Assembly (NCBI RefSeq): GCF_900089495.1
Contig: NZ_LT605203.1
Span: 1,649,060-1,713,059, forward strand
Reading direction: 5' to 3'
DNA length: 64,000 nt
DNA from: Thiomonas sp. X19
GTDB taxonomy: Bacteria; Pseudomonadota; Gammaproteobacteria; Burkholderiales; Burkholderiaceae_C
The position numbers were made by a program, and so were the translations under genes. This document shows, one piece after another, positions 1-64,000 of the stretch. The number at the start of each line of letters is the position of its first letter. Within the stretch, counting starts at the first letter, position 1. The notes under the pieces are model-generated. The model had not been told where the DNA came from. It was given only the letters and a program-made list of their open reading frames with translations, and searched no databases.

Positions 1-566
1 TGCGCGTCACGGTGCGGGCGCCGGCAGCGTGGCTGCAGGGCGTGGGCCTGGGCGACAGCATCTGCGTGAGCGGCGCCTGCATGACCGCCGTGGAGCTGGG
101 CGCAGTGCACTTTGCCTTCGACATCTCGGCCGAGAGCCTGGCGCGGACCACCGGGCTCGACGCGGCGGGGACCGAGGTGAACCTGGAGCAGTCGCTGACC
201 CTGGCCACCAAGCTCGGCGGGCACCTGGTCACCGGCCATGTGGACGGCATCGGTCAGGTGGAGCGCTTCGAGCCGGTGGGCGAATCCTGGCATCTGGCGC
301 TGCGCGTGCCCAGTGAGCTTGCGCGTTTTTTTGCCGACAAGGGCTCGATCACCGTGAACGGCGTGAGCCTGACGGTGAACCGCGTGACCGACGCCAACGA
401 CGCCTCGTCCAGCGTGCACATCAACCTCATCCCCCACACCCTGCGGCACACCAATCTGCACAGCCTCAAGCCTGGCAGCGCGGTGAACCTGGAGGTGGAT
501 CTGATCGCGCGCTATGTGGAACGCATGCTGCCGGGCTTGCGGGCGGATTTGGCAGCTAGGACCTGA
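1..566 (+). CDS. ribE: Riboflavin synthase alpha chain (5' end outside window)
   Basis: The reading frame is open from the window edge, so the true start lies upstream; about 187 residues are visible. Riboflavin synthase dismutates two 6,7-dimethyl-8-ribityllumazine molecules to riboflavin in the cytoplasm. The family's two lumazine-binding repeats can be seen: SICVSGACMT in the first, SITVNGVSLTVN in the second, and HLVTGHVDG in the linker typical of the family. Other riboflavin genes (ribBA-like, ribH, ribD) lie within 12 kb. The small hairpin GGGGC-tttcg-GCCCC at 576-590 just after the stop has no T-run, so it is only a weak terminator candidate. Confidence 0.95.
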   Translation, partial: RVTVRAPAAWLQGVGLGDSICVSGACMTAVELGAVHFAFDISAESLARTTGLDAAGTEVNLEQSLTLATKLGGHLVTGHVDGIGQVERFEPVGESWHLALRVPSELARFFADKGSITVNGVSLTVNRVTDANDASSSVHINLIPHTLRHTNLHSLKPGSAVNLEVDLIARYVERMLPGLRADLAART

Positions 567-820
567 AGCGGTTCTGGGGCTTTCGGCCCCCCGAGATCCG
601 GGCTGCGGTGCCATCATCGTCCATACTTGGATCTTGCCGCGTCGCAGCAGCCATGGAGCATGGCGCCTTGGGCGCGAATCCATGCAGCCGCGATAGACGG
701 CGGGCGACGGGTTTTCCCGATTGACCGACTGCGCCCAGCCGAATTGGCGGCGCAGCCATAATCAACCCTTTTCCAACGCTGCCCAGACGCTGCGCCCGTG
801 CGCGGCGCAAGACTCACTGC

Positions 821-2728
821 ATGCCCCGTCAGTACGCCGCCGTCCCGTCCATCCGCCGCCTTTGGGCTGCTGCGCGGCGGCGCCTGTGGGCCGGACTGCT
901 GTTTGGCGCCTTCTGGGCGCTGGCGGCGCCCGCGCCGGGCGCATGGGCATCGGCGGCGCCGGGGGTCCTTGCCGCATCCGCGCCCCAGGCTGCGGCATCG
1001 GGCGCAGAGGGTGCATCGGCAGGGCCGTCCGCCGCTGCGGCATCGCAGCCCGGCATGCAGGCCAGTTATGACGTCCGCATCGACGCGCCCGAGGCCTTGC
1101 GCGGCATGTTGGCGCAATACCTGGAGATCGAGCGCTGGCGCTTTTTCCCCGGCATCACGCCCACCCAGTTGCGCGGTCTGGTCGACAAAATTCCGCAGCA
1201 GGCCGATGCCTTGCTTGCTGCCGAGGGTTATTTCGCGCCACAGGTCAAGGCCGCATTGAACGCGGCAGCGCGGCCGCCGCTGGTGGAGGTGCAGGTCCAA
1301 GCCGGCGAGCCGACACGCGTGAGCAGCCTGGATTTGCAGGTGAACGGCCCCGACGGCCAGCCCGATGCGCCGCTGGCAGCCAAACTGCGCCACGACTGGT
1401 CGCTGGCCGACGGTCAGGTGTTTCGCAGCGCCGCCTGGGAAACCGCCAAGAGCAATGCCCTGCTGACCCTGCTGACGCAGCGCTACCCGGCGGCGCGCAT
1501 CGCGCAAAGCCAGGCGCGGGTGGACCCGAGGCGGCACGGCGCGGCGCTCAGTCTGGTGCTCGACACCGGGCCGGGCTACAGCTTCGGCCCGGTGCAGGTT
1601 GAAGGCCTGAAGCGCTACCCCGAGACCATCGTGCAGCGCCTGGCGCCCTTCCAGCCCGGCCAGCCTTATGCGCAGGCCAAGCTGCTGGAATACCAGCAGC
1701 TGCTGCAGGGCAGCGGCTATTTCCGCACGGCCACGGTGGCCGCGCCGCTGGCCGAGGCGCAGGGCACCACGCTGCCGGTGCAGGTGCAGGTGGTGGAATA
1801 CAGGCCGCAAAAACTGGGGCTGGGCGTGGGTTACAGCAGCAACACCGGGGCGCGTACCCAGGTGGATTACGAGAACCTCAACATCCTCGGTCGCGCCTGG
1901 CGTTTCACCAGTGCACTGAAGCTGGAAACCCTGCTGCAGTCCTTGAGCGCGGGCCTGGCTTTCCCGCAGGTGGCAAACGGCTCGCGCTACAGCCTGAGCG
2001 CCGATGTGCAGCACGCCAACATCCAGGGCCTGACCACGCGCAGCCTGATTCTCGGCGGCCAGCGCCAGCGCCTGGACGGGCCGATCGACACCGTGCTGTC
2101 GCTGCAGTACATCACCGAGCGGCAGGACGTGGCCGGCTACGGCAGCACCACCGCCCAGGCGCTCATGCCCAACTATTCCTGGACGCGGCGGCGCCTGGAC
2201 AACCCGATCGACCCCAGCAGCGGCAGCCTGGTCAACGCCCAGATCGGCGCTGGCAGCAAAGCTGTCCTGTCGGACCAGAACTTCATTCGCCTGGTGCTGC
2301 GCGGGGTGCAGTACATCCCGCTGGGCACGCGCAACCAGCTCATCCTGCGCGGCGAGGTGGGCAGCGTGCTCAGCCCTTCGGCCAACGGCATTCCACAGCA
2401 GGAGCTGTTTCGCGCCGGCGGCATCGGCTCGGTGCGCGGCTACGCCTACCAGAGCCTGGGCGTGACCGAGGGCGATGCCATCGTCGGCGGCCGCGCCCTG
2501 CTCACCGCCAGCGCCGAGGCGGTGCATTGGCTCACGCCGCAATGGGGCGCCTCGGTGTTCTACGACCGGGGCGACGCTGCCAACAGCTTCGGCGCCTTGA
2601 AGACCGTGGCCGGTTACGGCATCGGCGCACGCTGGCGCAGCCCGGCCGGCATCATCAGCGTCGACCTGGCCTATGGCCAGGCCACCCAGTCCTACCGCCT
2701 GCAGTTCAACGCCGGGGTGAATTTCTGA
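821..2728 (+). CDS. tamA: TamA, Omp85-family outer membrane translocation protein
   Basis: A 635-residue protein with an N-terminal cleavable signal (Arg-rich start, hydrophobic run LLFGAFWALAAPAPGAWA), then POTRA-like repeats to about residue 310 and a C-terminal bacterial surface antigen barrel. The barrel shows the family motif GGIGSVRGYAYQSLG near residue 530 and ends in NAGVNF, an outer-membrane targeting terminus. TamA forms the TAM complex with inner-membrane TamB and helps insert or move outer-membrane components. tamB starts one base after its stop, so the two are cotranscribed. No strong ribosome site is visible; the ATG at 821 was chosen because it precedes the signal peptide directly. 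Confidence 0.93.
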   Translation: MPRQYAAVPSIRRLWAAARRRLWAGLLFGAFWALAAPAPGAWASAAPGVLAASAPQAAASGAEGASAGPSAAAASQPGMQASYDVRIDAPEALRGMLAQYLEIERWRFFPGITPTQLRGLVDKIPQQADALLAAEGYFAPQVKAALNAAARPPLVEVQVQAGEPTRVSSLDLQVNGPDGQPDAPLAAKLRHDWSLADGQVFRSAAWETAKSNALLTLLTQRYPAARIAQSQARVDPRRHGAALSLVLDTGPGYSFGPVQVEGLKRYPETIVQRLAPFQPGQPYAQAKLLEYQQLLQGSGYFRTATVAAPLAEAQGTTLPVQVQVVEYRPQKLGLGVGYSSNTGARTQVDYENLNILGRAWRFTSALKLETLLQSLSAGLAFPQVANGSRYSLSADVQHANIQGLTTRSLILGGQRQRLDGPIDTVLSLQYITERQDVAGYGSTTAQALMPNYSWTRRRLDNPIDPSSGSLVNAQIGAGSKAVLSDQNFIRLVLRGVQYIPLGTRNQLILRGEVGSVLSPSANGIPQQELFRAGGIGSVRGYAYQSLGVTEGDAIVGGRALLTASAEAVHWLTPQWGASVFYDRGDAANSFGALKTVAGYGIGARWRSPAGIISVDLAYGQATQSYRLQFNAGVNF

Positions 2729-2729
2729 G

Positions 2730-5700
2730 ATGGCCCTGACGCCGGATCCAAGCCCTTCCGCTGCGCCCGAGGCACCCGCGCCACGTCGGCGCAGCGCCTG
2801 GCGCCGGCCATGGTCTTGGGCCTGGCGCGGCCTTGCGGCTTTGCTGCTGCTCATCGCGCTGCCGCTGGCGGCGCTCGCCTGGCTGGGCAGCGGTCCGGGC
2901 CTGCGCTGGCTCAGCAGCCAACCCTTGCAGTTCGGCGCCGTCCACCTGGAACTGCAGGGTGTGCGGGGCGATGTCTGGGGCGATTTGCGCATCGACCGGC
3001 TGCAACTGCAAAGCCCCAAGGTGGATGTGGATGCGCGCGATCTGCGCCTGCGCTGGAACCCGCGCGCCCTGTTGCACCAGCCCGGGCTGGTGGACGTGCG
3101 GCTCTTGTCGGTCAGCGCGCTCGACTTGACCCTGCCGCCCAGCCCGAGCAGCGGGCCGCCCACGCTGCCGCAAAGCCTGGCGCTGCCACTGGACCTGCGC
3201 GTGGCGCGGCTGCACATCGGCACCCTGCGCCTGGGCCCGTCCGGCGCACGCAAAACCCTGGGCGGACTCGACGCCAGCCTGCAGACCGGGGCAGGGCAGG
3301 TGCGGCTTCATGCCGAAGCCACCACGCCCTGGGGCCAGGGCCGGACGCAGTTGACGCTGGGCGCGGCGCGGCCGTTCGCCGTGCAGGGCGCCCTGCAGGC
3401 GACGCTGCGCCTGCAGGGCGCAAGGGTCCCAGCGCAGATGCAGCTCGACGTGCAATCCACCGGCAGCCTGCAGGCCTTGCGCCTGCGGGGCACAGCCAGC
3501 GCCTTGCAAACCCGCGCCAGTTTCAACGCCGAGCTGGCGCCGTTTGCCGCGCTGCCGCTGCGCAGCGCGACGATCGACGCCAAACATGTGGACCCGGCGC
3601 GCATCGACCCCAAGCTGCCCACGGCCCTGCTCGACCTGCAGCTCGACCTGCAGCCTTCCAGCGCGCAGCGCGTGCGTGGCAGCTTGAAGCTGAGCAACGC
3701 CCGCCCCGGCGCGATCAACACCAAGCGTCTGCCACTGCTCGGCCTGCAAGCGGTGCTGGACTTGCAGCCGGGGCGGGTGCGGGTCCAGCAGCTTTTGGCC
3801 CGCCTGTCCGGTGGCGGCACCCTGGCCGGCAGCGCCAGCTACGACATGGCAACGCCGGCGCCTGGCGTGGCTGCAGCGCCTGTCGTCCAGCCCGCAAGCC
3901 GGCCAGGCACGCAGCCCACGGCCGGCACCGCCGTCGCTCGGGCTGATGGCCACGCTGCCGATGCTGCGGCCCCGGGCCACTTCCGCCTCGACCTGCAGGC
4001 CAGCCAGCTCGACTTGCGCGCCCTCGACTCCTCCTTGCTGGCCACGCGCCTGAGCGGCCCGCTGCAACTGCGCGGCAGCCTGCAGCAGCAGGATTTGCAG
4101 GCGCGGCTGGCGCAGCCCGGCTGGCTGGCCGAGCTGCGCGCCAGCCGGCGTGGCGAGCGCATCGACATCGCCCGCGCCCATCTGCAGGCCCAGGGCGGGC
4201 AGCTGGACGCCAGCGGCTCGCTGGACTTGCGCGCGCCGCAACGCTTCGCCGCGCATGCCGTGCTCGACCACTTCGATCCCAGCCGCTTTGGTGCCACACC
4301 CGGCGCCTACCCCGCAGCCGACCTCAACCTCAAGCTGCAAGCCCGGGGCGACGCCGCCGCACGCAGCGCGCAGGTGGATTTGCAGGTGCAGCCCAGCCGC
4401 TGGCGCGGCCATGTGTTCTCCGGATCGGCGCGCGGCCAGGTGTCGCCGGCGGGGGTGCGCGGCCTCGAGGCCGACCTCAAGCTCGGCAGCAACACGCTCA
4501 AGGCGCGGGGCGATTTCGGCCGCGCCGGCGACCTGCTGCACTGGACCCTGGCCGCGCCCGCGCTGGCCGAGATCGACCCCGCTTTCGCCGGCCGGGCGCA
4601 GGGCAGCGGCACCCTGGCCGGCACGCCCGCGGCGCCGTCGGGCCAGTTCACCTTGCGCGCCAGCCAACTGGCCGCCCCCGGCAAGGTGCGGGTGCAGGCG
4701 CTGGACGCCAGCGGCCAATTGCAAGCCGGAGCGCAGGGCCTGCTCAAGCTGCACCTCAAGGGCAGCGGCATCACCGCCGGCACGTTCACGCTGCAGCAGG
4801 CCGAGGTGGATGCGACGGGCCGGCTGGACGCGCAGCGCATCGCGCTGCGCCTGCGCAATGCCGACCTCGACTTGAGCGCCGCGCTGGCCGGCGGCTACAC
4901 CGCCGCGCAGGGTTGGAAGGGGAGCATCGAGCAGTTCAGCAACCGCGGGCGCTACGCCGTGGACTTGCTGGCCCCGGCGCAATTGCTGCTGGCGAAAGAC
5001 CATGTGGAGCTGCAGCACGCCAGGTTGCGCAGCGCCGGCGGCTCGCTCGACCTCGCCAGCGCGGCGTGGAACGCCGGGCAACTCGACACCACGGGCAGCG
5101 CGCAGGGCCTGGACCCGGCCTACTGGCTGACCTTGTTCGGCGTCCATCAGCGCGGCGTGCAGTCCACCCTGCGGTTCGACGCCGACTGGTCGCTGCATGC
5201 CGCCAACACCCTGTCGGGCCATGTCGTCGTTGCGCGCAGCGCGGGCGATGTGAACCTGCCCACCGACCCGCGCTTGAGCCTGGGCTTGTCGCAACTGCGG
5301 CTGCAACTGCAAGCGAAGGACGATGCCGTGTCCGCCCGGTTCGACGCCGCCGGCAGCCTGCTCGGCAGCCTGCACGCCGAGGTGCAAACCGAGGTGAGCA
5401 AACACGGCCAGGCCTGGGGCGTGGCCGGGGAAGCGCCGCTGGCCGGCAGCCTGCATGCCGACTTGCCGAGCATCGCCTGGGCCGCGCCATTGCTCGGCCC
5501 CACCGCCAAGCTGGGCGGCACGCTGCTGCTGGACATGAAAGCCGCCGGCAGCGTGGCCAAGCCCGAACTGCGTGGCGCGTTCACCGGCCGCGCCCTGGCC
5601 GTGGCCCTGCCCGACGAAGGCCTCAACTTGCAAGGCGGTGTGCTCGACGCCAGCTTCAGCGGCGACACCCTGCAGCTCACCAGCTTCAGCGTGCAGGGCG

Positions 5701-6707
5701 GGCAGGGCAAGCTCACGGCCAGCGGCAGCGCCAGCTTCGCCAACGCCAAGCCGCAGGCCAGCCTGCAGTTCAGCGCGCAGCAGTTGCGGGTGCTCAACCG
5801 CCCCGACCGCCAGGCGGTGGTCAGCGGCGGCGGCACGCTCACGCTGCAAGGCCATAGCGTGCAGCTGAACAGCAAACTGAGCGTGGACAGCGCCGACTTC
5901 GAGCTGCCGCGCGGCAGTGCGCCCAAGCTGGCGAGCGACGTGGTCGTCGTGGGCCGGCCGGCGCTTGCGCCCACGTCGTCGCCCACGGCCGGCTACGACA
6001 TCGCGGCCGTGGTCGAGGTTGATCTGGGGCGCGAAGTGCATGTCACCGGCTACGGCCTGAACGCCAAGCTCGGCGGCCAGCTCACCCTGCGCGCCGCGCC
6101 CGGCCGGCCGCTGGCCGCGTTCGGCAGCATTGAAGTGCGCGAAGGCACTTACAGCGCCTACGGCCAGACTCTCGCCCTGGTGAGAGGCGGGGCGGTGAAT
6201 TTCTCCGGCCCGATCGACAGCCCCGGGCTGAACTTCAGCGCCCAGCGCGACGGCCTGCCGGTGCAGGTGGGGGTGCAAGTGACAGGCACCCTGCGCGCGC
6301 CCATCGTCACGCTCACCTCCACGCCAGTCATGCCCGACAGCGAAATCCTGTCCTGGCTGGTGCTCGGGCAAGACCTCGCCAGCGCCAGCCCCAACAATCT
6401 GGCGCTGCTGCAAACCGCTGCCGGAGCGCTGCTGGCCTCCGGGCAGGGCGCGCCCGTCACCAGCCGCATCGCCAGTGCGCTGGGGCTGGACCAGCTCTCG
6501 CTCAGCGGTCAGGGCGGGTTGCAAAACAGCATCGTCACCCTGGGCAAACGCATCACCTCCAAGCTCTCGGTCAGTGTGGAGCGCGGCCTGGGCGCCACCG
6601 GCAGCCTGTTCAACATCCGCTACGACTTCACCCACCGCTTCTACCTGCGCCTGCAGTCCGGCGCCGACAGCGCGGTCGACTTGTTCTACACCTTCCGTTT
6701 CGATTGA
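2730..6707 (+). CDS. tamB: TamB, translocation and assembly module inner membrane protein
   Basis: A 1325-residue protein with a short cytoplasmic Arg/Pro-rich head, one membrane anchor at about residues 30-52 (GLAALLLLIALPLAALAWLG), a very long repetitive beta-rich middle (AsmA/TamB-like beta-taco), and a C-terminal TamB (DUF490) domain with PDSEILSWLVLGQ and a phenylalanine-rich end. TamB spans the periplasm and partners TamA. The length is normal for the family. The start is one base after the tamA stop, indicating translational coupling. The composition is very rich in Ala, Leu, Gln and Gly, which also creates a spurious long open frame on the opposite strand. Confidence 0.93.
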   Translation: MALTPDPSPSAAPEAPAPRRRSAWRRPWSWAWRGLAALLLLIALPLAALAWLGSGPGLRWLSSQPLQFGAVHLELQGVRGDVWGDLRIDRLQLQSPKVDVDARDLRLRWNPRALLHQPGLVDVRLLSVSALDLTLPPSPSSGPPTLPQSLALPLDLRVARLHIGTLRLGPSGARKTLGGLDASLQTGAGQVRLHAEATTPWGQGRTQLTLGAARPFAVQGALQATLRLQGARVPAQMQLDVQSTGSLQALRLRGTASALQTRASFNAELAPFAALPLRSATIDAKHVDPARIDPKLPTALLDLQLDLQPSSAQRVRGSLKLSNARPGAINTKRLPLLGLQAVLDLQPGRVRVQQLLARLSGGGTLAGSASYDMATPAPGVAAAPVVQPASRPGTQPTAGTAVARADGHAADAAAPGHFRLDLQASQLDLRALDSSLLATRLSGPLQLRGSLQQQDLQARLAQPGWLAELRASRRGERIDIARAHLQAQGGQLDASGSLDLRAPQRFAAHAVLDHFDPSRFGATPGAYPAADLNLKLQARGDAAARSAQVDLQVQPSRWRGHVFSGSARGQVSPAGVRGLEADLKLGSNTLKARGDFGRAGDLLHWTLAAPALAEIDPAFAGRAQGSGTLAGTPAAPSGQFTLRASQLAAPGKVRVQALDASGQLQAGAQGLLKLHLKGSGITAGTFTLQQAEVDATGRLDAQRIALRLRNADLDLSAALAGGYTAAQGWKGSIEQFSNRGRYAVDLLAPAQLLLAKDHVELQHARLRSAGGSLDLASAAWNAGQLDTTGSAQGLDPAYWLTLFGVHQRGVQSTLRFDADWSLHAANTLSGHVVVARSAGDVNLPTDPRLSLGLSQLRLQLQAKDDAVSARFDAAGSLLGSLHAEVQTEVSKHGQAWGVAGEAPLAGSLHADLPSIAWAAPLLGPTAKLGGTLLLDMKAAGSVAKPELRGAFTGRALAVALPDEGLNLQGGVLDASFSGDTLQLTSFSVQGGQGKLTASGSASFANAKPQASLQFSAQQLRVLNRPDRQAVVSGGGTLTLQGHSVQLNSKLSVDSADFELPRGSAPKLASDVVVVGRPALAPTSSPTAGYDIAAVVEVDLGREVHVTGYGLNAKLGGQLTLRAAPGRPLAAFGSIEVREGTYSAYGQTLALVRGGAVNFSGPIDSPGLNFSAQRDGLPVQVGVQVTGTLRAPIVTLTSTPVMPDSEILSWLVLGQDLASASPNNLALLQTAAGALLASGQGAPVTSRIASALGLDQLSLSGQGGLQNSIVTLGKRITSKLSVSVERGLGATGSLFNIRYDFTHRFYLRLQSGADSAVDLFYTFRFD

Positions 6708-6791
6708 GTCGGTTTGCCGCCGTCGGCAGCATGCGGTCGGGGGAGAACCATCGCCCTCGCGGCGGCACCGCTGTTTTCTCGTGTGTTCCGT

Positions 6792-6822
6792 GGCTACATC
6801 GCTGTAGCCGGCCTCCTACAAT
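6792..6822 (+). promoter_or_regulatory. Candidate promoter with 7-bp inverted repeat upstream of the ribBA-like gene
   Basis: GGCTACA at 6792-6798 and TGTAGCC at 6803-6809 form a perfect inverted repeat with a 4-base loop. It sits just upstream of TACAAT (6817-6822), which resembles a -10 hexamer; a weak -35 would overlap the left arm. The arrangement could be a promoter with an overlapping operator, or an RNA hairpin. No FMN riboswitch consensus was recognised in this gap. Confidence 0.3.
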
Positions 6823-6863
6823 GCCGTTTTGAGTCCAGCGCGCCTCCCGGGCGCAGCCTTCGC

Positions 6864-8030
6864 ATGCCTTTATCCCCCATCCCCGAAATCGTCGCCGAGA
6901 TGCAGGCTGGCCGCATGGTCATCCTCGTCGACGAGGAAGACCGCGAGAACGAGGGCGATCTGGTGCTCGCCGCCCAGCATGTCTCGCCCGAGGCCATCAA
7001 TTTCATGGCGATGCACGCCCGCGGGCTCATCTGCCTCACCCTCACGCGCGCGCGCTGCGAGCAGATCGGCCTCAAGCCCATGGTGCAGCGCAACGGCTCC
7101 TCCCACGGCACCGCGTTCACCGTGTCGATCGAAGCGGCGGAGGGCGTGAGCACCGGTATTTCCGCTGCCGATCGCGCGCTCACCACGCGCGTGGCCGTGG
7201 CGCCGCATGCCAAGCCCGCCGACATCGTGCAGCCCGGCCATGTGTTTCCGCTGATGGCGCGGGACGGTGGCGTGTTGATGCGCGCCGGCCATACCGAGGC
7301 CGGCTGCGACCTCGCCGCCCTCGCTGGCTTGGAGCCAGCCGCCGTGATCTGCGAGATCATGAACGACGACGGCACCATGGCCCGCCTGCCCGACCTGGAA
7401 CGCTTCGCCGCGCATCACGGCCTGAAGATTGGCGCGATTGCCGACCTGATCGAATACCGCAGCCGCACCGAGAGCCTGATCGAGCGCGTGGATGCGCGCC
7501 CGATGCAGACCGCGTTCGGCACGTTTCAAGTCCTGCTTTACCGCGACCGCACCGGCAGCGGCGTGCACCTCGCGCTGGTGCATGGCGAGCCCGCCCAGGC
7601 GCGCGAGCCGGTGCTGGTGCGGGTGCACGAGCCGCTGTCGGCGCTCGACCTGCTCGACGCCCAGGCCACCACCCATTCGTGGAATTTGCCGCAGGCGCTG
7701 GCGCGCATCACCCAGGCCGAGGCCGGGGTGGCCGTGCTGCTCAACGCCGGCGAAAGCGCTTCCGGGCTGCTGCAGCATTTCGCCGCCTTGCACCAGCCGG
7801 TGCCGCCACGCGGCGCGGCCGCCGCCTTGCGCACCTATGGCATTGGCGCGCAAATCCTGCGCGACCTCGGCGTGCGCCGCATGCGCCTGCTGGCCGCGCC
7901 GCGCAAGATGCCGAGCATGACCGGCTACGGCCTGGAGGTGGAAGGCTTCGAACCCCCGCCCGCCACGCCAGGCGCCACGGCCATCTCTGTCGTGCAGCCG
8001 CAAGCTCCCGCACGCCGATCCGATCCTTAA
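6864..8030 (+). CDS. ribBA: RibBX-type 3,4-dihydroxy-2-butanone-4-phosphate synthase with degenerate GTP cyclohydrolase II domain
   Basis: A 388-residue protein. The first ~205 residues are a complete DHBP synthase, which makes the four-carbon unit for riboflavin from ribulose-5-phosphate, with [29 protein letters not shown] and the GHTEA segment near the end. The C-terminal ~180 residues align by position with GTP cyclohydrolase II but contain no cysteine at all. The zinc ligands and the catalytic C-x-SGD...CDC region are therefore missing and this half cannot be a normal cyclohydrolase. Such proteins are known in Proteobacteria as RibBX. A separate ribA is expected elsewhere. The start at 6864 begins directly with the conserved domain. 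ribH follows 13 bases downstream. Confidence 0.92.
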
Positions 8031-8043
8031 CCTCAGCCCTTTC

Positions 8044-8511
8044 ATGCGACACGCCCAACATCGCGACAACCCCGCCCTGCTCGATGGCACCGATCTGCGC
8101 ATCGGCATCGTCCAGGCGCGCTTCAACGTGCAGCTCACCGACCGCATGGCCGAGGCCTGTCTGGCTGAATTGCACGGGCTCGGCGTCGAGCCGGATGCCG
8201 TTCGCCACATCACCGTTCCCGGCGCGCTGGAAGTGCCGCAGGCGCTGGCCGCCATGGCCGCGGGCGGCAGTTTCGATGCGCTCATCGCCCTGGGTTGCGT
8301 CATTCGCGGCGACACCTACCACTTCGAGCTGGTGTGCAACACCAGCGCCGTGGGCGTGCAGCAGGTGGCGCTGGACTTCGGCCTGCCGGTGGCCAACGGC
8401 ATCATCACGGTCGACACCGAAGCGCAGGCCATCGTGCGCATCGACAAGGGCGGCGAATGCGCTCGCGTGGCGGTGGAAATGGCCAATCTGCTGGTGCAGG
8501 TCGGCGCCTGA
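8044..8511 (+). CDS. ribH: 6,7-dimethyl-8-ribityllumazine synthase
   Basis: A 155-residue lumazine synthase. It condenses the DHBP product with the ribitylamino-pyrimidine and assembles into icosahedral or smaller shells. Visible motifs are IGIVQARFN (substrate loop), [26 protein letters not shown] with the catalytic His, and [14 protein letters not shown]. It lies between the ribBA-like gene and nusB in the conserved ribH-nusB order, 13 bases after the first and 14 before the second, so it belongs to one operon. Confidence 0.96.
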
Positions 8512-8525
8512 GGCCCAGCCACACC

Positions 8526-9212
8526 ATGAATTCAGCCAATCCCAAGAGTGCGCGGCGCAAGTCGCGCGAACTGGCCCTGCAGGGCGTGTTCGAGTGGCTG
8601 GTGTCGGGCAGCGAGGCTGGCGCCATCGAGGCTTTTCTGCGCGAGCGCTACCCCACCATCAAGCTTGACACCGAGCATTTCCAGGCCGTGCTGCATGGCT
8701 GCATGCGCGAGGCCGGCAGCCTCGACGCCGTCATCCAGCCCTATCTGGACCGCCCCACGCGCGAGCTGTCGCCGGTGGAGCATGCGCTGCTGCTGCTGGG
8801 CACGTACGAACTCCGCTTCATGCTGGAGGTGCCGTACAAGGTCATCATCAACGAGGCGGTGGATCTGGCCAAGGTCTATGGCGGCACCGACGGCTTCAAG
8901 TACGTCAACGGCGTGCTCGACCGTCTGGCCATCATCCTGCGCCCGGATGAAACCGGCGACCGGCTGACGCCGCAGCCCTACCAGGAGCACGAGGGCGGCA
9001 TGCCGGCCAACCCTGCGGCCAAGGTGCCGGTGAGCTTCAAGCCCAGAGAGTCCGCTCGCCGCGAGCCGGAGCGTGCACCGCGTCGTCCTGCGGCATCGCG
9101 CAGCGCTGTCGCCGGGCAGGACGCCGCAGCCGCAACCCGGCCCGCTTCCAAACCCGACGACGTCTGGGCCCAGCGCAAACCGGCCGCGAGGCGCAAACCC
9201 GAGGAGTCCTGA
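8526..9212 (+). CDS. nusB: Transcription antitermination protein NusB with C-terminal extension
   Basis: The first ~150 residues are a full NusB fold: SARRKSRELALQGVFEWL at the N-terminus, LSPVEHALLLLGTYELRF and VPYKVIINEAVDLAKVYGG in the body. NusB with NusE binds boxA RNA for rRNA antitermination. The start ATG at 8526 matches the domain start; the frame is open further upstream but there overlaps ribH. The protein is 228 residues, about 70 longer than usual. The extra tail is rich in Arg, Pro, Ala and Lys and probably disordered. The stop is four bases before the aminotransferase start. Confidence 0.93.
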   Translation: MNSANPKSARRKSRELALQGVFEWLVSGSEAGAIEAFLRERYPTIKLDTEHFQAVLHGCMREAGSLDAVIQPYLDRPTRELSPVEHALLLLGTYELRFMLEVPYKVIINEAVDLAKVYGGTDGFKYVNGVLDRLAIILRPDETGDRLTPQPYQEHEGGMPANPAAKVPVSFKPRESARREPERAPRRPAASRSAVAGQDAAAATRPASKPDDVWAQRKPAARRKPEES

Positions 9213-9216
9213 AGCC

Positions 9217-10413
9217 ATGCAACTCGCCAGCCGCCTTCAACAGGTCGAGCCGTTTTATGTGATGGATGTGGTGCGCGCCGCCTGGGAGCAGCAGGCGCAA
9301 TGGAGGCACCAGGGCCGCAGCATGATTCACCTCAGCGTCGGCGAACCCGACTTCACCGCGCCGCAACCGGTGGTGGACGCCGGCATCGTCGCGTTGCGCG
9401 AGGGCCGCAGCGGCTACACCCTGGCCCCGGGCCTGCCGGCGCTGCGCGAAGCCATCGCCCAGCATTACGCCGGCAAGCATGGCGTGGCGGTGTCGCCCGA
9501 GCGCATCTTCATCACCGCTGGCGCCTCCGGCGCGCTCACCCTGGCCTGCCTGCTGCTGGTCGAGCCGGGCAGCGAAGTGCTGATGCCCGACCCCACCTAC
9601 CCGTGCAACAAGAACTTCGTGGCGGCGGCCGGCGGCAGCGCACGCCTGCTGCCCACCACGGCGGCCACGCGCTTCCAGCCCACCGCCGCGCAGATCGACG
9701 CCGCCTGGGGCCCGGCGACGCGCGGCGTGCTGCTGGCCTCGCCGTCCAACCCCACCGGCACGTCGATTGCACCGGATGAGTTGGCGCGCATCGCCGCCGT
9801 GGTGCGCAAGCATGGCGGCTTTTTGCTGGTGGACGAGATCTATCTCGAACTCGGTTTCGACCCCGCCTACGGCCGCACCGCGCTGGCGCTGGATGCATCG
9901 ATCATCAGCATCAACAGCTTCTCGAAGTATTTCCAGATGACCGGCTGGCGCCTCGGCTGGATGGTGGTGCCGCAGGAACTCGTGGAACCGCTGACCCGCC
10001 TGGCCGGCAACCTCTACATCTGCCCCAGCACCCCGGCACAACATGCCGCGCTGGCCTGCTTCGCGCCAGCCACCCTGGCCGAGGCCGAGCGCCGCCGCGC
10101 CGAATTCCAGCGCCGGCGCGACGTCATCGTCCCTGCGCTGCAAGCCATCGGCCTGGACGTGCCGGTGCTGCCCGACGGCGCCTTCTATGTCTGGGCCGAT
10201 TGCTCGCGCCACGCTGCCGACAGCTGGGACTTCTGCTTCGACGTGATGCGCGAGACCGGCGTGGTGCTGGTGCCGGGCAAGGACTTCGCCACCGTGCAGC
10301 CCGAACGCTGGTTCCGCCTGAGCTACGCCAACAGCGTGGAGAACTTGCGCGAAGCAGCCGGTCGGCTGGGCGCTTACCTGGCCCGTGGCAACAGGCGCAG
10401 CGCCACAGGCTGA
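9217..10413 (+). CDS. Pyridoxal-phosphate-dependent class I/II aminotransferase
   Basis: A 398-residue fold-type I aminotransferase. It shows IHLSVGEPDFTAP at the N-terminus, GYTLAPGLPALREAI, the nucleotide-binding TAGASGALTLA, SPSNPTG, and the PLP-lysine motif INSFSKYFQMTGWRLGW near residue 235; the final substrate-carboxylate arginine lies in WFRLSYA. The family covers aspartate, alanine and aromatic aminotransferases, and the substrate cannot be read from sequence. The frame stays open 144 bases upstream inside nusB, but the ATG at 9217, four bases after the nusB stop, fits the family start. It converges with ribD. Confidence 0.9.
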   Translation: MQLASRLQQVEPFYVMDVVRAAWEQQAQWRHQGRSMIHLSVGEPDFTAPQPVVDAGIVALREGRSGYTLAPGLPALREAIAQHYAGKHGVAVSPERIFITAGASGALTLACLLLVEPGSEVLMPDPTYPCNKNFVAAAGGSARLLPTTAATRFQPTAAQIDAAWGPATRGVLLASPSNPTGTSIAPDELARIAAVVRKHGGFLLVDEIYLELGFDPAYGRTALALDASIISINSFSKYFQMTGWRLGWMVVPQELVEPLTRLAGNLYICPSTPAQHAALACFAPATLAEAERRRAEFQRRRDVIVPALQAIGLDVPVLPDGAFYVWADCSRHAADSWDFCFDVMRETGVVLVPGKDFATVQPERWFRLSYANSVENLREAAGRLGAYLARGNRRSATG

Positions 10414-10425
10414 GCCGGTTCTCGT

Positions 10426-11565
10426 TCACCCCAAGCGCGCACGCACCCGCCAGTCCTCGCCAACCGGCTCGATCTGCAGGCGCTGCAGCTTGATGCCATC
10501 GGCCACCGCCTGCAGCGGCCCGAAGGGCGCGATGCCCGCGCCCTGGCCCAGCAGCCTGGGTGCGAGGTAGAGCAGCAACTCGTCCACCAGCCCGGCGTTC
10601 AGCAGCGAGGCGTTGAGCCGCGCGCCGGCTTCCACATGCAGTTCGCCAATTTCGCGCACCGCCAGTTCGCGCAGCAGTGCGTCCAGGTCGGTCTTGCCCG
10701 GTTTGGCGGCGTCCACCGGCAGGGCGATGAGTTGCACGCCCAGCTCGCGCAGCACGCGTGCACGCGGCTCGGCCTGCTCCGGCGGCAGCGCGTGCGCCAC
10801 CCAAACCTTGTGCGGCTCGGTCCGCAGCAGGCGGGCCGTGGGTGGCAACTCCAGGCGGCTGTCCACCACCACGCGCACCGGCTGGCGCTGTGTGGCCACA
10901 TGGCGCACCGTGAGTTGCGGGTCGTCGTCGCGCACGGTGCCCATGCCGGTGAGCACGGCGCAGGCGCGTGCGCGCCAGTGGTGGCCGTCGGCACGCGCCG
11001 CGGGCCCGGTGATCCACTGGCTTTGGCCGTTGGGCAGGGCGGTGATGCCATCCAGCGAGGCCGCCGCTTTCAGCCGCACCCAGGGCCGGCCGCGCTCGAA
11101 GCGCGAGAAAAAACCGAGGTTGAGTTCACGCGCCGCGTTTTCCAGCAGGCCACACTCGGTGCGGATGCCGGCGGCCGCCAGGCGCGCCAGGCCGCCGCCG
11201 TCCACCCGCGGGTTGGGGTCGCGCGCGGCGGCCACCACCCGGGCCACGCCGGCCGCCACCAGCGCGTTGGCGCAGGGCGGGGTGCGGCCGAAGTGGGCGC
11301 AGGGCTCAAGCGTGACGTAGACGCTGGCGCCGCGCACGTCCACGCCCTGCGCCCTTGCGGCGTCGAGCGCGACGATTTCCGCATGCCGCTGCCCGGCCGG
11401 CTCGGTGGCGCCTTCGGCCACGACGCGCCCTCCCTGCACGATGACGCAGCCCACGCGCGGATTGGGGCTGGTGCGGTAGAGCGCGCCTTCGGCCAGCTCC
11501 AGCGCGCGGCGCATGAAGGCTGCATCGGCGGAGTCCGCATGGGTGGGGGTGGAGGGGATCGTCAT
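10426..11565 (-). CDS. ribD: Bifunctional riboflavin deaminase/reductase
   Basis: A 379-residue protein with two domains. The N-terminal ~150 residues are a zinc-dependent pyrimidine deaminase with HAEIVAL and PCAHFGRTPPCANALV. The rest is an NADPH-dependent reductase with KAAASLDG, AVLTGMGTVRDDDPQLTVR and ELHVEAGARLNASLL. It catalyses the second and third steps of the pyrimidine branch of riboflavin synthesis. The chosen start, 11565, gives the normal N-terminus. It is transcribed away from the other rib genes, downstream of nrdR, the common proteobacterial nrdR-ribD order. Confidence 0.95.
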   Translation of the reverse strand: MTIPSTPTHADSADAAFMRRALELAEGALYRTSPNPRVGCVIVQGGRVVAEGATEPAGQRHAEIVALDAARAQGVDVRGASVYVTLEPCAHFGRTPPCANALVAAGVARVVAAARDPNPRVDGGGLARLAAAGIRTECGLLENAARELNLGFFSRFERGRPWVRLKAAASLDGITALPNGQSQWITGPAARADGHHWRARACAVLTGMGTVRDDDPQLTVRHVATQRQPVRVVVDSRLELPPTARLLRTEPHKVWVAHALPPEQAEPRARVLRELGVQLIALPVDAAKPGKTDLDALLRELAVREIGELHVEAGARLNASLLNAGLVDELLLYLAPRLLGQGAGIAPFGPLQAVADGIKLQRLQIEPVGEDWRVRARLG

Positions 11566-11611
11566 GCGCGGTGCTTGGTCGATCAGGCAGCGCCTGACAG
11601 GTTGGGGAGGG

Positions 11612-12100
11612 TCAGGTTTTCCTGGCGCGGGGTGCGCGGATCGGCTTGCCGCTGCGCGCCATTTCTTCCAGGATCTGCACGAACTGCGCCGGATCCTTGA
11701 AGCTGCGGTAGACCGAGGCGAAGCGCACATACGCCACGTCGTCCAGGCGCTTGAGCTCGTCCATCACCCACTCGCCGATCTGGGCCGAATCCAGCTCGCG
11801 AGCGCCGGTCTGCAGCAGGCTTTCCTCGATGCGGCCGATGGCGGCGTCCACCGCGTCCGCCCCCACCGGGCGCTTGCGCAGCGCCAGGGTCAGCGAGGCG
11901 AGGAGCTTGTCGCGCGAATAGTCCACCCGCCGGCCGTCTTTTTTCACCACCGCGGGAAAACTCACCTCGGCGCGCTCATAGGTGGTGAAGCGCTTGTCGC
12001 AACCCGCGCAGCGCCGCCGGCGCCGCAGCGCCGTGCCGTCTTCCACCTCACGGGTCTCCACCACCTGGGTGTCGGGATGCTGGCAGAAAGGACATTTCAT
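11612..12100 (-). CDS. nrdR: Transcriptional repressor NrdR
   Basis: A 162-residue protein with an N-terminal zinc ribbon ([13 protein letters not shown]...[17 protein letters not shown]) followed by the ATP-cone domain ([39 protein letters not shown]). NrdR senses ATP/dATP and represses ribonucleotide reductase genes through NrdR boxes. Length and start match the family. It lies 46 bases upstream of ribD on the same strand, so the two probably share a transcript, and it is divergent from the pilus operon. Confidence 0.95.
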
Positions 12101-12293
12101 GGCGGGTTCGCAAAGAGGCGCAACCGGCATTATTCCCCGCCGCCGGGTCAAGCGCCAAACGCCAGGCAGGCACCGGCGCAGCCACGCACCCAGTGTCGCA
12201 AACCCTCGCCGCAACTGACCGTTCATCGGCCAATTGATACCGTTCGTCCCGAAAAGTTACTGAAGGAAACGAAGACTGGCTAGGCTTGCCCCC

Positions 12294-12806
12294 ATGAAAA
12301 CTGCATCCGGCATGACCCTGGTCGAGCTTCTGGTGACGGTGACCCTGGTGGCCATCCTGCTGATCGTGGGCCTGCCGTCCTACCAGGGCATCACCACCAC
12401 CAACCGCATGGCGTCGGAAATGAACGCCTTGATCGGCGACCTGCAATACGCCCGCGGCGAGGCGGTGAAACAGGGGCAGCCGGTCACGGTTTGCGCTTCG
12501 ATCAATGGCACGGCATGCAGCAACTCCACGAACTGGGCGAATGGGTGGCTGATTTTTTCGGATGCCAACGGCAATAGGACAGTCGATACGGGAGAGCCGA
12601 TTTTGCGGGTTCAGCCCGCTCTCGGCTCCGCCGACACCCTGGCATCGTCAAGTCTTCTGGCCGTGACCTTCAATCGCAACGGTTTCAGCAGCAATGCCGG
12701 CAGCATCAAGCTTGACGACGCGGCAGGGTCTGCCGATCGCCTCCAGTGCGTCAGGATTTCGACGGTTGGCTATGTGCAATTACTTTCAGGATCGGGCTGC
12801 CCATGA
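12294..12806 (+). CDS. fimT: FimT/GspH-type pseudopilin
   Basis: A 170-residue prepilin. A short leader ends in Gly (MKTASG) before the type III signal MTLVELLVTVTLVAILLIVGLPSYQ, whose Glu at mature position 5 is conserved. The GspH/FimT domain follows (LIGDLQYARGEAVKQGQPVTVC). These minor pilins help prime type IV pilus assembly in the inner membrane. It is the first gene of a tight operon; its stop overlaps the pilV start as ATGA. About 190 bases separate it from divergent nrdR, and no clear sigma-70 or sigma-54 promoter was recognised there. Confidence 0.88.
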   Translation: MKTASGMTLVELLVTVTLVAILLIVGLPSYQGITTTNRMASEMNALIGDLQYARGEAVKQGQPVTVCASINGTACSNSTNWANGWLIFSDANGNRTVDTGEPILRVQPALGSADTLASSSLLAVTFNRNGFSSNAGSIKLDDAAGSADRLQCVRISTVGYVQLLSGSGCP

Positions 12807-13369
12807 AGCCACGCAAGAAAACGCAGGGCCACCCCTGGAGCACTCACAAGTTCCAGTCGGGGTTCAGCTTGATCGAGGTTCTGATCGCGCTGCTCGTGAT
12901 CGCCATCGGGCTGCTCGGCATCGCCGGCATGCAGGCTCTTGCCCTCAGCAACACCAGCACGGCGCGCCAGCGCAGTCTTGCCGCCATCCAGGCCGCCAGC
13001 ATGGGTTCGATGATGCGCGCCAACCGGGGCTATTGGGAGTCGGCGTCTTCGGTGGACGTCACGGTCACGGGCTCGCTGTCCGGAACCTCGTGGTCGTCAA
13101 CCACATTGAGCGGTTCCGTGAGCAGCCAGGGGACGGACTGCGAAACGAGCGTGTGCTCGGCACCGCTGCAAATGGCCGCCTACGACTTGCAGAGCTGGGG
13201 CCTGTCCATCGCGCAGCAATTGCCCAACGGCACCGGGCGGGTGCAATGCGCAGCCGGCAATCCGGTGAGCTGCCAGGTGAGCGTGTCCTGGTCCGAAAAG
13301 ACGGTGGCGCTGAATGGGGCGCCGAGTTCCTCGGCCACACAAACCTACACCCTGCTGGTGCAGCCATGA
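12803..13369 (+). CDS. pilV: Minor pilin PilV
   Basis: A 188-residue prepilin with a leader ending in SG, then FSLIEVLIALLVIAIGLLGIAGMQALAL, the PilV form of the N-methylation domain. It belongs to the FimU-PilV-PilW-PilX-PilY1-PilE minor pilin set that initiates pilus extension and presents PilY1. The start is the ATGA overlap with fimT at 12803 and the stop overlaps pilW the same way. The frame is open further upstream, but that part lies inside fimT. Confidence 0.87.
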   Translation: MKPRKKTQGHPWSTHKFQSGFSLIEVLIALLVIAIGLLGIAGMQALALSNTSTARQRSLAAIQAASMGSMMRANRGYWESASSVDVTVTGSLSGTSWSSTTLSGSVSSQGTDCETSVCSAPLQMAAYDLQSWGLSIAQQLPNGTGRVQCAAGNPVSCQVSVSWSEKTVALNGAPSSSATQTYTLLVQP

Positions 13370-14178
13370 CAACACGCCGTTGCATTCCTCAGCGCACGCT
13401 GAAGCCGGCGGGGCATTTCAGGCAGCGCGGCTTGGGGCTGGTCGAGGTCCTCGTCGCCATGGCGATTGCCCTGTTTCTGCTCGGCGGTTTGTTCACCATT
13501 TTCTACACCACCCGCCAGACCTTCAGCGCGCAGCAGGGCATTGCCGGTTTGCAGGACAACGAGCGTCTGGCCATGACCCTGATGAGCGAGGTCATCCATG
13601 GCGCGGGCTATTACCCGACCCCCCAGCCGCCAACGCCGATCCCCAACACGGGGACGGCGCTGCCGGTGCAGAACGCGGCTTCCGCCCCCTTGCCGGCAAT
13701 TTTTGCGGCTGGCCAGTCGGTTTTCGGCGGCACCCTCAATGGCCAGGACGCCATCGTCGTGCGTATGGTGGCAGCCCCTGGCGACGGCACCATGAGCTGT
13801 CTGGGCGACACGAATCCGTCCACGGCCACGGCCAACGTCACCTACCTGAACACGTACTCCTTCAGCGGGGGCACGTTGCGTTGCACCGTCAGCACCGCAA
13901 CCAGCGGGACTGGCGGCCAGACCCAGGCTCTCGTCGGCAGCAATCTGGCCGGCACGCTGCACTCGGACGGCGTGACCGCCATGACCTTGCAGTACGGGGT
14001 GGACACCAATGGCGGCGGTTCGGTCAATCAATACCTCTCGGCGGCCAGCGTGAGCAACTGGTCGAGCGTCAAGAGCGTCAAGGTCGCCTTGACCTTCAGC
14101 AACCCGCTCGCCGGACAGCCGGGGCAGCCGGCAACCGTGAACTTCACGCGGGTCATCGACATCCTGGGGCAACTATGA
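13366..14178 (+). CDS. pilW: Minor pilin PilW
   Basis: A 270-residue prepilin-like protein. After an extended leader (RQRG) comes LGLVEVLVAMAIALFLLGGLFTIFYTTRQTF, then a PilW-type globular domain ending with LTFSNPLAG and FTRVIDILGQL. It is part of the minor pilin complex at the pilus tip. The start codon overlaps the pilV stop (ATGA) and the stop overlaps the pilX start. Assigned by signal type, size and operon position. Confidence 0.87.
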   Translation: MTTRRCIPQRTLKPAGHFRQRGLGLVEVLVAMAIALFLLGGLFTIFYTTRQTFSAQQGIAGLQDNERLAMTLMSEVIHGAGYYPTPQPPTPIPNTGTALPVQNAASAPLPAIFAAGQSVFGGTLNGQDAIVVRMVAAPGDGTMSCLGDTNPSTATANVTYLNTYSFSGGTLRCTVSTATSGTGGQTQALVGSNLAGTLHSDGVTAMTLQYGVDTNGGGSVNQYLSAASVSNWSSVKSVKVALTFSNPLAGQPGQPATVNFTRVIDILGQL

Positions 14179-14750
14179 CAAGGCCGTCGCCAATCGCCAT
14201 GCAGGCACTGGCCTGCAAGTCCCATCGTCCACGGCATTCGGGCTTCGTGCTCATCGCCAGTCTGCTCATTCTGGTGGTGCTCACCGTGATTGCGGTGGCC
14301 ATGTTTCGCAGCTTCGGCATGCAAGAGCGCATGGCCGGCAACTTGCGCGAAAAAACACGTGCCCTCGAAGCCGCCAACAGTGCCTTGAGCTATGCCGAGT
14401 GGTGGCTGAACCAGAACAACGCCGGCACCGGGGCCGCATGCTCCGGCGCGCCTTCGCCCGTCGATACGGCGCGCGTGTGCACCAACCAGCTCAGCAGCCC
14501 AGCAGTCTTATCCAACTGGACGAAGGCCACCACCTACGCCTTGCCATCAGCCACGGTGTCCACCTCGGGAGGCGCTGGCACCTACTACGCCAGCCCCAAG
14601 TTCCACATCCAGTACCTCGGGCCCGACGCCACCAAGAACGCCACCGTCTATCTCATCACGGCGCTGGGGTATGGCGGCAACGCCAATGCCGTTGCCGTGG
14701 TGCAGAGCACGTACGCCTTCACGTCGATCAAAGACCTCACCGGACCTTGA
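14175..14750 (+). CDS. pilX: Minor pilin PilX
   Basis: A 191-residue protein with a long basic leader, then SGFVLIASLLILVVLTVIAVAMFRSFGMQERMAGNLREK, which is the PilX N-terminal domain including the QERMAGN motif. As usual for PilX, the position-5 Glu of other pilins is absent. It works with PilV, PilW and PilY1 at the inner membrane and pilus tip. It overlaps pilW by four bases and is followed 54 bases later by pilY1. Confidence 0.87.
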   Translation: MTRPSPIAMQALACKSHRPRHSGFVLIASLLILVVLTVIAVAMFRSFGMQERMAGNLREKTRALEAANSALSYAEWWLNQNNAGTGAACSGAPSPVDTARVCTNQLSSPAVLSNWTKATTYALPSATVSTSGGAGTYYASPKFHIQYLGPDATKNATVYLITALGYGGNANAVAVVQSTYAFTSIKDLTGP

Positions 14751-14804
14751 GGCGGACAACGCATCGACCCGGCACATCAAACACCATTCCCAGGGGCAAG
14801 CACC

Positions 14805-17800
14805 ATGGCTCGATTCAATCCAATTCGTTACCGCAGCACTGTGTACCGGGTGCTGTTTGCGGCGAGCTCGGTCTTGTTCGCCTGCGCCTCGCAAGCTGAC
14901 GAAGAAAAGCCCGCCACATCGGCCAGTTTCCAGCCGGTTTCGCAATGCTTTCGCGATGCCGGCGCCAGCGGCTGGACCTACGCCAGCGCTGCAAGCCCTG
15001 GGGTGGCCTATACCGGGAAGAACTCCTCGCTGACGGCGGCAACGGGCGTCGACGCGGCAGGCCAGGGTTGGCTGCGGCTGACCGACAATACGAACAACCA
15101 GAAGGGTTCGGCCTATTACAACCTGCCCATCAACGTCAGCAGTCTGGGCATTCAGGTGGAGTTCACCTACACCGCTTGGGGCGGTACCGGCGCCGACGGC
15201 ATCAGCATGTATTTGTTCGATGGCGCGACCACGAAATTCGTGCAGGGCGACTTCGGCGGTGCGCTCGGCTATTGCGCCGGCTATGGCAATACTCCGGGAG
15301 GCCTGAGCAACGCCGTGATCGGCGTCGGCATCGACGACTATGGCAATTTCGAGAATGGCTACGACCGTTGCCAGAATGGCGGTGAGCCTCAGGGCCACAG
15401 CTCAGGTTATTACACTGCGCTGGGGATCCGCGGTCCGGGCAATGGCAGCAATGGCTACAAATGGTTGGCCGACGTCAACCAGAAAAACGTGCCGGCCTCG
15501 GTCGGGCCTTTTTCGACGTTCTACACACCGTCCACCAGCGTGCGGCCGACCGATGCGCTGTTCTACCGTCGCGTCCGGCTGAATATTTCTCCGACGGATC
15601 CGGCGAATCCGCAAAACGGCTACACCGTCACGCTGTATTGGGCGACCACACCGAATGGCGCCTTCACACAGATGATGCGTGCGCCCTATCCAGCAGGCAA
15701 TACGCCCCCCGCCGCCGGTAACAAGGCGCCGGACTTCACGATTCCATCGAACTGGACCCCATTGCCGCCAACCGTGAAGTTCGGCTTTGCCGGCTCCACC
15801 GGCGGGGCGACCAATTACCACGAAGTCCGAGATGTGTATTTCACCGAGGGCCTGCCGGATTTGAGCGTGACCCAGTCCGGCCCCAGCACGGTCGCCGCAG
15901 GCAGCACGGTCACCTATGTCGTCACCGCCGCGAACATCGGCTCCACCCCGGCCAACAACGCCACCCTCACGAACGTCCTCCCCAGCGCCCTGGCCAACGT
16001 GACCTGGTCTTGCACGGCGAGCGCGGGCTCCAGTTGCCCGGCAGCGGCAAGCGCGGGCACGATCGCCGGCAGCAGCTTCAGTGTCAGCGGCATCAAGCTC
16101 GCCCTCGTGGGCAATGCCACCTTCACCATTCAGGGGCAGGTTCCGGCGGGCACCACCGGTGCGCTCAGCAACGTGGCCACGATCAGCACGACGGAGTTCA
16201 CCGATGCCTATCCGAGTAACGACAGCACGAGCCTGGCGTCAACCATCAACACGAATCCGGCCACGGCCAGTCTGAACCTGGCCCAGGTTCCGCAGACCCT
16301 CAACTCCATTGGGGTGAACGCGGTCAAGGGAGCGGTGGTTCAAGCCTCCACCCAGATCTACCTCGGCCAGTACCACCCGGCGAACTGGTGGGGGCAGTTG
16401 TTCGCCTACCCGCTTGGGGCCGATGTCAATGGCAAGCTCGCCGCCGGCTCGACACCGAACTGGGACGCAGCTTGTGAGCTGACCGGGTTCCCCTGCCTGT
16501 CGCCCCCAACTCCTGCCGCGGCCTATCTTTCGTCAGGGGCGCAAAGCGCAACCAGCCGCGCGATGTTGACCTGGAACGGCAGCCAAGGCGTTGCCTTCGC
16601 CTACGGCAGCTTGAACAGTGCGCAGCAGGCGGCCCTGAACCATGATCCGGTGCTGAGCGGAACGTCACTCACTGGTTCCGACGTGGTGAATTTTCTGCGT
16701 GGCGACCGCAGCAAGGAGCAAAGCAAGGGCGGCCCATTTCGCACCCGCACCAGCGTGCTCGGCGACATCGTCGGCTCCAGCCCGGTTTGGGTCGGGCCGC
16801 CGAACTTGAGCTACCCGACATCCTGGGGAGACGCGCTGTACACGAGCCTGGCACCGGCCGAAAACGCAGCAAGCAATAGCTACGGCAGCTTTGTGTCGAA
16901 TAACAAGACCCGGCAGCACGTCGTCTACGTTGGCAGCAACGATGGCTTCGTCCATGGTTTCGCCGCAGGCAAGTACACCTCGACGGGAACGTTCAGCACC
17001 ACGACGAATAACGGCAAGGAGTTGATCGCCTATATGCCGAGCACCGTGCTCAGCCAGATTGCGACCAACCCCTCAGGCACGCCGATCAACCGCAACTTCA
17101 ACTTCACCGCCCCGGGTTACACGCATCGCTATTTCGTCGATGCCACGCCGGGCACGGGCGATCTTTATTACAACGGGGCCTGGCATACCTGGCTGGTGGG
17201 GGGGCTGGGCGGCGGCGGACAGGGCGTGTATGCCCTCGACATCACGAATCCAGCCAACTTCAGCCAGAGCAATGCGTCGACCCTGGTGGTGAAGGAGCTC
17301 AACCTGAGCAACCTCACCTGCGCCAACAATGCCAACTGCAAGAACGACCTGGGCTACAGCTATGGCACGCCCATCGTCCGCCGCATGCACAACGGCGACT
17401 GGGCGGTGATTTTCGGCAACGGCTACAACAGCAGCACGGGAACCGCAGCCATTTTCATCGCCACAGTGAAGAACGGCGCCTCGGGCACCAACCCGAACGG
17501 CCAGACAGGGGCCATTTACGAACTGGATACGGGCGCGGGCCCCAGTTCGGACCCGACCGGCCAGCATCGTGCCAACGGCATCAACTACGTCACCTCGGCC
17601 GATCTGGACGGCGACCACGTCGTCGACTACTTGTACGCCGGCGACCTGTTCGGCAACCTCTGGCGATTCGACGTGAGCAGCTGCAATCCCCCGGGCGTGA
17701 CCACCACCGGCTGCACGGCCTCGGGCGGATGGGCAGTCTCGAAGTTTGGCGGCACGTCGGCGAAAGCGCTGTTTTCCGCCAAGAACGCGACGTCCACGGC

Positions 17801-18587
17801 CCAGCCCATCACCACGCAAGTGCAAGTGCTCTCGGTGCCTTCGCGCGTGGGGCAGCCGCGCATCGAAGTGATGTTCGGCACGGGCAAGAATATCGAAACC
17901 GCCGACCAGTTGCCGAACAACTCGCCCACGGGCGTGCAGAGCATCTACGGCGTCTGGGACTGGGATATGAATGGTTGGAATGCGCAGTCCCAGGCGCAGT
18001 ACACATCCTTGAGCGGCACCCAAAGCATTGCCCGCAGCGTGATGCAGCAACAAGCGGTGCAAGGCGCTTATGACACCAGCGGCCAGGCGTTTGCCGGCAC
18101 GGGAACGGGCTACCGGACCCTCACCACCAACACCGTGTGCTGGAAGAATTCGTCATCCTGCCCCAACAACAACAACCAGTTGGGCTTCTATCTCGACTTG
18201 CCCAGTTCCGGCGAAAGCATCATCTACAACCCGACGCTGGCCTTTGGCACCTTTATCGTCAACAGCACCATTCCCTCGCCCAATTCGCAAGGCCTGAGCT
18301 GCTACGCGCCAGCGCCGCCAGGGGGCTGGACCATGGCGATCAACCCGCTCAATGGGGGCGCCTTGCCCAACTCCTTCTTCGCCGACAGCATTGGAAATTT
18401 CGTCACCATCGGCGGTCAGATCGTCAGTGGCATGTACCTGAACGCAGTGGGCTCCCCGAGTCTCGTCACCGATCAAGGCAAGCCTTACATGATCAACCAG
18501 GACAACAGTGGCAATCCCAATGTGCAGCAGGTCAATCCGGCGCCCAACGGCACTGGCCAGCGCCTGACCTGGACTGAACTGCGCTGA
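14805..18587 (+). CDS. pilY1: PilY1-type tip adhesin with lectin-like and DUF11 domains
   Basis: A 1260-residue secreted protein with a signal peptide at residues 1-31. Residues ~45-345 resemble an L-type lectin/concanavalin-like sandwich (VEFTYTAWGGTGADGISMYLFDG). Residues ~350-485 are a DUF11 immunoglobulin-like repeat (LSVTQSGPSTVAAGSTVTYVVTAANIG). The PilY1 beta-propeller follows (RTRTSVLGDIVGSSPVWVG, VYVGSNDGFVHGF) with the calcium-binding loop DLDGDHVVDYLYAGD near residue 930. PilY1 regulates pilus extension and retraction and mediates attachment. The operon context is typical. The unusual part is the N-terminal adhesive module in place of a von Willebrand A domain. Confidence 0.9.
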   Translation: MARFNPIRYRSTVYRVLFAASSVLFACASQADEEKPATSASFQPVSQCFRDAGASGWTYASAASPGVAYTGKNSSLTAATGVDAAGQGWLRLTDNTNNQKGSAYYNLPINVSSLGIQVEFTYTAWGGTGADGISMYLFDGATTKFVQGDFGGALGYCAGYGNTPGGLSNAVIGVGIDDYGNFENGYDRCQNGGEPQGHSSGYYTALGIRGPGNGSNGYKWLADVNQKNVPASVGPFSTFYTPSTSVRPTDALFYRRVRLNISPTDPANPQNGYTVTLYWATTPNGAFTQMMRAPYPAGNTPPAAGNKAPDFTIPSNWTPLPPTVKFGFAGSTGGATNYHEVRDVYFTEGLPDLSVTQSGPSTVAAGSTVTYVVTAANIGSTPANNATLTNVLPSALANVTWSCTASAGSSCPAAASAGTIAGSSFSVSGIKLALVGNATFTIQGQVPAGTTGALSNVATISTTEFTDAYPSNDSTSLASTINTNPATASLNLAQVPQTLNSIGVNAVKGAVVQASTQIYLGQYHPANWWGQLFAYPLGADVNGKLAAGSTPNWDAACELTGFPCLSPPTPAAAYLSSGAQSATSRAMLTWNGSQGVAFAYGSLNSAQQAALNHDPVLSGTSLTGSDVVNFLRGDRSKEQSKGGPFRTRTSVLGDIVGSSPVWVGPPNLSYPTSWGDALYTSLAPAENAASNSYGSFVSNNKTRQHVVYVGSNDGFVHGFAAGKYTSTGTFSTTTNNGKELIAYMPSTVLSQIATNPSGTPINRNFNFTAPGYTHRYFVDATPGTGDLYYNGAWHTWLVGGLGGGGQGVYALDITNPANFSQSNASTLVVKELNLSNLTCANNANCKNDLGYSYGTPIVRRMHNGDWAVIFGNGYNSSTGTAAIFIATVKNGASGTNPNGQTGAIYELDTGAGPSSDPTGQHRANGINYVTSADLDGDHVVDYLYAGDLFGNLWRFDVSSCNPPGVTTTGCTASGGWAVSKFGGTSAKALFSAKNATSTAQPITTQVQVLSVPSRVGQPRIEVMFGTGKNIETADQLPNNSPTGVQSIYGVWDWDMNGWNAQSQAQYTSLSGTQSIARSVMQQQAVQGAYDTSGQAFAGTGTGYRTLTTNTVCWKNSSSCPNNNNQLGFYLDLPSSGESIIYNPTLAFGTFIVNSTIPSPNSQGLSCYAPAPPGGWTMAINPLNGGALPNSFFADSIGNFVTIGGQIVSGMYLNAVGSPSLVTDQGKPYMINQDNSGNPNVQQVNPAPNGTGQRLTWTELR

Positions 18588-18596
18588 GCCGGAGGC

Positions 18597-19031
18597 ATGA
18601 TGAACAGCGGTCAAACCCTGCGGGGATTCACCCTCATCGAACTCATGATCGTGGTGGTGGTGATCGCCATCCTGAGCGCCATTGCGCTGCCGGCCTACCA
18701 GGACTCGGTGCGCAAGTCGCGCCGCACCGCGGCCAAGACGGCGGTGCTGGACCTGGCCAGCCGCGAAGAAAGGTTCTACACCACCAACAACGCCTACTCG
18801 GCCACGGCCGCGGACCTGGGCTACAGCGCGCTGCCGGCCGCCGTGCCCGACGCCGCGACCAACGACTTCCAACTCAGCGTCACGGTGGATAACACCACCA
18901 GCCCGCCGTCGTTCACGGCGACGGCCACGGCGCAAGGCGACCAGCAGAACGACGGTTGCGGCAATTTTTCGGTCAACGCGCTGGGCGTGAAAACGGTGAG
19001 TGGTGCCCTGCCCGTCAGCACTTGTTGGTGA
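18597..19031 (+). CDS. pilE: Type IV pilin-like protein PilE
   Basis: A 144-residue prepilin: leader [10 protein letters not shown], then [33 protein letters not shown], with the canonical Gly/Phe cleavage site and Glu5. The C-terminal pair of cysteines (DGCGNF, STCW) likely forms the D-region disulfide. A GGAGG ribosome site at 18591-18595 precedes it closely; a second ATG at 18600 may be the real start. It is the last gene of the minor pilin operon, as PilE is in Pseudomonas-type clusters. Confidence 0.87.
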
Positions 19032-19182
19032 GCAAGCCGGTGCAGCCGCTTTGCCGCGGCCGCACCCAGGGCGACGAGGAGACAACGCACGGCTGCGTGC
19101 GTTCGCCTGCGTGCAGTGCTCCAGCCGCGCCGCAGGGCGCTTGGTGCCGTTGGCGCGCAAGCCCACGGCTACACTGCCGCCC

Positions 19183-19833
19183 ATGCAAGCAGTTCAAGCC
19201 CCCATCGTCATCCTCATCTCCGGCCGCGGCACCAATATGCAGGCCATCGTGCGCGCGTGCACGGCCGAAGCCTGGCCGGCGCGGGTGGCTGCCGTCATCA
19301 GCAACCGACCGGATGCCGCTGGACTGGGCTTCGCGCGCGAGCTGGGCATTGCCACACACGTGGTCGATCATTGCCAGGCGTCGAACCGCGAGGCCTTCGA
19401 CGCCGCGCTGGCCGCATGCATCGATGCTTACGCACCGAAGGCGGTGGCGCTGGCCGGTTTCATGCGCGTGCTCACGCCCGGCTTTGTGCGCCGATATGCC
19501 GGCCGCCTGATCAACATCCATCCCTCGCTCTTGCCCGCGTTCGCGGGCCTGGGCACGCACCGGCGCGCGCTCGATGCCGGGGTGAAGTGGCACGGCGCCA
19601 CGGTGCACCTGGTCACGCCCGATGTGGACCATGGCCCTATCGTCGCCCAGGCCGTCGTGCCCGTGCTGGACGGCGACACCGAAGAATCCCTGGCCGCGCG
19701 CGTGCTGGACCAGGAGCACCGCATCTATCCCGCAGCGGTGCGTGCCCTGGTGGAAGGACGCTTGCAGGTCCAGGGCCTGCATGTGCGGGTGCTGCCCGCG
19801 CCGTGCGCCCAGCCCCGGCAGGAGGCGGTATGA
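19183..19833 (+). CDS. purN: Phosphoribosylglycinamide formyltransferase PurN
   Basis: A 216-residue GAR transformylase that uses 10-formyl-tetrahydrofolate in the third step of purine synthesis. Motifs are IVILISGRGTNMQAIV (nucleotide site), LAGFMRVL, INIHPSLLPAF with the catalytic His, and TVHLVTPDVDHGPIVAQ. The start at 19183 was chosen because the fold begins at IVILISGRG; the frame is open upstream to 19000. Its stop overlaps the next gene (ATGA at 19830), so the two are coupled. Confidence 0.93.
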   Translation: MQAVQAPIVILISGRGTNMQAIVRACTAEAWPARVAAVISNRPDAAGLGFARELGIATHVVDHCQASNREAFDAALAACIDAYAPKAVALAGFMRVLTPGFVRRYAGRLINIHPSLLPAFAGLGTHRRALDAGVKWHGATVHLVTPDVDHGPIVAQAVVPVLDGDTEESLAARVLDQEHRIYPAAVRALVEGRLQVQGLHVRVLPAPCAQPRQEAV

Positions 19834-21095
19834 AGCGCCGCGTTCTGGTCAGTACTGCGCGCGAGTTGTTGCGCATCGTGTTGCGCTTCGACCTGCCGGC
19901 CGATGTCGTCATCTCGCGCTATTTCCGCGCCCATCCCCAGCTCGGCCAGCGCGATCGCCATGTCCTGGCCGAGAGCATCTACCAGATCGTGCGCAATCTG
20001 CGCCTCTACCGCCACCTGGCGCAAGGCGCAAGCGGCGCGCAGGACTTGCACCTGCTCGTGCTCGGCTGGCAGGGCGACGCGCATGGTCAGCTCGACGAGG
20101 CCTTTCCAGCCGAGCTGCTGGCTTGGCGCGAGGGGATTCTCAGGTTCGATTTGTCCACCTTGCCGCCTGAATTGCGCTACAGCCAGCCAGACTGGATGGC
20201 GCAGGCGCTGCAGGCCCGTGGCGACCTGGACGGCGGTGAATTCGAGGCCTTGGCCCAAAGCCTGCTGCAGCCGGCTCCGCTGGATTTGCGCGTCAACCTG
20301 CTCAAGACCACGCGCGAGGCAGCGTTGGCCGAACTGCGCAGCCTGGGCATCGCCTCCGAAACCATGCGTTATTCGCCCTGGGGCTTGCGTGTGCAGGGCA
20401 AGCCGGCGCTCAACCGCTCGACCCTGTTCACCGAAGGCGCGATCGAAGTGCAGGACGAAGGCAGCCAGTTGCTGGCGCTGCTGCTCGCACCCCGGCGCGG
20501 CGAGATGGTGGCTGACTTCTGCGCCGGCGCCGGCGGCAAGACCCTGGCGTTGGGCGCGATGATGCGCAACACCGGCCGGCTCTATGCCTTCGACGTGGCC
20601 GAGCACCGCCTCGACAAACTGCGCCCGCGCCTGGCGCGCAGCGGCCTGTCGAACGTGTATCCGGTGGTCATTGCCCATGAGCGCGACGACCGCATCCAGC
20701 GCCTGGCCGGGAAACTCGACCGCGTGCTGGTGGACGCTCCCTGCACCGGCACGGGAACCCTGCGCCGCAACCCCGACTTGAAATGGCGCCTGAACGAAGC
20801 CGACGTGTCCAAGCTGGCGGCGCAGCAGGCGTCCATCCTGAAATCGGCGGCCACGCTGCTCAAACCCGGCGGGCGCCTGGTCTATGCCACCTGCAGCCTG
20901 TTGCCGGCCGAGAATTGGAAGATCGTGGCGCAATTCCTGCGTGAGCGGGCCGACTTCACGCTCCACAATGCAGCCGAAACGCTGGCCCACCAGCAAGTGA
21001 GCTTCGAGCCGGCAACGGACAACCTGATGCTGGAATTGCTCCCCCACCGGCACGGTACCGACGGCTTTTTTGCCGCGGTGATGCAACGCGCTTGA
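19830..21095 (+). CDS. RsmB/NOP-family RNA (cytosine-5) methyltransferase
   Basis: A 421-residue SAM-dependent methyltransferase. A ~150-residue N-terminal helical region precedes a NOL1/NOP2/Sun catalytic core: EVQDEGSQLLALLL, DFCAGAGGKTLALG (SAM site), LVDAPCTGTGTLRRNPDLKWR (first conserved Cys) and VYATCSLLPAEN (catalytic Cys). It probably modifies a cytosine in 16S rRNA. Which RsmB or RsmF position cannot be told. GGAGG at 19821-19825 lies in the end of purN and the starts overlap by four bases. Confidence 0.87.
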   Translation: MKRRVLVSTARELLRIVLRFDLPADVVISRYFRAHPQLGQRDRHVLAESIYQIVRNLRLYRHLAQGASGAQDLHLLVLGWQGDAHGQLDEAFPAELLAWREGILRFDLSTLPPELRYSQPDWMAQALQARGDLDGGEFEALAQSLLQPAPLDLRVNLLKTTREAALAELRSLGIASETMRYSPWGLRVQGKPALNRSTLFTEGAIEVQDEGSQLLALLLAPRRGEMVADFCAGAGGKTLALGAMMRNTGRLYAFDVAEHRLDKLRPRLARSGLSNVYPVVIAHERDDRIQRLAGKLDRVLVDAPCTGTGTLRRNPDLKWRLNEADVSKLAAQQASILKSAATLLKPGGRLVYATCSLLPAENWKIVAQFLRERADFTLHNAAETLAHQQVSFEPATDNLMLELLPHRHGTDGFFAAVMQRA

Positions 21096-21323
21096 ACCCC
21101 GGCCGCGTGCGCTGCCAACCATCGGCCGCCATGCTGGCATTGCGGCGCGGTTTCGCACCGGAGCGCCGCTCGGTTCAGGCGCATGGCCTTGTTCCGTGAC
21201 GGGTCAGTCTGGGCTCTAAAATAGAAAGATCGGATAACGGCGCGCGCAGCTTCATCTCGCGAGTCCGTGTCGCAGCTTTGTGAGCCGACCCTCACGTTTG
21301 AAGTCTTACGGATCGCAAGAACA

Positions 21324-22541
21324 ATGTTGAATGGTTTCCTGAACTGGGCGGGGCATGGCGTGTTGCATGCAAGCGCCTGGCAGATCGTGCTCTACACCCT
21401 GGTGGTGACCCACATCACCATCATCGCCGTCACCGTGTTCCTGCACCGCTCGCAGGCCCACCGCGCCCTGGAACTGCACCCGGCGGTGATGCATTTCTTC
21501 CGCCTCTGGCTCTGGCTCACCACCGGCATGGTGACCAAGGAATGGGTCGCCATCCACCGCAAGCACCACGCCAAATGCGAAACCGTGGACGACCCGCACA
21601 GCCCCGTCGCACGCGGCATTTCCACCGTGCTGTTGCGCGGCTCGGAGTTGTACCGGGCCGAGTCGAAAAACCAGGAAACCCTGGCCAAATTCGGCCGTGG
21701 CACGCCCGACGACTGGCTGGAGCGCAACGTCTATTCGCGCTTTGTCTGGCAAGGCGTGGGCATCACCCTCATTGCCAACGTCCTCATGTTCGGCGCCATC
21801 GGCGGCACCATCTGGGCGGTGCAGATGCTGTGGATTCCGATCTGGGCCGCGGGCGTCATCAACGGCCTCGGCCACTGGTGGGGTTACCGCAATTACGCCA
21901 GCCGCGACAACAGCCACAACGTCTTCCCCTGGGGCATCCTCATCGGTGGCGAGGAACTGCACAACAACCACCACACCTATCCGACCTCGGCCAAACTCTC
22001 GCTCAAATGGTGGGAGTTCGACATCGGCTGGGCCTATATCCGCCTGCTCTCCTGGTTCGGCCTGGCCAAGGCACGCAAGCTGCCGCCCCAGGCGAAAATC
22101 GGCGCGCTGCAGCCGCATGTGGATCTGGCGCTGGTGCAGACCGTCATCACCAACCGTTACGACCTGATGGCACGCTACGCCCGCGAGATCAAGCGCGCGA
22201 TGCACGCCGAACTGCTGCGTGCCCAGGCCGGTATCCGCTCGCAGGGCGCAGGTTCGCGCGGGCAATGGGCGGCGCTGCGCGCCGCGCGCAAACTCGTCAC
22301 GCGCGAACGCGAGACCCTGGATGCGAAGTCGCTTGCGGTGGTCGACGCCGCTGCACAGAACAGCCCGGTGATCGACAAGCTCTTGCGCATGCGCGAAGAC
22401 CTCAAGGCCGTTTGGGAGCAGTCCTCGGCCTCTGCCGAGCAAGTGCGCCTGCACCTGCAGGACTGGTGCCAGCGCGCCGAGCAAAGCGGCATTGCGGCGC
22501 TGCAGAACATGTCGCTACGTCTGCGCAGCTATCAGGTTTGA
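21324..22541 (+). CDS. Membrane fatty acid (acyl-CoA type) desaturase
   Basis: A 405-residue integral membrane di-iron desaturase. The three histidine boxes are HRSQAH near residue 42, HRKHHAK near residue 80 and HNNHH near residue 213, with hydrophobic spans between. It introduces a double bond, usually delta-9, into acyl chains and so tunes membrane fluidity. The C-terminal ~120 residues are a hydrophilic, helix-rich extension. The ATG at 21324 starts the conserved N-terminus. The 228-base upstream gap holds TAAAAT at 21217-21222, a possible -10, without a convincing -35. Confidence 0.88.
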   Translation: MLNGFLNWAGHGVLHASAWQIVLYTLVVTHITIIAVTVFLHRSQAHRALELHPAVMHFFRLWLWLTTGMVTKEWVAIHRKHHAKCETVDDPHSPVARGISTVLLRGSELYRAESKNQETLAKFGRGTPDDWLERNVYSRFVWQGVGITLIANVLMFGAIGGTIWAVQMLWIPIWAAGVINGLGHWWGYRNYASRDNSHNVFPWGILIGGEELHNNHHTYPTSAKLSLKWWEFDIGWAYIRLLSWFGLAKARKLPPQAKIGALQPHVDLALVQTVITNRYDLMARYAREIKRAMHAELLRAQAGIRSQGAGSRGQWAALRAARKLVTRERETLDAKSLAVVDAAAQNSPVIDKLLRMREDLKAVWEQSSASAEQVRLHLQDWCQRAEQSGIAALQNMSLRLRSYQV

Positions 22542-22594
22542 TCTTGTCCCTGATGTGATGCAGGGCTGGCGACACAGCGCGTTTTGCCGGGAGC

Positions 22595-22630
22595 CAGGCG
22601 CCACGACCGGCGCGCCGTTCACGGCGCCTG
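22595..22630. terminator. Possible shared hairpin between convergent desaturase and bamC
   Basis: CAGGCGCC at 22595-22602 and GGCGCCTG at 22623-22630 are complementary across a 20-base GC-rich loop. It sits between the convergent desaturase and bamC stops. There is no T-run, so it is a weak candidate. Confidence 0.25.
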
Positions 22631-23776
22631 TTACTGCAATTGTTGCTGCAACACCTTGAGGATGTTCTGCGCGGACTGCTGGCTGCCGGCGCCGGCCTTC
22701 ACCGCCTGCACGGTGACTTGTGATACCGAGCCCGCGGGCTGCACCAGGATGCGGAAGTCCTCGGGCTTGACCACGGTCTTGTCGCCACCGAACAGCTTGC
22801 TGAGGAAACCGCCTTTGTTCTCCTCGGCCTTCAAGGCCTGCGCCGGATTGACGTAACGAATGTCATACGCGCCAGCCGTGCGATTGCGGTCGGTCACCGT
22901 GAAGCCGGCCGTGTTGATGGCCAGCCCCACCTTGCGCCAGGCTTCGTCGAAGCCGTCCTGCACCTGCAGGACGCGCCCGTTGTCGATCAGGCTGGCATGC
23001 AGGGCTGTTGCGGGAGTCGTCACGTCAGCCACGGCGGCCTTGGCCTGGGCTTCATTCATGCCCAGGCGCACCATGAGTTTGCGCAGGAACACGGTGTCCA
23101 GTGTCGGGTCGGGCGTGCCGGGCTGCCAGGTGGTCTGGGTCTTGTCCTGGTTGGTGTAGACCTCCACCATGGTCTGGTGGGTGATGAAAATCTCGGTGCC
23201 CTTGCCATCCGGCGTGCGTTCGAACACCGTGCGGAAGCGGTCGCGCTCGCCGGTGTCGTACATGCTGTCGAACACCTTGCCGAGGTATTTGCGAATGAAA
23301 TCTTGCGGCAGCTTGGCGCGGTTCTCGGCCCAGTCGGTTTCCATCTCGCCGGTGGTCGCATCGGCCTTGGTGAGGTAGAAGCCGTTTTGCTGCCAGAACT
23401 CCTTCACCGTATCCCACAGTTTGTCGGGCGGTGTATCCACCACCAGCCAGCGCTGGCCGCCGGCCTGCTCGATGCGCATGCCGGGGTACTGCGGCAGCAC
23501 GGCATTGCTCTGGACGACTTGCGCTTGCTGCGTGGTGACGTTCTGGTAGGCCAGGGCGCTCACCGGTCCGGTCTTGGTGCCGCCCTCGGGCATGGTGTAG
23601 CGTTGCTCGCGCGCCAGTTGCGTGAGGTCGGGCGGCACCACGAGGTCGGGGCCGGCTTTGGCGCTTTCGTAATCGACACTCTTGCCCGTGACGACGGTGT
23701 TGAGCGAGGAACAGCCACCTAGCGAGGCCAGGGCCAGGGCGAGAGCGGACAAATGCAGGACAGGGGTGCGACGCAT
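22631..23776 (-). CDS. bamC: Outer membrane assembly lipoprotein BamC
   Basis: A 381-residue lipoprotein with a type II signal ending in the lipobox LGGC (Cys near residue 21). Two helix-grip BamC domains follow (VVDTPPDKLWDTVKEFWQQNGF and VLQVQDGFDEAWRKVGLAINTAGFTVTDRNRTAG). BamC is an accessory lipoprotein of the BAM complex in beta- and gammaproteobacteria. It lies 10 bases downstream of dapA, the widespread dapA-bamC arrangement. The start at 23776 immediately precedes the signal sequence. Confidence 0.93.
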   Translation of the reverse strand: MRRTPVLHLSALALALASLGGCSSLNTVVTGKSVDYESAKAGPDLVVPPDLTQLAREQRYTMPEGGTKTGPVSALAYQNVTTQQAQVVQSNAVLPQYPGMRIEQAGGQRWLVVDTPPDKLWDTVKEFWQQNGFYLTKADATTGEMETDWAENRAKLPQDFIRKYLGKVFDSMYDTGERDRFRTVFERTPDGKGTEIFITHQTMVEVYTNQDKTQTTWQPGTPDPTLDTVFLRKLMVRLGMNEAQAKAAVADVTTPATALHASLIDNGRVLQVQDGFDEAWRKVGLAINTAGFTVTDRNRTAGAYDIRYVNPAQALKAEENKGGFLSKLFGGDKTVVKPEDFRILVQPAGSVSQVTVQAVKAGAGSQQSAQNILKVLQQQLQ

Positions 23777-23786
23777 GGTGGACGTT

Positions 23787-24674
23787 TCAGTGGTGGACGG
23801 GGATGCCCAGGTCGGCCAAGGCAGCACGAAGGGCATCTTGATGGCTGGACAGCGGCGTGAGCGGCAGGCGCAAGCTGCCACCCATTTTTCCCATGGCGGC
23901 GAGTGCCCACTTGACGGGAATGGGGTTGGGTTCGATGAACAGCAAACGGTTCAGTTCCATGAGCTTGAAGTGCAGTTGCGCCGCCTCGCTGGCATGGCCG
24001 GCGATGGCGGCCATGCACAACGCGTGCATCGACCGCGGGGCGACGTTGGCGGTGACGCTGACGTTGCCCTGGCCGCCCAGCAGCATGAGCGCCACGGCGG
24101 TGGGGTCGTCGCCCGAGTACACGGCAAAGCCTTGGGGGCGCCTGCGCAGGATTTGCAGCGCACGGTCGATATTGCCGGTGGCTTCCTTGATGCCGACGAT
24201 GTTCGGCACCTCGGCCAGGCGCAGCACGGTCTCGGCCAGCATGTCGGCGACGGTGCGGCCGGGCACGTTGTACAGCACCATGGGGATGTCCACGGCTTCG
24301 GCGATGGCGCGGAAGTGGCGGTAGATGCCTTCCTGCGTCGGCTTGTTGTAGTAGGGCACGACCTGCAGCGTGCAGTCGGCGCCGACGTCCTTGCAGAAGC
24401 GCGTCAGCTCGATGGCCTCGGCCGTGGAATTGGCCCCGGCCCCGGCCATGATGGGCACGCGCCCCGCGGCGTGTTCGACCGCCACGCGGATGATGTCGCG
24501 CTGCTCTTTCACGCTGACCGTGGGCGATTCGCCGGTGGTGCCGACCACGCCGATGCAATCGGTGCCTTCGGCGATGTGCCAGTCGATGAGCTTGCGCAGG
24601 GCGTCGAAATCGACGCTGCCGTCATCACCCATGGGTGTGACCAGGGCCACGATACTGCCGGTGATTGGGTTCAT
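23787..24674 (-). CDS. dapA: 4-hydroxy-tetrahydrodipicolinate synthase
   Basis: A 295-residue (beta/alpha)8 barrel, the first enzyme specific to lysine and diaminopimelate synthesis, condensing pyruvate with aspartate semialdehyde. Motifs are [35 protein letters not shown] with the catalytic Tyr, YNVPGRT, and GIKEATGN with the Schiff-base Lys. The length is exactly normal for the family. It lies between an upstream methyltransferase gene and bamC, all on the minus strand. Confidence 0.97.
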
Positions 24675-24704
24675 GCGGGGTTCATGCCACGCTGGAGATG
24701 AAGC

Positions 24705-25319
24705 CTACAGATTGTACTTGGCGGGAAGCGCCGCAGTGCCTGCCGCGGCGTGGTGCGGGGGCGCGGGCTCGCGCACCGCGCACACCCGCTGGATGAAGGC
24801 GGGTTTGGGCGCATCGACATAGCCGTCCTCATAGGCCACCACACGCAGCGCAGGGCGCACCAGGTCCAGCAACTCGCCGGGGCGCAGCAGGAAGTCCGGG
24901 TTGCTGGGTTTGCCCACGCTGGCATTGCCGAGTGCGAAGGTCTCATAGATGAGCACACCCCCCGGAGCCACGGCCGCCACGATCTGCGGCAGCAGCGCAC
25001 GCCACAGGTAGTTGGCGACGATCACGCCGCCGAAGGTCTGCGTCGCATAGGGCCAGTCACCCGCTTCCAGGTCCGCCACACGGACCTGGGCGATGGCACG
25101 CAGCGGCGCCACGGCCTGGGCATCGCGATCCACCGCGTGCACCGCATGGCCGCGCTCGGCCAGCAGGCGCACATGGCGGCCACTGCCGCAGGCCACGTCG
25201 AGCACCGAGGCGGCGGGTGCGATGAGCGGGGCAAAGCGCAGCACCCAGGGCGAAGGCGCGAGTTGCGCGTGTCGTGCATCGGCTGCGTCGAGGCCAGGAT
25301 GGTGGGAAGGCGGAGTCAT
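24705..25319 (-). CDS. Class I SAM-dependent methyltransferase
   Basis: A 204-residue protein with one Rossmann methyltransferase domain. Motif I is VLDVACGSGRHVRLLAERG, the acidic loop after strand 2 is VHAVDRD, and motif IV is GGVIVANYLWR. No substrate can be inferred; TehB/UbiE-like enzymes are the nearest recognisable style. The start at 25319 was chosen because the domain begins soon after; the frame stays open upstream into the intergenic region. It heads the dapA-bamC gene string, 30 bases ahead of dapA. Confidence 0.75.
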   Translation of the reverse strand: MTPPSHHPGLDAADARHAQLAPSPWVLRFAPLIAPAASVLDVACGSGRHVRLLAERGHAVHAVDRDAQAVAPLRAIAQVRVADLEAGDWPYATQTFGGVIVANYLWRALLPQIVAAVAPGGVLIYETFALGNASVGKPSNPDFLLRPGELLDLVRPALRVVAYEDGYVDAPKPAFIQRVCAVREPAPPHHAAAGTAALPAKYNL

Positions 25320-25588
25320 GGGTGTGCGGCGCGGGAAGTGAGTCGCGACATTCAAGCAGAATCGGCCCGGCCCGGGTTTGCCGCCCACCAACCTCCACCA
25401 ACCCAAGTCGGGCAAGCCGCCAGGCGTGGCTCTTAGAATTCCGGCGCTTGAAGTCATCAAGACAGGCTCGGCTTGGTCTTGTCAAGTCTTGTTAACGTCT
25501 TTTCAGCCGGCCCCTCGCTGCTGAATTTTTGGGCAGGCCCGAGCCGAGCCGCATGGAATCAAGGTTTTCGGCTTCCGGCCTGGTGCTC

Positions 25589-25615
25589 TATCCCCATCAG
25601 GTGGGGATAAGTTTT
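25589..25615 (+). terminator. Hairpin with short T-run upstream of parE (attenuator-like, or a DnaA-box palindrome)
   Basis: TATCCCCA at 25589-25596 and TGGGGATA at 25602-25609 are perfectly complementary around the loop TCAGG. The stem is followed by AG and TTTTT (25611-25615 area). As RNA it would be a small intrinsic terminator ahead of parE. On the minus strand the right arm reads TTATCCCCA, one base off the DnaA consensus, so it may instead belong to the protein-binding cluster beside it. Confidence 0.4.
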
Positions 25616-25658
25616 TGCGCCAACGCAACCGGCAGGGCCAGCCGGACACCCCTGACGC

Positions 25659-25687
25659 TTGTCCACAATGTCCTCGTCTTATCCACA
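25659..25687 (+). promoter_or_regulatory. Pair of DnaA-box-like sites before parE
   Basis: TTATCCACA at 25679-25687 is a perfect DnaA box and TTGTCCACA at 25659-25667 differs at one position. Their starts are 20 bases apart, about two helical turns, on the same strand, and the perfect box ends six bases before the parE ATG. A third, weaker site lies at 25602-25610 on the minus strand. The spacing suggests DnaA binding that controls parE. This is inferred from consensus only. Confidence 0.45.
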
Positions 25688-25693
25688 ATCCCC

Positions 25694-27667
25694 ATGGCAA
25701 CCCGAACCCCTCCGGTCTACAGCGAAGCCTCCATCCGCGTGCTCAAGGGCCTGGAGCCGGTGCAGCAGCGGCCGGGCATGTACACCTCCACGGTCAACCC
25801 GCTGCACGTCATCCAGGAGGTCATCGACAACAGCGCCGATGAAGCCCTGGCGGGCCATGCCCGACACATCACACTGACGCAGCATGCGGACGGCAGCACC
25901 AGCGTGCAGGACGACGGCCGCGGCATTCCCATCGGCCTGCATCCCGAGGAGGGCGTGCCGGTGGTGGAACTGGTCTTCACCCGGCTGCATGCCGGTGGCA
26001 AGTTCGACAAACTCGACGCCGGTGCCGCCTACCGCTTCTCCGGCGGCCTCCACGGCGTGGGCGTGAGCGTGACCAATGCGCTGGCCACCCGCCTTGAAGT
26101 CGAAGTGCACCGCGACGGCCAGGCGGCCACGCTCGCCTTTGCCCACGGCGCCCCGGTCGAGCCCCTGCAGACGCGGCCGCTGACGCGCGGTGAATGGAAG
26201 ACCGGTACCCGCGTGCGGACGTGGCCGGACGCCAAGTATTTCGACGGCGTGCAGTTGCCCCAGGCCGAACTGCTGCACCTGCTGCGCAGCAAGGCCGTAC
26301 TGCTGCCGGGCCTGGAGGTGAGTCTGCTGCAGGAGAAGACCGGCGAGACGCAGACCTGGCGTTTTGATGAAGGCCTGCGCGGCTATCTGCACGAGGCCCT
26401 GGGCGACACGCCGGTGCTGGTCGAGTTCGAAGGCGAAGGCCACGCCGGCAGCCAGACCGAAGGCTTCGCGGCAGGCGAGGGCGCGGCCTGGTGCGTGGCG
26501 TTCAGCAGCGAAGGCAATGTGCTGCGCGAGTCCTACGTCAACCTCATTCCCACGCCTGCCGGCGGCACGCATGAGTCGGGCTTGCGCGAAGGGCTGTTCC
26601 AGGCGGTGAAGGGTTTCATCGAACTGCATGCGCTCTGCCCCAAGGGCGTGAAGCTGCTGCCGGAAGACGTGTTCTCGCGCGCTTCCTTCGTGCTCTCGGC
26701 CAAGGTGCTGGACCCGCAGTTCCAGGGCCAGATGAAAGAGCGCCTGAACAGCCGCGATGCGGTGCGCCTGGTGTCCGGCTTCGTGCGCCCGGCGCTGGAG
26801 CTGTGGATGAGCCAGCATGTCGAGCAGGGCAAGGCGCTTGCGGAGCTGGTGATTGCCCAGGCGCAGAGCCGCCAGCGCGCGGCGCAGAAAGTGGAGAAGC
26901 GCAAGGGCTCGGGCATGGCCGTGCTGCCGGGCAAACTGACCGATTGCGAAAGCCGCGACGTGGCGCGCAACGAGGTGTTCCTGGTGGAGGGCGACTCGGC
27001 CGGAGGCTCGGCCAAGATGGGGCGCGACAAGCAATTCCAGGCGGTGCTGCCGCTGCGCGGCAAGGTGCTCAACGCCTGGGAGGTGGAGCGCGACCGGCTG
27101 TTCGCCAATCAGGAAATTCACGACATCGCCGTGGCCATCGGGCTCGATCCGCATGGGCCGAACGACGTCGTCGATTTCGCCCAGCTGCGCTACGGCAAGG
27201 TCTGCATCCTGAGCGACGCCGACGTGGACGGCTCGCACATCCAGGTGCTGCTGCTCACACTGTTCTTCCGCCACTTTCCGCAACTCGTCGCCCGTCGCCA
27301 CGTGCATGTGGCGCGGCCGCCGCTGTTCCGCGTGGACGCACCGGCGCGTGGCAAAAAACCGGCAACCAAGCTGTATGCGCTGGACGAAGGCGAGCTCACC
27401 GCCATCCTCGACCGCCTGCGCAAGGACGGCGTGCGCGAAGGCGCCTGGAGCGTGTCGCGCTTCAAGGGCCTGGGCGAGATGAGCGCCGAACAACTTTGGG
27501 AAACAACCCTCAACCCCGACACCCGCCGCCTCATGCCCGTGCACCTCGGCCAGGTCGGCGAGACCGCTACCACCGAGCTGTTCGTGCAGCTCATGGGCAA
27601 GGGCGAAGCCCAGGCCCGGCGCAACCTGATGGAGGCCTATGGCGACCAGATCGAGGTGGATGTTTAG
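25694..27667 (+). CDS. parE: DNA topoisomerase IV subunit B
   Basis: A 657-residue type IIA topoisomerase ATPase subunit. It shows the GHKL ATPase domain (VIDNSADEALAGHA, DDGRGIPIG, GGLHGVGVSVTNAL), the transducer, and the TOPRIM domain with EGDSAGGSAKMGRD, PLRGKVLNAW and DADVDGSHI, ending with RFKGLGEMSAEQLWETT. The length fits ParE rather than GyrB, which is longer. With ParC it decatenates daughter chromosomes. The frame is open to 25529, but the start at 25694 matches ParE N-termini. parC follows 114 bases later. Confidence 0.95.
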   Translation: MATRTPPVYSEASIRVLKGLEPVQQRPGMYTSTVNPLHVIQEVIDNSADEALAGHARHITLTQHADGSTSVQDDGRGIPIGLHPEEGVPVVELVFTRLHAGGKFDKLDAGAAYRFSGGLHGVGVSVTNALATRLEVEVHRDGQAATLAFAHGAPVEPLQTRPLTRGEWKTGTRVRTWPDAKYFDGVQLPQAELLHLLRSKAVLLPGLEVSLLQEKTGETQTWRFDEGLRGYLHEALGDTPVLVEFEGEGHAGSQTEGFAAGEGAAWCVAFSSEGNVLRESYVNLIPTPAGGTHESGLREGLFQAVKGFIELHALCPKGVKLLPEDVFSRASFVLSAKVLDPQFQGQMKERLNSRDAVRLVSGFVRPALELWMSQHVEQGKALAELVIAQAQSRQRAAQKVEKRKGSGMAVLPGKLTDCESRDVARNEVFLVEGDSAGGSAKMGRDKQFQAVLPLRGKVLNAWEVERDRLFANQEIHDIAVAIGLDPHGPNDVVDFAQLRYGKVCILSDADVDGSHIQVLLLTLFFRHFPQLVARRHVHVARPPLFRVDAPARGKKPATKLYALDEGELTAILDRLRKDGVREGAWSVSRFKGLGEMSAEQLWETTLNPDTRRLMPVHLGQVGETATTELFVQLMGKGEAQARRNLMEAYGDQIEVDV

Positions 27668-27671
27668 GGCA

Positions 27672-27699
27672 GGCGCTGCGCGCCCGAATGCGCAGCGCC
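27672..27699 (+). repeat. 10-bp-arm hairpin between parE and parC
   Basis: GGCGCTGCGC (27672-27681) and GCGCAGCGCC (27690-27699) form a perfect stem with an 8-base loop shortly after the parE stop. No T-run follows directly. It could partly terminate or stabilise the parE message. Confidence 0.4.
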
Positions 27700-27781
27700 C
27701 ACCGCTCGATCTTCGTCTTGCTTTATGTGTTTTTCTTCGCGTCCTTCGCGGTCCCACGCTTGCTGTTTTCATCCCCGCCTC

Positions 27782-30160
<2,379 letters not shown>

Positions 30161-30200
30161 ACACCGCGCAGCGCGAAACGGAGCGTGAGGCCGGCGGGCA

Positions 30201-30662
30201 TCAATCCACTTCGGCAATCAACTCGATTTCCACCGCAGCGCCCAGCGGAATCTGCGCCACGCCGAAGGCGCTGCGCGCATGCTGGCCCTTGGCACCGAAC
30301 ACCCGGCCGAGCAGTTCCGACGCGCCGTTGATGACCAGATGCTGCTCGGTGAAGCCGGGCACCGAGTTCACCAGGCCCATGAGCTTGACGATGCGGCGTA
30401 TGCGCCCCAGATCGCCGGTGGCGGCCTGCAGCGTGCCCATCAGGTCGATGGCCACGAGATGCGCCGCTTCGCGCCCCTGCGCCGTGGTGAGTTCCCGCCC
30501 GAGCTGACCGGCCCAGACCGCACCGTTTTGCTTGCTGATGTGGCCCGAGAGAAACAGCAGATTCCCGGTCTGCACGAAAGGCACATAGGCGGCCGCCGGG
30601 GTTACGGCTTGCGGCAGGGTGATGCCGAGTTGTTGCAGCGTGGCGGAGATGGAGTCGGACAT
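30201..30662 (-). CDS. RidA/YjgF-family protein
   Basis: A 153-residue RidA-like protein. It shows FVQTGNLLFLSGHI, a middle NLL-like core, and the C-terminal ARSAFGVAQIPLGAAVEIELIAEVD with the conserved Arg that binds substrate carboxylate in active RidA enzymes. The family deaminates reactive enamine/imine intermediates; this longer subgroup (about 150 residues, LGITLP start) is not characterised well enough to name a substrate. The start at 30662 is the first Met of the conserved domain. It is convergent with parC, 40 bases away. Confidence 0.85.
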   Translation of the reverse strand: MSDSISATLQQLGITLPQAVTPAAAYVPFVQTGNLLFLSGHISKQNGAVWAGQLGRELTTAQGREAAHLVAIDLMGTLQAATGDLGRIRRIVKLMGLVNSVPGFTEQHLVINGASELLGRVFGAKGQHARSAFGVAQIPLGAAVEIELIAEVD

Positions 30663-30939
30663 GATGGCGGGGTTCCGGATGTGAAAGGAGTGGAATTTGC
30701 AAGCTGGTGAAAGCTGATTCAGGCACTGCTCAAGGCCAGAAACACGGGCGATGGCGCCAAGCCGTAAGCATAAGCAGGGAGCAGGCGACAAGGCTGTGCA
30801 TGGGCCGCGCCAAGTTGTGCTGGTGTGATGCCAAGCATGCGGTGCGCCAGTGCAGACGCAGTTCTTGCTTTGCTCTGATGCGCCCCATTCTGTCGCACCT
30901 CTGCCGAACAATCGCTCCAATCGCAAATGGAGACGGTTC

Positions 30940-31119
30940 ATGTCCGACGTCCTCGACGAAAACCACGAGTTTTTCGAAACGGCACGCTTGGTGCCGCCCA
31001 TCGTCAAGCTCTGGATGCTGCGCCATGCCATACACAATGTGCTACGGGAGTTGATGCGTCGTGGCTACGACGCAGATCTCGGCGAGGATGATGAGCTATC
31101 TGGTGGCGACGGTATTTGA
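30940..31119 (+). CDS. Small hypothetical protein (59 aa)
   Basis: A short frame with a GGAGA ribosome site about seven bases upstream of the ATG. The product has an acidic N- and C-terminus and a basic amphipathic centre (LWMLRHAIHNVLRELMRRGYDADLG). No family was recognised. Its end overlaps the beginning of the WYL-domain remnant in another frame, so it may be a chance frame or a replacement 5' end for that gene. Confidence 0.3.
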   Translation: MSDVLDENHEFFETARLVPPIVKLWMLRHAIHNVLRELMRRGYDADLGEDDELSGGDGI

Positions 31120-31506
31120 CTATCCCGACGTTCGCACCTACGCCGTGCATCGCATGCACAGCGCGGCGGTGCTGGATCAACACGCCCAGCCGCCGGAAGC
31201 CTTCGATCTGGATGCCTACATCGCCTCGGGTGCCATGCAGTTTGGCGCGGGAAGATCCATCCGCCTCAAGGCCCGCATCGCGGAGTCGCTGGCGCAGGTG
31301 CTGCGCGAAACGCCGCTGGCTGCGGATCAAGCCATCGGCAGCACGCGCCTTGGGTTCTGCACCTTGCGGCCACCGTGCAGGACACCTGGCAGCTGCGCTG
31401 GTGGCTGCTCAGTCATGCCGATCAGGCCGTGGTCATCGCCCCCAAGAGCTTGCAGCGGGACCTGGCCTTGCGCATCGCCGAAGCTGCGGAGCTGTACGGC
31501 GTCTGA
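31061..31506 (+). pseudogene. WYL-domain transcriptional regulator remnant, truncated and frameshifted
   Basis: In the first frame SYLVATVFDYPDVRTYAVHRMHSA and later FDLDAYIASGAMQFG and IRLKARIAESLAQVLRETPL match the WYL ligand-sensing domain of YafY/DeoR-type regulators. At about 31340-31350 the match moves to another frame, continuing as WVLHLAATVQDTWQLRWWLL and ending in LRIAEAAELYGV with a stop at 31504-31506. The N-terminal helix-turn-helix half is absent. WYL proteins bind DNA and sense nucleotides or second messengers; this one is very probably dead. Confidence 0.75.
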
Positions 31507-31668
31507 TCCGGGCGCGCGACACCTGCCGCAGGGCCGCTGCGGCCTGTTCCGCCGAGGAGGCTTTCGCTGCGGGCGGTGCGGAAGGTCCGGGCGGTCTGGG
31601 CGCGGTCTTTGGTCTGCGCGCAGCACCCGGTTCCTGGCGGTCACGCGCGGGGACGTGCCCTGGAACTT

Positions 31669-31698
31669 TTTACATTGCCCGTACATTTGGCGTACATT
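31669..31698 (+). promoter_or_regulatory. Promoter and phased operator of the DUF1778/GNAT toxin-antitoxin operon
   Basis: TACATT occurs three times, starting at 31671, 31682 and 31693, exactly 11 bases apart. The first copy overlaps TTTACA (31669-31674), a good -35, and the last is a plausible -10 (4 of 6 matches) at 18-base spacing. Antitoxins with ribbon-helix-helix folds bind such phased repeats, so this is the likely autoregulatory operator. It ends 47 bases before the antitoxin ATG. Confidence 0.5.
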
Positions 31699-31745
31699 GA
31701 AGCTGCGCCGGGAGTCAACCCGTGCCGCACCCGAGGAGTAGCCCC

Positions 31746-32045
31746 ATGCAGACCACCACGCCGGATGCGACCGGCAAGTCACGGGGCGCACGCCTGGAAG
31801 CCCGTATCTCGGTCGAACAGAAGGCCGTGCTGCAGCAGGCCGCCGCCCTGTCGGGGCGCACCCTGAGTGAATTCGTCATCGCCAGTGCCCAGGAAGCGGC
31901 CAGCCGCGTCATCCAGGAACACGAGACCATCCGCCTGAGCCGCGCCGAACAGATTGCCTTCGTCAGTGCCTTGCTCAATCCCCCTGCGCCCAATGCGCGC
32001 CTGCGCCAAGCCGCCAAGGCGTATCGCAAACAGATGGGGCTGTGA
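31746..32045 (+). CDS. DUF1778 ribbon-helix-helix antitoxin (TacA-like)
   Basis: A 99-residue protein. The N-terminal RHH domain (RGARLEARISVEQKAVLQQAAALSGRTLSEFVIASAQEAA) binds DNA as a dimer. The C-terminal tail (RLSRAEQIAFVSALLNPPAPNARLRQAA) is the toxin-neutralising segment of DUF1778 antitoxins. GAGGAG at 31733-31738 is well spaced from this ATG and decides the start over an ATG 24 bases upstream. The toxin gene begins immediately after its stop. Expression is probably repressed by the TA complex at the repeats upstream. Confidence 0.88.
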   Translation: MQTTTPDATGKSRGARLEARISVEQKAVLQQAAALSGRTLSEFVIASAQEAASRVIQEHETIRLSRAEQIAFVSALLNPPAPNARLRQAAKAYRKQMGL

Positions 32046-32567
32046 TTGCCCGCGCCCGCCACGCGGTATCGGATCGAGGCACTCGGCAAGAACCACGACC
32101 GCGCCGCGATCGACTGCGGCAGCGCCGCACTCGATCGCTACCTGCACCAGCAGGCGCGGCAGGACGCGGACAAGAACGTCGCTGCGCCCTTTGCCATGAC
32201 CGTACCGCCCGCCCTGCGGGTGCTCGGCTACTACACGCTGTCAGCGTCGCACGTGAACGCCAGCGAACTGCCCGACACCCTGGCCAAGAAGCTGCCGCGC
32301 TATCCGCGGCTGCCGGTGATCTTGCTCGGTCGTCTGGCCGTTGACCAAAGCATGAAGGGCAAGGGTCTGGGAGCGTTTCTGCTGCTGGACGCCCTGCGCC
32401 GCAGCCTCGAAGCCGCCGCCAACATCGCGGCGATGGCCGTGCTGGTTGACGCCAAGGACGAAGCGGCGGACGCCTTTTACCGGCATTTCAGCTTTCTGCC
32501 GCTGCAGCATCCGCCGCGCCGCCTGTTCCTGCCCATGAAAACCGTCGCCGGGCTGTTTGATGCTTGA
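32046..32567 (+). CDS. GNAT-family acetyltransferase toxin (TacT-like)
   Basis: A 173-residue GNAT protein. The acetyl-CoA site is VILLGRLAVDQSMKGKGLGAFLLLDAL near residue 100 and the conserved C-terminal Tyr is in DAFYRHFSFLPL. Toxins of this class acetylate the amino acid on charged tRNA and so block translation; partnership with a DUF1778 antitoxin directly upstream supports this. The start is TTG at 32046, adjoining the antitoxin TGA with no gap, which implies translational coupling. The active-site motif differs slightly from the usual Q/RxxGxG spacing but is readable. Confidence 0.88.
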   Translation: MPAPATRYRIEALGKNHDRAAIDCGSAALDRYLHQQARQDADKNVAAPFAMTVPPALRVLGYYTLSASHVNASELPDTLAKKLPRYPRLPVILLGRLAVDQSMKGKGLGAFLLLDALRRSLEAAANIAAMAVLVDAKDEAADAFYRHFSFLPLQHPPRRLFLPMKTVAGLFDA

Positions 32568-32891
32568 CCGGCACCTGTCCCTGGACGGGAGTCGATCGCA
32601 GATCGAACTGGCGTGACGCGGAACTGCCGCCCGTCGGAACGGCAAGCCGCATCCGCTATGGCCAAGTGGCCTCAGCGTTGCATCGAAACGTCGGTTGCCT
32701 GCGGCGAGCGGCCAGCACTGCTATAGTGTGCGGCTGCGGTGTGCTGCCCAGTTCTGCGCACCCTGTCAATCTGACATCCTGCCGGAACTCTCCGGCTCCG
32801 TCTTGCAACAAGCTGGTGTTCGGCCTCCCGGTTGAACGGTTGCAAGACACTTGCCGCACAAGGCTTGCGCCATGCGGCTTCGAAAGCTTCC
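32568..32891. other. 324-base intergenic region upstream of rhlE
   Basis: No credible gene. TATAGT at 32722-32727 resembles a -10, but the nearest TTGCCT is 21 bases away, so a promoter is only suggested. If real it would give rhlE a leader of about 160 bases, as is common for cold-regulated helicases. Confidence 0.4.
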
Positions 32892-34298
32892 ATGAACTTT
32901 GATCAACTCGGACTTGCCGAGCCTATCCTGCGCGCCGTGATCGAGCAGGGCTACACCACGCCCACGCCCATTCAGGCTCAGGCCATTCCCGCGGTGCTCA
33001 AGGGCGGCGATTTGCTGGCCGCCGCGCAAACCGGCACCGGCAAGACGGCCGCCTTCACCCTGCCCATCCTGCATCGCCTGAGCCAGACCGAGCAGGCGCA
33101 CGACGCCCAGGGCCGCGTCATTCCCCGCGTGCTGGTGCTGGTGCCCACGCGAGAACTCGCCGCGCAAGTGGCCGAGAGCGTGCGCGACTACGGCAAGAAC
33201 CTCAAGCTGCGCAGCATGGTGATGTACGGCGGCGTGGGCATGCAGCCGCAGCTCGACGCGCTCAAGCGCGGCGTGGACATCGTCGTCGCCACGCCCGGCC
33301 GCATGCTCGACCACCACGGCCAGCGCTCGCTCAACCTCTCCGGCATCGACACCCTGGTGTTGGATGAGGCCGACCGCATGCTCGACATGGGCTTCATCCA
33401 CGACATCAAGCGCGTCCTCGCCCTGCTGCCCAAGCAGCGTCAGAACCTGCTGTTCTCGGCCACGTTCTCCGACGAGATCAAGGGCCTGGCCAACGGGCTG
33501 CTGAACAAGCCGGCGGTGATCGAAGTGGCGCGCCGCAACGCCACCGCTGCCACGGTGCAGCAGACCGTGCACCCGGTGGGCCGTGAGCGCAAGCGCGAAC
33601 TGCTCTCCCACCTCATCCGCGAAAGCAACTGGTACCAGGTGCTGGTGTTCATGCGGACCAAGCATGGCGCCAACCGCCTGGCCGAACAGCTCAACACCGA
33701 CGGCATCGGCGCCGACGCCATTCACGGCAACAAGAGCCAGGGCGCACGCACCCGCGCGCTGGCCTCGTTCAAGAGCGGCAAGCTGCAGGTGCTGGTGGCC
33801 ACCGACATCGCCGCGCGCGGCATCGACATCGACCAGTTGCCCATGGTGGTGAACTACGAGCTGCCCAACGTGCCCGAGGACTACGTCCACCGCATTGGCC
33901 GCACCGGCCGCGCAGGCGCCGAAGGCCAGGCCATCTCGCTGGTGTGCGTGGACGAGCTGCGCTTCCTGCGCGACATCGAGAATCTCATCGGCAAGCCCAT
34001 CGACCGCAAGCTCATCACCGGCTTCGAGCCCGATCCGAAAGAGCGTGCGCAACCCATTCGCGTCGGTCGCACCACCATTGGCGGGGGTGGCAAGCCAGCC
34101 GGCGGCGGTGGTGGCCAGCGCCGTGGCGAAGGCGCGTCGCGCGCCGCCGCGGGTCATGGCCATGGCCGTAGCGATGCCACCAGCCACGCCCATGGCAGCG
34201 GCCGCCGTGACGGTGCCGCTGCAGGTTCTGGCGCACCGCGCCGCGATGCTGGCCGGCGTGGTTCGTCGGGCGCCCCCAGGCGCGACGGCGGGCGCTGA
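32892..34298 (+). CDS. rhlE: DEAD-box RNA helicase RhlE
   Basis: A 468-residue ATP-dependent RNA helicase. Motifs in order: Q motif ([12 protein letters not shown]), [31 protein letters not shown], then domain 2 with ARGIDI and [10 protein letters not shown]. The last ~90 residues are a basic Gly/Arg/Ala/His tail typical of RhlE, used for RNA binding. It takes part in RNA remodelling and ribosome assembly, often in the cold. The start at 32892 begins the conserved MNFDQLGL; 20 in-frame codons upstream lack family similarity. Confidence 0.93.
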
Positions 34299-34357
34299 GG
34301 CGACGCTGAATCCGTTCCCGTGATGCGATGCGCACGAGGGACTTGTTCAGCGTCGCC
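34299..34357. repeat. Short copy of a MITE-like inverted-repeat element
   Basis: A 59-base element beginning GGCGACGCTGAA and ending with its complement TTCAGCGTCGCC. The inner right part (GATGCGCACGAGGGACTTG) and the flanking CCTAAGCT are shared with the longer copy at 47303-47463. It looks like an internal deletion of that element. It begins one base after the rhlE stop. Confidence 0.7.
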
Positions 34358-34368
34358 CTAAGCTCGAA

Positions 34369-34408
34369 CGGGCTCTCGCGGAACGGAACCAAGGTCCGCG
34401 AGAGCCCG
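34369..34408. terminator. 14-bp-arm hairpin between rhlE and waaF
   Basis: CGGGCTCTCGCGGA (34369-34382) pairs perfectly with TCCGCGAGAGCCCG (34395-34408) around a 12-base loop. It lies between convergent rhlE and waaF and is followed 10 bases later by a second, stronger palindrome. No T-run directly follows. Confidence 0.45.
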
Positions 34409-34418
34409 ATCAACAAGA

Positions 34419-34460
34419 ACAAAGGGCGAGGGCCGCAGCTGCGGCCCTCGCCCTTTGTCT
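34419..34460. terminator. Perfect 40-base palindrome, probable bidirectional terminator
   Basis: Arms of 20 bases (34419-34438 and 34439-34458) are exactly complementary, opening ACAAAGGGCGAGG. Each strand carries CCCTTTGT then a few pyrimidines (TCTTT on the plus strand). Placed between convergent rhlE and waaF, it is best read as an intrinsic terminator serving both genes. The U-tract is short, but the stem is exceptionally long. Confidence 0.65.
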
Positions 34461-34540
34461 TTGCACGCCAGCCCGATGCTCGCGGCAAGTTGCTTCGAAC
34501 CACCAGCCGCCATGCGCAAGCGAAGGCCTGCGGCGAAGAT

Positions 34541-35695
34541 CTACGGCCCCTGCATCAACCCACGCAATTGCGCCCATGTCTGCTCGGGGGTGATGCCGCG
34601 CAGGCAGTTCAGGTGGCCCAGCGGGCAGGTGCGCTGGAAGCAGGGGCTGCAGTCGAGTTGCAGCCAGATGGTGGCGCTACGGTGCGCAGCCGGCGGGGTG
34701 TGGCGCGGGTCGGTGGAGCCGTAGAGGCCGACGGTGGCGCGGCCCAGCGCGGCGGCGACGTGCATCAGGCCGGAGTCGTTGCTGACCGCGCCTTGGCTGC
34801 TGGCGAGCAGGGCGATGACTTGCTCCACACGGGTTTTGCCGCAGAGGTTGACGCTTCCCGCTGCCTGCGTGGCGATGGCCTCACCCATGGCCGCATCACG
34901 CGGCGCTCCAAGCACGGCAACGGTATAGCCCTGCTGCTGCGCCAGCCGGGCCAGCGCCGCATAGTGCTCCACTGGCCATTGTTTGGCGGGGCCGTATTCG
35001 GCACCGGGGCAGAGTGCGACCCAGCGTTCGGGCAGGCCGAATCGCTGGCGGGCGGCGGCAGCCATGCTGGCCGCGATGTGCAGCGTGGGTTCGAGAATCG
35101 GCGCTGGGCTCGTTGCTGCTGCTGAGGCAGCCCCAGCGGTGGCGGCGCCAGGCTGAGCGCAGGCTGCAAGTGCCGCGTAGTGGCGCCGCATGTCGCTGCG
35201 CGAAGCGCCGGCTTGCCCGGCATTGGCCAGCTTGCTAGCTGCGGCTTCGCGCGGAATGCGGCCGGCAATGGGCGAGATGGCAAGCGGTTCGACCGGGTGC
35301 GTGGCGCTGGACGCATGGGCGGAGTCTGGCGCATGCGCGGCGTGGGTCAGCAGCAGCCCGCGCGCTTCGCCCCGATAACCGATGCGTTGCGGAATGCGCG
35401 CCAGCCATGGCACCAGCCGCGACTTGACGTTGTTGCCGAGGATGTAGGCGCGCTCGTAACCTCGCTCGCGCAACTGCGCCGCGAGGCGGCGGCGGGCGGG
35501 GAAGTCGAGCTTGCCATGCGCGAACGGCGCTTCGATCACGTCCACCACACCCGGCATGGCGCGCAGAACCGGCGCAACACCGGGCAGGCCCAGCGCGGTG
35601 ACCTGCTCGCCGCGCGCCGCGAGCAGCGCCACCAGCGGCTGCGCCATCACCGCGTCGCCGATCCACTGCGGGGCGATCAGCAGGACGCGGGTCAT
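34541..35695 (-). CDS. waaF: ADP-heptose--LPS heptosyltransferase II
   Basis: A 384-residue GT9 glycosyltransferase that adds the second heptose to the LPS inner core at the inner membrane. Motifs are APQWIGDAVMAQPLVALLAARG at the N-terminus, FPARRRLAAQLRERGYERAYILGNNVKSRLVPWLA, LCPGAEYGPAKQWP, and VSNDSGLMHVAAALGRATVGLYGSTDPRHTPP. An unusually long Ala/Ser/Pro-rich insert at about residues 118-202 separates the two Rossmann lobes. A zinc-finger gene lies 13 bases upstream and ilvE beyond it, an operon order seen in Burkholderiales. Confidence 0.92.
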   Translation of the reverse strand: MTRVLLIAPQWIGDAVMAQPLVALLAARGEQVTALGLPGVAPVLRAMPGVVDVIEAPFAHGKLDFPARRRLAAQLRERGYERAYILGNNVKSRLVPWLARIPQRIGYRGEARGLLLTHAAHAPDSAHASSATHPVEPLAISPIAGRIPREAAASKLANAGQAGASRSDMRRHYAALAACAQPGAATAGAASAAATSPAPILEPTLHIAASMAAAARQRFGLPERWVALCPGAEYGPAKQWPVEHYAALARLAQQQGYTVAVLGAPRDAAMGEAIATQAAGSVNLCGKTRVEQVIALLASSQGAVSNDSGLMHVAAALGRATVGLYGSTDPRHTPPAAHRSATIWLQLDCSPCFQRTCPLGHLNCLRGITPEQTWAQLRGLMQGP

Positions 35696-35708
35696 GCGGG
35701 ACGCCGCC

Positions 35709-35909
35709 TCAATGCCCGTGCGCCACTTCGCCTTCGGCCAGGCGGTAACGCGTGCCGCAGTAGGGGCAGGCGGCTTCGCCGTGGCTGATGTCGATGAACA
35801 CGCGCGGGTGGCTGCTCCAGATGGGCATGTTCGGATTGGGGCAGTAGGCGGGCAGATCCTTGGCCTTGAGTTCGACCACGGGCATGTCGGGCTTGGGAAT
35901 GGCGCTCAT
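35709..35909 (-). CDS. CHCC-type zinc-finger domain protein
   Basis: A 66-residue protein related to the zf-CHCC family. Conserved features are LPAYCPNPNMPIWSSHPRVFIDI and AACPYCGTRYRL, giving Cys/His/Cys/Cys metal ligands. The eukaryotic homologue is a small subunit of complex I; the bacterial role is unknown. It is 36 bases after ilvE and 13 before waaF on the same strand. Confidence 0.85.
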   Translation of the reverse strand: MSAIPKPDMPVVELKAKDLPAYCPNPNMPIWSSHPRVFIDISHGEAACPYCGTRYRLAEGEVAHGH

Positions 35910-35945
35910 GGGTAAGACCTCAGTCGTTGAAGGATGGACGCATGT

Positions 35946-36881
35946 TCAAACCATCGACAGCCAACCCGCGTATTTCGGGTTGCGACCGCCGACGATGTCG
36001 AAGAAGGCGTTCTGGATGCGCTCGGTGATCGGGCCGCGATGGCCGTGGCCGAGGGTGATGCCGTCGAGTTCGCGAATCGGCGTGACTTCCGCCGCGGTCC
36101 CGGTGAAGAAGGCTTCGTCGCAGATATACACCTCGTCGCGGGTGATGCGCTTTTCCTTCACCGTCAGGCCCAGGTCTTCGCAAATGGCGAACACCGTCTT
36201 GCGGGTGATGCCGTTGAGCGCGCCGGACGACAGGTCCGGGGTGTAGAGCACGCCTTCGCGCACCACGAAAATATTCTCGCCCGCGCCTTCGCTCACGAAC
36301 CCCTGCGGGTCGAGCAGCAGCGCCTCGTCGTAGCCATCGGCGGTCACTTCCATGTTCGCCATGATGGAGTTGGTGTAGTTGCTCACCGCCTTGGCATTGC
36401 ACATGGTGATGTTCACATGATGGCGGGTGAAGCTGCTGGTCTTGACGCGGATGCCGCGCTTGAGGCCCTCTTCGCCGAGATACGCGCCCCAGGGCCACGC
36501 GGCGACCATCAGGTGAATGGTGTTGCCGCGCGGCGAGATCCCCAGCTTCTTGTCGCCAATCCAGGTGAGGGGGCGGATGTAGCAGGAGTCGAAGCCGTTG
36601 AGCCGCACCACGTCGAGTTGCGCCTGCATCGCCTGCTCGAGGGTGAAGGGGATCTCCATGCGCAAAATCTTGGCGCTGTTGAACAGGCGATCGGTGTGGT
36701 CGCGCAGGCGGAAGATGGCCGTGCCCTTGTCGGTCTTGTAGGCGCGCACGCCTTCGAAAGCGCCGCAGCCGTAATGCAGGGTGTGGGTCAGCACGTGAAT
36801 TTTGGCGTCGCGCCATTCGACGAACTGGCCGTCCATCCAGATTTTGCCGTCGCGGTCGGACATGGATGTGGGCAGGGCCAT
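35946..36881 (-). CDS. ilvE: Branched-chain amino acid aminotransferase
   Basis: A 311-residue fold-type IV PLP enzyme that interconverts Leu/Ile/Val with their keto acids. Features are DGKIWMDGQFVEWRDAKIHVLTHTLHYGCGAFEGVRAYKT, YIRPLTWIGDKKLG, KTSSFTRHH region, EGAGENIFVVREGVLYTP, and DEAFFTGTAAEVTPI. Length and start are standard. It is the first gene of a minus-strand group with the zinc-finger gene and waaF. Confidence 0.95.
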   Translation of the reverse strand: MALPTSMSDRDGKIWMDGQFVEWRDAKIHVLTHTLHYGCGAFEGVRAYKTDKGTAIFRLRDHTDRLFNSAKILRMEIPFTLEQAMQAQLDVVRLNGFDSCYIRPLTWIGDKKLGISPRGNTIHLMVAAWPWGAYLGEEGLKRGIRVKTSSFTRHHVNITMCNAKAVSNYTNSIMANMEVTADGYDEALLLDPQGFVSEGAGENIFVVREGVLYTPDLSSGALNGITRKTVFAICEDLGLTVKEKRITRDEVYICDEAFFTGTAAEVTPIRELDGITLGHGHRGPITERIQNAFFDIVGGRNPKYAGWLSMV

Positions 36882-37111
36882 GATGCAAAGTCTCCAGGGA
36901 TAGTCGGGTCGAACGGATCATTCTAGGAGCCTGTCGGCGCCCTGGCGCTTGGCCAGGCGAGCAACTCCCCGCAGGCGTCCGAGCTGACGCAGGAACAGCC
37001 CCAGCGCAGACCCGGATTCAGACAGGTTTCAGCACCTGTGGCTATGCTGTGGACGATTTTCTGCCCGCCCGCCCGCGTCGGCACGCCCGCTGTTCCCCAT
37101 TCCTTGCCGCC

Positions 37112-38977
37112 ATGGCCACCATGTCCGACACCCAGCCCAAGCCCTACCGTTTCGCGTTCCGTGATTTCATCCAGCTCGCCAAGCCCTATTGGGTCTCCGA
37201 CGACAAGAAAAAGGGCTGGGCACTGCTGCTCGTCATCCTGGCGATGAACCTGGCCCTCGTCTGGGTGAACGTGCGGCTCAACTTCTGGAATGCGGCGTTC
37301 TACAACTCGATTCAGGCCAAGAATTTTCCGGACTTCAAGCACCTGCTGCTGGTCTTCAGCGGCTATGCGCTGCTCTACATCGTGCTGGCGGTGTATTCGC
37401 AATACTTCCTGCAAATGCTGCAGATCCGCTGGCGGCGCTGGGTCACCGAGGTGTTCCTGAAAGACTGGCTGGTGGGCGGTGCGCATTACCGCATGTCGCT
37501 GCGCCAGGGCAACTCCGACAACCCCGACCAGCGGATTGCCGATGACATTCGCAGCTTCGTCAACGATTCGCTCAGCCTGTTCTTTGGCTTCATCTCGTCC
37601 CTGGTCACGCTGCTGTCCTTCCTCACCATCTTGTGGACCCTGTCGGGCGCCTTCACGCTTCTGGGCTACAGCATTCCCGGCTACATGGTGTGGGTCGCCA
37701 TCGCCTACGCCGGCATCGGCAGCTATTTCGCGCACAAGGTGGGCAAGCCGCTCATCAAACTGAACTTCAACCAGCAGCGCTACGAGGCTGACTTCCGCTT
37801 CGGCCTGGCGCGCACGCGCGAACACAACGAGGGCATCGCTCTCTACCGTGGCGAAGACCGCGAGATGGAAGGCCACAACAGCCGCTTCGCCAATGTGTGG
37901 AGCAACTGGTGGGGCATCATGAAGCGGCAGAAGTTGTTCACCTGGTACAGCTCGTTCTACGGCCAGCTCGCCATCATCTTCCCCATCCTGGTGGCCGCTC
38001 CGCGCTACTTTGCCGGGCAGATCCAGCTTGGCGGGCTGACGCAAACCGCCAGTGCCTTCGGCCAGGTGCAGGGCGCCTTGTCATGGTTCATCGACGCGTA
38101 TGGCCGCATCGTCGACTGGCGCGCCACGGTCGAGCGGCTCTACACCTTCGTGCAGTCGGTCGAGGCGGTGCGCCATGTGCCGATTTCAGACTTGATGGAT
38201 GGGCAGTTGCCCGGAGCGCCTGCGGCCGGCGGGCTGCTGCCGCAAGGCCCCGGCAGTGGCGGCAGCAGTGGCGGAGCCGTGCTCGCCATCGAGCTCGGCG
38301 ATCTGCGCGTCGCCACGCCCGACGGCCGGCCGCTGCTCCAGGCCGACGGCCAGCGCATCCAGCCCATGCAGCACACCCTGTTCGTCGGCCCCTCGGGCCT
38401 GGGCAAGAGCACCCTGGTGCGCTGGCTCGCCGGCATCTGGCCGTATGCCGAAGGCACGCATTACCGCCTGCCTGCGGGGCGCAGCCTGTTCCTGCCACAA
38501 AAGCCGTATTTGCCCATCGGCACGCTGCGCCAGGCGCTCACTTATCCCATGCCGACAGAGCAGTTTGACGATGCCCGTTTGCAAGTGGTGCTGACCCAGG
38601 CCCGCGTGCCGTATCTGTTCGCGTCCATCGACCAGGCCGACACCTGGATGCAGCGCCTCTCGCCCGGCGAGCAACAGCGCCTGGCGATTGCACGCGCCTT
38701 GCTGGCCGCGCCCGACTGGCTGTTCCTGGACGAAGCCACCAGCGCGCTCGACCCACCCACCGAAGCCGCGATGTACGAACTGCTGCAGCGCGAGTTGCCG
38801 CATACCACCTTGGTGAGCGTGGCGCACCGGCCCGGGGTGGTGCATTTTCACCGGCAGATTCTGTTGGTCAAGGCCGGTGGCGAAGGCGAGCCGGGCCACC
38901 TGGTGTCACACACTCCGCAGTTGGCCGAAACCCGGGCCGCGAGCGAGTCGGGCGATTGGGCGCTGGCAGGGGCTTGA
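37112..38977 (+). CDS. ABC transporter, fused permease and ATPase (SbmA/YddA/ABCD type)
   Basis: A 621-residue half-transporter. The N-terminal ~330 residues contain about six membrane spans of the SbmA/BacA-like fold (MNLALVWVNVRLNFWNAAFYNSIQ, LRQGNSDNPDQRIADDI, ARTREHNEGIALYRGE). The ATPase has Walker A GPSGLGKST, signature LSPGEQQRLAIARALL and Walker B DWLFLDEATSALD. Substrates of this family range from peptides to fatty acids and vitamin B12 and cannot be assigned here. ATGs at 37112 and 37121 are both possible; neither has a strong ribosome site. Confidence 0.85.
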   Translation: MATMSDTQPKPYRFAFRDFIQLAKPYWVSDDKKKGWALLLVILAMNLALVWVNVRLNFWNAAFYNSIQAKNFPDFKHLLLVFSGYALLYIVLAVYSQYFLQMLQIRWRRWVTEVFLKDWLVGGAHYRMSLRQGNSDNPDQRIADDIRSFVNDSLSLFFGFISSLVTLLSFLTILWTLSGAFTLLGYSIPGYMVWVAIAYAGIGSYFAHKVGKPLIKLNFNQQRYEADFRFGLARTREHNEGIALYRGEDREMEGHNSRFANVWSNWWGIMKRQKLFTWYSSFYGQLAIIFPILVAAPRYFAGQIQLGGLTQTASAFGQVQGALSWFIDAYGRIVDWRATVERLYTFVQSVEAVRHVPISDLMDGQLPGAPAAGGLLPQGPGSGGSSGGAVLAIELGDLRVATPDGRPLLQADGQRIQPMQHTLFVGPSGLGKSTLVRWLAGIWPYAEGTHYRLPAGRSLFLPQKPYLPIGTLRQALTYPMPTEQFDDARLQVVLTQARVPYLFASIDQADTWMQRLSPGEQQRLAIARALLAAPDWLFLDEATSALDPPTEAAMYELLQRELPHTTLVSVAHRPGVVHFHRQILLVKAGGEGEPGHLVSHTPQLAETRAASESGDWALAGA

Positions 38978-39308
38978 CGCGACTGGCGACTGGCGACTGG
39001 CCACTGGCCTGGCCCACCTGCTGCACGCCCAAGTTGGGTTGAGAGCAGCCCCCCGAGCGGGATGAGAAAACCCGGGGCGGCCCGACGTTTGCTCTCAAGA
39101 AAACGCAGGGCCGCCCCAAGTTTTCTTGAACCCCACGGGGGGCGGGTTGGGCGCAGCCCGGCCCTGGGGCGCTCATGAGACACCCTGTGTCAACCCTCCG
39201 CTGTTTGGCGCAGGCCTTGCCGCCCGCCGTGCAGTGCGGGATCGTAGGGTTTGCGGTCGACCCATGCGCGCCAGATCACGCGCACCCAGCCACGGGCGGT
39301 GCCTGCGC
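38978..39308. other. 331-base intergenic region with tandem and palindromic repeats
   Basis: No gene. It holds four 7-base tandem units (GCGACTG three times, then GCCACTG) at 38979-39006, a partial repeat around GAGAAAACCCGGGGCGG (39064-39080), and a palindromic intergenic element at 39095-39175 that recurs elsewhere in the window. Confidence 0.7.
39095..39175. repeat. Dispersed intergenic palindromic repeat, copy A
   Basis: TCAAGAAAAC (39095-39104) and GTTTTCTTGA (39120-39129) form the stem; the 15-base loop GCAGGGCCGCCCCAA is identical to that of the copy at 58354-58388. A tail with CCCTGGGGCGCTCA follows. It lies between the convergent ABC transporter and doxX genes, consistent with a role as RNA hairpin or terminator. 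Confidence 0.7.
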
Positions 39309-39731
39309 TCAATACCCGAAGCCGCTCGAACGCCGCCTTTTCTTGGTCTGCCGCAGTTGGTCGATGCTGAGCCCGCCACCGCCGCGCACCGCATAGTGAA
39401 TCAGCCCGCCGACCATGGCGATTTCGGCATACATCACGATCACACCCATGCGCCCGGCCGGCGGCAGCGCGAAGATCAGGATTGCCGCAATGGAAAACAG
39501 CGCCAGCGCCGCAGCCATGAAACGGGTGAACAGGCCAAGCGCCAAGGCGATGCCGCCGCCCAATTCCAGCAGGATGACCAGCGGCAGCAGCCCGCCCGGC
39601 ACCCCGTGCGACTGCATGAAGCCGGCGGTCTGGGCGTAGCCGTCGATTTTCGACAGGCCGGCGTGGATGAAAACAGCGGCCATCAACACGCGGCCAATGG
39701 CAATCAACAGGGCTCCTAGTGCGTCTTGCAT
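39309..39731 (-). CDS. DoxX-family membrane protein
   Basis: A 140-residue membrane protein with four predicted helices: LLIAIGRVLMAAVFIHAGLSKI, LLPLVILLELGGGIALALGLFTRFMAAALALFSIAAILIFAL, and GVIVMYAEIAMVGGLIHYAV. The family includes subunits of thiosulfate:quinone oxidoreductase and stress-linked proteins such as YphA. Here there is no partner gene to define the role. The ATG at 39731 was chosen because the conserved first helix begins there. Confidence 0.85.
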   Translation of the reverse strand: MQDALGALLIAIGRVLMAAVFIHAGLSKIDGYAQTAGFMQSHGVPGGLLPLVILLELGGGIALALGLFTRFMAAALALFSIAAILIFALPPAGRMGVIVMYAEIAMVGGLIHYAVRGGGGLSIDQLRQTKKRRRSSGFGY

Positions 39732-39962
39732 CCGAATCTCCTGGGTGTTGGCCGGCGGTTTGCGGTCGTGGCCGCGCCGGCTGCGTGGATGAAGGCTCGC
39801 CATGCGCCGCGCGAGCTTGGCGACATGCGCCGCGGTTGCCGAAGTGTAGGCAGATTCGCACCCGGCGTCACAACCCGCTACATCCGTTCGCGTCAGCTGT
39901 CCGCAAAATTCGTCCTGGTTCGTTAAATACGACAACCAACATCCTCAGGAAGGAGAACTGCG

Positions 39963-40493
39963 ATGCGTGTCCGTTCATTGGCCCTGGCCATCATGCTGCC
40001 GGCTTTCGCCGCTCTTGCCGGCTGCGCTCAATACCCCACCCAGCCCGGCTATGGCTACGCCCCGCAGCCCGCCTACGCCCCCCCGCCGGTCTATGGGCAA
40101 CAGCCGAGTTATGCGCAACAACCCGCCTATGCGGCACAGCCGGCACCGGCTTACGGCTACAACAACCAGGCGCCCATCTATGCGCCCGCACCCGGTTACG
40201 CGCCGGCTCCGAGCTACGCCGCCCCGGCCATCAACCCCGCGCTGGGGGCCGTGGCCGGCGGCTTGGCCGGCTCGGCCATCGGCAATGGCAACGGACGGGT
40301 CGCAGCCGCCGCAGCCGGTGCCGGCATCGGCGCCATCGCCACGCAGAACTGCCCGGGCGGCCCCAGCGTCAACCAGGCGCTGGGAGCCGTGGCTGGCGGC
40401 CTGATCGGCTCCATGGTCGGCCACGGCAACGGCCGCGTCGCGGCAGCGGCGGTGGGCTCCGGCCTGGGGGCGATGGCCACGGGGTGCAACTGA
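39963..40493 (+). CDS. Pro/Tyr-rich lipoprotein with glycine-zipper domain
   Basis: A 176-residue lipoprotein with a signal ending in LAGC (lipidated Cys about residue 20). Residues ~22-90 are a low-complexity Pro-Tyr-Ala-Gln stretch (repeats like YAPQPAYAPPP). Two glycine-zipper 2TM-like repeats follow (GAVAGGLAGSAIGNGNGRVAAAAAGAGIGA and a near copy). Such proteins (SlyB/17 kDa-like) sit in the outer membrane. AAGGAGA stands 7 bases before the start, a strong ribosome site. Function unknown. Confidence 0.8.
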   Translation: MRVRSLALAIMLPAFAALAGCAQYPTQPGYGYAPQPAYAPPPVYGQQPSYAQQPAYAAQPAPAYGYNNQAPIYAPAPGYAPAPSYAAPAINPALGAVAGGLAGSAIGNGNGRVAAAAAGAGIGAIATQNCPGGPSVNQALGAVAGGLIGSMVGHGNGRVAAAAVGSGLGAMATGCN

Positions 40494-40505
40494 GGCGCCA
40501 CCGGC

Positions 40506-40913
40506 TTGGCGTCGGGCCAGGGGCCCCGCGTCAAGCTCACGGCGAACTTCGCGGGCAATGTCAAAGAGGTCGAGCGCTTCTTGCTGGAGGCCGATGCGCT
40601 CCAGGCATTCGATGCCCCGCTGATCGAACTGACCGACACCCTGATCCCGAACCTGGAACGCTTTCCCGGCATGGGCAGGCGGTTCTTTGGCCGCCCAACC
40701 CGCTCCGTCGAAGCCAGCAACGGCATCGACGGTTTGCACCGCAAACCCGAGGCCATTGCAAAGGACGGCGAGCTGCGCGAATACCTCCTTCCTCGCTACC
40801 TGCTGCTCTACGCCCGCATCGACTCGACAATCCATCTGTTGTCCATCAGGCACCACCTGCAACTCCCTTTCGATTTTGAAAGCCAGTGGGAGTGCAGCAA
40901 GGGGACGCAATGA
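40506..40913 (+). CDS. RelE/ParE-family toxin-like protein without visible antitoxin
   Basis: A 135-residue protein with ParE-like features: an N-terminal helix (FAGNVKEVERFLLEADALQAFDALIEL-like region), NLERFPGMGRRFFGRP, and a C-terminal beta sheet (YLLPRYLLLYARIDSTIHLLSIRHHLQL). The only start in frame after the preceding lipoprotein stop is TTG at 40506, in the same frame as that lipoprotein, so the native 5' end may have been lost. ParE toxins normally follow a Phd/RHH antitoxin; none is present. It may be an inactive orphan. Confidence 0.6.
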   Translation: MASGQGPRVKLTANFAGNVKEVERFLLEADALQAFDAPLIELTDTLIPNLERFPGMGRRFFGRPTRSVEASNGIDGLHRKPEAIAKDGELREYLLPRYLLLYARIDSTIHLLSIRHHLQLPFDFESQWECSKGTQ

Positions 40914-41005
40914 CAGGAGCGCATTGGAATCATCACGCGCCGTGGCTATGATCTCCTCGTTTCTGACCTGAGCCGGTCCAGCTTCGGAGGTTGTCGGCAT
41001 GCACC

Positions 41006-41638
41006 ATGACCACAACCTCCGCCTTGTCGCAAGGCCTGCTCCTTGGCCTGGGCGTTTTCATCTATCCCGGTCCGAAAGACATCGTTGTTCTCCGCATGGC
41101 CCTGGCCGGACGCTGGCCGCCCGGGCTGGTCGCCATCGGCGCCTTTAGCGACGCACTGCTCATCACTATCGGCATGGCGGGTGTGTCGGCCATGCTGCAG
41201 CAATCTTCCCCACTGCAACACACGGCGCTATGGATTGGCGTGGTCGTCATGTCATGGCACGGCCAGCGCGCGGCACGCGCCGCGTTGCGTGGCGATGCCG
41301 AGGTGGCGAAGTGGCAAGCCACTGAACCTGCAGAACGCACAGCCCCGCGCGGCAATGGCTGGCCGGAGCTGCTCGCTGCTTCCCTGCTCAATCCGGTGGC
41401 GTGGCTCGACACCTTGTTCATCCTGGGTACGGTGGGTGCCGCATTGCCAGCGCCGCAGCGCCCGGCATTCACGCTCGGTGCTGTACTGGCTTCCGCACTG
41501 TGGTTCAGCCTGCTGGTCTGGGGCGCAAGCAGGGCGAGCGCCTGGGTGACCTCGACCGCCGTCTGGCGCATCCTTGATGGTTTCGTGGCGCTCTGCCTGT
41601 TGGGATTGGCCGCGTATGTCGCAGCGGGGCTGCTGTAG
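41006..41638 (+). CDS. LysE/ArgO-family amino acid exporter
   Basis: A 210-residue membrane protein with about six helices. The start matches the family (SQGLLLGLGVFIYPGPKDIVVLRMALAG) with GAFSDALLITIGMAGVSAML and ASLLNPVAWLDTLFILGT. LysE/ArgO proteins export basic amino acids; the substrate here is not certain. A GGAGG at 40986-40990 lies rather far from the ATG at 41006 and directly against a TTG at 40991, so initiation at the TTG is not excluded. Confidence 0.78.
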   Translation: MTTTSALSQGLLLGLGVFIYPGPKDIVVLRMALAGRWPPGLVAIGAFSDALLITIGMAGVSAMLQQSSPLQHTALWIGVVVMSWHGQRAARAALRGDAEVAKWQATEPAERTAPRGNGWPELLAASLLNPVAWLDTLFILGTVGAALPAPQRPAFTLGAVLASALWFSLLVWGASRASAWVTSTAVWRILDGFVALCLLGLAAYVAAGLL

Positions 41639-41722
41639 CCGGGATGGGTTCGAGCTTGAATCCACAGCGGGACGACGCCGTATCTGTGTGTGCACCAATG
41701 CGTCCAACCAAGCCAAAAATCT

Positions 41723-42045
41723 TTAAGCCGCCAGTTTCGCGCTGGCGAGGCGGTTCAGGCTGACGTGCTGTTCAGCAGCTTGCAAGGCCAAGGCGCGGTG
41801 AACTTCCGGCGGAATGCGAACCCGGAACTCGCCGCTGTCATGCTTCTCGGCAAGCGGAGCCGGAATGTCTTCGCCGCTGGCTAGCAGATCGGCCACGGCT
41901 TCGGCCACAACTTGCCGATCCCTTTCAAGGCCGCTTCGGGCGTCGAAGCCAGCCAGGAGAGGGAAGGAAACTCGGCGCACAAGCCGACATGCACGCCATC
42001 CTCCGGCGACCAGGCGACGCGATAGGTGTAGTGGTCAACGCTCAT
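41723..42045 (-). pseudogene. HicB-family antitoxin with single-base frameshift
   Basis: From the ATG at 42045, which has AGAGGG eight bases upstream, the protein reads MSVDHYTYRVAWSPEDGVHV, then GLCAEFPSLSWLASTPEAALKGIGKL, a typical HicB start. Near 41908-41912 one base is missing and the match continues in another frame as VAEAVADLLASGEDIPAPLAEKH and FRVRIPPEVHRALALQAAEQHVSLNRLASAKLA, the RHH DNA-binding tail. No HicA toxin gene lies on either side. It is either a recent pseudogene or a sequencing error. Confidence 0.8.
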
Positions 42046-42124
42046 GGTGAAAACCCTCTAGTTTCCCGATGGCAAGGAGCACTGCCGAACTCGGTACGAA
42101 GCGCTTTTGGGAGCTGTCGCGTTG

Positions 42125-43540
42125 TTACCCCTGCAACCCCCGCACCACCTCCAGCGCCTCATCGATGCGCGACACCGGGTGCAGTTCCAGCCCCTCGAAC
42201 TGTCTGCCCGCGCCCTTGGGTGCATTCGCTGCCGGGATGATGGCGATGGAGAAGCCGAGCTTGGCGGCTTCGCGCAGGCGTTCCTGGCCGCGGGGGGCGG
42301 GGCGGATTTCGCCGGCCAGGCCCACTTCGCCGAAGGCGAGCAGGCCGCGGGGCAGGGGGCGGTTGCGTAGCGAACTCTGGATGGCGAGCAGCACGGCGAG
42401 GTCGGCGGCGGGTTCGGTGATGCGCACGCCACCCACGGCGTTGACGAACACGTCCTGATCGCCGCTGGCCACGCCGGCGTGGCGGTGCAGCACGGCGAGC
42501 AGCATGGCCAGGCGCGCGGCGTCCAGGCCGACGCACAGGCGCCTCGGGCTGGGCGCGGCGGCGCTGTCCACCAGCGCCTGCACTTCCACCAGCAGCGGGC
42601 GCGTGCCTTCCAGCGTGGCGAGCACGCAGGTGCCGGGCACGGGTTCGGCATGGGTGGAGAGAAAGATGGCCGAGGGGTTGGACACGCCTTTGAGACCATG
42701 CTCGGTCATGGCGAACACGCCGAGTTCGTTCACCGCGCCGAAGCGGTTTTTGATGGCGCGAATGAGGCGGAAGCGCGACTGCGTGTCGCCCTCGAAATAC
42801 AGCACGGTATCGACCATGTGCTCCAGCACGCGCGGCCCGGCGAGCGCGCCTTCCTTGGTGACGTGGCCGACGAACACCAGGGTGATGCCGCTGGTTTTGG
42901 CGGCGCGGGTGAGCTGCGCCGCGCATTCACGCACCTGCGAGACGGAGCCGGGGGCGGATGACAAGGCCTCGGTGTAGACGGTCTGGATGGAGTCAATCAC
43001 CGCCACGGCGGGGCGTTCATTCGCCAGGGTGTCGAGCATGACCTCCAACTGCGTTTCGGCCATCAGTCGCACCGGGGCGTCTTTCAGCCCCAGGCGCTGC
43101 GCCCGCAGCGCGACTTGCGCGGCGGATTCTTCGCCACTGATATAGAGCACCGGCAAGGTGGTCGCCAGCCCCGCGAGAACCTGCAGCAGCAGCGTGGACT
43201 TGCCGATGCCCGGGTCGCCGCCCAGCAGCAGCACGCCGCCGGGCACGAGGCCGCCGCCGAGCACGCGGTCGAGTTCATCGATGCCGCTGGGCTGGTGGCG
43301 ATGGCGCTCGGCCTGCACCTCGGTGAGCAGAATGGGCCCGCTGGGGACGGCCAGCCCGCCGCGTGCGGCGAACTGCGCTGCCGCCGCGCCATGCCGCGCG
43401 CCGGGGCGGGGGCCGGACGCCGCGCTCTCCACCGTTTCCACCAGCGTGTTCCAGGCCTCGCAATGCGAGCAGCGGCCCTGCCACTTGGCGTTCTTGCCGC
43501 CGCATTCGGAGCAGACGTAGACGGTTTGGGGTTTAGCCAT
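42125..43540 (-). CDS. radA: DNA repair protein RadA
   Basis: A 471-residue protein. The N-terminal zinc ribbon is VCSECGGKNAKWQGRCSHCEAW. The RecA-like ATPase has Walker A GDPGIGKSTLLLQ and the RadA motif KNRFGAVNELGVF. The C-terminal third is a Lon-protease-like domain without catalytic function (VGGVRITEPAADLAVLLAI). RadA helps branch migration of recombination intermediates. It lies 21 bases after alr on the same strand, as in many betaproteobacteria. Confidence 0.95.
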   Translation of the reverse strand: MAKPQTVYVCSECGGKNAKWQGRCSHCEAWNTLVETVESAASGPRPGARHGAAAAQFAARGGLAVPSGPILLTEVQAERHRHQPSGIDELDRVLGGGLVPGGVLLLGGDPGIGKSTLLLQVLAGLATTLPVLYISGEESAAQVALRAQRLGLKDAPVRLMAETQLEVMLDTLANERPAVAVIDSIQTVYTEALSSAPGSVSQVRECAAQLTRAAKTSGITLVFVGHVTKEGALAGPRVLEHMVDTVLYFEGDTQSRFRLIRAIKNRFGAVNELGVFAMTEHGLKGVSNPSAIFLSTHAEPVPGTCVLATLEGTRPLLVEVQALVDSAAAPSPRRLCVGLDAARLAMLLAVLHRHAGVASGDQDVFVNAVGGVRITEPAADLAVLLAIQSSLRNRPLPRGLLAFGEVGLAGEIRPAPRGQERLREAAKLGFSIAIIPAANAPKGAGRQFEGLELHPVSRIDEALEVVRGLQG

Positions 43541-43561
43541 GATGCGGCGTGACCATGCCCC

Positions 43562-44755
43562 TCACTCCACTTGCACGGGTACGCGCAAGGCCAGGGCGCA
43601 CATCAATTCGTAGCCCAGGGTTCCAGCGGCGGCGGCGACTTCGTCGATGGGCAACTCGACGCCGTTGTGGCGGCCCCAGCACAGCACCGGGCTGCCGACG
43701 TCGGCGGCGCGTCCGGCGGCGCGCACGGGGTCGAGGTCCACGGTGACCATGTCCATCGACACGCGGCCGACGATGCGGGTGCGGATGCCGTCCACCACGA
43801 TGGGCGTGCCGGTGGGCGCATGGCGCGGGTAGCCGTCGGCATAGCCCACGGCGGCCGCGCCGATGCGCATCGGCTGCTCGGAGGTGAAGGCGGCGCCGTA
43901 GCCCACGCTGGCACCGGCGGGAATCTGCTGCACGCCGACGATGCGGGTGACGAGGCTCATGGCCGGGTGCAGATCCCAGGCCTTCGCATCGGACGCCAGG
44001 CCGGTGGGCGAGCCGCCGTAGAGCATGATGCCGGGACGAACCCAGTCGCCCAGAATGGCGGCTTGGGGCGCTTCTTGTTCGGCGGCTTGTGCGGTGCTTG
44101 CGGTGCGGGTGGCATGCGCGGCGAGCTTGAGCACCCCATCCGCCGGGCGGCGCCCCTGACCATGGCGCAACAACGCTGCCGAATTGCACAGGCTGCGCTC
44201 GCCCGGCAGGTCGCCCATGCAGCGCTGGAACAAGTCGAACGCATCGGCCGTGCCTTGCGGGCCGTCGGCGGTGGCGAAATGGGTCATGTGGGTGATCTCG
44301 CCCACGGCCGGGCATTGCTGCAGCCGCTCCCACGCGGCGCGGTACTGCGCGGGCGTGAAGCCCAGCCGGTTCATGCCCGTGTTCATCTTGAGATACACGC
44401 GGTGCGCGCGGGGTTTGCGCCGAGCCGCCAGCCAGTTGAGCTGGGCCACGTCGTGCACCACATGCCACAGGTTGAGGCGCTCGCAAAGCTGCAGGTCGTC
44501 CGCGCCGAAACAGCCTTCCAGCAGCAGGATGGGACCGCCCCAGCCCAGGGCGCGCAGGGCTTCGGCCTCGGCCAGGTCGAGCAGGGCAAAGCCGTCGGCC
44601 GCGCGCAAGGCCGCGAACGCGCGCTCGATGCCATGCCCATAGGCATTGGCCTTCACCACCGCCCACACCTTCGCCTGCGGCGCCGCCAGGCGCGCGCGCG
44701 CCAGGTTATGGGTCAGGGCCTCGGGGTGGATGGTGGCTTGAATGGGGCGTGGCAT
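43562..44755 (-). CDS. alr: Alanine racemase
   Basis: A 397-residue PLP enzyme that makes D-alanine for peptidoglycan. The PLP lysine is in [13 protein letters not shown] near residue 35 and the second catalytic base Tyr in SVGYGAAF near residue 280. [11 protein letters not shown] is the C-terminal beta-domain signature. The start at 44755 matches family N-termini ([14 protein letters not shown]). It is upstream of radA and divergent from lplT across a 307-base gap. Confidence 0.95.
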
Positions 44756-45062
44756 GGGGGGCGCAGGGCGTTGCCGTGCTCGTGATGGGGTCGTGCAGGT
44801 GGTGACCAGGAGGCGTGCAGGGGGTGTGCGGGAGGTGGAAGCGCAGTGTAGTTTGGCAGAAATCCTGGCTCGACCGCTGTGCTATAAACCGCCCCCAGAC
44901 CTGCAACTTAGCGCAGCCGCCCCGTGGGGATCGAGAAAATTTCGGGGCACTCCGTTTTCTCGAAAGCCGCAGCCTGGCGGCAGCGAGCAACAGGCTGGGG
45001 GAGACAAGCGCAGGGCCGCCCGCGCGACCGGCGACACCCGTGATGCAACTGCGATCGAGATA
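44756..45062. other. 307-base divergent intergenic region alr-lplT
   Basis: No gene was identified. The middle part holds an inverted repeat, TCGAGAAAA (44931-44939) with TTTTCTCGA (44955-44963), inside a degenerate relative of the palindromic repeat found at 39095 and 58354. Promoters for alr and lplT must lie here but were not resolved. Confidence 0.55.
44926..44970. repeat. Dispersed intergenic palindromic repeat, diverged copy D
   Basis: A 9-bp-arm inverted repeat TCGAGAAAA/TTTTCTCGA with a CG-rich loop, preceded by GCGCAGCCGCCCCGTGGGG. The arrangement (AAAA-containing stem, CCCC/GGGG flank) resembles copies A and B but the sequence is diverged. Membership in the same family is tentative. 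Confidence 0.4.
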
Positions 45063-46388
45063 ATGAAAAAAGGCTTTTACTGGATCATGGCCGCGCAGTT
45101 CTTTTCGTCGCTGGCCGACAACGCGTTGCTCATCGCCTCCATCGCCTTGCTGCTGCAACTGCAGGCTCCGGGCTGGATGACGCCGCTGCTGAAGTTTTTT
45201 TTCACCGTGTCCTACGTGGTGCTGGCGCCGTTCGTCGGCGCCTTCGCCGACTCGATGATGAAGGGCAGGGTCATGTTCATCACCAATCTGGTGAAGGTCG
45301 TCGGACTCATGCTCATGCTCGCCAGCGTCCACCCGTTGCTGGCTTACGGCGTGGTCGGCCTCGGCGCCGCAGCCTACTCGCCGGCCAAGTACGGCATCCT
45401 CACCGAGTTGCTGCCACCGCAACAACTGGTGGCGGCCAATGGCTGGATCGAGGGCACCACGGTGGGCTCCATCATTCTCGGCACCGTGTTCGGCGGCTTT
45501 CTGGTGAGCCAGATGGCCAGCCGTTATCTGCTGGGTCTGCCGGGTCTCGCGCACCTGGGCATCAACACCGCGGCCGAGGCGGCGCTTGGGGTCATCGTCT
45601 TTGTCTACATCATCGCCGCGCTGTGCAATCTGAAAATTCCCGACACCGGCGCCCGCTACCCGCACCAGACCGCCAACCCGGCGAAGCAACTGGTCGAGTT
45701 CATCCACTGCACCAAGGTGCTGTGGACCGACAAGCTGGGGCAGATTTCCATGGCCGTGACCACGCTGTTCTGGGGCGCAGGCGCCACGCTGCAATTCATC
45801 GTCATCAAGTGGGCCGAGTACGCCCTGGGGCTGGACCTGAGCAAAGCCGCCACGCTGCAAGCCACCGTGGCATTCGGCGTGGCGGCAGGCGCCATACTGG
45901 CCGCCACCCGCGTGCCGCTGAAAAAGAGCCTGACCGTGCTGCCCATGGGCATGGGCATGGGCATTCTGTGCATGGTGCTGTCGCTGTATACGCGCAGCCT
46001 GGTACCCGACCTGCAGTTCAGCGTCGGCAGCCTGCATCTGCCGCTCTATCTGGTGCTGGCCGGCGTGTTCATGGTCGCCATCGGCGCCATGGCCGGTTAC
46101 TTCGTGGTGCCGATGAACGCGCTGCTGCAGCACCGCGGCTATGTGCTGTTGTCGGCCGGGCATTCGATTGCGGTGCAGAACTTCAACGAGAACGTCAGCG
46201 TGCTGGTCATGCTGTCGGTGTACGCCCTGCTCATCAAACTGAACCTGCATATCCAGTGGATCATCGGCCTGTTCGGCGTGTTCGTGGTCGGCGCCATGTG
46301 GCTGGTGATGCAGTGGAACAAGCGCAATATGCGCGAGCGCGACTGGACCCAGATCATCGGCGAGCCGCGCCACGAGTCCGGGCATTGA
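45063..46388 (+). CDS. lplT: Lysophospholipid transporter LplT
   Basis: A 441-residue MFS permease with 11-12 helices, starting MKKGFYWIMAAQFFSSLADNALLIASIALL, the LplT signature. It flips lysophospholipids across the inner membrane for re-acylation. In many bacteria it is joined with acyltransferase aas; here no aas gene is adjacent. The frame is open far upstream, but the ATG at 45063 starts the conserved domain. The TlpA-like gene follows 40 bases downstream. Confidence 0.92.
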   Translation: MKKGFYWIMAAQFFSSLADNALLIASIALLLQLQAPGWMTPLLKFFFTVSYVVLAPFVGAFADSMMKGRVMFITNLVKVVGLMLMLASVHPLLAYGVVGLGAAAYSPAKYGILTELLPPQQLVAANGWIEGTTVGSIILGTVFGGFLVSQMASRYLLGLPGLAHLGINTAAEAALGVIVFVYIIAALCNLKIPDTGARYPHQTANPAKQLVEFIHCTKVLWTDKLGQISMAVTTLFWGAGATLQFIVIKWAEYALGLDLSKAATLQATVAFGVAAGAILAATRVPLKKSLTVLPMGMGMGILCMVLSLYTRSLVPDLQFSVGSLHLPLYLVLAGVFMVAIGAMAGYFVVPMNALLQHRGYVLLSAGHSIAVQNFNENVSVLVMLSVYALLIKLNLHIQWIIGLFGVFVVGAMWLVMQWNKRNMRERDWTQIIGEPRHESGH

Positions 46389-46428
46389 GCCCATCATCCT
46401 CACGGTTGAACCCAACTGCCGCCACCTG

Positions 46429-47286
46429 ATGGACGCGCTACGCATCGGCCCCCTGGTGCTGCCCTGGGGACCGCTCATCCTGGTGCTGGGCTACACCGTG
46501 GCGGTGTTTGTGGCCGGCGCGGCGCAGCGCAAAGGCCAGGGCCATGCGGAGCCGGCTTTGCTGCCCCTGCTGGTGCTGGCCCTGGTGGCGGCGCGCGCGG
46601 TCTTCGTTGCGCAGCACCTGGCGAACTACCCCACGATGCTGTCCATGCTGGACATCCGCGACCGCGGCTTCACGCCTGTGGCGGGCTGGGCGGCTGCCGT
46701 GCTTGGCGTGGCGTTCTGGGCCTGGCGCCGGCCCACGCTACGGCGCAGCCTGCCGATGAGCGCGGCAACCGGTGCGGCCGTCATCCTGGCAGCCGGTGCC
46801 TTGTTGCAGGCGGTGCAGCCACCCCGGCCGCCACTGCCGCAGCTCAGTCTGCAGCGCTTGGGCGGCGAGGCGGGGAATGCGCCTGAGGGGGCTGCTCTCG
46901 CCCTGGCGCGCCCCGGCGGCGAGGTCGCGCTGCGAAGCCTGGAAGGCAAGCCGCTGGTGCTCAACCTCTGGGCCACCTGGTGCCCGCCCTGCCGGCGCGA
47001 ACTGCCCACCCTGGTGCAGGCCGCGCGGCAGGAACACAACGTGCGCATCGTGCTGGTGAACGAGGGCGAATCGGCACAGCGCGTCGCCGACTTCCTGCGC
47101 CGCGAAAAACTCGCGCCCTCCGAGGTGCTGCTCGACCCCGACAGCCGCCTGCTGTCGTACTACCAGTCCCCCGGCCTGCCCACCACTCTGTTCATCGCCG
47201 CAGACGGCAAGGTGCAGCGCATGCATATCGGCGAACTGTCGGCCGCGACGCTGCAGCAGGGTATTGCGGAACTGGGCGGGAACTAA
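46429..47286 (+). CDS. TlpA-family thiol-disulfide oxidoreductase with Lgt-like membrane domain
   Basis: A 285-residue fusion. Residues 1-125 contain about four membrane helices whose opening (ALRIGPLVLPWGPLILVLGYTVAVFV, then SMLDIRDRGF) resembles the prolipoprotein diacylglyceryl transferase fold but is too short to be an active Lgt. Residues ~150-285 are a periplasmic thioredoxin domain with LNLWATWCPPCRRELPTLV (catalytic CPPC) and the cis-proline GLPTTLFIAADG. It probably reduces disulfides during cytochrome c or periplasmic protein maturation. Partners are not encoded nearby. Confidence 0.85.
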   Translation: MDALRIGPLVLPWGPLILVLGYTVAVFVAGAAQRKGQGHAEPALLPLLVLALVAARAVFVAQHLANYPTMLSMLDIRDRGFTPVAGWAAAVLGVAFWAWRRPTLRRSLPMSAATGAAVILAAGALLQAVQPPRPPLPQLSLQRLGGEAGNAPEGAALALARPGGEVALRSLEGKPLVLNLWATWCPPCRRELPTLVQAARQEHNVRIVLVNEGESAQRVADFLRREKLAPSEVLLDPDSRLLSYYQSPGLPTTLFIAADGKVQRMHIGELSAATLQQGIAELGGN

Positions 47287-47302
47287 GACGTCCTTCACCT
47301 AA

Positions 47303-47463
47303 GGCGATGCTGAACAAGTTCCCGTGATGCAACTCGCCTTGCATCGGGATGGGATGCAAGGCGCAAACCACAGCCATAGCCCAAGCTATGGCGCGGATTT
47401 GCAACGCCGCAGACCGCCCGAGGCGCGGACGCGATGCGCACGAGGGACTTGTTCAGCGTTGCC
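47303..47463. repeat. MITE-like inverted-repeat element, long copy
   Basis: A 161-base element with imperfect terminal inverted repeats of about 25 bases: GGCGATGCTGAACAAG at the left, CTTGTTCAGCGTTGCC at the right. The interior has two further hairpins: CTTGCATC with GATGCAAG near 47338-47360, and CCATAGC with GCTATGG near 47384-47402. It carries no coding capacity. A shortened relative lies at 34299-34357. It sits between the TlpA-like gene and the DMT transporter and may supply the latter's leader. Confidence 0.75.
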
Positions 47464-47583
47464 CTAAGCTTGCTGGTGGTGCGCGACCTTGCTTCGCCTT
47501 GCGGCAGGAGGACGAAACAAGACGTTGCCCACCCACCGATCTGCATGTTTTCTCCGCTCACCGAGCGGACTCCACTTCTCTGT

Positions 47584-48513
47584 ATGCACACGTCCCGCCA
47601 AACCCTGGCCGCCATCAGCGGCCTGATGCTCAACGCCTTCGTTTGGGGCGTGTCGTGGTGGCCGTTTCGCGACCTCCGGGCGCTGGGCTTGAATCCCTTG
47701 TGGGCAACGGCGGCGATCTATGGGCTGAGCACGGCAGCCATTCTGTTGGCGCGGCCTCGGGTTTTGGGCGCGCTGCTGCGCAACCCTGCGCTGTGGCTGA
47801 TTCTGTTGTCTTCGGGCGCGACCAACGCCGCGTTCAACTGGGGCGTGACCGAAGGAGATGTGGTGCGGGTGGTGCTGCTGTTCTACCTCATGCCGGTGTG
47901 GGCGACGCTGCTGGCGCGCTGGCTGCTGCAGGAGCGGCTCACGCCGCTGGTGGGGTTGCGGCTGGTGCTGGCCTTGGCCGGGGCGATGGTGGTGCTGTGG
48001 CCGCCGGGCGGCGGCTTGCCGCTGCCGCAGCATCCGGCCGACTGGCTGGGCGTGGTGGGCGGCATGACCTTCGCCCTCAACAACGTGCTGTTGCGCAAGT
48101 ATGCGCATACGCCGCCGGAGGCGCGCGGCTTGGCGATGTTCGCCGGCGGCACGCTGGTGGCCGGTGGCTTGGCGTCGGCGCTGGCGGCCGCTGGCGTGGC
48201 CAGCGGCCTGCCCGTGCCGACGCTGCCACTGGTGTTGGCCGTGGGCTTGTTGGCGCTGGCCTTTCTCGCCGCCAACCTCGGCCTGCAATATGGCGCGGAG
48301 CGCCTGCCGTCCAGCCTCACGGCGGTGGTGATGACGGTGGAGATCGTCTTCGCCAGCGGCAGCGCGGTGCTGCTGGGGGCCGAGCAACTCAGCGTGCAGG
48401 CGCTGATCGGTGGTAGCCTCATTTTGCTGGCCATCCTGCTCGCGGCCTGGCGCCAACCGGCGCTGCCGCCGCAGCCACCGCAGCAACATTCGCCCCGGGA
48501 GACTCCGATATGA
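47584..48513 (+). CDS. DMT-superfamily (EamA) permease
   Basis: A 309-residue membrane protein with ten predicted helices in two EamA repeats (LMLNAFVWGVSWWPFRDLRALG...; GVVGGMTFALNNVLLRKYA...LTAVVMTVEIVFASGSAVLL). Members export amino acids, nucleotides or other metabolites; the substrate is unknown. The ATG at 47584 begins the conserved part; in-frame codons continue upstream into the repeat element. The last bases overlap gpx by four (ATGA at 48510), so the two are coupled. Confidence 0.83.
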   Translation: MHTSRQTLAAISGLMLNAFVWGVSWWPFRDLRALGLNPLWATAAIYGLSTAAILLARPRVLGALLRNPALWLILLSSGATNAAFNWGVTEGDVVRVVLLFYLMPVWATLLARWLLQERLTPLVGLRLVLALAGAMVVLWPPGGGLPLPQHPADWLGVVGGMTFALNNVLLRKYAHTPPEARGLAMFAGGTLVAGGLASALAAAGVASGLPVPTLPLVLAVGLLALAFLAANLGLQYGAERLPSSLTAVVMTVEIVFASGSAVLLGAEQLSVQALIGGSLILLAILLAAWRQPALPPQPPQQHSPRETPI

Positions 48514-49061
48514 GCGCCGCCGACACCGATATCACCACGAAACCTGCAACACCCAGCGTGTTCGACTTCAGCGCCACCGACATCCACGGCCAGGCGCAGT
48601 CGCTGGCGCAATGGCGCGGCAAGGTGCTGCTCATCGTCAACACCGCCAGCGCCTGCGGCTTCACGCCGCAATACGCCGGGCTGCAGGCGCTGCACCACGC
48701 CTACCGCGACCGGGGCTTCGAGGTTCTGGCCTTTCCCTGCAACCAGTTTGGCGCGCAGGAGCCGGGCACGCCGGAACAGATCGCCCAGTTTTGCAGCATC
48801 AACTACGGCGTCGAATTTCCGCTGTTCGACAAGATCGATGTCAACGGCGCCCATACCCACCCGCTGTGGCGCTGGCTCAAGGACCAGGCCAGCGGCGTGC
48901 TCGGCACCGAAGCCGTCAAATGGAATTTCACCAAATTCCTGGTTGGCCGCGACGGTCAGGTGATCCGCCGCTACGCGCCGCAGACCCAGCCGGATGCGCT
49001 GCGGGCCGACATCGAGATCGCGCTGGACAACCCTGTGTCGGCACCCGTGGCTGCCGGTTGA
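48510..49061 (+). CDS. gpx: Glutathione peroxidase family protein
   Basis: A 183-residue thioredoxin-fold peroxidase. The catalytic site is NTASACGFTPQYAGLQALH with Cys rather than Sec, followed by AFPCNQFGAQEPG (Gln, second Cys) and VKWNFTKFLVGRDG (Trp/Asn). Cys-type bacterial Gpx usually uses thioredoxin to reduce hydroperoxides. It has no signal peptide and so is cytoplasmic. It overlaps the DMT permease gene by four bases. Confidence 0.93.
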   Translation: MSAADTDITTKPATPSVFDFSATDIHGQAQSLAQWRGKVLLIVNTASACGFTPQYAGLQALHHAYRDRGFEVLAFPCNQFGAQEPGTPEQIAQFCSINYGVEFPLFDKIDVNGAHTHPLWRWLKDQASGVLGTEAVKWNFTKFLVGRDGQVIRRYAPQTQPDALRADIEIALDNPVSAPVAAG

Positions 49062-49103
49062 TCCGGCCAGGGTCGGTCCAGTTCGACACGGTTCGGCCCG
49101 CTC

Positions 49104-50330
49104 TCAGTTCCGCAAGGCTTCGTCGAGGAACTCCAGCCAGTGCTGCACCGGCATGGTGGTGCCGGCTTGCAAGTGTTGGATGCAGCCGATGTTGGCGCTG
49201 AGGATGCGCTGCGGCGCCACATGCGCCAGGTGCTTGAGCTTGCGCTCGCGCAACTGTTTCGACAAATCCGCCTGCAGCACGGAGTAGGTGCCGGCCGAGC
49301 CGCAGCACAGGTGGCTCTCCGCCGGCAGGCTGACGCTGAAACCCAGGCCGCGCAGCAGCGCTTCCACCTGCCCGCCCAGGCGCTGGCCATGTTGCAAGGT
49401 GCAGGGCGGGTGCCAGGCCAGGTTTTCGGCCGGCTTGTGCCGGAGCTTGGCGGCGATGTGCTCGCCGTGCGCGGCGAGGAATTCGATCGGGTCGCGTGCG
49501 AGTGCGGAGATGCGTGCGGCCTTGTCGGCATAGGCCGGATCGTGCCGCAGTTCACGGCCGTAGTCCTTCACCAGCACGCCGCAGCCTGAGGCATTGACGA
49601 CGATGGCCTCGACCATGCCACGCTCGACTTGTGGCCACCAGGCGTCGATGTTGCGGCGCATGTCGGCCAGCGCCCCGTCGTGGTCGCTCAGGTGCTGGCG
49701 GATGGCGCCGCAGCAGCCGGCACCTTCGGCCACCAGCGCCTGCACCCCCAGGGCGTCGAGCACGCGGGCGGTGGCGGCGTTGATGTTCGGCGCCATGGCC
49801 GGTTGCACGCAGCCGGCCAGCATCAGCACCTTGCGCGCGTGTTCGCGCGTCGGCCAGGCGCTGGCCGGTGTCGCCGGCGGCACCTTCTCTCTCAGCGATT
49901 TGGGCACCAGCGGCTTGAGCGCCTGGCCGAGCTTCATCGCCGTGCCGAACAGCGGCGAGGTGAGGCCTTCTTTCAGCGCCCAGCGTTTGGCGCGTTCAGC
50001 CATTGGGCGCTGCACCTTGGCGTCCACCACACGGCGGCCGATGTCCACCAACTGGCCGTAGGCCACGCCGGAGGGGCAGGCGGTTTCGCAATTGCGGCAG
50101 GTGAGGCAGCGGTCCAGATGCTGCTGGGTGCTGCGCGTGGGCGCGGCGCCTTCGAGCACCTGCTTGATGAGGTAGATGCGTCCGCGCGGGCCATCCAGTT
50201 CGTCGCCCAGCAACTGGTAGGTGGGGCAGGTGGCGGTGCAAAAACCGCAATGCACGCAGGCGCGCAGGATGCTCTGGGCCTGCTGGCCGTCGGGCGTGCC
50301 GGCGAATTCGGGGGAGAGTCGGGTTTCCAT
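49104..50330 (-). CDS. glcF: Glycolate oxidase iron-sulfur subunit
   Basis: A 408-residue protein with two 4Fe-4S motifs near the N-terminus (ACVHCGFCTATCPTY and CLTCRNCETACPSGV) and two CCG-type domains with LMLAGCVQPAMAPNIN, GAGCCGAIRQHL and CCGSAGTYSVLQ. It transfers electrons from GlcD/GlcE to the quinone pool. The start at 50330 (METRLSPEF) is the family start; the frame is open further upstream through the glcE region. It is the last gene of the glcDEF string, 86 bases after glcE. Confidence 0.95.
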   Translation of the reverse strand: METRLSPEFAGTPDGQQAQSILRACVHCGFCTATCPTYQLLGDELDGPRGRIYLIKQVLEGAAPTRSTQQHLDRCLTCRNCETACPSGVAYGQLVDIGRRVVDAKVQRPMAERAKRWALKEGLTSPLFGTAMKLGQALKPLVPKSLREKVPPATPASAWPTREHARKVLMLAGCVQPAMAPNINAATARVLDALGVQALVAEGAGCCGAIRQHLSDHDGALADMRRNIDAWWPQVERGMVEAIVVNASGCGVLVKDYGRELRHDPAYADKAARISALARDPIEFLAAHGEHIAAKLRHKPAENLAWHPPCTLQHGQRLGGQVEALLRGLGFSVSLPAESHLCCGSAGTYSVLQADLSKQLRERKLKHLAHVAPQRILSANIGCIQHLQAGTTMPVQHWLEFLDEALRN

Positions 50331-50416
50331 GAAGGCAGGAAGGAGGGGTCGGTGAGGCGGAGGCGGTGAGGCGGGGGCGGTGAGACGCGAAGGGCGGGAG
50401 GTCGTCGGCGCTGGGT

Positions 50417-51541
50417 TCAGCCGGCCATCACCGTCGGAAAGATGCCGTGAGGATCGAAGGCGCGCTTGATCTCGCGGTGGATGCGGTCCAGCGGCGGCGC
50501 TGGCGGGGTGAACACCGGCGTGTCCGGGTCGCCGCCGCGAAAGCGCGTGGCGTGGCCACCGGCCCGTGCGGCGGCTTCGCGCATCACGGCGGCGGGCAGT
50601 GCGGTTTTGAGCCAGCGCTGGGCGCCGCCCCATTCGATGAGCAGATCGCCCTGCAGGCGCATGGGCGGTGTGGTGGGCGGCACCGCCAGGCGCCACAGGG
50701 CTTCGCCGGCGGCTCCGGGTTGCGCCCAGGTGGTGGCGAACCAGGGCAGGGTTTGCTCGCGCAGGCCTTGCCACAACGCGGCTGCCGCGGCATCGTCCAC
50801 GCGCTGCCCACCCAGACGGGCGCAGGCGGCGGCCACTGCAGCCTGTGCGCCGCGCAGGCGCAGGTGGAGGTGGTGATCGGAGCCATCGCCGCCACAGCAC
50901 CAGGCGCTGGCGGCGATGGGCAGCGGCTGGCCGCCCCAGAGGTTGACCTGCTCGATCGCGCGCTCCTTGCTCATCTCGAACACCAGCGTGGCGTCGGCCG
51001 GGGCGCGCGGCAGCACCTTGAGCGAGACTTCCAGAATGGCGCCGAGCGAGCCCATCGACCCCACCAGCAGGCGCGAGACGTCGAAGCCGGCGACGTTCTT
51101 CATCACCTGGCCGCCGAAATGCAGCACCTCGGCGCGGCCGCTCAGCAGCACCGCGCCCAGCACATAGTCGCGCACCGCGCCGGCGCCCTGGCGGGCGGGA
51201 CCGGCAAGCCCTGCCGCCACCATGCCGCCCACCGTGGCGCGGGCGCCGGTGTGGGCGAAATGGGGCGGGTCGAACGGCAGGCATTGGCCTTGGGTCGCAA
51301 GCAGGGCTTCCAGCTCGGCCAGCGGTGTGCCGGCGCGGGCGGTGACGACGAGTTCGGTGGGCTCGTAGCTGACGATGCCGGCGTAGGCATGCAGGTCCAG
51401 CATGGTGCCGGTGCGCGCTTGGCGCGAGGCAGGGTTGAGCCAGGATTTGCTGCCGCCGCCGCGTACGGCAAGCGGGGTGTGGTTGGCTGCTGCCTGCCGC
51501 ACCTGCTCTTGCAGGGTGGCGAGTGTGTCGGATGGGTTCAC
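50417..51541 (-). CDS. glcE: Glycolate oxidase FAD-binding subunit
   Basis: A 374-residue FAD-binding protein with the PCMH/VAO fold: TPLAVRGGGSKSWL, PFDPPHFAHTGARATVGGMVAAGLAGP, and VMKNVAGFDVSRLLVGSMGSLGAILEVSLKVLP. It forms the glycolate dehydrogenase complex with GlcD and GlcF, oxidising glycolate to glyoxylate. The first credible start is GTG at 51541 (VNPSDTLATLQEQV); the frame continues upstream into non-coding sequence. It follows glcD after 238 bases. Confidence 0.92.
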   Translation of the reverse strand: MNPSDTLATLQEQVRQAAANHTPLAVRGGGSKSWLNPASRQARTGTMLDLHAYAGIVSYEPTELVVTARAGTPLAELEALLATQGQCLPFDPPHFAHTGARATVGGMVAAGLAGPARQGAGAVRDYVLGAVLLSGRAEVLHFGGQVMKNVAGFDVSRLLVGSMGSLGAILEVSLKVLPRAPADATLVFEMSKERAIEQVNLWGGQPLPIAASAWCCGGDGSDHHLHLRLRGAQAAVAAACARLGGQRVDDAAAAALWQGLREQTLPWFATTWAQPGAAGEALWRLAVPPTTPPMRLQGDLLIEWGGAQRWLKTALPAAVMREAAARAGGHATRFRGGDPDTPVFTPPAPPLDRIHREIKRAFDPHGIFPTVMAG

Positions 51542-51779
51542 GGGTTCAGGCGATGAAAGGGTGGATCGAGTCCTGGGGTTCACGCCCTCCACACGGCGTG
51601 GGGAGGGTTGGGGAAGGGAGGGTTGTTGCGCATCGCGGCTCCCCCTCCCGGCCTCCCCCACCAGTGGGGGAGGTGAGAACAGCGCTGCGCGACGTGCTGG
51701 TTGCCATCACGGTCCCTTTCCGTCCACCGCAGTTTGTGGAGGAGAAACAGAAGCGCTCCGGGCGGGGTGAGTGCGCGGC
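51542..51779 (-). other. glcD-glcE intergenic region with 10-bp-arm hairpin
   Basis: No gene lies between glcD and glcE. CCTCCCCCAC (51652-51661) and GTGGGGGAGG (51664-51673) form a tight hairpin with a two-base loop, surrounded by purine-rich GGGAGGG tracts. Such a stem could attenuate transcription between glcD and glcE or stabilise the glcD message end. Confidence 0.5.
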
Positions 51780-53273
51780 TCAAAAGCGTGGCAGCTCCGG
51801 AAACGCCACGCGCCCGCCGCGCACATGCATCTTGCCGTACTCGGCGCAACGCGCGTGGCTGGGGATGTTCTTGCCCGGGTTGAGGTGCTCGGCGGGGTCG
51901 AAGGCGCGGCGCATGGCCAGGAACTGTTCGAGTTCCTCGGGGCTGAACTGCACGCACATGGAGTTGATTTTTTCCAGCCCCACGCCATGCTCGCCGGTGA
52001 TGGAGCCGCCCATCTCGACGCAGGCCTCCAGGATTTTCGCGCCGAAGGCCTCGGCGCGCTCCAGTTCGCCGGTCTGGTTGGCGTCGAACAAGATCAGCGG
52101 GTGCAAATTGCCGTCGCCGGCATGGAACACGTTGACGCAGCGCAGCGCGAACTCGCGCTCCATGCCCTGGATGGCCAGCAACATGTCGGCGATGCGCTTG
52201 CGCGGGATGGTGCCGTCCATGCAGTAGTAGTCGGGCGAGATGCGGCCCGAGGCGGGGAAGGCGTTCTTGCGCCCGCTCCAGAAGCGCAGGCGCTCGGCCT
52301 CGTCGCGGCTGATGGTCAGGGCCGTGGCGCCGCAGCCTTGCAGCACGGCGAGCATGCGGCCGATTTCCTCCTCCACCTCCTCCGGCGTGCCGTCGGACTC
52401 GCACAGCAGAATGGCGGCGGCGTCCAGGTCGTAGCCGGCGTGGACGAAGGACTCGACCGCCGCCGTCATGGGCTTGTCCATCATCTCCAGCCCGGCCGGG
52501 ATGATGCCGTCGGCGATCAGGCTGGCCACGGCGTCGCCGGCCTTGCGCAGATCGTCGAAGCTGGCCATGATGCAGCGCGCCAGCACAGGCTTCGGAATGA
52601 GCTTGACGGTGACTTCGGTGACGACCATCAGCATGCCCTCGCTGCCGATGACCACGGCCAGAAGATCCGGCCCCGCGCAGTCGCCGGCCAGATTGCCCAC
52701 CGTGATGGGCTCGCCCTCCACGGTGTAGCCGCGCACTTGCAGCACGTTGTGCACGGTGAGGCCGTATTTCAGGCAATGCACGCCGCCGGAGTTCTCCGCC
52801 ACGTTGCCACCGATGGTGCAGGCGATCTGGCTGGAGGGGTCGGGCGCATAGTACAGGCCGTGGGGCGCGGCGGCTTCGGAAATGGCCAGGTTGCGCACGC
52901 CGCATTCCACCGTGGCCGTGCGCGCCAGCTTGTCGATGGCCTTGATGCGGTTGAAGCGCGAGAGCGCCAGCAGCACGCCCTCGGCATGCGGCAGCGCCCC
53001 GCCCGACAGCCCGGTGCCCGCGCCGCGCGCCACCACGGGCACGTGCAGGTGGTGGCAAACGCGCAACACCGCGGCCACCTGGGCCTCGGTCTCCGGCAGC
53101 GCCACGACCATCGGCTTCTGCCGGTAGACGGACAGGCCGTCGCATTCGTAGGGGGTTACATCCTCGCGCTGCCACAGCAGGCAGGAGGCAGGCAGCACGT
53201 CCGTCAGGGCGGCCACCACCTCGGCTTGGCGCCTCGCGCGCGCGGCGAGGTCTTGGGGGATGGGGGCATTCAT
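51780..53273 (-). CDS. glcD: Glycolate oxidase subunit GlcD
   Basis: A 497-residue FAD-linked oxidase. The PCMH FAD domain has VPVVARGAGTGLSGGALPH, DPSSQIACTIGGNVAENSGGVHCLKYG and GSEGMLMVVTEVTVKL. The C-terminal oxidase domain has FHAGDGNLHPLILFD and GGSITGEHGVGLEK. It oxidises glycolate or D-lactate, passing electrons through GlcE/GlcF to quinone. It is the first gene of the minus-strand glcDEF set. A second, shorter GlcD-like protein is encoded at 62289-63698. Confidence 0.95.
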   Translation of the reverse strand: MNAPIPQDLAARARRQAEVVAALTDVLPASCLLWQREDVTPYECDGLSVYRQKPMVVALPETEAQVAAVLRVCHHLHVPVVARGAGTGLSGGALPHAEGVLLALSRFNRIKAIDKLARTATVECGVRNLAISEAAAPHGLYYAPDPSSQIACTIGGNVAENSGGVHCLKYGLTVHNVLQVRGYTVEGEPITVGNLAGDCAGPDLLAVVIGSEGMLMVVTEVTVKLIPKPVLARCIMASFDDLRKAGDAVASLIADGIIPAGLEMMDKPMTAAVESFVHAGYDLDAAAILLCESDGTPEEVEEEIGRMLAVLQGCGATALTISRDEAERLRFWSGRKNAFPASGRISPDYYCMDGTIPRKRIADMLLAIQGMEREFALRCVNVFHAGDGNLHPLILFDANQTGELERAEAFGAKILEACVEMGGSITGEHGVGLEKINSMCVQFSPEELEQFLAMRRAFDPAEHLNPGKNIPSHARCAEYGKMHVRGGRVAFPELPRF

Positions 53274-53556
53274 GGTTGCGGGCTTGTGAACGCAAGTTGG
53301 TTTTATGGATTGTTTCAAACCATAGCGCAGCCCATGTTGCAGTGCATGAGGGACAAACCCGACGCAGGCGTGAACGCCGGGCAAAGCTGTCTTGATCGGG
53401 ATGGGGGTAAAGCGCGTGGCGCGGCGGTGCGGGCGCGGCAAAAACGCCGCATGCATCGCGGGAAGCCCATGCCTGGCGCGAAACAGTTCGATACAAAAAT
53501 CGCCAGCAAACACCGCGTTCGATGCGCTCAAAGCCAGCCGAGCACGATTAGCATCA

Positions 53557-53586
53557 AACTACAAGGGCTTCCCCATACGTCAAGCA
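53557..53586 (+). repeat. Left direct repeat flanking the cassette/IS island
   Basis: AACTACAAGGGCTTCCCC followed by ATACGTCAAGCA. The right partner at 56530-56560 shares the same 18 bases and ends in ATGTCAAGCA. The pair flanks the IS element and the two cassette-like genes, so it marks the island edges or repeats the start of the same cassette type. Confidence 0.7.
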
Positions 53587-53771
53587 AAAGTTGAGGTGTG
53601 GCCCGCGCAGCGGGCCATCTTTCCATCTTGATTCAAAGCCAACCAGCCGGGCATAGGGGACGAAGAGGAACAACAAGGTGCGGACTGGCCAAACTACAAA
53701 CGGTCATTCGTGTGGCATGTCATTTGCCACGGACCCTGATGAGAACCGCACGCGGGGGACCCATTCGTTAG

Positions 53772-53914
53772 TCGGCAATCTGGCCGCCCTTGAGTTCATC
53801 GGTCACGCCCCGCGCAGGTCCAAACCTGTTGTCATCAACGCCTGCCGTCACGCGGCGGTCGAAAGCAATTCTCCTGAAGTTGATGTCATCGTGACACGTT
53901 GTCTGGCCCGGCGC
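53772..53914 (-). ncRNA. Possible bridge/guide RNA region of the IS110 element
   Basis: These 143 bases lie 3' of the transposase gene inside the element. In IS1111-type members of IS110 the non-coding RNA that guides target and donor recognition is encoded at this end. No structure was computed; the call rests on position and family only. Confidence 0.3.
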
Positions 53915-54931
53915 TCAAGACGGCAGCGCGAAGCCTTCGCCCTGACGCAACACCGCCCAGGCCATGCGTGCGTTCTTCGCCGCAATGGCCACCACCGCCT
54001 TCCAGTAGCCGCGTCGTGCCTCCAGGGCCACAGCCCATCGGCTGGTGGCATCGGTCTTGTTCTTGGCCGCCGCCAGCATGGCTCTAGCCCCCAGGATCAG
54101 CAGCATGCGCAAGTCGCTGTCCGCCGCTTTGGTGATGCGCCCCAGCCGGGTCTTGCCTCCCGAGCTGTATTGGCCCGGCGCCAAACCCAGCCAGGCGGCG
54201 AACTGCCGACCGCAATCGAAGTCGTGCCCGTTGCCGATCATGGCCAACATGCAGGTTGCCGTGGTCTCGCCTACACCGCTGAGTTGCATCAGGCGCTTGG
54301 CCCGCACGTCCTCCTTGGCCATGGCCTTGATGTGTTGGTCGTACTGCGTGATGCGCTCGTCCAGTCGGGTGACCTCGCTGAGGAGATCGCCAATGACGAT
54401 GTTGGCGTAACCCGGCAGGTCCTCCAGACAGTCGCAGGCACGCCGGCGCACGGTGGCGGCCTTGAGCGGCAGCACGATGCCGAACTCGCTCAAGCAGCCG
54501 CGAATGCGGTTGAGTGTGGCTGTGCGCTGCTCGACAAAGCCTTGCCGGGCCCGGTGCACCATCAGCAGAGACTGCTGTTCCAGGGTCTTGATCGGCACAA
54601 AGCGCATGTGCGGGCGCCGCACAGCTTCGCAGATCGCCGCAGCATCGGCCGCATCGTTCTTGCCCCGCTTGCCGCTCATGCGGTAGGGCGTGACGAACTT
54701 CGGCGCGATCAGACGCACGGTGTGGCCCGACGCCTGAAACAGCCGGGCCCAGTGGTGCGCGCCCGAGCAGGCTTCCATGCCAATCACGCAAGGCGGCAGC
54801 GCCGCGATCAGCTCATGCAGCTTGTCGCGCGGCACGGCCGGACGCAGTAGTTCGGCTTTGCCAGCCTCGTTGACCCCGTGCACCGCAAAAACAGACTTGG
54901 CAAGATCAATGCCAACGCTCAGAATCACCAT
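53915..54931 (-). CDS. IS110-family (IS1111-type) transposase
   Basis: A 338-residue DEDD recombinase. The N-terminal RuvC-like domain has SVGIDLAKSVFAVHGV (Asp), IGMEACSGAHHWARLF (Glu) and GKNDAADAAAICEAV (Asp-Asp). The C-terminal Transposase_20 domain has QLSGVGETTATCMLAMIGN and SSGGKTRLGRITKAADSDLRMLLI, holding the serine nucleophile region. The HGVNE.GK and MEACSGAHHWAR wording is that of the IS1111 subgroup. The frame is intact. The ATG at 54931 was preferred to one 15 codons upstream. Confidence 0.93.
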   Translation of the reverse strand: MVILSVGIDLAKSVFAVHGVNEAGKAELLRPAVPRDKLHELIAALPPCVIGMEACSGAHHWARLFQASGHTVRLIAPKFVTPYRMSGKRGKNDAADAAAICEAVRRPHMRFVPIKTLEQQSLLMVHRARQGFVEQRTATLNRIRGCLSEFGIVLPLKAATVRRRACDCLEDLPGYANIVIGDLLSEVTRLDERITQYDQHIKAMAKEDVRAKRLMQLSGVGETTATCMLAMIGNGHDFDCGRQFAAWLGLAPGQYSSGGKTRLGRITKAADSDLRMLLILGARAMLAAAKNKTDATSRWAVALEARRGYWKAVVAIAAKNARMAWAVLRQGEGFALPS

Positions 54932-55066
54932 GGTCTTCCCCTTCCGGATGCGTTGATGAGAAACAGCGCTTCCCATCGTGGCACTCAGTTGCCGGTTGCC
55001 GCAAGGCGCCCAGTTCGGGACGGGGAAGTCCCTTTCATTCGTTAGCCGCTAGGGAGGAAGAAAAGG

Positions 55067-55810
55067 ATGGAAGTCACCCTTGCGTCTGTTATTGTCCTTG
55101 GGGCTACAGCAGTTATCCTCAACCTCGGTCGTTTCGCGAACAAGTCGCCATATTCTGTAAGCGTCCTGGAATACATCAATACCCAATCTAAATATCAAGC
55201 TCTACTATTGAGCGTGGCTGGGGTGGTTTTGTTTTGCCTCTATTCCGTGAATGCTGCAAATCTTTGGTCGTTCCTTACACCGGGTAAAATTGCCGCACCT
55301 GCCAAGGGAGTGCCATGGCTGGGAATCTCGGATAATCAGTCATGGGCTAGCGTAGGAGCCAGTCTCTCGTTTTTTATCACTCTCGCTACATCGACCTTCG
55401 TCTATTTGCAGTTCCGTAAATCTGGAGAAGGTCTAAAACAAGCCCTTCCCTATCTGCCGTGGGTTCTACTGTTTTCCCTCACTAATTCATTCTCGGAAGA
55501 GGTGGTTTACCGTCTCGGAATTATTGTTCCGCTCGTTGGTTCCGTTGATACCAACTACATTCTCCTCTTTTCGGCTGCGGCCTTTGGCGCGCCGCACCTT
55601 CGTGGCATGCCTAACGGTATAGTTGGTGCATTAATGGCGGGGTTTCTTGGCTGGTTGCTGGCAAAGTCGATGATCGAAACAAATGGTATTTTTTGGGCAT
55701 GGTTCATCCATTTCTTGCAGGACATCGTTATTTTTTCTGCTTTCGTCATGGCGGCGGCTAACCGTGCATTCGAGAGGGACGCGCCAAAAGCGGCGCGTCC
55801 CTCAATTTGA
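55067..55810 (+). CDS. CPBP-family intramembrane metalloprotease
   Basis: A 247-residue membrane protein with about six to seven helices. The CPBP/Rce1 motifs are present: SFSEEVVYRLG (EExxxR) near residue 145, AAFGAPHLRG (FxxxH) near residue 170 and FIHFLQDIVIF (second His motif) near residue 220. Such proteins process prenylated or bacteriocin-related substrates or give bacteriocin immunity. AGGGAGGAAG gives a strong ribosome site. The last ~16 residues (RAFERDAPKAARPSI) are encoded by the attC site itself, so the C-terminus is a by-product of cassette structure. Confidence 0.85.
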   Translation: MEVTLASVIVLGATAVILNLGRFANKSPYSVSVLEYINTQSKYQALLLSVAGVVLFCLYSVNAANLWSFLTPGKIAAPAKGVPWLGISDNQSWASVGASLSFFITLATSTFVYLQFRKSGEGLKQALPYLPWVLLFSLTNSFSEEVVYRLGIIVPLVGSVDTNYILLFSAAAFGAPHLRGMPNGIVGALMAGFLGWLLAKSMIETNGIFWAWFIHFLQDIVIFSAFVMAAANRAFERDAPKAARPSI

Positions 55811-55819
55811 ACGTCGGAC
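55756..55819 (+). repeat. attC-like recombination site 1
   Basis: GGCTAAC (R'') at 55756-55762, stem GAGGGACGCGCC (55774-55785) with GGCGCGTCCCTC (55792-55803), loop AAAAGC, then TTTGAAC (L') and GTCGGAC (R' of the next cassette) at 55813-55819. The 64-base length and the order R''-L''-stem-L'-R' fit integron attC sites. Confidence 0.7.
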
Positions 55820-55827
55820 ACCATAAG

Positions 55828-56460
55828 ATGCGCCAGTCTCTTGTCCTCAATCCTCCTGTGCATGGACAATGGGCAATAATGAACCCACCAGGCCACGCGA
55901 AACTCGCGTTTGACTTCTTGGCTGTTGATGACAATAAGTCGCCGTACAAAGATGTGAGTCTGCTCCGCCACGTTACCTCCACCATTACAGTCGAGAATAC
56001 TCTGGCATGGGATCAACCTGTTTTCTCGGTCATGGACGGAACTGTAGTCGCGGCAAGCGATGGCGCACCGGATAGGGAGCGCATCAGTATGGTCAGAGAC
56101 TTGTTTCGGCTCATGCTATTTGGTCCGAAAATGGTTCCACCATTCTCAGCCTTGGGAGGAAATTACGTCATTCTGAAATGCGGCGACGTCTACCCGCTCT
56201 ATGCACATCTGAAGAAAGGTTCCGTCTGCGTACGTCCCGGCGACATCGCGCGCAACGGTGATCTTTTGGGCAAAGTTGGAAATTCGGGGTCTTCACTTCA
56301 GCCTCATCTTCATTTCCAAGTCATGAATACCCCAGATCCCTTCCCTCTGTTCAAGAACCTTGTGCCCTTTGCAATCTCCGCCGCAAGCAGACGAAACGAG
56401 AAACAATGGGAGCCAGTCGTCCGCAATGGATTGAAAAATGGCGACCATCTACGGTTGTGA
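55828..56460 (+). CDS. M23-like metallopeptidase, second cassette gene
   Basis: A 210-residue protein with the M23/LytM beta-core: PVFSVMDGTVVAASDG, GGNYVILKCGDVYPLYAHLKKGSV, and VRPGDIARNGDLLGKVGNSGSSLQPHLHFQV with the zinc-binding HxH. The first metal ligand region reads HAKLAFDFLAVDD, a YAFDF-type variant. No signal peptide is seen, so the place of action is unclear. A TTG at 55807 is in frame but lies in the attC; the ATG at 55828 is preferred. Composition is low-GC like its neighbour. Confidence 0.75.
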   Translation: MRQSLVLNPPVHGQWAIMNPPGHAKLAFDFLAVDDNKSPYKDVSLLRHVTSTITVENTLAWDQPVFSVMDGTVVAASDGAPDRERISMVRDLFRLMLFGPKMVPPFSALGGNYVILKCGDVYPLYAHLKKGSVCVRPGDIARNGDLLGKVGNSGSSLQPHLHFQVMNTPDPFPLFKNLVPFAISAASRRNEKQWEPVVRNGLKNGDHLRL

Positions 56461-56472
56461 GGTGCCGATGGT

Positions 56473-56541
56473 GCCCAACCCTACGGTCAACCGGACCTGC
56501 GCGAAAAGCCGCGCAGGTCCGGTTGCTTGAACTACAAGGGC
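56473..56541 (+). repeat. attC-like recombination site 2
   Basis: GCCCAAC (R'') at 56473-56479, stem of 16-base arms (56488-56503 with 56510-56525, opening CAACCGGACC), loop AAAAGC identical to site 1, then TTGAAC (56527-56532) and a degenerate core TACAAGGGC. It closes the M23-like cassette and runs into the right direct repeat. Confidence 0.7.
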
Positions 56542-56560
56542 TTCCCCCCCATGTCAAGCA
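56530..56560 (+). repeat. Right direct repeat flanking the cassette/IS island
   Basis: AACTACAAGGGCTTCCCC then CCCATGTCAAGCA; partner of 53557-53586. It overlaps the end of attC site 2. Confidence 0.7.
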
Positions 56561-56717
56561 ATGCCGGTCCTTGACGGCGCACTGCGCAGCCGTTCATCGA
56601 ATCACTGGACGTTTCTGATTGAGCCCCAACCTGGCGGTGACATCAAGGGTGTGAACGGATAGCTTTCCAGCGGCCGCGCCGATGGGTTGGGTTCAACTAG
56701 CATGGGTGCGCGCCAAC

Positions 56718-57266
56718 ATGAATGCTTATTTATTGCCTCCACGCTGGAACCGTCTCGACACCCTTGAACTGCCGGTCGTCAGGCGCTTCGCTGCGCTGGG
56801 GCGATGGCGCTGGGTGCGGTTCGGCGTCGGCATGGTCAACGTCTTGGCCGACGGTTGGATCTATCTCCCGATCGCGGTGGCGGTCTACCTGCTGGCGCGT
56901 GGGAATGCCTGGCAGATGATCGGCCAAGCGGTTTTGGCGACGCTGCTTGCGCACATCGTGCATGTCCTGCTGAAGCACGGACTGAAACGCCCGCGCCCCT
57001 TCGACCGCGACCCGGCGCTTGCGGCGCGAACGCGTGTACTCGGCCGCTATGCGTTTCCAAGTGGTCATTGCATGACGCTGACCTGCGTCGTTGTGCCGAT
57101 CGTTCACAACGCGCCGTGGCTGTGGCCGCTGGCAACCTTGGGTGTCGCGCTGCTCGCGGTATGCCGGATCATCGCGGGCCACCACTATCCGACCGATGTG
57201 CTGGCCGGAATCTTCATCGGCCTGGGCGTTGCATGGCCGACGGTGGCGTTCGCGTTGATCAAATGA
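56718..57266 (+). CDS. PAP2-family phosphatase
   Basis: A 182-residue membrane protein with the three phosphatidic acid phosphatase motifs: KHGLKRPRPF, AFPSGHCMTLT and CRIIAGHHYPTDVLAGIFIG. It may dephosphorylate undecaprenyl pyrophosphate or other lipid phosphates at the membrane. The ATG at 56718 leaves a short N-terminus; an upstream in-frame ATG at 56682 would add 12 residues. GC content returns to chromosomal level here, so it lies outside the cassette cluster. Confidence 0.87.
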   Translation: MNAYLLPPRWNRLDTLELPVVRRFAALGRWRWVRFGVGMVNVLADGWIYLPIAVAVYLLARGNAWQMIGQAVLATLLAHIVHVLLKHGLKRPRPFDRDPALAARTRVLGRYAFPSGHCMTLTCVVVPIVHNAPWLWPLATLGVALLAVCRIIAGHHYPTDVLAGIFIGLGVAWPTVAFALIK

Positions 57267-57534
57267 GTGCCGCGGGCATCGCGCGGGACGGGTGGCTGCG
57301 ATTCGGCCACGCCAAAGTGAGGCAGAACCAAGAAAGTGCGATGCGGCCGCCGGCCCGAAGGGCTGTAAGCCGTAGTGCCTGACATGGCGACGGCGACGAT
57401 GCGCGAATAGGACACCGTGCGCCGGCGGATTCGCCATGGTTCAGCCCGACGTCACGGTCCTTTCTGGATGGGCGACGATGGACATCACATTCAAGTTGTG
57501 CGATGTTCGTTCCCGTCCAGCCAGGGAGCCACCG

Positions 57535-58344
57535 ATGAAAATCATGCCTGCGCCCAGTCGTCGCAACGCGGCAGCGCATCCTTGCGAGCAGTGCTTCCAG
57601 AGCCGGTTCTGTCTGCCCATCGCACTGCCTCAAGATGAATCGGCATGCATGCGCGACATCATGCAAGCCACGGTGCGCATGCACAAGGGCGAGGCGCTGT
57701 TCAAGGCGGGCCAGCCGGTCAACAAACTCTACTCGGTGCATGCGGGCTCGTTCAAGCCGGTGGTCAGCAGCCCCGATGGACGCCAACAGATCGTTGGCTT
57801 TCACGTCGCGGGAGAGTTGATGGGGCTGGAGAGCTTCGCCATGAAAACCTTCGCGACCGATGGCGTGGCGCTGGAAGACAGCGAGGCCTGCGAAATCGAT
57901 GTCGGCATCCTGGAACGGCACGCCGCCTCATCGCCGGCCCTGCAGCACCAGATTCATCGCCTGATCGGCAACCGGCTGGCGAACGCCCAGCAAAACCAGT
58001 TCGCCCTGGGCAGCATGCATGCCGAGGAGCGGCTGGTGCGCTTCCTTCTCGATCTGTCCCAACGCTACAGGGCGCGCGGGCTCTCGCCCGATGCCTTCGT
58101 GTTGAGCATGACGCGGCAAGACATCGCCAGCTATCTGGGTTTGAAGCTGGAGACGGTCAGCAGGTTGATGACGCACCTCCATCGCGATGGGCTCCTGGAG
58201 GTGATGCAGCGCCAGGTCCGCATCGCCAACCGCGACGGCCTGACCGCTCTGCTGACGCCGCCGGAGCATGAACGGACTGCAAGGCAGGCTCCACGGTGCC
58301 ATTTGTCGGGCTTTGGGACGCGAAATTCCACCGCGCATGGTTGA
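57535..58344 (+). CDS. FNR-type Crp-family transcriptional regulator
   Basis: A 269-residue regulator. The N-terminus has HPCEQCFQSRFC (Cys17, Cys20, Cys26) and a central Cys near residue 119 (DSEACEIDV), together the four ligands of an oxygen-labile 4Fe-4S cluster as in FNR. A cyclic-nucleotide-type barrel (LFKAGQPVNKLYSVHAGSFK) and the HTH MTRQDIASYLGLKLETVSRLMTHL follow, with the FNR-style E..SR recognition helix. It probably switches genes under low oxygen. AGGGAG lies just upstream of the ATG. The C-terminal ~20 residues are extra. Confidence 0.88.
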   Translation: MKIMPAPSRRNAAAHPCEQCFQSRFCLPIALPQDESACMRDIMQATVRMHKGEALFKAGQPVNKLYSVHAGSFKPVVSSPDGRQQIVGFHVAGELMGLESFAMKTFATDGVALEDSEACEIDVGILERHAASSPALQHQIHRLIGNRLANAQQNQFALGSMHAEERLVRFLLDLSQRYRARGLSPDAFVLSMTRQDIASYLGLKLETVSRLMTHLHRDGLLEVMQRQVRIANRDGLTALLTPPEHERTARQAPRCHLSGFGTRNSTAHG

Positions 58345-58353
58345 TGCGGCCTC

Positions 58354-58435
58354 TCAAGGAAACGCAGGGCCGCCCCAAGTTTCCTTGACCCCTACGTGGG
58401 GCGTGATCGGCGAGCCGACCCTGGGGGCGCTCAAA
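58354..58435. repeat. Dispersed intergenic palindromic repeat, copy B
   Basis: TCAAGGAAAC (58354-58363) and GTTTCCTTGA (58379-58388) flank the loop GCAGGGCCGCCCCAA, identical to copy A. CCCTGGGGGCGCTCA follows at the right. It starts ten bases after the FNR-type gene and could act as its terminator. Confidence 0.7.
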
Positions 58436-58456
58436 GAGGCAGGGCACCCGCTAAAG

Positions 58457-58474
58457 ACTGTATATAAAAACAGT
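58457..58474 (+). promoter_or_regulatory. LexA (SOS) box upstream of Y-family polymerase
   Basis: ACTGTATATAAAAACAGT matches the LexA consensus CTGT-N8-ACAG with an AT-rich centre. It overlaps a plausible -10 (TATAAA) and lies 78 bases before the polymerase ATG. The gene should therefore be repressed by LexA and induced by DNA damage. Confidence 0.75.
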
Positions 58475-58551
58475 TAACATGGCCTTCCGGCTGCTCAACG
58501 CCACGCCCATGGCGGGCCGTGGCAGGTGCGCCGGGGTTTGGGGTGCTGGCC

Positions 58552-59778
58552 ATGTTGCGTTGTCTGCTCGTCGATTTCAATGCCTACTTCGCCTCGGTGG
58601 AGCAGCAGGCGCGGCCGGAGCTGCGCGGGCGGCCGGTGGGGGTGGTGCCGATGATGGCCGACACCACCTGCTGCATCGCCGCCAGCTACGAGGCCAAGGC
58701 CTTCGGCGTGAAGACCGGCACCCAGGTGACCGAGGCGCGCAAGCTCTGCCCCGGCATGGTGTTCGTCGAGGCGCGGCATGCGCTGTACGTGGAGTTCCAC
58801 CACCGCGCCATCGCCGCGGTGGACCGGGTGGCGCCGGTGGAGCGGGTGCTGTCCATCGACGAGATGGCCTGCGGCCTGCCCATGGGCTGGAGCAGCCGCG
58901 AGCGCGCCACCGCGCTGGCGCTGCGCATCAAGGCCGGGCTGCGCGAGGCGCTGGGTGAATGCCTGCGCGTGTCGGTGGGCATTGCGCCCAATGTATTCCT
59001 GGCGAAACAGGCGTCGAACCTGCAAAAGCCCGACGGCCTGGTGGTGCTGGACGACACCGACCTGCCCGGCCCGCTGTTGCGCATGAAGCTCGACGACCTC
59101 ACCGGCATCAACCGCGGCATGCTGGCGCGGCTGCACGCGCATGGGCTGACCACGGTGGCGCAGCTGTGGCGCGCGCGGCGCGAGCAACTCCACACCATCT
59201 GGGGCGGTGTCGGTGGCGACGACTTCCACGACCAGCTCCACGGCCTGCCGGTGCAACGCCTGGCCAGCCCGCGCCGCACCCTGAGCCACAGCCACGTGCT
59301 GCCACCCGAGCAGCGCAACCGCGACGACGCCTGCGCCGTGCTCGACCGACTGACGCAAAAAGCCGCCATGCGCCTGCGCCGCGAAGGCCTGGTGGCCGGC
59401 GCCATGAGCGTGGGCCTGCGCTGCGCCGCCCGCGGCCAGGCATCGCAGCGTTGGGAACAGGCCGCACGCATGGCGCACACGCAGGACACCCAGACCCTGC
59501 TGCACACCCTGGCCGCGCTCTGGGCGGGTTTGCCGCCGCGGCTGCCGCCGCCATTCAAGGTCGGCATGGTGCTGCACGACTTGCTGCCGCTGGCGCAAAG
59601 CAGCGCCGGCCTGTTCGATGACGACAGCCGCCGCAGCGGCCTGTGGCAGGCGGTGGATGCGCTGAACCTGCGCTATGGCAAGCACACCGTCTATTGCGGC
59701 AGCGCCCACCGCGCCCGCGACAGCGCGCCCATGCGCATCGCCTTCAACCGCATTCCCGACCTCGGCACCGAGGCGTGA
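58552..59778 (+). CDS. Y-family translesion DNA polymerase (ImpB/DinB type)
   Basis: A 408-residue lesion-bypass polymerase. The first catalytic motif is LVDFNAYFASVEQQ, the second VLSIDEM with the paired acidic residues. CCIAASYEAKAFGVKTG and GIAPNVFLAKQASNLQKPDGL are also typical. The little-finger domain reads LSHSHVLPPEQRN. It is not long enough for a UmuC and differs from standard DinB. In-frame GTG codons lie upstream (58519), but the ATG at 58552 begins the conserved palm. The upstream LexA box supports an SOS role. Confidence 0.9.
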   Translation: MLRCLLVDFNAYFASVEQQARPELRGRPVGVVPMMADTTCCIAASYEAKAFGVKTGTQVTEARKLCPGMVFVEARHALYVEFHHRAIAAVDRVAPVERVLSIDEMACGLPMGWSSRERATALALRIKAGLREALGECLRVSVGIAPNVFLAKQASNLQKPDGLVVLDDTDLPGPLLRMKLDDLTGINRGMLARLHAHGLTTVAQLWRARREQLHTIWGGVGGDDFHDQLHGLPVQRLASPRRTLSHSHVLPPEQRNRDDACAVLDRLTQKAAMRLRREGLVAGAMSVGLRCAARGQASQRWEQAARMAHTQDTQTLLHTLAALWAGLPPRLPPPFKVGMVLHDLLPLAQSSAGLFDDDSRRSGLWQAVDALNLRYGKHTVYCGSAHRARDSAPMRIAFNRIPDLGTEA

Positions 59779-59884
59779 GCCCTGTGGATGCCGGGGGCGC
59801 CATGGCATCGCCCTGACAGGCCTTCGACGGACATCCGCCAACACCGCGAGGCAAACGTCCTGCCCAACTCTCCGCTCCCAAGGC

Positions 59885-59955
59885 AACGAAGGGCGGTTCC
59901 CGAGTTTTCTTGACCCCTCCCCGGGGGGGCCGCTTGCGGGCTGCTGGGGGCGCTA
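59885..59955. repeat. Dispersed intergenic palindromic repeat, copy C (partial)
   Basis: CGAGTTTTCTTGACCCCTCCCCGGGGGGGCC and CTGCTGGGGGCGCTATGG resemble the right halves of copies A and B; the left arm is diverged. It lies between the convergent polymerase and sterol-desaturase-like genes, again a terminator-like position. Confidence 0.5.
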
Positions 59956-60840
59956 TGGAGGGGGCTGCATGGTCGTGCCGATGCTGTTCGATCGTGGCAA
60001 AGGCGCAGACTCCTGATCCGCCAGCGCCCGGTCGGGTGGACCGAACAGTTGCACCAGCCGCTGGCGCAGCCCGCGTGCGCGTGCAGCGTCGCGCAGCATG
60101 GCGATCCATTCGTGAAAGGTGAGGGTGATGGGGTTATGGCTGCGGATCGGATGGACGATGCCGTAGACGCAGGGATGGGCCGGATCTTCCGGCGTGAAGC
60201 TGCCGAACAGCTTGTCCCACACGATGAACACGCCCGCGTAGTTGCGGTCGAGGTATTGCGGGTTGCGGGCGTGGTGCACGCGGTGGTGCGAAGGGGTGTT
60301 GAACACATGCTCCAGCCAGCCGAGCTGGCCCACCGCCTCGGTGTGGACGAAGAACTGGAAGGCCAGATTGATGGCGACCACGGCGACGATGTGCGCAGGG
60401 GCGAAGCCGATCCACGCCAGCGGCAGCCAGAACAGCCACATGCCCGAGATGGGGTAGGCGAGGCTCTGGCGGAACGCGGTGGAGAGGTTGAGCCGCTCCG
60501 ACGAATGGTGAGTGACATGCGAGGCCCACAGCCAGCGCACGCGGTGGCTGGTGCGGTGAAACCAATAGTAGAAAAAGTCCTGGGCGACGACGAGCAAAAC
60601 CACACTCCACCAGGTGGCGGGAATGTTGAACAGACGATGCTGCCAGAGCCCGACGAACAGGCCGAAGGTGAGCAGCCAGGCCACCGCGTCCGAGGCCTGG
60701 TGCATCAGCGCCAGGGCGGCGTTGGAGGTGGTGTCCGCCCAGGTGTAGTTGCTGCGGCCCATGCGCCTGAAATGCCAGGCTTCCCAGGCGATGAAGCCGA
60801 GGAAGACCGGGCCGAGCAAGAGCAGGATGGGGTTGTCCAT
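59953..60840 (-). CDS. Sterol desaturase/fatty acid hydroxylase superfamily protein
   Basis: A 295-residue membrane di-iron protein with helices and the histidine boxes HRTSH (near residue 95), HVTHHS and NTPSHHRVHHARN. It probably hydroxylates or desaturates a lipid, but the substrate is not predictable. The start at 60840 begins MDNPILLLLGPVFLGFIAWEAWHF. It is downstream of an SRPBCC-like gene on the same strand (18-base gap). Confidence 0.88.
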   Translation of the reverse strand: MDNPILLLLGPVFLGFIAWEAWHFRRMGRSNYTWADTTSNAALALMHQASDAVAWLLTFGLFVGLWQHRLFNIPATWWSVVLLVVAQDFFYYWFHRTSHRVRWLWASHVTHHSSERLNLSTAFRQSLAYPISGMWLFWLPLAWIGFAPAHIVAVVAINLAFQFFVHTEAVGQLGWLEHVFNTPSHHRVHHARNPQYLDRNYAGVFIVWDKLFGSFTPEDPAHPCVYGIVHPIRSHNPITLTFHEWIAMLRDAARARGLRQRLVQLFGPPDRALADQESAPLPRSNSIGTTMQPPP

Positions 60841-60858
60841 GCGGTGTTGAGTTCGGCT

Positions 60859-61368
60859 CTAAACCGGCGTGGTGGCGAGACTTGCGGCGCATGCACGCGC
60901 CATCGCATCCAGGCTGCGCTGCATGGCGGGCTGCATGCAGCAGCGCAGCAGCAAGGCAACGAAGGGCTGTGACAGCGCCGCGCGCGGGGTGAAGGTGTAG
61001 CGCCATTCCACCGCGCAGCCGCGGGCGGCGCCGGTGGCATCGGTGGTGTGGGCGAAGGTCCAGCTGGCAACGCCTTGGCGCACCAGCCAGGAGAAGGGCG
61101 GGCGAAAGCCGCTCAGGGTGTAGGCATGCAGGTGAGGGCGTTGCAGGGCGGTGACGCGTTCGGTGAGCACCGAGCCGTCGCTGTTGGCAACGCGCCGCTC
61201 GCACCCCAGGGCCAGTGGCGACAGCAGGGTGATGGAGCGGATGGACGGAATCAGCCCGTAGCCGCGAAACAGGGGTGGAAAACGCACCGGGTCGGCCGAG
61301 AGATCGAACGCGGCCTCGGCGCTGCAGGGCAGGGTGGCTTGGGCCGTGCAGGACAGGGACATGGACAT
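60859..61368 (-). CDS. SRPBCC-family protein (polyketide cyclase/START-like)
   Basis: A 169-residue helix-grip protein. Recognisable features are AEAAFDLSADPVRFPPLFRGYG at the N-terminal beta-hairpin, CERRVANSDGSVLTERVTAL, and AVEWRYTFTPRAALSQPFVALLLR leading to the long C-terminal helix. These proteins bind hydrophobic ligands. The location next to the lipid hydroxylase-like gene suggests a lipid connection, which is inference. Two ATGs six bases apart (61368, 61362) are possible starts. Confidence 0.7.
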   Translation of the reverse strand: MSMSLSCTAQATLPCSAEAAFDLSADPVRFPPLFRGYGLIPSIRSITLLSPLALGCERRVANSDGSVLTERVTALQRPHLHAYTLSGFRPPFSWLVRQGVASWTFAHTTDATGAARGCAVEWRYTFTPRAALSQPFVALLLRCCMQPAMQRSLDAMARACAASLATTPV

Positions 61369-61401
61369 CGGGTGGTGTCGAAGCGGGCCGGCCCTGGCTG
61401 C

Positions 61402-61830
61402 TTACGCCCCAAGCCCCGACGCGCTCGGCGCCGCGCGGCACACGGCGGCGAGCTTGTTGCCGTCGGGGTCGCGCACGTAGGCGGCGTAGAAGTCGGGGCC
61501 GTAATGCGGGCGCAGGCCGGGCGCGCCTTCGTTCGTGCCGCCTTGGGCGAGGGCTGCGGCGTGAAAGGCATCCACCTGCGCCCGCGTGCGCGCGGCCAGC
61601 GCCACCATGGTGCCGTTGCCGGCGCTCGCGGGCTGGCCGTTGAAGGGCTGGCACAGCCACAACGCCAGTTCCTGCCGCCCGTCGTCGAGATAGGTGCCCC
61701 AACCGGCTTCGTCATCGGACGCATCGTTCCCCGTGTCACAACGCGCATGGCCGAGCGCAGCCATCACCGGATCGTAGAAGCGCACGGCCCGGGCCAGATC
61801 GTTGGTGCCGAGCATGAGGTAGGTGAACAT
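61402..61830 (-). CDS. VOC (glyoxalase/bleomycin resistance fold) protein
   Basis: A 142-residue VOC protein: MFTYLMLGTNDLARAVRFYDPVMAALG at the start, then a lengthy middle and FYAAYVRDPDGNKLAAVCRA at the end. Typical members are lyases or dioxygenases of small molecules; the function here is unknown. The ATG at 61830 is preferred to a TTG nine bases upstream. It is followed by the SRPBCC gene after 33 bases and preceded by brnA. Confidence 0.8.
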   Translation of the reverse strand: MFTYLMLGTNDLARAVRFYDPVMAALGHARCDTGNDASDDEAGWGTYLDDGRQELALWLCQPFNGQPASAGNGTMVALAARTRAQVDAFHAAALAQGGTNEGAPGLRPHYGPDFYAAYVRDPDGNKLAAVCRAAPSASGLGA

Positions 61831-61839
61831 GGGGTGCAA

Positions 61840-62133
61840 TCAGTTGGATTTCACTGCGCCGCTTTTCGCCATGCTCTTGCGTGGTGACTGCGTGGGGATG
61901 GCTGCGCTGTGCCGATCGACATAGGCGTCGAGCAAGTGGCGGATCATGCGTTGATACTGCGTGTGATTTCGGGGCGCTTCAAGTTTGAAGAACTCCACAC
62001 TCTTCTTGCTCAGGGCCAGGGTGACTTTGACGCCTTCGTCACGCAGGCCAAGTTGCGCGGGCGGTGGCAAAAAATCAGGAATGATCCGCACCTCGCCGAG
62101 AGGCTCATCGGTGCAATGAATTTTCCTGCGCAT
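61840..62133 (-). CDS. BrnA-like antitoxin (CopG/RHH type)
   Basis: A 97-residue protein. The C-terminal core VKVTLALSKKSVEFFKLEAPRNHTQYQRMIRHLLDAYVDRH is the RHH DNA-binding domain of BrnA antitoxins, and the N-terminal part (PDFLPPPAQLGLRD) is the usual toxin-binding linker. Its start codon lies within the end of the broken brnT, as in intact brnTA operons where the genes overlap. The frame is intact, though the toxin is not, so it may be a relic or a cross-acting antitoxin. Confidence 0.8.
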   Translation of the reverse strand: MRRKIHCTDEPLGEVRIIPDFLPPPAQLGLRDEGVKVTLALSKKSVEFFKLEAPRNHTQYQRMIRHLLDAYVDRHSAAIPTQSPRKSMAKSGAVKSN

Positions 62134-62283
62134 AAAGAGCTTTTCCTTTGCGCCAATAACACCAGCGCCAATGATGCGAATGACATGGTTGCGGTGGGTG
62201 AACCGCACCGGGTGAGGATGCCACTGCCAACTTTGCCGAAGCAGTAAAAACGTTCTTCGGTCTGACCAGGGTTGATCGTGGTG
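62105..62283 (-). pseudogene. brnT toxin remnant with frameshifts
   Basis: The BrnT pattern is spread over three frames. TINPGQTEERFYCFGKVGSGILT lies in one, VRFTHRNHVIRIIGAG in a second, YWRKGKALYAQENSLHR in a third ending at 62105. The N-terminal half (the usual KHG region) is missing, cut by the end of the FAD oxidase gene at 62289. BrnT is a RelE-like ribonuclease; this copy cannot be made intact. Confidence 0.75.
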
Positions 62284-62288
62284 GTTGC

Positions 62289-63698
62289 TCACGCAAAAAT
62301 CTTCCCCGGATTCAAGATGCCATTCGGGTCGAGGGCCTGCTTGATGGCGCGCATCACGTCCAGCGCGTCGTCGCCCGCTTCTTCGCGCAGGAACTCCTGT
62401 TTGTGCAGGCCGATGCCGTGTTCGCCGCTGCAGGTGCCGCCGAGTTTCAGCGCCCGGCGCACCAACTGCGCATTGAGGCGTTCGGCCAATTCGCGTTCTT
62501 CGGGTTTGGCCGGGTCGAGCAGGTAGCCGATGTGGTAGTTGCCGTCGCCCACATGGCCGACGACGAAGTAGGGCAGGCCAGCTGCTTCGGCCTCGGCGAT
62601 GGTGGCGTTGATGCTCTCGGCCAGGCGCGAGATGGGCACGCAGGTGTCGGTGGTGACGCAGCGGCAGCCGGGCTTGGTTTGCAACGCGGAGAAGTAGGCG
62701 TGATGCCGCGCCTTCCACAAGCGGGTGCGTTCTTCCGGCGTGTCGGCCCAGGCGAAGTCGGAGCCGCCATAATCCGCGGCGATGCCCTGCACGCTCTGGG
62801 CCTGCTCGCGCACGCCTGCGGGCGAGCCGTGGAATTCCATCAGCAGCAAGGGTTGCTCGGGCAGGCCGAGGTGGTCGTGGGCGTTGACGGCGCGCACCGC
62901 GCCGGGGTCCATCAGCTCGACGCGGGCGATGGGGATGCCGGCCTGGATGATGGCGATGGTGCAGTCCACCGCCTGCGCCACGTCGGGGAAGGAGCACACG
63001 GCGGCGGCCACGGCCTCGGGCTGGGGATACAGCCGCAGCGTGACCTCGGTGACGATGCCCAGCGTGCCCTCGCTGCCGACGAACAGGCGCGTGAGGTCGT
63101 AGCCCGCGCTGCTCTTGCGCGCCAGCGTGCCGGTGCGCACCACGCGGCCATCGGCCAGCACCACGGTGAGCGCCAGCACGTTCTCGCGCATGGTGCCGTA
63201 GCGCACGGCGTTGGTGCCCGAGGCGCGCGTCGCGGTCATGCCGCCCAGGGTCGCGTCGGCACCGGGGTCGATGGGGAAGAACAGCCCGGTGTGGCGCAAC
63301 TCCTCGTTCAACTGCATGCGCGTCACCCCGGCCTGCACCTTGACCAGCATGTCGGCGGCGGCGACATCGAGCACGCGGTTCATGCTGGTGAGGTCGAGGC
63401 TGATGCCGCCCTGCACCGCGAGCAACTGGCCTTCGAGCGAGGAGCCCGCGCCGAAGGCGATGACCGGCACGCCGTGCGCGGCGGCGAGCTTCACCGCGTC
63501 GGCCGCGTCGGCGGTGCTTTCGCAGAACACCACGGCGGAAGGCGGCGGCACGTCGAAGGGCGACTCGTCGCGCCCATGCTGCTCGCGCACGGCCAGCGCG
63601 GTGGAGAGTTGCGCACCGAAACGCATGGCCAGGGCGTCGAGCAGGGCGGGTGGGGTGGGGCGGGTGAGCGTTTGGGACGTAGCCGGTGCGTTCATCAT
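62289..63698 (-). CDS. FAD-linked oxidase, D-lactate/glycolate dehydrogenase type
   Basis: A 469-residue flavoprotein. The PCMH domain has VPVIAFGAGSSLEGQLLAVQGGISLDLTSMNRVL, FFPIDPGADATLGGMTATRASGTNAVRYGTMRENVL and FVGSEGTLGIVTEVTLRLYPQPE. The C-terminal domain has VVGHVGDGNYHIGYLLDP and GGTCSGEHGIGLHKQEFL. It resembles Dld2/GlcD-type dehydrogenases. AAGGAG lies three bases before one ATG (63698) and six before the next (63695); the second spacing is better. It is divergent from the cobalamin adenosyltransferase gene. Confidence 0.9.
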   Translation of the reverse strand: MMNAPATSQTLTRPTPPALLDALAMRFGAQLSTALAVREQHGRDESPFDVPPPSAVVFCESTADAADAVKLAAAHGVPVIAFGAGSSLEGQLLAVQGGISLDLTSMNRVLDVAAADMLVKVQAGVTRMQLNEELRHTGLFFPIDPGADATLGGMTATRASGTNAVRYGTMRENVLALTVVLADGRVVRTGTLARKSSAGYDLTRLFVGSEGTLGIVTEVTLRLYPQPEAVAAAVCSFPDVAQAVDCTIAIIQAGIPIARVELMDPGAVRAVNAHDHLGLPEQPLLLMEFHGSPAGVREQAQSVQGIAADYGGSDFAWADTPEERTRLWKARHHAYFSALQTKPGCRCVTTDTCVPISRLAESINATIAEAEAAGLPYFVVGHVGDGNYHIGYLLDPAKPEERELAERLNAQLVRRALKLGGTCSGEHGIGLHKQEFLREEAGDDALDVMRAIKQALDPNGILNPGKIFA

Positions 63699-63899
63699 GG
63701 TCTCCTTCGAGGCAGTCTGATTGTCGAGGGCAACGCCGAACGGGTTCCTCGCGCCGCACGCATCCGTGTCTGCCTGGTTTGGACGCCCTGCATGGCATTC
63801 CAAACCGAGGCCCGCGTACTCACGACGACGCATTCAACGTCACCTTGGACAAGAATACGCTGTTGCCGTCAGCGGCGCCGACTTGAAAGGGAAGCAACC

Positions 63900-64000
63900 A
63901 TGGGACACCGCCTCACCGCCATCACCACCCGCACCGGCGACGCCGGCACCACCGGCCTGGGCGACGGCAGCCGACGCTCCAAGGCCGACGACCGCATCCA
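63900..64000 (+). CDS. Cob(I)yrinic acid a,c-diamide adenosyltransferase, PduO type (3' end outside window)
   Basis: The first ~33 codons match PduO-type ATP:corrinoid adenosyltransferases: MGHRLTAITTRTGDAG then TTGLGDGSRRSKADDRI, the ATP-binding TRTGDxGTTxLGDG segment. It attaches the adenosyl group to cob(I)alamin. The gene runs off the window. AAGGGAAG is found 5-10 bases upstream of the ATG. Only the N-terminus is seen, so full integrity cannot be judged. Confidence 0.85.
   Translation, partial: MGHRLTAITTRTGDAGTTGLGDGSRRSKADDRI

Follow-up and report, generated by a model that had tools for sequence, protein, structure and literature searches.

Between glcD and a PAP2 gene in the chromosome of Thiomonas sp. 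X19 sit two genuine integron gene cassettes, which very probably form a CALIN capped by insertion sequence (IS) DNA. The window, that is, the whole 64-kb stretch of DNA that was analysed, holds the following features at this place:

53560-55040, minus strand: IS1111-type (IS110 family) element; right end at 53560, left end adjoining GTTAGCC
53560-53914, minus strand: non-coding region of the IS, presumed source of a seeker RNA from its position 3' of the transposase gene and its conserved blocks
53915-54976, minus strand: IS110-family transposase gene, 353 aa (PF02371 86 bits, PF01548 75.9 bits, NF033542 349.6 bits with a cut-off of 140)
55041-55047, plus strand: core site GTTAGCC, start of cassette 1, read from the sequence
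55067-55810, plus strand: CPBP (Rce1-like) protease gene of cassette 1 (PF02517 39 bits, cut-off 22.4)
55756-55819, plus strand: attC1, with 3' core GTCGGAC (covariance model R1, 43.4 bits, E 2e-8)
55828-56460, plus strand: M23-type peptidase gene of cassette 2 (PF01551 53.1 bits, cut-off 28.7; match to the M23 fold)
56473-56532, plus strand: attC2 minus its 3' core (covariance model R1, 26 bits, E 3.7e-4 over 56473-56541)
56533-56563, minus strand: remnant (right end), at least 31 bases, of a second copy of the same IS type, found by a small local search

The CPBP reading frame begins with an ATG at 55067 and ends with a stop codon at 55808-55810, and the attC1 hairpin, which opens with GGCTAAC at 55756, sits within its 3' end; attC2 opens with GCCCAAC at 56473. 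The original prediction had placed GTTAGCC 20 bases before the CPBP start and GGCTAAC at the opening of the trailing hairpin, followed by a second attC-like site with the same AAAAGC loop and 16-base arms, all in DNA of lower GC than its surroundings, and each of these points was confirmed. The stem of attC1 is formed by GAGGGACGCGCC and GGCGCGTCCCTC (12 bp) and that of attC2 by CAACCGGACCTGCGCG and CGCGCAGGTCCGGTTG (16 bp), with AAAAGC as the loop of both, while GC stands at 0.496 in cassette 1 and 0.520 in cassette 2, compared with 0.632 in the IS and 0.668 in the whole window. The final residues of the CPBP protein (ANRAFERDAPKAARPSI) are encoded by the attC1 hairpin (window 55756-55810), and similar C-terminal ends are present in several CPBP relatives (alignment A1).

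Both sites were assessed by folding and with a covariance model. In bottom-strand folds none of 200 dinucleotide shuffles equalled either site (z -4.4 for attC1 and -7.0 for attC2). Model R1 was trained on ten attC sites, none out of the window, comprising five from the same genome, two from locus L063 and one each from L070, L058 and L050; the L070 site trails a CPBP relative, which gives the model a partial dependence with attC1. Over the 64-kb window, on both strands and at E ≤ 10, R1 returned two matches only, 55756-55819 and 56473-56541, exactly as predicted and with starts spaced 717 bases, and in an unfiltered scan of 53000-57000 the next best score was 7.8 bits. The 3' core of attC1 has C in place of the second T of GTT. 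At the second site the predicted coordinates are those of the model match, but their last part, 56533-56541, is IS sequence rather than attC, including the GGGC at 56538-56541 to which R1 was matched; because the IS right end stands at 56533, attC2 is without its 3' core. No relevant match was obtained from Rfam over 50001-60000 (E ≤ 1), and two attC finders based on regular expressions, being too strict, missed both window sites; the covariance model was used instead. A third attC left of the IS was also considered and gave no match in the unfiltered R1 scan. The rejoined left flank folds modestly, with 12 of 300 mononucleotide shuffles as good, and a decayed third attC there is not supported; for comparison, an IS-split attC at C3:3034129 still reaches 27.4 bits under R1 with its core absent.

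That the two sites are no more than fortuitous hairpins, or terminators that follow ordinary genes of low GC, with no integron origin, is hardly credible. Both are indeed strong hairpins, and M23 peptidases are common, their profile matching 365 of the 399 genomes of the order; however, covariance matches occur at only these two places in 64 kb, and the same genes are flanked by attC, with homologous leaders, in other bacteria. CPBP relatives number 566 at E ≤ 0.001, and among the 120 of them that were listed many lie on short contigs; a genome scan kept 80 of 140 loci, R1 being run on the first 15 (L063-L077). Four of these 15 (L063, L065, L066 and L070) have an attC directly 3' of the CPBP gene at E<1e-3, L077 has a weak downstream match (E 0.19) and ten have none; in L072 a match lies directly 5' of the gene. 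R1 was trained on the matches at L063:2910 and L070, but not on those that follow the gene in L063, L065 and L066. The relative in L063 (82% identity) has attC on both sides of the gene and shares the leader GTTAGCCGCTA(C/G)GGAG with cassette 1 of the window. For the M23 gene 349 relatives were found, and in the 399 genomes matches below E 1e-100 are limited, besides its own genome (G000), to G195 and G045. The G195 locus (L144, 77% identity) contains five attC matches in one direction (E 7.6e-5 to 0.0025), with the leader GTTAGGCACCATAAG compared with GTCGGACACCATAAG in the window, and the G045 locus (L145) has no attC match. With flanks of 1.5-3 kb compared, no locus outside their own genome was found to contain both genes.

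The original prediction was right about a cassette array, but missed the IS110-family transposase at the first core and the IS remnant at the last. The exact ends of the IS were assigned by the published rule for IS1111-type elements, which sets them 7 bases and 3 bases beyond the inverted repeats (PMC11187229). The subterminal inverted repeats are AAGGGACTTCCCC on the left and AAGGGCTTCCCC on the right, alike except for one inserted base, and 355 bases of non-coding DNA lie downstream of the transposase gene versus about 64 upstream. Right-end and non-coding blocks are conserved in 13 of 199 genomes searched, own genome included, and the closest named plasmid copies, from Polaromonas and Aquabacterium, show about 72-74% identity. 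The segment 53550-53785, once regarded as a possible attI unit, was discarded on an alignment of 18 stretches, window included, in which it appears as the IS right end and non-coding region. The left-end motif is present in eight of 11 related loci with GTT next in each, and GTTA is constant after the left end in all eight copies; the division between IS and target therefore rests on the published rule, by which the target is GCATCAAAC directly followed by GTTAGCC. The left end falls precisely on the boundary of the first core site, which the IS separates from its left half. At the right end (53556-53583) an outward TTGACG-N16-TAGTTT, directed toward glcD, is a possible promoter that falls below the promoter-scan threshold.

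On the opposite side of the array the remnant at 56533 has the orientation of the full IS, and in the small local search it matched the window's own IS end at 87.5% over 32 bases (E 0.003) and L013 at 87.9% over 33 (E 0.001). For a longer IS relic on the right, the best extra similarity among 16 copies was 39, equal to the shuffle maximum of 39. Among 18 loci with related IS copies, the right end abuts an attC match (E ≤ 0.035) in six; two further loci have a weak match (E 0.29 in one; E 2.6, at a distance of 52 bases, in the other), and ten have none. The left flank in the window belongs to these ten, as do L053, which has a match to attI, and L039, whose flank resembles attI by eye. In L013/L181 (C3:3033907-3034193) an IS relic of this type is joined at CATTCGTTAG to the leader of a gene that by eye resembles one for a kef-type transporter, and a core-less attC lies on its other side; the arrangement resembles a deletion between two CATTCGTTAG repeats of the IS.

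Right ends of one IS type, in one orientation, border the array on both sides, and left of the IS there is neither attC nor attI, a picture that would fit a composite unit in which two IS1111-type copies carried the cassettes to a chromosomal target made of AAAC and GTT. In the laboratory, elements of this kind have been shown to move cargo placed between IS ends (PMC11187229). Even so this origin is decidedly improbable: the right copy is only a scrap that lacks its outer left end, the arrangement was seen just once, and two independent core-site insertions, which are common, give the same picture.

With regards to the integrase, the original description of an array without one is true locally, but not for the chromosome, which encodes a full-length IntI (334 aa, 434 bits, over the cut-off and with no inner stop) at C3:3999275-4000231, about 2.3 Mb from the array. 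TIGR02249 gave 20 matches in the genome, none inside the window, and tblastn of IntI over 51000-60000 gave nothing better than E 2.2; in control genomes the integrase model was over the cut-off in 0 of 14, with matches below it in all 14. IntI is adjoined by an attI-like sequence and three attC sites. By eye, the second cassette beside it (L009, 11934-13316) is apparently split by a 460-aa transposase-like ORF of another kind. Two pieces at C3:4289526-4290110 match the integron-integrase model at 70.9 and 90.5 bits, below the cut-off, and one of them contains an in-frame TAG. Run on the whole genome, with 150 of 9175 first-look candidates scored, R1 found ten attC at six loci at E<0.03, five of them training sites, and two extra matches (E 4.8 and 6.3) were dropped as chance. 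Three arrays without a nearby integrase have attI-like segments on their left:

L173, C3:3722583: attI-like, 91% over 64 bases
L174, C3:1108611: attI-like, 75% over 207 bases
L177, C3:2334380: attI-like, 83% over 66 bases

At L174 the attI likeness extends, by eye, into an apparent decayed intI start, and the genome seems to have once held several integron platforms. The segments favour decay of whole integrons at these three arrays, and together with broken integrase genes within the genus (G006 and G026) they lend some support to the same history in the window, namely that a complete integron formerly stood at this locus and lost intI and attI by deletion, leaving two cassettes. Such a history is nevertheless rather unlikely here. 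No attI match occurs near the array, the IntI search of the surrounding sequence came to the null result given above, and intI with attI, the mark of a complete integron, is not found beside the array; the sole attI match of the window, 24 bases at 32135 (E 0.061), was dropped as too far away.

A further point against decay in place comes from G011, a genome of the same genus and the nearest relative having the syntenic locus, where glcD and PAP2 lie 297 bases apart with no array, no attC and no attI match. Homology between the window and G011 ends near 53422 and restarts near 56669; the G011 intergenic sequence scores 19 with the left flank (shuffle maximum 21) and a marginal 24 against 23 with the right, and lacking a useful alignment to the flanks, the empty site is unreadable. 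Among 60 relatives searched, only G011 matched the PAP2 region over a long stretch. None of 27 other genus genomes yielded the array's coding DNA; five of them gave hairpin-sized matches. With 150 candidates scored per genome, 13 of 28 genus genomes have attC matches at E ≤ 0.01, and IntI is over the cut-off in 3 of 28.

The preferred origin is integrase-mediated insertion of the cassettes at a non-attI, attG-like site, an inferred route to which we would give an even chance. Cassette circles would have been joined to the chromosome by an integron integrase, either the IntI encoded 2.3 Mb away or an earlier one, and the joining would have taken place at a secondary site other than attI. An attC-targeting IS1111-type element, guided by its own non-coding RNA, would have entered the junction core between AAAC and GTTAGCC, and a second copy may have entered attC2 at its 3' core before decaying to the right-end scrap seen now. 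Since one core is interrupted, another is missing and the third reads GTC for GTT, the cassettes can probably no longer move, as excision of a single cassette would be blocked when none keeps two intact flanking sites. This origin is favoured by the covariance matches at both sites, the ten attC at six loci of the genome, the IntI without inner stop, the low GC, the attC-flanked relatives, the array-free G011 locus, the absence of the array's coding DNA from the 27 other genus genomes, the lack of attI near the array and of attC left of the IS, and the related IS copies that abut attC or attI. Against it stand the unreadable empty site in G011, which makes plain chromosome at the left junction only a supposition, the three other arrays with attI-like segments, the modest fold of the rejoined left flank, which might be a decayed third attC, the 11 of 15 CPBP loci without attC at E<1e-3 directly downstream, and the constant GTTA after the IS left end, which makes the target bases depend on the end rule.

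The CALIN assignment made in the original prediction is upheld by the covariance matches, low GC, array-free relative locus and occurrence of both genes as cassettes elsewhere. As in other CALINs, at least two attC sites lie close together with no integron integrase nearby, in a genome with an integron elsewhere; unlike CALINs generally, both outer cores touch IS1111-type sequence, one complete and one a scrap. The IntegronFinder 2 dataset contains 2,961 CALINs (PMC9024848), and CALINs away from the main integron are reported in about half of Xanthomonas genomes (PMC12444791). The element itself resembles the IS1111-attC group, whose name appears in the reference lists of two papers (PMC11187229; PMC12444791), in its IS110-family transposase, the long non-coding region 3' of it and insertion at an attC core, and target choice by a seeker RNA is presumed here. 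Members of that group have perfect or nearly perfect subterminal inverted repeats of 11-13 bp; the repeats of this IS differ from each other by one inserted base, and its left flank is neither attC nor attI. With attG insertion the array shares cassettes away from attI and an integrase encoded in trans, but it offers no readable empty site. Loot et al. 2024 reportedly dealt with attG insertion of cassettes. Such insertion is also described in PMC12901181 and PMC12444791. As CALINs and attC-targeting IS1111 elements are both already known, the capped ends are the main peculiarity here, and, judging by titles and abstract starts, the literature search returned no paper on this locus.

Both cassette enzymes look intact, since they keep invariant residues that we take to be their catalytic motifs: EE144-145xxxR149, F173xxxH177 and H215xxxD219 in 22 of 22 aligned CPBP sequences, and H23, D29, H160 and H162 in 23 of 23 aligned M23 sequences. 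The best of five predicted M23 models has a pLDDT of 88.9 (the other four 55-74) and matches M23 structures, best Csd1-Csd2 (E 7.6e-7, TM 0.44 by query). The CPBP model (pLDDT 87.8) found no structure match at E ≤ 0.001, the best being SagB-SpdC at E 0.2, and no NCBIfam model reaches its cut-off for either protein. No CPBP match occurs among 72,556 plasmid records at E ≤ 1e-5, and M23 matches occur on 70 plasmids, every one below 60% identity. The promoter scan gave one sigma-70-like site compared with 1.4 expected from shuffles, none above chance. A role in bacteriocin or cell-wall conflict, as initially proposed, found no support: PADLOC gave no match at E ≤ 0.001, leaving a phage-defence role without support, and in the loci compared the two genes were not found together outside their own genome. 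Their role in the cell may, at a guess, be accessory membrane and cell-wall proteolysis, with little expression at this locus.

The array offers a clear case of cassettes stranded in a chromosome whose integrase gene still appears to be full-length, and the IS sequence found at each outer core points to a way in which stray cassettes may become fixed. If the composite origin were true, the cassettes would have spread here by a seeker-RNA transposase, not by an integron integrase. Furthermore, several distant bacteria carry genes of these CPBP and M23 subfamilies in cassettes.
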